Both the position numbers and the translations under genes were made by a program. Of a stretch of DNA of 24,000 nucleotides, positions 1 to 24,000 are shown in pieces; within the stretch, counting starts at the first letter, position 1, and every line of letters begins with the position of its first letter. The DNA comes from a virus: positions 1 through 24,000 of IMG/VR virus record IMGVR_UViG_3300007229_000083; one strand, given 5' to 3'. The notes under the pieces are model-generated. The model was not told where the DNA came from and searched no databases. It was given only the letters and a program-made list of their open reading frames with translations.

Positions 1-157
1 AATTCCGAATTCTTTTTTGTAGCAGCTATCCTGTTATTATTCTTTACGCAGTGCGGAGTGATACCATATTAGACTAGGCATATTCTAGCGCATATGTCAA
101 ATCGCGAGCGGCAAACATGGGGCTTGACACAGGTCAAAAATCGGCGCCCCTGCGCCA

Positions 158-186
158 ATTTTATCATAAAAATCAAGCCATGTAAA
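158..186 (-). promoter_or_regulatory. Leftward sigma70 promoter
   Basis: Read on the minus strand, the -35 is TTTACA (complement of 181-186) and the -10 is TAAAAT (complement of 158-163), with a 17-bp spacer. Transcription would start near 150 and run toward position 1, so a leftward transcription unit probably lies outside the window. The GGCGC/GCGCC dyad at 143-156 covers the likely start site and could be an operator or a 5'-end hairpin. Confidence 0.6.
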
Positions 187-258
187 GCATTTTCTTATAC
201 CGTTTTTGCATATTTGGCGCCGCCCTTATGCCTTTTTAGTCTAAGAAAACGCTTTACA
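181..258. repeat. Inverted repeat carrying both divergent -35 boxes
   Basis: Positions 181-197 and 242-258 are 17-bp inverted copies with one mismatch (TGTAAAGC, then A or G, then TTTTCTTA). Each arm holds the -35 hexamer of one of two back-to-back promoters plus its A-rich upstream flank. A GGCGCC palindrome (216-221) lies almost at the centre. The symmetry suggests the two promoters come from a common element or are controlled together. Confidence 0.65.
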
Positions 259-281
259 TTTGCGAAAATAATTGATATAAT
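253..281 (+). promoter_or_regulatory. Rightward promoter P1
   Basis: TTTACA at 253-258 and a consensus TATAAT at 276-281, separated by 17 bp. This is the first of three tandem rightward promoters in front of the gene at 499. No copy of the palindromic operator lies at this promoter, unlike P2 and P3, so it may be regulated differently. Confidence 0.7.
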
Positions 282-321
282 GTGTTTCTGAAATGGGGAA
301 AGGCAAGAGAATCCTAGTCGG

Positions 322-341
322 CAAAAATGGTAATATTACCA
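322..341. promoter_or_regulatory. Palindromic operator O1
   Basis: The shared 20-mer is CAAAAATGGTAATATTACCA. Its core TGGTAATATTACCA (328-341) is a perfect 14-bp palindrome ending one base before the -35 of P2, so a bound protein would touch RNA polymerase. A second copy lies at 403-422. I do not recognise the cognate regulator; no repressor gene is apparent in this window. Confidence 0.6.
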
Positions 342-342
342 G

Positions 343-371
343 TTGACAATAAAGAAAAACCTTGCTATAAT
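343..371 (+). promoter_or_regulatory. Rightward promoter P2, full consensus
   Basis: TTGACA at 343-348 and TATAAT at 366-371 with a 17-bp spacer: a full-consensus sigma70 promoter, expected to be very strong when not repressed. Operator O1 abuts its -35 box. Confidence 0.8.
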
Positions 372-402
372 TCAATTCAGAAATACGGGAAACCAACCCA
401 CA

Positions 403-422
403 CAAAAATGGTAAAATTACCA
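403..422. promoter_or_regulatory. Palindromic operator O2
   Basis: Second copy of the O1 sequence, differing at one base: core TGGTAAAATTACCA at 409-422, with half-sites TGGTAA and TTACCA. It is centred 81 bp from O1, lies 32 bp downstream of the P2 -10 box and 11 bp upstream of the P3 -35. Paired operators at this spacing could support cooperative binding or looping. Confidence 0.6.
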
Positions 423-433
423 ACAAATAAAGG

Positions 434-462
434 TTTACAGTCGCGCCTTTATTTGATATAAT
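434..462 (+). promoter_or_regulatory. Rightward promoter P3
   Basis: TTTACA at 434-439 and TATAAT at 457-462, spacer 17 bp. The sequence into the -10 (TTTGATATAAT) resembles that of P1 (ATTGATATAAT). This is the promoter closest to the gene at 499 and would give a leader of about 30 nt carrying its ribosome site. Confidence 0.7.
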
Positions 463-498
463 AGCGGCTCTTAAATACAATTCTTTGGAGAATTAAAC

Positions 499-810
499 AT
501 GTCAAAATCAGTATACACAGTTGAAATGATCGAAACAATGACCGCTCAAGCGCCTTTAAACGCTGAAAAGTGTGCGGCCTTGGCTACAGAATTCGGTCTT
601 GGTATTACAAGCCGCTCCGTTATTGCAAAAGCAAAAAGTGCGGGCATTGACTACGAAGTCAAAGCAAAACCAGCTCGCAAAAAAGCGGCAGTCTCAAAGC
701 TGGATATTGTCAAAGCAATTACAAAAGCGGTAGATGCGGATGATGGTTCGCTAGACGGCTTGCTAAAAGCTCCAGCGTCGGCATTGTCTGCTTTATTGAG
801 CAACGTGTAA
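499..810 (+). CDS. Small conserved phage protein, probably DNA-binding
   Basis: First gene after the tandem promoters; GGAG at 487-490 gives a well-spaced ribosome site for this ATG. The 103-residue product has an N-terminal part of about 55 residues (motif TSRSVIAKAKSAGIDY at about 37-52) that reads like a helix-turn-helix. A basic linker (KAKPARKKAAVSK) and a helical C-terminus follow. I have seen similar small proteins (an ITSRSVIAK-type motif, then a basic stretch) in several aquatic phages without a known function. The position suggests an early, abundant regulatory or DNA-binding role, but that is inference. It could be a product acting at the nearby palindromes, though nothing in the sequence shows this. 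Confidence 0.6.
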   Translation: MSKSVYTVEMIETMTAQAPLNAEKCAALATEFGLGITSRSVIAKAKSAGIDYEVKAKPARKKAAVSKLDIVKAITKAVDADDGSLDGLLKAPASALSALLSNV

Positions 811-1005
811 GTGGTTGCCTTAGCTGGATGGATTGGTGCAGGGCTTTTATGCCTTGCACCATTCTTAATAAATTACACAATCGGTAAAATTTTAGCAATT
901 GTTGGTTTGGCATTATTGACCACCCAAGCGGTACAGCAAAAAATGCACAATTTAATTGTTTTAAATATTGTCGGGATTATTGGTTATATTTGGAGTTTAG
1001 TTTAA
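811..1005 (+). CDS. Small integral membrane protein
   Basis: A GTG start directly follows the stop codon of the previous gene, implying translational coupling; no strong ribosome site of its own is visible. The 64-residue product is almost entirely hydrophobic, with two or three probable membrane-spanning helices (about residues 2-19, 24-40 and 48-63) and a short polar QQKMHN turn between the second and third. No catalytic motif is visible. It could be an inner-membrane modulator or holin-like protein, but early-operon placement argues against a lysis role. Function unknown; the GTG start is the main uncertainty, since the only internal ATG comes late. Confidence 0.55.
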   Translation: MVALAGWIGAGLLCLAPFLINYTIGKILAIVGLALLTTQAVQQKMHNLIVLNIVGIIGYIWSLV

Positions 1006-1484
1006 TGTTATATATTTTTGATTTAGATCACACAGTGATTGATAGCTCGCACCGTCAATTGACTCGTGCAGATGGTTCGCTTGATTTAGATAACTGGATA
1101 GAGAATTGCACCCATGAAAAAATTATGCAAGATCGCCTTTTACCTTTGGCTTCTAGCTTCAAAAGGTTTATCAAAGATCCTAGCAAAAAAACGGCAATCT
1201 GTACGGCTCGCGTATTATCAAAGCCAGATTATGAATTTTTGGCTTTACACGATATGCAACCCGATTATATTATGTCCCGCGCTATTGGCGATAATCGTGC
1301 AGATGATCGCATGAAGTTTGCAAAAATATCGCGCTTATTAATTCAGCTCAAAATCCCGCGTGCTCGCTGGCGTGTTGCGGCTTGTATCATTGATGATAAT
1401 TTGTCAGTGTTAAACATGGCAGAGAATGAATTAAAAATAAACGCTCTTAATGCAATTGACCTAAACCAAAAATTACAGGCTTAA
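1005..1484 (+). CDS. HAD-superfamily phosphatase or nucleotidase
   Basis: The ATG shares one base with the previous stop (TAATG) and follows a TGGAG ribosome site at 991-995. An in-frame TTG at 990 is rejected because it would add five residues from within that ribosome site. The 159-residue protein has the HAD signature motifs: DLDHT (residues 6-10, the two catalytic Asp), T67 in ICTAR (motif II), a candidate motif III lysine around K104, and IIDDN (128-132, motif IV). No large cap domain is present, so it is a compact HAD enzyme like those related to the phosphatase half of phage polynucleotide kinase or to 5'-nucleotidases. The substrate cannot be read from sequence. With a nuclease and a PPK2 kinase downstream, nucleotide or nucleic-acid-end processing is plausible. 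Confidence 0.75.
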   Translation: MLYIFDLDHTVIDSSHRQLTRADGSLDLDNWIENCTHEKIMQDRLLPLASSFKRFIKDPSKKTAICTARVLSKPDYEFLALHDMQPDYIMSRAIGDNRADDRMKFAKISRLLIQLKIPRARWRVAACIIDDNLSVLNMAENELKINALNAIDLNQKLQA

Positions 1485-1487
1485 ATT

Positions 1488-2198
1488 ATGAAAAACGTGA
1501 TTCTAACATTAGACACCGAAACGGCTGATTTATCTGGTAATGTTTATGACCTTGGCTATATCATACACGACAAAGATGGGAACCAGCTTACCAGCTATAA
1601 CGCCTTAGTATCTGAGATTTTCACACAGCCAAAAATTATGATGGGCGCATTTTACGCTAAAAAATTGTTCTCGCATTATGCACCCATGTTAGACAATAGC
1701 GAAATCACAATGAAGCCTTGGCAAGAAATCATTGATCAATTGAGATCGGATATTGTAGAGTATAACGTAACGACAATAGCCGCCTATAATATCGGCTTTG
1801 ATATGCGGGCAATGTCCAACACCCATAAAAGCCTAACAGGAGAAGATCGCGTTTTACAGTCTAAAATGCAGGTCTTGGATATATGGCAATTCGCTTGCGA
1901 AGCAAAGCTAAAAAGCCGCAATTATAAAAAGATTGCAGAATCATTCGGTTGGGTATCACCCAAGGGCAACATTAAGACAGGCGCAGAATTCGCTTATCGT
2001 TTTTGTTCAGGTGATCATGGCTTTATCGAAGATCATACAGCCCTAAGTGATTGCGTTATTGAGGTAGAGATATTGCGCCAATGTTTCAAAACAAAAAAGA
2101 AGATACCCTATAACGTATATAATAAAGCGCCTTGGCGTTTAGTAAACCCAAGCGCAAAAGGCAAAGATAAAAATATCCACGGGAGTATAGTTGCATGA
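1488..2198 (+). CDS. DnaQ-like DEDDh 3'-5' exonuclease
   Basis: 236-residue protein with the three exonuclease motifs of the RNase H-like DEDDh group: DTET at 9-12 (Exo I, metal-binding Asp and Glu), NIGFD at 101-105 (Exo II, Asp105), and H183 to D188 in EDHTALSD (Exo III, the HxxxxD form). It is a stand-alone nuclease with no polymerase domain. Likely roles are proofreading in trans, end trimming or host DNA turnover during phage replication. It overlaps the PPK2 gene by 4 bp (ATGA), so the two are probably co-translated. The ribosome site before the ATG is weak, suggesting coupling to the upstream HAD gene, which ends 3 bp earlier. Confidence 0.85.
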   Translation: MKNVILTLDTETADLSGNVYDLGYIIHDKDGNQLTSYNALVSEIFTQPKIMMGAFYAKKLFSHYAPMLDNSEITMKPWQEIIDQLRSDIVEYNVTTIAAYNIGFDMRAMSNTHKSLTGEDRVLQSKMQVLDIWQFACEAKLKSRNYKKIAESFGWVSPKGNIKTGAEFAYRFCSGDHGFIEDHTALSDCVIEVEILRQCFKTKKKIPYNVYNKAPWRLVNPSAKGKDKNIHGSIVA

Positions 2199-2818
2199 AT
2201 TCATTAGAGAGAGAGCAAGCCAAGCTCAACAAATTAGCAGAAAAAAATCGGGGGCGAATCGCTGTTATATTAGAGGGGCGCGATACGGCAGGAAAAACGG
2301 GAACAATCCGAACGCTTACACAATACCTTAACCCGCAATGGTTCAGTGTATGCTTATCATCTAAGCCTAGCGCGCACGCTATGGATAATTGGCTGGCATC
2401 ATGGCTCAAGAAAATGCCCGCTGATAATCAAATAGTATTCTACGATCGGTCTTGGTATAGTCGCGCCTTGGTTCAACCTGTTAATGGTTGGTGTAGTGAT
2501 AAGCAATATAGTAATTTTATGAAGTCCGTTCTAATATGGGAAAAGAAAAAGCCTATCACGTTTATTAAAATGTGGTTGTCTATTTCAGAAGTTGAACAGT
2601 TAGCTAGAATTAATCACCGCGAAGTATCACCGCTCAAGTATTGGAAGCTATCAGAGAATGATAAAATGGCAGTCGAAAAATATAATGCTATGAGTATTAA
2701 AAAAGAATCTATGGTTAATAATTGCGGCGATTGGTTCAGTATAAATTACAATGATAAAAGTGCAGGACGTTTAGCGTTTATAAAAAGATTAAACAAGGAG
2801 TTAGAGAAGATCATTTAA
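2195..2818 (+). CDS. PPK2-family polyphosphate-dependent nucleotide kinase
   Basis: The 207-residue product carries the hallmarks of the polyphosphate kinase 2 family: a P-loop EGRDTAGKTGT at 27-37 (family norm EGRDAAGKGGT), a Walker B region FYDRSWYSR at 82-90 (norm FDRSWYNR), KMWLSISEVEQL at 125-136, and the lid segment PLKYWKLSEND at 146-156. PPK2 enzymes transfer phosphate between polyphosphate and NDPs or NMPs. It is shorter than typical cellular PPK2 (about 230-300), mainly because the N-terminus begins just before the P-loop, but all core motifs are intact. The second P-loop glycine is replaced (GKTG rather than GKGG). It is the last gene of the early operon, followed by a strong hairpin. 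Substrate (AMP, ADP, GDP or dNDP) is not decidable from sequence. Confidence 0.88.
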   Translation: MNSLEREQAKLNKLAEKNRGRIAVILEGRDTAGKTGTIRTLTQYLNPQWFSVCLSSKPSAHAMDNWLASWLKKMPADNQIVFYDRSWYSRALVQPVNGWCSDKQYSNFMKSVLIWEKKKPITFIKMWLSISEVEQLARINHREVSPLKYWKLSENDKMAVEKYNAMSIKKESMVNNCGDWFSINYNDKSAGRLAFIKRLNKELEKII

Positions 2819-2820
2819 GC

Positions 2821-2876
2821 CTATAAAACAAGGGGTTTTTGAATAAAAAAATGTTCAAAAACACCTTGTTTTATAG
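2821..2876. terminator. Long hairpin closing the early operon
   Basis: Arms 2821-2843 and 2854-2876 are 23-bp inverted copies with one mismatch, around a 10-nt A-rich loop (2844-2853). It begins two bases after the PPK2 stop. No U-tract follows on the plus strand, so it may be a barrier, an RNase III or stability element, or a bidirectional terminator rather than a textbook intrinsic terminator. Confidence 0.65.
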
Positions 2877-2933
2877 TGTTAAATGACCACCTTATGCCCT
2901 TACCTAAAAAGTCACAGACCTACATGGACAGAT

Positions 2934-2987
2934 GCAAATGATAATCATTCTCATTAGGGGGCGGTAATGAGACTCATTCTCATTTGC
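2934..2987. promoter_or_regulatory. Two tandem Fur-box-like sites
   Basis: 2934-2952 matches the classical 19-bp Fur consensus (GATAATGATAATCATTATC) at 16 of 19 positions, and 2963-2981 at 15 of 19, counted by eye. Together they also form an imperfect inverted repeat (2934-2956 with 2965-2987, 20 of 23 matching), so an RNA or DNA hairpin is an alternative reading. They sit about 150 bp upstream of the nearest clear promoter. Confidence 0.5.
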
Positions 2988-3027
2988 AGCGCGCCGCGCA
3001 CACTTCCACGTAAACCTCAAGTAAAAC

Positions 3028-3094
3028 GGTAAAGCAAGTAGGTGCCAAAGGTTGCAGAGATGATACCCAATGGTAAAGCAAGTAGGTACCAAAG
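3028..3094 (+). repeat. 23-bp direct repeat, two copies
   Basis: GGTAAAGCAAGTAGG, then TGCCAAAG or TACCAAAG: copies at 3028-3050 and 3072-3094 differ at one base and are 44 bp apart (about four helical turns), just upstream of the promoter at 3133. Inverted GTTGCA (3051-3056) and TGCAAC (3098-3103) lie a few bases outside the two copies. Possible activator sites; I see no further copies in the window. Confidence 0.6.
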
Positions 3095-3120
3095 AAGTGC
3101 AACAAACCTTAACACCCCCT

Positions 3121-3161
3121 GAAAAATATACCTTGACAAATTTCTTAAAATTAAGTATAAT
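3121..3161 (+). promoter_or_regulatory. Consensus promoter for the adhesin genes
   Basis: TTGACA at 3133-3138 and TATAAT at 3156-3161, 17-bp spacer, preceded directly by the A-tract GAAAAATATACC (3121-3132). The same A-tract arrangement occurs before the promoters at 8368 and 12918. The expected start near 3168 gives a leader of about 20 nt with a strong AAGGAGA site. Confidence 0.82.
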
Positions 3162-3187
3162 TTATCAAATCGAAGGAGATTACTACT

Positions 3188-3532
3188 ATGGCTTTTGGAC
3201 TGCAAGTATACGACAGAGACGAAAACCTACTAATGGACACAAGTTCTAAAAGTTGGATGCAGGTGGCCGTCTTAAATATACCTTCAGGAGATACCGCCTC
3301 GACAATATATTTCAGTGGAAACAGTTTACCCGCAGGCATGGAGCTTAGAGTAGCCTTGCAAATTATAAGCGATGTGCCTGTTGACGAAAAACAACTGGTA
3401 CCTACCGTATCGATCAATACCAGTGTACGATCAGTTCTTATTACAAGTACTTCAGGCACTACCACAAACTCAGAGAATAATACTTTTAACGCATATAGTG
3501 CAGCGTGCAAAATACTAATACTAGGAAGATAA
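3188..3532 (+). CDS. Small virion or tail-tip-associated protein
   Basis: ATG preceded by AAGGAGA at 3173-3179. The 114-residue product starts MAFGLQVYDRDENLLMDTSSK. That opening (M-A-F/Y-G-hydrophobic, then a turn and D-T/Q) is typical, in my memory, of a family of small structural proteins in aquatic siphophages. The opening of the next gene product (MAYGFVSKNDDDEYLITDQT) is alike, so the two are probably related at their N-termini. The rest is beta-rich and low in charge, with no cysteine-rich or catalytic motif beyond a single late Cys. It is co-transcribed with the 1434-residue adhesin, starting 3 bp after its stop. Probable role: tail tip, fibre or host-recognition accessory; not proven. 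Confidence 0.6.
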   Translation: MAFGLQVYDRDENLLMDTSSKSWMQVAVLNIPSGDTASTIYFSGNSLPAGMELRVALQIISDVPVDEKQLVPTVSINTSVRSVLITSTSGTTTNSENNTFNAYSAACKILILGR

Positions 3533-3535
3533 GAT

Positions 3536-6500
3536 ATGGCATATGGGTTTGTTTCAAAAAACGACGATGATGAGTACTTAATTACTGATCAAACTACAAA
3601 CTTAACTTTTGTAAAAAGAATCCTCAGCCCCGACTATAGTAGAAGTACTTCACCTAAATCAGGCTTTGGAGGCTTTACCTTATTTAACTATACGGTAAGT
3701 AACTGTAGTTCACTCCCTATACCTTTCTTTACCACACCCTTCTCGGGCAAATCTTATGCCGTAACGCAGGTGTTTCCTACAGGCAATGATAACGAGTGGA
3801 ACATAGAATTAATATCGAATACACGACCGGAAGACCAGGCCAACTATGTGCCCCCTCTAATTGTTACTACCCCTGCACAAGGGTTCGATATGACCCTAGA
3901 GCAGTTCTTTCTGCCTGAAGAGTGGGAAACTCCTATATGGCCGGATAGCACTAGTGCCTCTGGAACAATTGGACAGGTACAGATTATACCTGAAAACTAC
4001 GGTGAGGGACTCACAACTGGACGAGGTCTTAGTAGAGGTGCAATGGTTCTGTGTAGCGACTACTCTTCCTATAACACTTCTACTAGTAGCGTTACTCGAG
4101 CCTATCAGCAAGAGCACATACCTCAAGGCCGTAGAGTTGAATTCTCAAACATACTAAGAACTGGTCAGTATCTTTCTTGGAAAGGCTATTCCTCTGGCGG
4201 ACGCAACGTTCTTTCGGTTTTTCAGTATAATGGTGGGGATATTGAAGGGACTCCAGATACTAATACTGGCTCGGCACCCTACGTACTAACACCTACCGAT
4301 GCCTCTACTAGGCTTAGTAGTTATATACATAGAATTCACGAGAAAAAGCGTGGAGATATGTCTTATACTTACCCACTTATCAAAACGGATTCCAATGCAT
4401 CCGACTATGTTAATAGTAAGACTAGACTGTACATTAGTCAGTGGTCTTATGAAAAAATTAAGGTTGGTCAGTACGCAAACTGGCCTAAAAGCATTAGCGA
4501 TCCTTTTGGTTCTGGCGAGACCTACGTAACCTGGTCAGGCTTCAAGGAAATTACAGGCTTGGGGTATAATGCTACCGTAGGGTACTACTTAGAGGTATCT
4601 GGTAATCACCCTTGTATGGATTTTGACGATATTACCTGGTACTATAGAAACCGGGCACCCGCAGATATTACTATAGGAGGCAGCGTGTTCGAACACTTCA
4701 ACTTCTACGTACGAGGCTGGCCGGGTGTAAGTGCAACAGCAACGGGGAGCCCGCTTTATCAATTTACTTTAACGTCAAACTATACTCCAAGCAATATGGA
4801 CTTTTTCGCAATCCCTCTAGACAACAGCGAAGCTCTTAGACATGAATTACGCTTATACCAAGTCCAGTCACAAGTTACCAACTTCCCTGCACACCTAGAC
4901 CCTGATTTAGGTCAAACTAGTGCAGACAACCCTGCTGACTATACAGAATATTGGGATACCACTTATCATAAACCTAGTTTAGGGATTAACCCTTGGGCAT
5001 ACTCGAACAATGGAAACACCTTACTCGGATTACCTACTACTCAACATGGGTTTGTACTTCGTGCTGGCCTATCAGGTGCCACACATTCTCTAGATAATGA
5101 CATGGACATAGATGTCCTGTTGAAAGGAGATGAAAGCTACCACGTACTACGTAGTGATATTACTAATACTACTCGACCTTTGGGAGATGAAAATAATGCA
5201 GTGACCAACCTTGGTACGTCTCAGTTAGCAAAGCTACAGGTAACAAACTTCACTTCAGACAGTATTTCGTTTAACGAATCAGTAACATTTAATCCTTCGC
5301 AGACTAATCCAACGTCGTTCGGCGTTTTGTATGGAGGACACACGCTACGCATACCTTATAGTACTTCTTTTGTAGACAGTGGAGGACTCGTACGCGTGTA
5401 TAACGGCACCGGCTTCCTTACCTACAATCATGGAGCTTCAGCAGCCTCTCTGTCTCCAGGAGAATACTCTTTAAAGTTCGTAAACATTTATGAAAACCTA
5501 CTTTCCACCAACAGTGCCACCAACGGCATGAGTCCTGCACCTTTTACTCCAGGTACGTGGTCAGTACCAGCGAATCAAAGTACAGAGCTAGCTTTAATGG
5601 CTGATCATTCAAATTATTCATCCAGTGTGTATGCGACTCAATCATCTGGGGGCAGTGTTCATGTCAGATACCGCGTAAATGTTAGAGCACTAGATGGTAC
5701 GCTTTCCGAAATATGGGTAAGCCAACAAGTGTGGAACTATAAACCAACTTCTTCACAACCTCACTTGCAAGTTCGCACTAACATTAGTTTTAGCCAGCTC
5801 CTACAGACTGCGACATATCCCAAAGTAGAGGCGAAGTCACCTCCTCAAGGAATTACAGTAAATATTAAAACAGAAAATATAACAGGTACTAGAACATATA
5901 CATTATACAAGGGAACTACTACTTTTAAGACTGTCAGTACAACCAGTAGTGATTATGACATGACTCTCGATCCTTGGGACCGAACACTCTCCGCAGTACA
6001 TAACACTGATATTGACAATATACTACATGCAAAAGGCCGTACTTTCTACGTCAAAGTTGAGCAATCTGGGACTAATGTACCACCGGCTCACCCCTTTCAA
6101 ATGAGTCTTATTAGGACTCCAGGTAGCACTGTACGTTTAATAAAGCACCATGGAAATAAATCTTACCACACCGCAGTCGATCCATCTCTGTGGAGACACG
6201 CTGGTTTTGTAACTACTCCCGATACAGTTCAGACGCAAACAAGAAGCTTTACTCCCGGCGTAGCTTGCATAAGAGGTGTTGTAGATAATATTCATGGTGT
6301 AAATATACAGCCTTACTACCTCGCCAACATAACGATAGGCTCGACTTCGGCAGTGGCGCGACCTAATAGGGCTTACAGAACTACGCATTCTACTGGTACT
6401 ACATTCGAAGCAATGAATTGCCACGAGAACGTAGGCTTACTTAGCTATTTCCCTACATACCGTTACAGCGATCAAAACCCTTTAAGCACGAAGTATAGCT

Positions 6501-7840
6501 ATGCCAGTAGTAATAGTAGCAAATGGAATTATTCTTATGTGAGCACTGGAGGAGGCACTACACATACAAAAGCCCATCAAGTATCTTTAACCTCCGCAGC
6601 TAGGGGCCTATTACGAGCCAACTATGGGAGATTGACTAGCTCTGGCAGCACGAAAGAGAAGCTTATCTGGAACGGCAGCACAATAACGTCCTCAAATACT
6701 GTAGGAGGGATAGCACAGGGAGTTACTGTAGGAAACTATACTTACACTTTTGACTTTGATAATACTACATATACAGAACACTTTTCGTTTGTACCAGTTA
6801 AACGTACAGGCCCTTACACTGTAGCTGATAACGGAAATTTCGATGTAAACGCCTACAACGTAGGGGGCGCTCCAGAGCTTTACATATTCTCTGAGCCGCC
6901 CTCTGCCCCCACGCCTCATGGCGACCATGGCATGCAAATACTATCAACTGCAGGAGTAACAGTGTTCGACTCCAGATCTAGACCTTTGCTTATAACAGAC
7001 ACTGCAAATATATCTCACCCTTCAACTCCGGTTACGCCCTCTTGTGGAAGTCTCAAGGCCAATAGTTGGGGAGGTAACTTCCAGAGCCATAGTAGCCAAT
7101 TTACTCCAACAGCAAGCTCTACGATATCGCTTACTACTTCTGCGGCGCCAGCGTTCTTTTATAATACAAAGGTACAGTCGCATAGAGAGTGCATCAGAAC
7201 CGAAACAGAAACAGAAAGTGATACTCTTGGACTCAGTGAAAGAACGTACTACCATACTACAAAGTACTGGGCACTATATAAAGGAGGTATAGCACGGACA
7301 GATAACAATACCTCTTCAATTGCCGCGAAGTATATTACGATAGAAAGGGGTGCTTATTACCAAGTGCGTAGAGTGAGCAGCTACCTTTTCGGAGCTGTAG
7401 ATGGAGGGCAGAGTAGTGGACAGCATGGTATCATGCCCTGGAATAATGAGACAATCAATAATATTACCGACACAGTAATATCTATAGACACAGTTCCTTA
7501 CACCGGACCTACATATACAGTAACTACTACTTTTAGTGGTACTATTAAACTGTCTGGCACCGACAGGAATGGCTCATTCTCGAATGTACCGAACAAGACA
7601 TTAACCATGCGCACAGGCGATAGACTAAAAATCACATTTAGTGAGGCATCTATGTCACTAAAGACCGCATATAGTTCCTCGGCAACAAATAATGTACTAA
7701 ATGAAGAGACTATAAATAATGTAGGTACAGCAAATAGTCAAGTAACTTGGGTTCCGCATACTCCAGGTACTTATTACTATACAAAGACGGGCAGTAGCTC
7801 TGGTGTCTATCGTGGCAGTATAGTTGTCACTACAGGATAG
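3536..7840 (+). CDS. Giant tail adhesin / putative receptor-binding protein (1434 aa)
   Basis: An AGGAAGA ribosome site precedes the ATG. The protein is very rich in Ser, Thr, Tyr, Asn and Gly with few cysteines, as expected for a beta-structured fibre or tip protein. It has no signal peptide or membrane segment. Residues 1-22 resemble the N-terminus of the preceding protein and may be the virion attachment segment. Residues about 1326-1434 look like a cupredoxin-type beta-sandwich: a strand-rich start, TMRTGDRLKITF, then VPHTPGTYYYTKTGSSSG and a final GSIVV strand. The Cys and Met copper ligands of true cupredoxins are missing, so it would be structural. Aquatic phage structural proteins often carry such PGTYYY-type domains. 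The middle (about 100-1300) contains several beta-domain-like segments that I cannot assign. Placement just before the packaging genes fits a tail fibre or host-specificity gene. Confidence 0.65.
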   Translation: MAYGFVSKNDDDEYLITDQTTNLTFVKRILSPDYSRSTSPKSGFGGFTLFNYTVSNCSSLPIPFFTTPFSGKSYAVTQVFPTGNDNEWNIELISNTRPEDQANYVPPLIVTTPAQGFDMTLEQFFLPEEWETPIWPDSTSASGTIGQVQIIPENYGEGLTTGRGLSRGAMVLCSDYSSYNTSTSSVTRAYQQEHIPQGRRVEFSNILRTGQYLSWKGYSSGGRNVLSVFQYNGGDIEGTPDTNTGSAPYVLTPTDASTRLSSYIHRIHEKKRGDMSYTYPLIKTDSNASDYVNSKTRLYISQWSYEKIKVGQYANWPKSISDPFGSGETYVTWSGFKEITGLGYNATVGYYLEVSGNHPCMDFDDITWYYRNRAPADITIGGSVFEHFNFYVRGWPGVSATATGSPLYQFTLTSNYTPSNMDFFAIPLDNSEALRHELRLYQVQSQVTNFPAHLDPDLGQTSADNPADYTEYWDTTYHKPSLGINPWAYSNNGNTLLGLPTTQHGFVLRAGLSGATHSLDNDMDIDVLLKGDESYHVLRSDITNTTRPLGDENNAVTNLGTSQLAKLQVTNFTSDSISFNESVTFNPSQTNPTSFGVLYGGHTLRIPYSTSFVDSGGLVRVYNGTGFLTYNHGASAASLSPGEYSLKFVNIYENLLSTNSATNGMSPAPFTPGTWSVPANQSTELALMADHSNYSSSVYATQSSGGSVHVRYRVNVRALDGTLSEIWVSQQVWNYKPTSSQPHLQVRTNISFSQLLQTATYPKVEAKSPPQGITVNIKTENITGTRTYTLYKGTTTFKTVSTTSSDYDMTLDPWDRTLSAVHNTDIDNILHAKGRTFYVKVEQSGTNVPPAHPFQMSLIRTPGSTVRLIKHHGNKSYHTAVDPSLWRHAGFVTTPDTVQTQTRSFTPGVACIRGVVDNIHGVNIQPYYLANITIGSTSAVARPNRAYRTTHSTGTTFEAMNCHENVGLLSYFPTYRYSDQNPLSTKYSYASSNSSKWNYSYVSTGGGTTHTKAHQVSLTSAARGLLRANYGRLTSSGSTKEKLIWNGSTITSSNTVGGIAQGVTVGNYTYTFDFDNTTYTEHFSFVPVKRTGPYTVADNGNFDVNAYNVGGAPELYIFSEPPSAPTPHGDHGMQILSTAGVTVFDSRSRPLLITDTANISHPSTPVTPSCGSLKANSWGGNFQSHSSQFTPTASSTISLTTSAAPAFFYNTKVQSHRECIRTETETESDTLGLSERTYYHTTKYWALYKGGIARTDNNTSSIAAKYITIERGAYYQVRRVSSYLFGAVDGGQSSGQHGIMPWNNETINNITDTVISIDTVPYTGPTYTVTTTFSGTIKLSGTDRNGSFSNVPNKTLTMRTGDRLKITFSEASMSLKTAYSSSATNNVLNEETINNVGTANSQVTWVPHTPGTYYYTKTGSSSGVYRGSIVVTTG

Positions 7841-7880
7841 CTTTCGGTGCCATAACCTACGAAAAATGTTACCAACTTTT

Positions 7881-7923
7881 GTGAATTTTTCACTTTACTT
7901 TTGGAGGAGATTTGAGGTATACT
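7881..7923 (+). promoter_or_regulatory. Promoter of the outer-membrane protein gene
   Basis: TTTACT at 7894-7899 and TATACT at 7918-7923 with an 18-bp spacer. A dyad GTGAA-ttt-TTCAC (7881-7893) abuts the -35 box and could be an operator. The transcript would start near 7930, ruling out the in-frame ATG at 7924 as start. No obvious terminator separates this from the adhesin gene ending at 7840. Confidence 0.6.
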
Positions 7924-7959
7924 ATGTCCTCGACTAATCGAAAAAGAAATGGAGAATTT

Positions 7960-8298
7960 ATGAAAAATTTATTATTAGTAACAGCACTAGTTGCACCTTT
8001 AGCGGTAGCAGGTCCATACATTGAGTACAAGAACAATGTAAGCTTTACAGAGTTTGATACTCTTGGTTCATTTGAAGAGACTACAGGTAATTTACGTCTC
8101 GGTACCTCAATCGGAAAAAACTTTTATGTTGAGTACGGTAAATTTGGTACTGGTTTAGACTTTGATACTGGTACTGCTGCAGAAGCAGGGTACAAAGTTA
8201 AGTTTGGTGACTTGCAGATCAAAGGTAAAATTGAAAGCACCAATGTAGAGGACTGGAACCATAAGCTAGAAACTGAAGTACGCTACACTTTCTGGTAG
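7960..8298 (+). CDS. Small outer-membrane beta-barrel-like protein, moron-like
   Basis: The start is set at the ATG with GGAG at 7951-7954; an upstream in-frame ATG would lie before the transcript start and place charged residues ahead of the signal peptide. Residues 1-17 (MKNLLLVTALVAPLAVA) form a Sec signal peptide with cleavage likely after AVA. The mature part, about 95 residues, alternates polar and hydrophobic positions as amphipathic beta strands (for example NFYVEYGKFG, AGYKVKFGDLQIKGKI) and ends RYTFW. A C-terminal aromatic of that kind is the usual recognition signal for outer-membrane barrel insertion. At this length it would be a 4-6 strand barrel or an oligomer. It has its own promoter and terminator, the mark of a lysogenic-conversion or superinfection-exclusion moron, which is my inference. 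No known homologue is recalled by name. Confidence 0.65.
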   Translation: MKNLLLVTALVAPLAVAGPYIEYKNNVSFTEFDTLGSFEETTGNLRLGTSIGKNFYVEYGKFGTGLDFDTGTAAEAGYKVKFGDLQIKGKIESTNVEDWNHKLETEVRYTFW

Positions 8299-8318
8299 TA
8301 TTTTCTAAGTTCGTAAGA

Positions 8319-8345
8319 AGCCTCCTTTACTGGGGGCTTTTTATT
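8319..8345 (+). terminator. Intrinsic terminator after the outer-membrane protein gene
   Basis: AGCCTCC (8319-8325), 6-nt loop, GGGGGCT (8332-8338), then TTTTT: a GC-rich 7-bp stem (one T-G wobble) with a U-tract. It ends 22 bp upstream of the -35 box of the next promoter, separating the two units. Confidence 0.88.
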
Positions 8346-8355
8346 GCCTGGGTAT

Positions 8356-8396
8356 AAAAAATAGTACTTGACTTTTGAACTTAACTCCTCTATAAT
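8356..8396 (+). promoter_or_regulatory. Promoter of the packaging operon
   Basis: TTGACT at 8368-8373 and TATAAT at 8391-8396, spacer 17 bp, with the A-tract AAAAAATAGTAC (8356-8367) abutting the -35 as in the promoters at 3133 and 12918. The predicted start (about 8402-8404) coincides with the ATG of the terS gene. Confidence 0.8.
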
Positions 8397-8403
8397 TTCT
8401 AAC

Positions 8404-8871
8404 ATGGCTAAAGAAGTAACCAAAATATCCCCTGAAGGACTGGAAATAGCGAATAGTTATTTACAGTTCGGCAACATTCGTGCAGTTAGCGAACATTTGT
8501 GCGTACCTGAAGACAAAGTGGTAGCGAACCTAAACTCTAGAGAGGTTAAACGTTATGTCGACACCGTCTATCTAGACCTTGGATACCGTAATAAGAATCA
8601 GATAGGAGCAGTACTAGACGAAATGATTGCATCCAAACTAGAAGAAGCTCAGGAAACTGGGATTTACTCTAGCAAGGATCTTGCAGACTTACTTCAAATG
8701 GCGCATAAGATGCGCATGGACGAAATCAAAGCCCAAGCAGAGTTAGAAAAAGCTCAATCGGGTAATATAAAGAACCAGACGAATGTTCAAATAAATGAGT
8801 CAATACCTTTTGGACAGGGAAATTATGGTAAGCTGATGGAGAAGTTGTTAAGTGGACCAACAAGCGAATGA
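8404..8871 (+). CDS. terS: Terminase small subunit (probable)
   Basis: 155-residue acidic, helical protein. Residues about 10-45 (SPEGLEIANSYLQFGNIRAVSEH, and so on) read like the N-terminal helix-turn-helix DNA-recognition domain of phage small terminases; the pattern NxxAVSxxLxVPEDKV and the later helix-rich segment fit the family. A long central helical region (about 75-125) would be the oligomerisation part. The role would be to recognise viral DNA and recruit TerL (11592). An in-frame TTG at 8368 is rejected because it lies inside the -35 box. With ATG 8404 the mRNA would be leaderless or nearly so, and no Shine-Dalgarno precedes it. Unusually, seven small genes separate it from terL. 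Confidence 0.7.
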   Translation: MAKEVTKISPEGLEIANSYLQFGNIRAVSEHLCVPEDKVVANLNSREVKRYVDTVYLDLGYRNKNQIGAVLDEMIASKLEEAQETGIYSSKDLADLLQMAHKMRMDEIKAQAELEKAQSGNIKNQTNVQINESIPFGQGNYGKLMEKLLSGPTSE

Positions 8872-9076
8872 TCACAGTAGATTGGATTCTCTAGAGCGAG
8901 AGACAGAGACTCATATAGTCCAGTGCGAAGAAAGATGGAAATCTAACTTTCGTAGACTGGATCATATTGATGAAACTCTTAAACGTATAGAATCAAGAAC
9001 CATAACAATTGGAGGAGCTGCCATACTATTTTTGGCGTCTCTAGTTATTACGGTACTATCGGGGAAAATGGGATGA
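8852..9076 (+). CDS. Tail-anchored coiled-coil membrane protein
   Basis: Starts at GTG with GGAGAAG (8838-8844) ideally spaced, overlapping the end of terS by 20 bp. The 74-residue product has a charged, heptad-like N-terminal 48 residues (SLERETETHIVQCEERW, LDHIDETLKRIES) and one C-terminal membrane helix (about 52-69: TIGGAAILFLASLVITVL) followed by a short polar tail. That layout matches XhlA/haemolysin-type small phage proteins and some holin accessories, but no endolysin is nearby. Membrane-anchored function likely; lysis role uncertain. Confidence 0.6.
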   Translation: MDQQANDHSRLDSLERETETHIVQCEERWKSNFRRLDHIDETLKRIESRTITIGGAAILFLASLVITVLSGKMG

Positions 9077-9264
9077 ATATAATTAAACGACGAGCTAACT
9101 TTTACGTAGTAGATGAAGGCGTTACAATACGCAAATTCAGAAACGAAAAAGACGCAAAAGATTTTATTGGTGTAGAAGAAGTTGTTGTAAAAGAAGTCAA
9201 AGTAAGCGGCGCACCCTACTCAGTAAACGTATCCGACATTAAACTACCAAATACATATAAATAG
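9073..9264 (+). CDS. Small hypothetical phage protein
   Basis: ATGA overlap (4 bp) with the upstream membrane-protein gene indicates coupling. The 63-residue product is soluble and mixed alpha/beta: strands FYVVDEGVTIRKF, a helix EKDAKDFI, then VEEVVVKEVKV. The pattern (a short beta hairpin, 'F.NEKDAKDFI', then a beta strand) resembles small single-domain proteins commonly found beside phage structural genes. No catalytic residues are evident and I do not recognise the family. Confidence 0.5.
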   Translation: MNIIKRRANFYVVDEGVTIRKFRNEKDAKDFIGVEEVVVKEVKVSGAPYSVNVSDIKLPNTYK

Positions 9265-9274
9265 CAGGTGAAAC

Positions 9275-9925
9275 ATGAAAAAAACACTAGTTGTTTTACT
9301 GTGCTTTAGTGCACTTTCTCACTCACAAGAAAATAGTGATAACTCTTCTAACCAAGAAGGTGACCTAAACAACAACTACCAAGGGGCTACCGTAGATAGC
9401 AACAATACTTCGGAAAGCAACACAAATCAGTACAATGGAGCGGGAGCATCTAGTCAGATACCTGTCTCTACTGCTACAGCGCCCTCTCTAATGTCTGCGG
9501 GCCAGGACAGTTGCCTTAAATCTTTATCAGCAGGAGTACAGTCACAGGTGATAGGGTTTAGCAAAGGTAAGTATGTTCAAGATTCAGAGTGTAATCGTAG
9601 AAAGGATACAATTGTTTTAAAAGGACTTGGCATGACAATTGCTGCAATAGCAAGAATGTGTCAGAGTGACGAAGTATGGGAAGCGATGTTCTCTAGTGGA
9701 ACGCCTTGTCCATTGTCAATCAACGGAAAGCTCGTTGTAGGAAAAGCCGCATTTATTACTATGCGAAGACAGCCCGAAACTTTCGTTCCTAATTACCTGG
9801 AGCGTAAAGAATACTACGACCTAGTGTTGGGCAGAGGGGAGAAGCAAGATGAAAACCAAGAGGTTGGTGATACTCGCAGCATTAGCGAGCGCTTCAGGAC
9901 TAGCACAGTCCCAGAGCGAGATTGA
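9275..9925 (+). CDS. Exported protein of unknown function in the packaging cluster
   Basis: 216 residues. MKKTLVVLLCFSALSHSQ is a Sec signal peptide; no lipobox is correctly placed. Residues about 19-70 form a low-complexity Asn/Ser/Thr/Gly-rich linker. A conserved-looking core follows: PSLMSAGQDSCLKSLSAG at about 70-87, GFSKGKYVQDSECNRRKD at about 94-111, then a helical segment with further Cys at 134 and 146 (ARMCQSDEVWEAM, GTPCP). I recall proteins with the SCLK...GISxGKY...CxR layout in many aquatic siphophages, always uncharacterised. Four well-separated Cys suggest disulphides in the periplasm or virion. Its last 77 bp are overlapped by the next gene. Function unknown. Confidence 0.65.
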   Translation: MKKTLVVLLCFSALSHSQENSDNSSNQEGDLNNNYQGATVDSNNTSESNTNQYNGAGASSQIPVSTATAPSLMSAGQDSCLKSLSAGVQSQVIGFSKGKYVQDSECNRRKDTIVLKGLGMTIAAIARMCQSDEVWEAMFSSGTPCPLSINGKLVVGKAAFITMRRQPETFVPNYLERKEYYDLVLGRGEKQDENQEVGDTRSISERFRTSTVPERD

Positions 9926-10670
9926 TAATTTAGTAACTAGCTCAAACTATATAAACGATCAAGTAGCTATAGCAAGACAGCAAGCAGATGCTGCAGCACA
10001 GGAAGCCCTCAACGGAAATATAGTAGTACCAGGAACTTACACAGAGGCACAAATAGATCAAATAGTGGTTTCCACGTATAACCAAGCTCTTATAGACGTA
10101 GTAAATGCTAACTACTATACAGCAGCAGATTTTTACGAAGACCAGTATCAAGACTCTATGGAATCCCTCGGCGCAACTATTGAGGTGTTTGCAGGCGCTG
10201 CCACAGAAATATCTAAAGTAGCAGCCGTTGTAGAGATAACTGCAAATGCAGAAACTGCAGAAGAAAGAGTAGATATGCAAAACTTCATACGCTCTAGTGA
10301 CCTAACTCTAGACACCCAAACTGTAGCGGTGTTCAACGAGTCTATAGAGAAGATTGAAACATTCTCTCAAAGCGCCGCAGTGTTTAAAAATGCTTCGCTT
10401 GACGTAGATATACTATCCACAACCGATACTATATCTATAGATAGCTTTTCTAATCTGACTCGCTCAACTGCATTCTATGGTGCGCACGACGACCATCTCA
10501 CTGTGTACCTAGATCATACCGATATACTGATTCAAGGATATTTTCAGTACGGAGACACAGCCTCTCTACTGGGCTATGATACAAAAAGAGACCCACAAGA
10601 CTACTTAGGAGGACCTTCAGACGGAGGCTTTTATAGTGATCCCGCACCTGAAATGGGAGAACTTCCATGA
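9849..10670 (+). CDS. Second exported helical protein, overlapping its neighbour
   Basis: The ATG follows GGGGA (9837-9841) and lies inside the previous gene in another frame, an overlap of 77 bp. The 273-residue product has a Sec signal peptide (MKTKRLVILAALASASGLAQ). A long, Ala/Gln-rich, mostly helical acidic region follows (for example ARQQADAAAQEAL, ITANAETAEERVDMQ), and a C-terminal part of about 70 residues rich in Tyr, Asp, Gly and Pro. No cysteines are seen in the mature part. It follows another exported protein, so the two may work together in the envelope or be virion components. I do not recognise the family. The nested arrangement recalls spanin pairs, but the sizes, the partial overlap and the lack of a lipoprotein make that unlikely. 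Confidence 0.6.
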   Translation: MKTKRLVILAALASASGLAQSQSEIDNLVTSSNYINDQVAIARQQADAAAQEALNGNIVVPGTYTEAQIDQIVVSTYNQALIDVVNANYYTAADFYEDQYQDSMESLGATIEVFAGAATEISKVAAVVEITANAETAEERVDMQNFIRSSDLTLDTQTVAVFNESIEKIETFSQSAAVFKNASLDVDILSTTDTISIDSFSNLTRSTAFYGAHDDHLTVYLDHTDILIQGYFQYGDTASLLGYDTKRDPQDYLGGPSDGGFYSDPAPEMGELP

Positions 10671-11161
10671 GTTTAGAGAATACAGAATTAACAATTGGTG
10701 GAACTACATTCAAGGGTGTATACATAGCAATTATGCTTAGTTTTGCAACTACAATAGGTGGGGGCATTTGGGCAGCTTCTGAGTTTTTCTCTCGAGTAGC
10801 CACTATAGAAGACGATTTAGGCTCTATAGTAATACCTGATTTATCTGATATAGAACAGGATCTCGCAACTGTAAGGACTCAACTAGAAGACAACAATGTT
10901 GCACATCTACAAGGCAAACTAGCAGAGCTAGGAGTAACCTTGAAAAATATAGGTGATAGACAACAGGAAGTACTAGATGACGCCTCTGCTTCAACAGATA
11001 AAGTCAACCAACTAGAAAAAGACTTTCTAATCTTAGAAGATAAAGTAGAGGAAGGTTTAGAAGATGTACAGGATTTTGAAAAGGACGTAAAAACATTTAA
11101 GACAGAAGTAGATGATCTTTGGAAAGGTCTAGACGCGGCGTCAAGCCCGTTAGGAGGTTAA
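10667..11161 (+). CDS. Membrane-anchored coiled-coil protein
   Basis: 4-bp ATGA overlap with the previous gene. The 164-residue product has a single membrane helix near the N-terminus (about residues 17-36, GVYIAIMLSFATTIGGGIWA) and a long acidic coiled coil thereafter (about 45-155, repeated heptads such as LEDKVEEGLEDVQDFEKDVKT). The topology is short cytoplasmic N-terminus, one span, then a rod; the orientation is not certain. Together with the tail-anchored gene at 8852 it brackets two exported proteins. Similar one-span coiled-coil proteins occur next to terminase genes in other aquatic phages, with unknown function. Confidence 0.6.
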   Translation: MSLENTELTIGGTTFKGVYIAIMLSFATTIGGGIWAASEFFSRVATIEDDLGSIVIPDLSDIEQDLATVRTQLEDNNVAHLQGKLAELGVTLKNIGDRQQEVLDDASASTDKVNQLEKDFLILEDKVEEGLEDVQDFEKDVKTFKTEVDDLWKGLDAASSPLGG

Positions 11162-11162
11162 T

Positions 11163-11252
11163 ATGCCAAAAGGTAGAGGAACATATGGTTCAACAGTAGG
11201 ACGACCAAAAAAGAAAAAGCCAAAAAAGAGAGGTAAGAAAGGTGCCCGCTAA
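11163..11252 (+). CDS. 29-residue lysine-rich peptide (AT-hook-like)
   Basis: Too short for ordinary gene finding, but supported by position, by a GGAGG ribosome site (11154-11158) ending four bases before the ATG, and by sequence. The product MPKGRGTYGSTVGRPKKKK continues as a basic tail to KGAR. GRPKKKK is AT-hook-like. I remember very similar mini-proteins (MPKG.GTYGS.VGRP.KKK) in many aquatic phages. A nucleic-acid-binding or capsid-interior role is plausible. It overlaps the next gene by 11 bp. Confidence 0.7.
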   Translation: MPKGRGTYGSTVGRPKKKKPKKRGKKGAR

Positions 11253-11547
11253 GCGCAAGCCCCGTAAAAAAGACTCTCGCCTAAAGCGGGCGAAAGTCTC
11301 TGGGTACAATAAGCCTAAACGCACACCAGGTCACGCAAAGAAATCTCACATTGTTGTAGCAAAGGTTGGCAGTAAAGTAAAGACTATTCGTTTTGGACAA
11401 CAAGGAGCTAAAACTGCTGGTAAGCCAAAAGCAGGAGAATCAGCGGCTATGAAAGCAAAGCGTCGTTCGTTTAAAGCACGTCACGCTAAAAATATTGCTA
11501 AAGGCAAAATGTCTGCAGCATATTGGGCGGATAAAGTAAAATGGTAA
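11242..11547 (+). CDS. Small very basic phage protein, possibly DNA-binding
   Basis: Starts at GTG inside the end of the 29-residue gene, with GAGAGG (11227-11232) upstream. The 101-residue product is about one third Lys/Arg, with no acidic cluster. The C-terminal part RRSFKARHAKNIAKGKMSAA followed by YWADKVKW strongly resembles a conserved small protein of many marine and T4-like phages that ends the same way. That family has no established biochemical role that I can cite. Extreme basicity suggests DNA or RNA binding or co-packaging with DNA. It sits 44 bp upstream of terL, with no promoter visible between them. Confidence 0.65.
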   Translation: MPAKRKPRKKDSRLKRAKVSGYNKPKRTPGHAKKSHIVVAKVGSKVKTIRFGQQGAKTAGKPKAGESAAMKAKRRSFKARHAKNIAKGKMSAAYWADKVKW

Positions 11548-11591
11548 TAGCTGTATTTAAAGATAGAACATAAATCAAAAGGCAAGTAAAA

Positions 11592-12896
11592 ATGGCAATA
11601 GAAATAAGTAGAAAAGACATAGTAAGCAGCGAAATAGTGGAGCTTGACTCCGCTGATCGTTTCTTGAAGATACCTGTAGAGCCTTACTTAGATATGTTAA
11701 ACATTGAACCGCTAGAGTCGCAAATAGCTATGATCAATGCAGTTAACAACCCTAAGTATCGCTTCATAGTAGCAGCACTGTCACGTAGACAAGGCAAGAC
11801 GTACATAGCCAATATTATTGGTCAATTAGTTACTCTTATTCCTGGCTGTAATGTGTTGATAATGTCACCGAACTACTCACTGTCTCAGATTTCTTTCGAC
11901 CTACAACGGGGTCTCATAAAACACTTTGACTTAGAAGTAACAAAAGATAACGCAAAAGATAAAGTTATCACACTATCTAATGGCTCAAACGTTCGTATGG
12001 GTTCCGTAAATCAGGTAGATTCTTGTGTAGGCCGAAGCTACGATCTTATCATATTCGATGAAGCAGCACTATCAGACGGTAGAGATGCTTTCAACGTAGC
12101 ACTACGTCCCACACTAGATAAGCCTAACTCTAAAGCTATATTTGTATCAACCCCTCGTGGCCGCAACAATTGGTTCTCAGAGTTCTTTTATAGAGGATAC
12201 AGCGACGAGTTTGCTGAATGGTGTTCAATACGTGCAACTTATAAAGACAACCCTAGAATGACCGAATCAGATATAACAGAAGCTAAAAAGTCTATGAGTG
12301 AGGCAGAATTTAAGCAAGAGTACGAGGCGGATTTTAATACTTACGAAGGACAGATTTGGAACTTTAATTTCGAGACGCAAGTCCAGGACTACAGCAGGTT
12401 TGAGCCAAAAGGTATGGACATATTCGCAGGACTTGATGTAGGGTATAGAGATCCTACTGCATTTTGTGTAATTGCGTATGATTGGGATAATGCTGTATTT
12501 CATGTATTAGATGAGTACTATGATTCAGAACGTACTACAGAGCAACATGCCATACAAATACAAGGACTAATAGATAAGTGGGATATAGACTATATCTATA
12601 TAGATTCCGCTGCCGCGCAGACCCGTTTTGACTTTGCACAGAACTATGATATTAGTACTATAAACGCCAAGAAGTCGGTGCTGGATGGTATAGCTTATGT
12701 AGCTGCCATCGTAGATAATGATACTATGTTTGTGCACCAAGAATGCAAAGAGACCTTAGGGTGTCTAGATGCTTACCAGTGGGATACTAATCCCAACCTT
12801 GCTAGAGAAAAGCCAAAACATAATATGGCCTCGCACATGGCAGATGCTTTAAGGTACGCACTATACTCATTTCAAACCGGTGGCGGCACGTTCTAA
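11592..12896 (+). CDS. terL: Terminase large subunit
   Basis: 434 residues, the usual length. The N-terminal ATPase has SRRQGKT at 64-70 (Walker A-type) and FDEA at 155-158 (Walker B Asp156 plus catalytic Glu157). The C-terminal RNase H-like nuclease has acidic residues in order: D282 in GLDVGYRD, D338 in YIDSAAAQ, and D418 in HMADALRYA. This is the motor that translocates DNA through the portal and cuts concatemers. It partners with TerS (8404) and the portal (13309). Start supported by AAAAGGCA upstream. A new promoter and the HNH gene follow immediately, so packaging and head genes may be transcribed separately as well as by readthrough. Confidence 0.95.
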   Translation: MAIEISRKDIVSSEIVELDSADRFLKIPVEPYLDMLNIEPLESQIAMINAVNNPKYRFIVAALSRRQGKTYIANIIGQLVTLIPGCNVLIMSPNYSLSQISFDLQRGLIKHFDLEVTKDNAKDKVITLSNGSNVRMGSVNQVDSCVGRSYDLIIFDEAALSDGRDAFNVALRPTLDKPNSKAIFVSTPRGRNNWFSEFFYRGYSDEFAEWCSIRATYKDNPRMTESDITEAKKSMSEAEFKQEYEADFNTYEGQIWNFNFETQVQDYSRFEPKGMDIFAGLDVGYRDPTAFCVIAYDWDNAVFHVLDEYYDSERTTEQHAIQIQGLIDKWDIDYIYIDSAAAQTRFDFAQNYDISTINAKKSVLDGIAYVAAIVDNDTMFVHQECKETLGCLDAYQWDTNPNLAREKPKHNMASHMADALRYALYSFQTGGGTF

Positions 12897-12905
12897 TGCA
12901 GGTAC

Positions 12906-12946
12906 GAAAAATAGTGTTTGACAATAAACCTGAAACTAGTTATAAT
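12906..12946 (+). promoter_or_regulatory. Promoter of the HNH-portal-capsid operon
   Basis: TTGACA at 12918-12923 and TATAAT at 12941-12946, spacer 17 bp, both full consensus, with the A-tract GAAAAATAGTGT (12906-12917) abutting the -35. Predicted start about 12953, leaving a leader under 10 nt before the HNH ATG. Confidence 0.82.
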
Positions 12947-12959
12947 TTTGGATAAGAAA

Positions 12960-13322
12960 ATGGAACTGAAAAGAGATTTAGTAAAATACATTCGTGATAA
13001 AGCGAAGTCTAAGTACAAAAAGGGATGTGAATGCGAGATTTGCGGAGATACCGTAAAGCTAGACTTCCATCACTTTCACAGCTTAACTCGACTACTACAC
13101 AAATGGGTTAAGGAACAAGGCTTAGAGCCATATCTCGTACTAGAATGGCGAGAAGAATTTATTGATGAACATGACGCAGAGTTGTATGAGTATACCGCCA
13201 CGTTATGTCACAAACACCACTTACAACTACACTCTATCTATGGTAAAGACCCACTACTAAGTACTGCTACAAAGCAGGAACGTTGGGTAAGAATACAACG
13301 AGAAAAACATGGCTTGGTATGA
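12960..13322 (+). CDS. HNH endonuclease
   Basis: 120 residues from the ATG; an in-frame TTG at 12918 is rejected since it is inside the -35 box. Motifs: paired Cys C25 and C28 in CEICG, then LDFHHFHSL (H37, H38, H40), and CHKHHLQLH at 83-91, a zinc-finger HNH nuclease with C-x2-C and a second C-x2-H-type ligand set. HNH nucleases next to terminase and portal are known in many siphophages (HK97 gp74 type), where they support terminase cutting. The location fits that rather than a selfish homing gene, though the latter cannot be excluded. Very short leader with no clear Shine-Dalgarno. Overlaps the portal gene by 14 bp. Confidence 0.85.
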   Translation: MELKRDLVKYIRDKAKSKYKKGCECEICGDTVKLDFHHFHSLTRLLHKWVKEQGLEPYLVLEWREEFIDEHDAELYEYTATLCHKHHLQLHSIYGKDPLLSTATKQERWVRIQREKHGLV

Positions 13323-14499
13323 TAATATTTTAGGAAGAAAAGAAGAAGAGGATGTAAGTTTCAAACTTAATCCAATTCAACAGTATGTCCAAGAAATTAA
13401 CTCATCCAGAGAAGACCATACAGCCTACGAGAAATTCTACGAAGAACTAGAGATAGTTAATCGTGGGGTAAATATGATTGTAGATGACGTTGCTGAAATT
13501 CCTGTTCGTGTAGGCGGACCTACAAAAGGGCAAAGTGTTGTAAAAGGAATCAAACGATCTAAAGTAGACCTACTTTTAAACCTTGAGCCAAACCTGTTTC
13601 AAGATATTAGCACATTCAAACGTAACCTAATTACTGACTACTTGCTGGACGGTAATATTTTTATATACTATGATGGTGCTCATTTATACCATATTCCTGC
13701 AGATAATGTACAAATACACGCAGACGCTAAAGATTATGTAGAGAAGTATACTTATAATGATGTAGACTACTCTCCTTCAGAAATCATACACGTAAAAGAA
13801 AATTCTTTTCATAGTATGTATCGAGGAGTATCTAGATTAAAGCCTGCAGTTCGTACTATGAAGATTATTAAAGCTATGCGTAATTTTCAGGATAACTTTT
13901 TTAAGAATGGTGCAGTTCCAGGATTAGTACTTAAATCTCCAAATACTTTATCGGAGAAAATTAAAGAACGCATGATGCAGTCCTGGTCAACCAGATACAA
14001 CCCAGAGAATGGAGGTCGTAGACCTTTAATTTTAGATGGTGGTCTCGAAGTAGAGGATCTTACTAATATAAACTTTAAAGACTTAGATTTTCAAAATGCA
14101 ATTTTAGAAAACGAAAAAGTTTTAGCAAAAGCATTGGGAATCCCTTACTTAATGTTTGATTCTGGTAATAACGCTAACATTCGCCCAAATATGCGAATGT
14201 ATTATTTAGAGACTATACTTCCTATCAACCGAAAAATTAACTATGCTTTAGAGAGATTTTTTGGTTTCGAAATAAAAGAAGACACTACAGATATTCCAGC
14301 TTTGCAGCCAGAACTACGAGATCAATCCGCATACTATACATCACTAGTAAATGGCGGAATTATTACTGCAGCAGAAGCTAGAGAGCGTCTAGGTTTCGAT
14401 GAAATAGAAAATACACAAGATATCAGAATTCCTGCAAATATCGCAGGCTCTGCAGTAAATCCAGACGAAGGCGGTAGACCCGCAGAGGAAGAAGACTAA
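13309..14499 (+). CDS. Portal protein
   Basis: 396 residues, HK97-type portal length. Recognisable segments: an N-terminal region with LLLNLEPNLFQDISTFK (residues about 79-95) and DYLLDGNIFIYYDG (about 108-121); SPSEIIHVKENSF (about 153-165, the conserved 'dvIHi' strand); NFFKNGAVPGLVL (stem region, about 196-208); and ALGIPYLMFDSGNNAN (about 274-289, wing or crown). The dodecameric portal forms the DNA entry channel and docks TerL and the connector proteins. The C-terminal end is acidic (GRPAEEED). It shares one base (TAATG) with the following gene, so translation is coupled. Confidence 0.9.
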   Translation: MAWYDNILGRKEEEDVSFKLNPIQQYVQEINSSREDHTAYEKFYEELEIVNRGVNMIVDDVAEIPVRVGGPTKGQSVVKGIKRSKVDLLLNLEPNLFQDISTFKRNLITDYLLDGNIFIYYDGAHLYHIPADNVQIHADAKDYVEKYTYNDVDYSPSEIIHVKENSFHSMYRGVSRLKPAVRTMKIIKAMRNFQDNFFKNGAVPGLVLKSPNTLSEKIKERMMQSWSTRYNPENGGRRPLILDGGLEVEDLTNINFKDLDFQNAILENEKVLAKALGIPYLMFDSGNNANIRPNMRMYYLETILPINRKINYALERFFGFEIKEDTTDIPALQPELRDQSAYYTSLVNGGIITAAEARERLGFDEIENTQDIRIPANIAGSAVNPDEGGRPAEEED

Positions 14500-14813
14500 T
14501 GCCATTAACTACCCAGAGAAAGAATAATATAACAAGAACCCTTGGTTTATACTTTGCAGAAAAAGGCAAAGTTCCAAACTACTATGAGTATAGATCAGAT
14601 GGCTCTAGACCAAGAGGTATGCCACCTAAATTTATTCTAAGCAACTTCAAAAGCTGGAATAGTTTTTTAATATACATGAGTAAGGTAGAGCCTGAGTTAT
14701 GGGCTTTAGCTAACAATATTAAGCCAGAGGTAGTAGCTAAACCTACTCCCAAGCCTGCGCCTAAGGCAAAAGCTAAGCCTGCTGCAAAATCAGCAGTTAA
14801 AAAAGAGAAGTAA
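14499..14813 (+). CDS. Small protein with basic Lys-Ala-Pro tail
   Basis: The ATG overlaps the portal stop by one base. The 104-residue product has an N-terminal folded part (about 1-72) with aromatic motifs YYEYRSDGSRPRGMPPKF and NFKSWNSFLIYMSKVEPELW. That part reads like a small helix-turn-helix or homing-associated-repeat-like domain. The tail (about 73-104) is composed of Lys, Ala and Pro repeats and resembles histone H1-type tails. A gene between portal and protease could be a head-assembly factor or an internal DNA-associated protein. I do not recognise a named family. It ends one base before the next ATG. Confidence 0.55.
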   Translation: MPLTTQRKNNITRTLGLYFAEKGKVPNYYEYRSDGSRPRGMPPKFILSNFKSWNSFLIYMSKVEPELWALANNIKPEVVAKPTPKPAPKAKAKPAAKSAVKKEK

Positions 14814-14814
14814 T

Positions 14815-16896
14815 ATGGATAAAATCTTACATGTAGCCTCTATGTTCAAGTCTCAGGAAAATGATGACGGCAGCGTAATGATACGAGGTATGGCTAGCAC
14901 TAACCATTCTGACCGAGCTGGAGATGTAATCTCTAAAGAGGCTTGGGAAAAAGGTGGTTTAGAAAATTTTAAAAATAACCCTGTAATACTATTTAATCAT
15001 GACTATGATAAACCTATTGGTCGTGCTACAGGAGTTAGAGTAACAGAGAATGGACTAGAGTTAGAAGCAAAGATTAGTAAATCTGCTCCTGCTCATGTCT
15101 GTGAACTAGTAAAAGACGGTGTTCTTGGGGCCTTTTCCGTTGGTTTCAAAGTCAAGGATGCTGATTATATAAAAGAAACTGACGGATTATTGATTAAGGA
15201 TGCTGAGTTGTTTGAAGTATCGGTTGTATCGGTACCATGCAATCAAGCAGCTACTTTTTCTCTCGCGAAATCGTTTGACTCTGAAGAAGAGTACAATGAG
15301 TTCAAGAAAACTTTCACCAATCGTGTAGATCTAACAGGTCAGTCTCTGACCAAAGAAGATGAAATATCATCCAACCTGGTTAGTGATGCACCTACAAGCT
15401 CCGAGAAATCGGAAAAACAGGAGATCAAAATGGATACTAATGAATCCGGAATCGACTTGGAAGCATTTGCTAAGAAAGTAGCTGAAGAAACTGCTGCTAA
15501 AATTGCAATGAAACAAGCCGAACAAAAAGCCGCTGATGTAGCGGAACAAAAAGCTGCTGCTGACGCAGTAGAACAAAAAGCAGCTGAAAAAGCTGCAGTA
15601 GAAAGCACAATCCGTACTGGTATTGAAACTGGTGCAGATCGCTTAGTTGCTGACATGGAAGCTGATTTTGCAAAAGCAAAAGATTCTGAAATTCAAGAGA
15701 TTACTAAAAAGTATGAAGCTCAAGTAGCTGAAAAAGCTGCTGAGTTAGAAGCTATGCGTAAAAGCAAGCGTGACTTTTCTGGTCGTAAATCTGGCGATGT
15801 TTCTGCATGGGGCAACGACTTTTTACAAGCTAAAATCCTTGGCGCTATCACTGGCAAAGGCATGGAAACTCAATTCGCAAAAGATCTTATGGAAAAAGCT
15901 GGTTTAGATATTACTTATACTGGTGCAGGTTCATTAGGTATTGACTCTAGCGTTATCTCTTCTTTCACAGAAGCTGTTCGTTTAGAGCAACGTGTTGCTG
16001 GTTTATTCCGTGAAATTGCAGTTACTTCTGGTGCAACTGTATTACCTATCGCTCCTGATACTGGTTTCGCTACTTTTAGTGCTACTGGTATTCAAGATAC
16101 TGATAACACTATCATTAATAGTGTAGCTGGCGGAACAGGCGCATATGCAACTACTCAAGTTATCTTACGTGCATTCCGTTTAGTAGCAGGTACTTTCCTT
16201 AGCAACGATACTGATGAGCAAACTATCATCGCTATGTTGCCAATGATTCAATCAGCTCTTGTACGTTCACACGCCAAAGCGATGGACAAAATGTGTTTAG
16301 TTGGTAACTCTTCAACTACTGTAGAAAATGGTCTAGTAGGTCATGACGGTGTTGATACAGTAACTGGCGCTTATGGCGTTGCACCTACTGGTGACGTTGA
16401 TACTGCAACCGCTGACGCTCAAGTAGCAATTGATGCTTCTGCTGCTGGTCAAGAAATCACTGCAAATGGCTTGTTAGCAATGCGTCAAGACATGGGTAAA
16501 TTTGGTATGAATCCTCAAGATGTAGCTTACATCTTACCTACTGATGGCTACTTACAGCTTATCGATGGTCCTGGATTTACTGATGTATCAGAAGTTGGCG
16601 ATGCTTTAGCGTCTAAAATCTCTGGTTTAATCGGTACTGTATACGGTTCTCCTGTTATTGCTTCTGACGTTCTTGCTAGTAACTTGAATGCTAGTGGTGA
16701 CGTAGCCACTACCGCTGCTGCTGCAGTTAACGTAAATAACTATGTTATTCCACGTTTAGGTGGTGTTAACATCGAGTCTGAGTACCAAGTTGCTAACCAA
16801 CGCACAGCGTTGATTGCTTCTCAGTCTGTTGGTTTCAATCAAATTGAAGCTGGCACTGCTGGTAACCGACCTGTAGTACGTGCATCGTACGCATAA
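14815..16896 (+). CDS. Prohead protease - scaffold - major capsid protein fusion
   Basis: One uninterrupted 693-residue frame. Residues 1-150 are an HK97-family prohead serine protease: H62 in LFNHDYDKPIG, S108 in GAFSVGF, and E134 in ELFEVSVVSVPCN. Residues about 206-322 form an Ala/Glu/Lys-rich coiled coil equivalent to the HK97 delta (scaffold) domain. Residues from about 325 are an HK97-fold capsid subunit (for example SVISSFTEAVRLEQRVAGLF, then TSGATVLPIAPDTGF). In HK97 these are separate genes 4 and 5; fusions are known in some phages. A strong internal ribosome site (AGGAGA, 15419-15424) and ATG 15430 could produce scaffold-capsid protein alone (488 aa). Codon use becomes more uniform in the capsid part, as in highly expressed genes. 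Cleavage near RDFSGRK/SGDVSAW is my guess. Confidence 0.9.
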   Translation: MDKILHVASMFKSQENDDGSVMIRGMASTNHSDRAGDVISKEAWEKGGLENFKNNPVILFNHDYDKPIGRATGVRVTENGLELEAKISKSAPAHVCELVKDGVLGAFSVGFKVKDADYIKETDGLLIKDAELFEVSVVSVPCNQAATFSLAKSFDSEEEYNEFKKTFTNRVDLTGQSLTKEDEISSNLVSDAPTSSEKSEKQEIKMDTNESGIDLEAFAKKVAEETAAKIAMKQAEQKAADVAEQKAAADAVEQKAAEKAAVESTIRTGIETGADRLVADMEADFAKAKDSEIQEITKKYEAQVAEKAAELEAMRKSKRDFSGRKSGDVSAWGNDFLQAKILGAITGKGMETQFAKDLMEKAGLDITYTGAGSLGIDSSVISSFTEAVRLEQRVAGLFREIAVTSGATVLPIAPDTGFATFSATGIQDTDNTIINSVAGGTGAYATTQVILRAFRLVAGTFLSNDTDEQTIIAMLPMIQSALVRSHAKAMDKMCLVGNSSTTVENGLVGHDGVDTVTGAYGVAPTGDVDTATADAQVAIDASAAGQEITANGLLAMRQDMGKFGMNPQDVAYILPTDGYLQLIDGPGFTDVSEVGDALASKISGLIGTVYGSPVIASDVLASNLNASGDVATTAAAAVNVNNYVIPRLGGVNIESEYQVANQRTALIASQSVGFNQIEAGTAGNRPVVRASYA
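15400..15432 (+). promoter_or_regulatory. Internal ribosome site with GNRA hairpin before capsid start
   Basis: TCCGA-GAAA-TCGGA (15400-15413) is a perfect 5-bp stem with a GNRA tetraloop. Five bases later comes AGGAGA (15419-15424), then a 5-nt gap, then in-frame ATG (15430-15432, Met206 of the fusion). Another perfect dyad, GGTCAG-tct-CTGACC, lies at 15337-15351. This start falls exactly at the junction between the protease and the coiled-coil scaffold, which supports real use. Confidence 0.65.
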
Positions 16897-16912
16897 TAGT
16901 AGTAATACTAAT

Positions 16913-16946
16913 AACTTCGGGGTGGTTCGCCGCCCCCAAGTTTTTA
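16913..16946 (+). terminator. UUCG-loop terminator after the capsid gene
   Basis: GGGGTGG-TTCG-CCGCCCC (16919-16936), extended by AACTT/AAGTT (16913-16917 with 16938-16942) across a C-C mismatch, then TTTTT. It is a textbook intrinsic terminator with a stable UUCG tetraloop 16 bp after the capsid stop. Readthrough must feed the connector genes, since no good promoter follows. Confidence 0.88.
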
Positions 16947-16962
16947 TTAATGGACTTATAAT

Positions 16963-17535
16963 ATGGCAAATTTAATAACACTAACCGAATATAAAGAGCT
17001 TGAGGGCATTTCAAATACTCAGCATGACGCTCGCACGGAAGTTATTATCTCGTCTGTGAGTCAATTAATAAAAACTTATTGTGGAAACAGTATTATAGAT
17101 CATTATAGCGGTTCCAATAAGGTAGAGACCATTTCTGTAAACTACGGTACAAACGCAATTCAGTTAACGGAAAGCCCAATTGTTACAATTGTAACTGTAC
17201 AGGAGCGTACCGAAATTGGAGGCACTTATACTACTTTATCTAATACTGATGATGTAGAGTTAGACGCTGCTACAGACACATTGTATAGAGTTTCTGGCGG
17301 TCATTATCAAAACTGGAAACAAGGCATTAACTCCGTTAAAGTTACTTACGCTGCAGGATATAACTCAACCCCTGCAGATTTGTTACTGGCAGTAGCAGAT
17401 ACAGTAACTTATTATCTTAAAGGTGAGCACAAAGAGCGCAAGACTATTAAAGGCGCTACTATACAGAATGCTCGCAGCGATATATCTTTTCCAGACCACA
17501 TTAAAAGAGTACTCGACCTTTACAGGACGCACTAG
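16963..17535 (+). CDS. Head-tail connector protein (gp6-like)
   Basis: 190 residues. The N-terminal helix region (ITLTEYKELEGISNTQHDAR, then ISSVSQLIKTYCGNSI) is the typical start of the gp6/gp15-like head-tail connectors. These bind the portal ring and extend the DNA channel. Central beta strands follow (QLTESPIVTIVTVQER) and a helical C-terminus (ADLLLAVADTVTYYLKGEH) matches the family layout. No clear Shine-Dalgarno before the ATG; a TATAAT directly before it has no matching -35. Its stop overlaps the start of the next gene (TAGTG). Confidence 0.8.
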   Translation: MANLITLTEYKELEGISNTQHDARTEVIISSVSQLIKTYCGNSIIDHYSGSNKVETISVNYGTNAIQLTESPIVTIVTVQERTEIGGTYTTLSNTDDVELDAATDTLYRVSGGHYQNWKQGINSVKVTYAAGYNSTPADLLLAVADTVTYYLKGEHKERKTIKGATIQNARSDISFPDHIKRVLDLYRTH

Positions 17536-18836
17536 TGAGTAGAGCTAGTCAGCAAAAGTTTCTTGAAAAGCTGAATAAAGAGTTGTCCCGTAGTTCTACT
17601 GAATACCGAAAGAATACAGCCAATTATCAGGCTCACTCTTTCACAGTAACTAGAAAAGGTCTTAGGCGGGCTTTAACTCTGGTGCTACAAAACCAGTTTA
17701 CCGATATAAGTAAGTCCGATGTAGATACTATACTGACATTGCTTGAACCAGATGTTCGAAAGCTGATAAAACATATTGGTACCGATATTAAAAGAATAGC
17801 GGGCAAAGACCCCAGTGTTCGATTGCATACTTTTACCACTGCTAAGATTGTCGCTTCCTTTGATGCCAAGACAACTAACCGATATGCAAAGATATATAGC
17901 ACATATAAGCAACAGATTAAGATAATTGCTTCGCATTTTTCTAAGTCGGTAAAAATAGTATTGGGCAAAAAGACAGAAATGCAGGCAGGTGACATATTCA
18001 ACCTAGAGCATGGACACTTAGAAGGTATTGTAGAGTCGCAAGTACGAGACGCAATAGACAACTCCGTACTTGATGATAGTCAACGATCTAAGTCTGTTAT
18101 AATAAAGTTCTTTAAGAAACGAAAGATAGACCTTAAAGTTGTACGAGATACCAAAACAGATCAGATGAACGTTTTCATAGGTTCTGCCGTAGATAATAAA
18201 CAAGAGGGCGGTATCTCAAAGAATAGAAAGGCGGATCTCAAAAAGACTTTAAATAAGGCAATACAAGAGTTAGCAGATGGTGGATACTTTACAGAGTTAA
18301 AAGGCTCAGACTCTTTTAAACAGATAAAAGAAAAACAAGCAAAAAATGCAGTATTAAAATCTTTTAAAGGGAAAAAGAACCATAAAGTTTCTAAACTAGA
18401 AGAGGTTAAGCACTCTACAACAGTTGCAAAGATGAATAGCGCTGGAAAAGGTGCTGTAACTTCTGCTGCTTTAAAACGTAAAAGACTGAAAAAAGCCAAA
18501 AAGAATCAAGGCGTATCTTCAACCCCTTTACAGCTAATTGCTTCTTTAAATAAAGCATTGCCAGAGAAAATTAGAGAGAACATGAATGAGCCTGCCCTAC
18601 AGAATCGCACAGGTAGATTTTCAAACAGCGTCAAAGTTACTGACATAGCAACCACAAAAACGGGGTTGCCAAGCATAGGATACACGTACCGCAGAGACCC
18701 ATATGAGGTATTCGAGGCTAGTAGCGGTTCCAGGTTTGCAGATTCAGACCGAGACCCGAGAAAGTTAATAGATAAGTCTATAAGAGACATAGCATCAAAA
18801 CTTGCGATTGGCAGATTCTTTACTAGGAGAACATAA
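17535..18836 (+). CDS. Large basic neck/structural protein with gp10-like C-terminus
   Basis: GTG start sharing one base with the upstream stop. 433 residues, Lys-rich, mostly helical. The last 90 residues or so (from about 350: NEPALQNRTGRFSNSVKV, IGYTYRRDPYEVFE) resemble the HK97 gp10-like/neck family motif in which 'RTGRFxxSVxV' precedes a Y.....P.E.F segment. The N-terminal 330 residues contain long helices and a basic Lys-rich stretch (about 255-325) that I cannot assign; they may be a virion or DNA-binding extension. Between connector and tail terminator, the expected role is head closure or tail joining. It is much longer than usual gp10-like proteins (about 120-180 aa), so the N-terminal extension is notable. 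Confidence 0.6.
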   Translation: MSRASQQKFLEKLNKELSRSSTEYRKNTANYQAHSFTVTRKGLRRALTLVLQNQFTDISKSDVDTILTLLEPDVRKLIKHIGTDIKRIAGKDPSVRLHTFTTAKIVASFDAKTTNRYAKIYSTYKQQIKIIASHFSKSVKIVLGKKTEMQAGDIFNLEHGHLEGIVESQVRDAIDNSVLDDSQRSKSVIIKFFKKRKIDLKVVRDTKTDQMNVFIGSAVDNKQEGGISKNRKADLKKTLNKAIQELADGGYFTELKGSDSFKQIKEKQAKNAVLKSFKGKKNHKVSKLEEVKHSTTVAKMNSAGKGAVTSAALKRKRLKKAKKNQGVSSTPLQLIASLNKALPEKIRENMNEPALQNRTGRFSNSVKVTDIATTKTGLPSIGYTYRRDPYEVFEASSGSRFADSDRDPRKLIDKSIRDIASKLAIGRFFTRRT

Positions 18837-19288
18837 TGACTACAAGAACTTATACAACTAGAAGAAGCGCCATAGTAACTGCTCTAGCAGAACAATTAAA
18901 AGCTATAGATGGTACAGGGACTTTCTTGACCAATCTATTCGATAACGTAAGTCCTAGACTATTGTTTTGGGATGAAGTTACTGACTTTCCTGCGGTCCAC
19001 CTAAACGCAGGACAAGAAACCAGAGAATACCAAGGCGGTGGATACAAAGATAGATTTCTAACTATAACTGTTAGATGCTACGTAGACGAAGAAAACGCGC
19101 AAGATGCGCTAGCTGCAGTTATGGAAGATGTAGAGACAGTAGTAGAGAATAATTCTAGACTACTATATACGGACGCTCAAGGCAGTACACATTACACACA
19201 CCAAATCTCTCTCCTTAGTATAGATACTGACGAGGGCGTACTAGAGCCACTAGGAGTAGGAGAACTACAAATAGAGGTTCGATATTAG
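18836..19288 (+). CDS. Tail terminator-like protein
   Basis: The ATG overlaps the previous stop (TAATG). 150 residues: an N-terminal helix (TRRSAIVTALAEQLKAIDG), the strand FPAVHLNAGQETREYQGGG, then DRFLTITVRCYVDEENAQDA and a helix LAAVMEDVETVVENN. The end is TDEGVLEPLGVGELQIEVRY. This order matches the tail-terminator/minor tail U-like fold that caps the tail tube and joins it to the head. In many aquatic siphophages a protein with 'ETREYQxGG...TDEGVLxPxGVGE' stands just before the tail-tube gene, as here. Confidence in a tail-completion role is good; the exact subfamily is from memory. Confidence 0.75.
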   Translation: MTTRTYTTRRSAIVTALAEQLKAIDGTGTFLTNLFDNVSPRLLFWDEVTDFPAVHLNAGQETREYQGGGYKDRFLTITVRCYVDEENAQDALAAVMEDVETVVENNSRLLYTDAQGSTHYTHQISLLSIDTDEGVLEPLGVGELQIEVRY

Positions 19289-19351
19289 AAACTACTAACA
19301 CGAACAGATGTTCACGCTTAGTTCTTTCAAGAGTTCCATAGGAGAATAACT

Positions 19352-20464
19352 ATGTCAATTTTTATGAGTAGAGACGTAAAACTATACGTTTCCGGGATCA
19401 GCAGCCAAGTTTGGGAAATCCCAGTATTAGAGGGCTATTCGTTCTCTCAATCAACAAACACAGCAGAAGTTACTTTATCAGAAGCAACTGGTGCAACTGG
19501 AGTTAGTCGCCGAGGCAGAAAGATGTTTAATAACTCTTTAGCCCCTGTAGAGTTCTCTTTTTCGACTTATGCTAGACCTTTTAAAGGTACTGCAGCTTAC
19601 GCTAAAGCAGCTGGCGATACCGACAACGATATCCACGCCGTAGAAGAAATTCTTTGGGGCTTGTTGCTAGGTGCAGACACTTGGACAGCCGGTGATATGA
19701 AACGTGGCTCATCTGCAGTTTCTACCTCAGATGGTACCGACTTGAACATTGAGTTTGCTCAGTCTAATGTACCAACCTTGGCTTCTGGAGTTGTATTAAC
19801 GTTTGTAATCCCTAATGAATCAGGTAGTGGCTCTATGGCTTATGAAATCAACGGTGCTGCTTTCAACGAAGCAAGTATTGATTTTGATATCGAAGGCATT
19901 GCAACAATTAACTGGTCGGGCATGGGCACTACTATTACTGAAGGGTCTGCTCCAACAACAACTATAGATGAGAAGATTACAAGCACAAGCAACTTTATCC
20001 AAAACAGATTAAGTACTTTGGCTCTAACTGCATCTGCAAGTGAATCAATCTTAGGTTCTTACAACTTGGTCTTAACCGGCGGAAACATTACAGTTTCTAA
20101 TAACCTTACTTTCTTAACTCCAGAAGAGTTAGGCGTTGTTAATAAGCCTATTGGCCATGTTACAGGAACTCGAAGTGTTTCAGGTTCTTTAACTTGTTAC
20201 TTGGATGATGCTGCGGCTGGATCTGCAGACTTGTTTGAAGATTTAACTCTTTCAACAGGTAAGATCACCAATGAGTTTGACTTAACTGTTAATATCGGTG
20301 GCACAACTTCAGCCACTCCTAGATTGCGTTTTCAGTGTAACCACTCACACTTCCAGATTCCACAACATAGTTTCGACGATGTTGTATCTGTAGAGGCTAC
20401 CTTTGATGCACTTCCTCAGTTCATTGACGGCACTGACGAGTGTTCAATCGCTTACTTCGCTTAA
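19352..20464 (+). CDS. Major tail (tube) protein
   Basis: AGGAGA (19340-19345) gives a strong ribosome site. The 370-residue product is beta-rich, Thr/Ser/Gly-rich and ends with a short aromatic tail (IAYFA). Features: VKLYVSG near the start, a central APVEFSFSTYARPF (about 64-77), VEEILWGLLLG (about 96-106), INWSGMG (about 185-191), NFIQNRLST at 214-222, and VSNNLTFLTPEELG from 248. It sits between the tail-terminator gene and a paralogue and is followed by a strong terminator, as expected for an abundant tail-tube subunit. The 63-bp gap upstream holds GAACA-ga-TGTTC (19303-19314) but no clear promoter. Confidence 0.8.
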   Translation: MSIFMSRDVKLYVSGISSQVWEIPVLEGYSFSQSTNTAEVTLSEATGATGVSRRGRKMFNNSLAPVEFSFSTYARPFKGTAAYAKAAGDTDNDIHAVEEILWGLLLGADTWTAGDMKRGSSAVSTSDGTDLNIEFAQSNVPTLASGVVLTFVIPNESGSGSMAYEINGAAFNEASIDFDIEGIATINWSGMGTTITEGSAPTTTIDEKITSTSNFIQNRLSTLALTASASESILGSYNLVLTGGNITVSNNLTFLTPEELGVVNKPIGHVTGTRSVSGSLTCYLDDAAAGSADLFEDLTLSTGKITNEFDLTVNIGGTTSATPRLRFQCNHSHFQIPQHSFDDVVSVEATFDALPQFIDGTDECSIAYFA

Positions 20465-20482
20465 TAACTAAGTAGTAACAGC

Positions 20483-20506
20483 AAGGGGCTTCGGCCCCTT
20501 TCTTTG
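20483..20506 (+). terminator. UUCG-loop terminator after the tail-tube gene
   Basis: AAGGGGC (20483-20489), TTCG loop, GCCCCTT (20494-20500), then TCTTT: a perfect 7-bp stem with a UUCG loop and a short, interrupted U-tract. It lies just before the tail-tube paralogue, so it would act as an attenuator, reducing that gene relative to the main tube protein. Confidence 0.82.
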
Positions 20507-20517
20507 GAATATAGAAT

Positions 20518-23500
20518 ATGGCTAATGACTTTTATTATGGTAATGAAACTAAGGTATACCTTGAGAGCAAGGATGGCCACTTGTGGCAGATTATTGTTAC
20601 AGGCACCCCTTCGTTCTCACAGGGATCTGAATCAGTAGAGTTAGCTACTCCTACTTTAGTAGGGGGAGGTACGACAAGAAACTCCTTAAATAGATTTAAT
20701 AAAAAGATAAAAGCTAGCTATGCTCCTGCAAACTTCTCTTTCTCGACTTTCGTTAGGCCTTTTACACAAGGATCTAAGGAGCGAGCAGTGGAAGATGTAC
20801 TGTGGGAGCTAGTTTCCAAAGGTTCCGCCACTTCATATGCTAATTCCCCTTCTACAGTATCAGCAGCATCACAAGTAGTAACAATGTCAAGAGACGAGCT
20901 ACTAGATACCTTTAATTTGTACTTTGTATTTGAAAATAATACTGGGTATAAACTAAGAGGTTGCAAGCTAAATAGTGCAGATGCCAGCGTTGCTATAGAT
21001 TCTATGGCAACAATCAACTGGAGCGGGTACGGAACGCATCTAGAAAAGTTCGACCCACAGGATTTAGTACAGTCTGCAGATAACTCGCCACAACATAGAA
21101 GCGGCAACATTGACAGTGGAAAAATGGCTGCAATGGAAGGCAATACTGCAATATTTGCACACTCATGGGAAAACGCCCCTGATACAAATAACTACGATGG
21201 TGCTGCTCATGTGTATGTAACAAATGATGGTGGGTGTACGTGGGAGTTTCAACAGACTTTACGACCTACTGAGACGGCAGGCCATGAGTACTTCGGGGTC
21301 TCTATGGCTCTCGAAGGGGATAAACTTGTTATAAGTGCAGTCAATCGCCTGGGCGGAGACGGAGGATTCTACTACTTTACTAGAGCTGCAGGAGTCTGGA
21401 CTCTTGTAGCGGCTTATTCTAGTCCTGACTTTGACGAGGATAATGGTGACGATGACGGAGTCTCAGGGGACTATGATGATGATAGACTAGGTCAATCAGT
21501 AGCAATGAGCGGAGACTATTTAGTAACAGGTGTATCTGGGCACGATTCCGGAGATAGTTTAAACGATGATATTGGTGCAGCAGTTGTATGGAAGCTTGTA
21601 AGCAACGCATGGGTGCAAAAGGCTATATTATATAACACAGATGGAACGGACGCGCAATACGGAAGAAGTGTGCAGATAGATGGAGACAGAATTGTTATTC
21701 CGAGCAGAAAAAATCTTTATTTTTACACTACATCAGACGCGGGAGAAACTTGGTCACTAGAGCAGACATTAAGTATCGGGGCCGGTAGTAAACCAATAGC
21801 ATCACAGAACGAAATATGTAAATATAACCGCCAGGGCGGAACTTACGGTACCGTCATGCTTGGCATGGCCTACATAGACTCACATGCCGGCTTTTTTGAT
21901 AGCGGTGCAGTGCTGGTAATTACACATAATGGAACAGCTTGGTCCCTTACACAAACTATAGCGTCTCCTCTTGCAGCAACGCAACATTATTTCGGACGCC
22001 ACCTAGACTTTGATGGAACTACACTATTAGTCGCAGGCTCAGACGATTACTCACGTTGGGGCTCTACCGATACGAATTACGGTAGAGGCAAGCTATACCA
22101 ATACAACTTAAACGAAACAACTTGGGAGTTATCCCATACGTTAGATACTGAAAAAGCATTATCTTTAGGCGGTGCAATGGGTCGTACTAACTATAGCTTC
22201 ACATTGAGTAATGGCAATATATTAACTAGATGTCTAGAAAACCGAACAGGATTAAGCGTAGCTACTACTACCCGAACTGTGACCAGCATTACAGCAGACT
22301 ACATAACACTAAATGCCCGCTACAATCCTAGAAGCTACGATTCTGTAGTTATCAACGGACAAAGGTATTTTGCTATTTTGTTATCTCCAGCCGGGGTCAA
22401 CCACGCTGTAGGTCTTAGTACGAACTGGGTTATGAACCAGGAGGGTAGAGGGCGAATAGACTGTACTACTTTAGGTCTATCTGTAAATGATAGTTTAGTT
22501 TTTGAAGGCGAGAATATACACTCTTGGCACTTCTTTAAGGCTGCCTTCCACCCTTCAATGTGTGAGAACAAAACGGGGTTAGCGCTAACAGATAACTACA
22601 TAGTAAATAAACTTAGTAGCATGGAATTTGGTCTGCAAGAAAGTAAAGAAGTTCTTTATCGTGGTGGCATGCTTCCTGATTCGCCTACATCGCATGATTA
22701 TTTTGGAGCGGCAATGGACATGCAGTACCCTTGGTTGATGGTATCCGCATATGGAGATGATACTGCCACAGGCGATGCAGGCTCAGTACAAGTTTTTAAA
22801 TTTGATGAAGCTACTAACGCTTGGGTATTTAAACAGACTTTATTTTCCTTCTCACCTGAAGGAAGTGCACAATTTGGAGGACCCCATGATGGTAGTCCAA
22901 TTTCTATCTCACCTTGCGGTAGGCAGGTAGCAATAGGAGAACAAGGCAGAGGTACAGATACTACAGGCCGTGTAAATATCTTCTCCTTAAAAGCAGACCT
23001 GTGGCAGCAAGAAGCAATTATAGACCCTACAGGCACCGCTACCGGTGACACGTACCTAGAATTTGGCAGGGACGTGTCTTTATATCACAACATGCTTATT
23101 GTAGGTTGCTGGCTAGATAATACTTCTACAGGCAACGACAAAGCAGGCAGCGCCGCTATTTATAGAAGAGAAGGAGCGTTGTGGACTAAGAGAGAGCATT
23201 TAGTTGGGTCAGATCATGGCGGCACCAGTGCAGCACACGATTATTTCGGTAGAGGAGTAGCTATATATGACGGAGTGGCTATAGTATGTGCTTCTGGAGA
23301 AGGTGCCGGTACTTACTACTCCTTCAAATCCACAAATAATGGAAAAGACTGGTCGCTAGCAGAGAGAAAATACTTGCCTACCGGAGCATCTCAAGGAGGT
23401 CGCCAAGTCAAGCTTGCAGAAGGTACCATGATCATTGGAGAGCACGGACTAGATGTACTGAATGGCTTAAGTAACACAGGAGGTGTATTTGTCTATAATA

Positions 23501-24000
23501 CTACTTCGACATTAGGCGTATTTAATCATGTAACTACTCTGCTTCCACTAACTGTAGACTTTGCTGATTTAGAGGTTAATGATTATTTCGGACTGCCTGT
23601 AGATATGGACACGTCTGAGAACGGTAAGAATGTTACTATTGTGGCAGGCGGTCATACGTTCGACACCAACGGAATAAATTCTGCAGGCCTCGGATACATT
23701 TGGAACTCTACTGATTACGGAAAATCTTGGTCTGAAGGACGTACGTTTCACCCTTCCAAGTTGGCCGATGCCGATGCTTTTGGACACTCATTAGCAGTAA
23801 GCAATGGACATATTGCAGGTGGATCTAGAATTGGTGAAGTACCGGGATTAGCGGGAAATGATCATGGATATGTAGCTACATTCAGAACTGGCGTAAACTT
23901 CCCTATTACTGCAGCAAGTGTTAGCATAAACAACGGGTTAATGCCTATAACTTATCCTTTGCTAAAAGAGAAAGATCGCCCTATCGGTTTCACTTCGGGG
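20518..24000 (+). CDS. Tail-tube-like protein with two inserted beta-propellers (partial, runs off edge)
   Basis: Open from ATG 20518 to the window end (1161 codons, no stop). Residues 1-172 parallel the main tail-tube protein: PSFSQ, APANFSFSTFVRP, VEDVLWELVSKG and INWSGYG at 166-172. The tube fold then appears interrupted. Residues about 175-545 hold roughly six FG-GAP-like blades (EYFGVSMALEGDKLVISAV, DRLGQSVAMSGDYLVTGV), some with Asp-boxes (TSDAGETW). An unassigned domain follows at about 550-690. NYIVNKLSS (693-701) parallels tube-protein NFIQNRLST. Residues about 722-1125 hold seven more blades (for example HDYFGAAMDMQ, STDYGKSW). VSINNGLMPITYP from 1135 then resumes the tube match. 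Acidic loops such as DEDNGDDDG suggest calcium. Only a weak ribosome site is seen. Likely surface-exposed, binding host surface or glycans. Confidence 0.75.
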   Translation, partial: MANDFYYGNETKVYLESKDGHLWQIIVTGTPSFSQGSESVELATPTLVGGGTTRNSLNRFNKKIKASYAPANFSFSTFVRPFTQGSKERAVEDVLWELVSKGSATSYANSPSTVSAASQVVTMSRDELLDTFNLYFVFENNTGYKLRGCKLNSADASVAIDSMATINWSGYGTHLEKFDPQDLVQSADNSPQHRSGNIDSGKMAAMEGNTAIFAHSWENAPDTNNYDGAAHVYVTNDGGCTWEFQQTLRPTETAGHEYFGVSMALEGDKLVISAVNRLGGDGGFYYFTRAAGVWTLVAAYSSPDFDEDNGDDDGVSGDYDDDRLGQSVAMSGDYLVTGVSGHDSGDSLNDDIGAAVVWKLVSNAWVQKAILYNTDGTDAQYGRSVQIDGDRIVIPSRKNLYFYTTSDAGETWSLEQTLSIGAGSKPIASQNEICKYNRQGGTYGTVMLGMAYIDSHAGFFDSGAVLVITHNGTAWSLTQTIASPLAATQHYFGRHLDFDGTTLLVAGSDDYSRWGSTDTNYGRGKLYQYNLNETTWELSHTLDTEKALSLGGAMGRTNYSFTLSNGNILTRCLENRTGLSVATTTRTVTSITADYITLNARYNPRSYDSVVINGQRYFAILLSPAGVNHAVGLSTNWVMNQEGRGRIDCTTLGLSVNDSLVFEGENIHSWHFFKAAFHPSMCENKTGLALTDNYIVNKLSSMEFGLQESKEVLYRGGMLPDSPTSHDYFGAAMDMQYPWLMVSAYGDDTATGDAGSVQVFKFDEATNAWVFKQTLFSFSPEGSAQFGGPHDGSPISISPCGRQVAIGEQGRGTDTTGRVNIFSLKADLWQQEAIIDPTGTATGDTYLEFGRDVSLYHNMLIVGCWLDNTSTGNDKAGSAAIYRREGALWTKREHLVGSDHGGTSAAHDYFGRGVAIYDGVAIVCASGEGAGTYYSFKSTNNGKDWSLAERKYLPTGASQGGRQVKLAEGTMIIGEHGLDVLNGLSNTGGVFVYNTTSTLGVFNHVTTLLPLTVDFADLEVNDYFGLPVDMDTSENGKNVTIVAGGHTFDTNGINSAGLGYIWNSTDYGKSWSEGRTFHPSKLADADAFGHSLAVSNGHIAGGSRIGEVPGLAGNDHGYVATFRTGVNFPITAASVSINNGLMPITYPLLKEKDRPIGFTSG

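Follow-up and report, generated by a model that had tools for sequence, protein, structure and literature searches.

The region examined here is a window of 24,000 nucleotides (positions 1 to 24,000 of the IMG/VR record IMGVR_UViG_3300007229_000083) from an uncultured, probably marine virus of bacteria; the term marine is inferred from related MAG contigs and phages, not from the sample record. A search of genome contigs returned solely phage-like contigs in marine MAGs, and therefore no host can be named. The plus strand of the window, on which all features of the tail region described below are located, carries a T5-type tail module with genes for a head-tail adaptor, a neck/tail completion-like protein, a tail terminator, a tube protein and a decorated paralogue of the tube protein. 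The tail terminator gene (18836..19288; phrog_3907 tail terminator, E 3.2e-31) is the first of the tail unit. It is followed by the gene for the major tail tube protein (19352..20464), a 370-aa protein of the T5 pb6 type that has two tube subdomains and lacks an Ig domain (PF18906, E 4.4e-14; phrog_3575, E 5.4e-48). A terminator-like hairpin with a short T-rich tail (AAGGGGC-TTCG-GCCCCTT, 20483..20509), recognized by consensus match only, separates the tube gene from that of the decorated paralogue (20518..24000), which is open at the window edge and of which the first 1161 of 1264 codons are present. Both the 1161-codon frame and the 370-aa tube protein were found as the first-pass annotation of this DNA had described them. 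Elsewhere in the window, positions 3536-7840 contain an open frame of 1434 aa without a Pfam or PHROG match.

The truncated gene could be completed from IMGVR_UViG_3300022178_003189, a 34.7-kb contig (L007; related contigs are likewise given by L numbers) that evidently represents the same virus, as only one mismatch was present in 12,643 overlapping bases and none in the gene of the decorated paralogue. The remaining codons lie at L007:12644-12955, and the full protein has 1264 aa. Further downstream in L007 are genes for a p140-like tube protein (340 aa), the tail-assembly chaperones, the tape measure protein and the distal tail protein, the last being a separate gene (L007:18465-19205, phrog_1302). 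The gene of the decorated paralogue is also complete in L003, L004, L005 and L006. It should be noted that all members of this group come from metagenome or MAG contigs, with no isolate and no virion data, which leaves room for an assembly chimera or a misread frame. Against this stand a 1264-aa frame of identical length in five contigs, partial copies in others and the occurrence of the gene in three sequence backgrounds, and we give such an artefact practically no credence; a chimera or a frameshifted gene was rejected on the basis of independent contigs with the same frame.

Comparison with T5 pb6 (7qg9) revealed an end-to-end match for the 370-aa tube protein (E 2.5e-36). The decorated paralogue matched the same protein twice (whole-protein E 4e-14): its residues 22-182 aligned with pb6 25-183, and its residues 1126-1240 with pb6 222-338. 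Furthermore, phrog_3575 also matched the full protein in two stretches in order (E 5e-23). The second pb6 stretch is weak when taken alone (i-E about 0.01). As the two stretches flank 38 residues in pb6, these 38 residues correspond to 943 residues here. The first-pass annotation had aligned three segments of the decorated paralogue with the upstream tube protein, and all of them were recovered. The first, representing tube subdomain 1 (residues 1-175, 20518..21042; matching pb6 25-183 and the tube protein), had 29% identity to the tube protein over residues 5-177 (BLASTP, E 2e-16), and the part of the protein within the window matched phrog_3575 'major tail protein' (E 8.5e-16). The second, NYIVNKLSS at 693-701, appeared in none of 20,000 shuffles of the protein and belongs to the first strand of tube subdomain 2 (residues 690-706, NYIVNKLSSMEF, 22585..22635), whose motif is conserved in the tube family; within the N-aromatic-I-x-N-K/R-L strand, N, aromatic/F, I and N are invariant. 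The third segment represents the rest of tube subdomain 2 (23893..24000, residues 1126-1161, within the window; matching pb6 222-338) and continues past the window to residue 1264 in L007. A gene lacking this remainder would have refuted the annotation; it is present, on the evidence of the phrog_3575 stretches and the individually weak pb6 match at 1126-1240.

The tube strand at 693 separates the two inserts and therefore places insert 1 in the inter-subdomain linker and insert 2 in the first hairpin of subdomain 2. Thus, the earlier view that propellers are nested in the tube fold, and not appended to its end, holds, whereas the accompanying view that both occupy tube-fold loops has to be refined: only insert 2 is in a true hairpin. 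Taken together, the pb6 homology on both sides, a paralogue with empty sites (L067, see below), the FG-GAP matches and the model of the second propeller support the presence of a second tube-fold protein with nested propellers, and we consider this nested architecture almost certain. Among phage records, none covered 80% of the window protein, and the best matches were tube proteins or free FG-GAP proteins.

The two large inserts that had been proposed were confirmed, with about 513 and about 418 residues. Insert 1 (residues 176-689, 21043..22584) is an FG-GAP propeller of at least six blades, as indicated by PF14312 stretches and blade alignment. Insert 2 (residues 707-1122, 22636..23883) is, according to an AlphaFold2 model, a seven-bladed FG-GAP propeller closed by its entry strand. 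The first-pass annotation had read both as strings of FG-GAP blades with some Asp-box motifs, in agreement with the PF14312 FG-GAP_2 profile (E 1.5e-35, six significant stretches; 121.6 bits against a cut-off of 23, with single repeats up to about 32 bits) and with four Asp-box motifs. Its count of seven blades in insert 2 was borne out by alignment and model; its six blades in insert 1 could be clearly recognized, but a stretch of ~140 aa at the end remained unresolved and may comprise blade 7 with a further nested beta domain. No similarity was seen when region 540-690 was compared with its counterpart in L020.

The blades of insert 2 could be aligned one by one with those of FG-GAP propellers that are related to a Vibrio phage nt-1 protein, in an alignment that contained only two tube C-parts beside the propeller rows. 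The AlphaFold2 model of residues 690-1264, built from 21 rows (mean pLDDT 70.3, pTM 0.72, blade blocks mostly 65-92), has 28 strands in seven groups of four, and the strand right after the tube segment completes blade 7. The entry strand (690-706) is of low confidence in this model and the tube part only of moderate confidence. Another AlphaFold model, of residues 65-1264 from seven near-identical rows, had a mean pLDDT of 34.5 and was used solely to note strands in the first three blades. Foldseek analysis of the insert 2 model identified integrin alpha head propellers as the best PDB matches (E 2.5e-15; TM-score 0.62 for the alpha5beta1 target). The integrin alpha-subunit head has the same seven-bladed FG-GAP fold, with 9-16% identity in the listed matches, and no shared function is implied. 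Among the BFVD matches are a phage 'hemagglutinin' and a virion structural protein of a cyanophage, and a PDB sequence search with a profile of the propeller region gave no match. Considering the Asp-box motifs and the occurrence of sialidases and a rhamnose-glucuronate lyase in the Foldseek list, the propellers might act enzymatically on surface polysaccharide and break it down, for example in a sialidase- or lyase-like manner. However, these enzymes rank lower, the sialidases well behind the integrins, and the top matches are non-enzymatic; BNR profiles stayed below their cut-offs and no catalytic motif was identified. An enzymatic role thus appears very unlikely.

Between L007 and L005/L006, a cassette comprising both propellers and the strand between them (21041..23906, gene nt 524-3389) was 98% identical at the DNA level, whereas identity was 63-67% in both tube flanks and mostly 54-77% in the neighbouring genes (97% for gene190 in L005). 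The edges of the cassette, at codons 175/176 and 1129/1130, coincide with the tube/propeller borders. Synonymous divergence (dS) was about 0.025 in the cassette and more than 2 outside, which argues for recent exchange and not constraint; preservation of the propeller block by selection was rejected, since synonymous sites are nearly identical too. Judging from this pattern, the propeller pair is a unit recently swapped between phages as one cassette, independently of its carrier, and recombination at the tube/propeller borders would be the process that moves it. For L007 versus L003/L005/L006, dN/dS was 0.66-0.76 in the cassette and 0.09-0.15 in the flanks, although these pairs are not independent; for the L005-L006 pair, it was 0.28 and 0.24, respectively. 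Relaxed constraint could not be separated from diversifying selection in these values. A search of viral contigs with the cassette recovered the same group and L020 only.

Phylogenetic analysis placed the decorated paralogue outside the main tube-protein clade, grouped with six other paralogues. On the basis of their tube-only parts, these seven group together in a clade that is separate from 22 tube proteins (support 100/100), although several branches are long. The genes of all seven lie between those of a tube protein and a p140-like protein. Two paralogues, in L067 (346 aa) and L145 (358 aa), have no inserts, and the empty sites could be seen in L067; the L020 paralogue (941 aa) has one propeller, at the site of insert 2; the paralogue of the window type (1264 aa) has two; and that of L104 (1448 aa, L104:5605-9951) contains about 1100 unrelated residues at the site of insert 2. 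This L104 insert lacks a Pfam match; close to the protein end, there are weak matches to PHROG families of baseplate wedge and head closure proteins. The tube proteins L006:7995-9404 and L104:4147-5550 are 86% identical and each has ~95 extra aa in subdomain 1. Since these similar tube proteins are found beside very different decorated paralogues, the modules are mosaic.

The gene downstream of the decorated paralogue in L007 encodes the p140-like protein P0004, whose match to PF23779 was weak (21.1 bits against a cut-off of 27); its relatives scored above the cut-off. A tblastn search with P0004 against 50,697 phage records gave no match at E 1e-3, and the PF23779 profile did not match the decorated paralogue. 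In T5, p140 (PF23779) is a tube paralogue that is encoded with baseplate genes, like the decorated paralogue, and forms one dedicated ring (PMC10038345); unlike the decorated paralogue, it is undecorated. As p140 has its own likely homologue in P0004, the decorated protein should be regarded as an additional ring protein. Longer p140-like proteins of 554-565 aa in three relatives (L044:9218-10915, L053:9338-11017 and L169:6224-7888) contain a nested Laminin_G_3/ConA-like lectin domain near the N terminus, and the extra sequence in longer p140-like proteins is located in the first hairpin of subdomain 1 or ahead of it. This hairpin is the counterpart of the site of insert 2, and therefore the insertion of binding-type domains there is a recurrent feature of the group. 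The same three relatives also have, beside the normal tube protein, an extra upstream tube protein of 626-741 aa (L044:6013-7893, L053:5857-7890 and L169:2518-4743), which is considerably extended at the N terminus, has an insert in subdomain 1 and lacks Pfam matches.

The intergenic sequences provided information on the possible expression of the decorated paralogue. All seven paralogue loci have a GC-rich hairpin, in most cases GGGGC-TTCG-GCCCC, with a T-rich tail in the interval that separates the tube gene from the paralogue, and a promoter-like site, TTGAC[A/T]-17-TATACT, after the paralogue, whereas none of the seven has a promoter-like site in the interval before the paralogue. In 60 relatives without the paralogue, the interval from the tube gene to the p140-like gene contained the same promoter-like site in 55 and the hairpin in 47. 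Based on this organization, the tube unit appears to end before the paralogue and the baseplate unit to start after it, and expression of the paralogue probably depends on read-through. The hairpin before the gene, the lack of a promoter-like site of its own and the baseplate promoter-like site after it together suggest a low dose. The T tract of the hairpin is short and interrupted, and its role as a terminator is a consensus match without termination data. In L007, the site between the decorated paralogue and the p140-like gene (L007:12972-13000) is a strong sigma-70-like promoter, TTGACA-17-TATACT.

A low dose, the adjacent genes and the fold shared with the tube protein could also be accommodated if the decorated paralogue was a minor subunit mixed with the ordinary tube protein along the tail, comparable to the extended form in SPP1, with scattered propellers instead of one distal ring. 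Decorated minor tube subunits produced by frameshift are known in SPP1 and lactococcal 936 phages (PMC6669499). However, the paralogues form a deep separate clade with their own interface residues and are closer to the dedicated ring of T5 p140 (PMC10038345) than to an extended form, and we consider mixing along the tail unlikely. We favour a role as a low-copy second ring protein of the tail tube. In T5, pb6 has a duplicated tube fold that forms trimeric, pseudo-hexameric rings (PMC5717097). By analogy with pb6 and p140, the two pb6-type subdomains identified in the decorated paralogue may fold into one third of a pseudo-hexameric ring. The sequence shows that the propellers leave the tube at the subdomain linker and at the first hairpin of subdomain 2. 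A trimeric ring would then bear six propellers, which should be outside the tube because the lumen cannot hold them. Gene order and the terminator-like hairpin suggest that few copies would be set between the last tube ring and the baseplate, gene order being a mere guide to particle position. Coating of the whole tail seems unlikely from the sequence data; a low-copy ring is favoured over such a coat because of the terminator-like hairpin before the gene, the lack of its own promoter-like site and the adjacent gene for the baseplate tube protein. In the absence of virion or copy-number data, a distal low-copy ring remains an inference that we hold with some reservation.

By inference, the propellers most likely serve as adhesins that bind a sugar or protein of the host surface ahead of irreversible attachment. 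The first-pass annotation had suggested large ligand-binding discs on the tail surface, which is still an inference, as neither ligand nor virion data exist. Support for binding to the host surface is only indirect and comes from the cassette exchange and from related propellers on tail-fibre proteins. The propellers can also be structural, protective or enzymatic. A purely mechanical or protective decoration without a host ligand, which would stiffen the tail or cover the tube-baseplate joint or collar, is conceivable, considering that the Ig domains of the tube protein are dispensable in lambda and SPP1, that the pb6 Ig domain is not required for T5 tube formation (PMC5717097) and that L067 and L145 manage without any insert. 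However, border-exact exchange of the cassette, constraint weaker than in the tube, the unrelated cargo of L104 and the lectin-like inserts of the neighbour are typical of adhesins and make such a decoration improbable. Thus, adhesion is the likely function of the propellers, even without binding data, and the combination of nested architecture, distal low-copy ring and adhesin role is, with the same reservation as for the ring, the reading that we prefer.

Most of the tube decorations known so far are single Ig or FN3 domains at the C terminus. Such C-terminal decorations have been described in lambda, SPP1, T5 and 936 phages (PMC5717097, PMC6669499). T5 pb6 (PDB 5NGJ, 7QG9; PHROG 3575; PF18906) resembles the decorated paralogue in having two tube subdomains per chain, with homology on both sides of the inserts, but it is the main tube protein and has one C-terminal Ig-like domain, whereas the decorated paralogue is a second copy that contains two nested propellers and lacks a C-terminal Ig domain. 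The 936 TpeX protein and the SPP1 and lambda decorations also place host-binding or decorative domains on the tail tube (PMC6669499); these are C-terminal extensions, some of them made by frameshift, in contrast to nested inserts in a separate gene. In the evolved Dit of lactococcal skunaviruses, a carbohydrate-binding domain nested in the tail-hub protein is present or absent between phages and aids adsorption (PMC10688798). It shares with the decorated paralogue a nested domain inside a tail protein, but its carrier is the distal tail protein, its insert is much smaller and different, and it belongs to another phage group. Thus, nested inserts in the distal tail protein and C-terminal tube decorations are already known, and propellers nested in a tube-fold protein are without a precedent that we could find. 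In the literature examined, which covered few subscription papers, neither such propellers nor a dedicated decorated tube ring was reported.

A duplicated tube ring appears to have been turned into a carrier of 900 or more nested propeller residues whose cargo moves at domain borders. As a tentative extension, one that we would not yet put above its alternatives, these proteins may constitute a new adhesion device in a large group of marine T5-type siphophages: a dedicated tube ring in which the beta1-beta2 hairpin and the subdomain linker are general insertion sites and exchangeable cargo helps to set host range. The cargo, on this equally provisional basis, would be none, one propeller, two propellers, an unrelated module of ~1100 aa, or lectin domains in the neighbouring p140-like ring. 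The empty-site series (zero, one or two propellers, or other cargo) provides a test ground for how phages gain and swap adhesion modules, and the decorated paralogue is a natural scaffold for the display of large domains on a tube.

Propellers related to insert 2 were also identified in other phage proteins. The nt-1 protein VPFG_00309 and the tail-fibre-like protein of L188 have a propeller of seven FG-GAP blades, each of which aligns with one blade of insert 2; in both proteins, this propeller is C-terminal and preceded by other domains, including tail-fibre domains in L188, and is not inside a tube fold. The nt-1 FG-GAP protein has an N terminus of ~50 residues in common with glycine-rich phage proteins (L151:7803-9011, L225-L241), which may be an attachment domain for exchangeable ends. 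In addition, FG-GAP propeller similarity to the cassette was observed in a giant hypothetical protein of Sinorhizobium phage Phosso (L187:1787-9227), encoded by an 11-kb gene (record 57900-68978).
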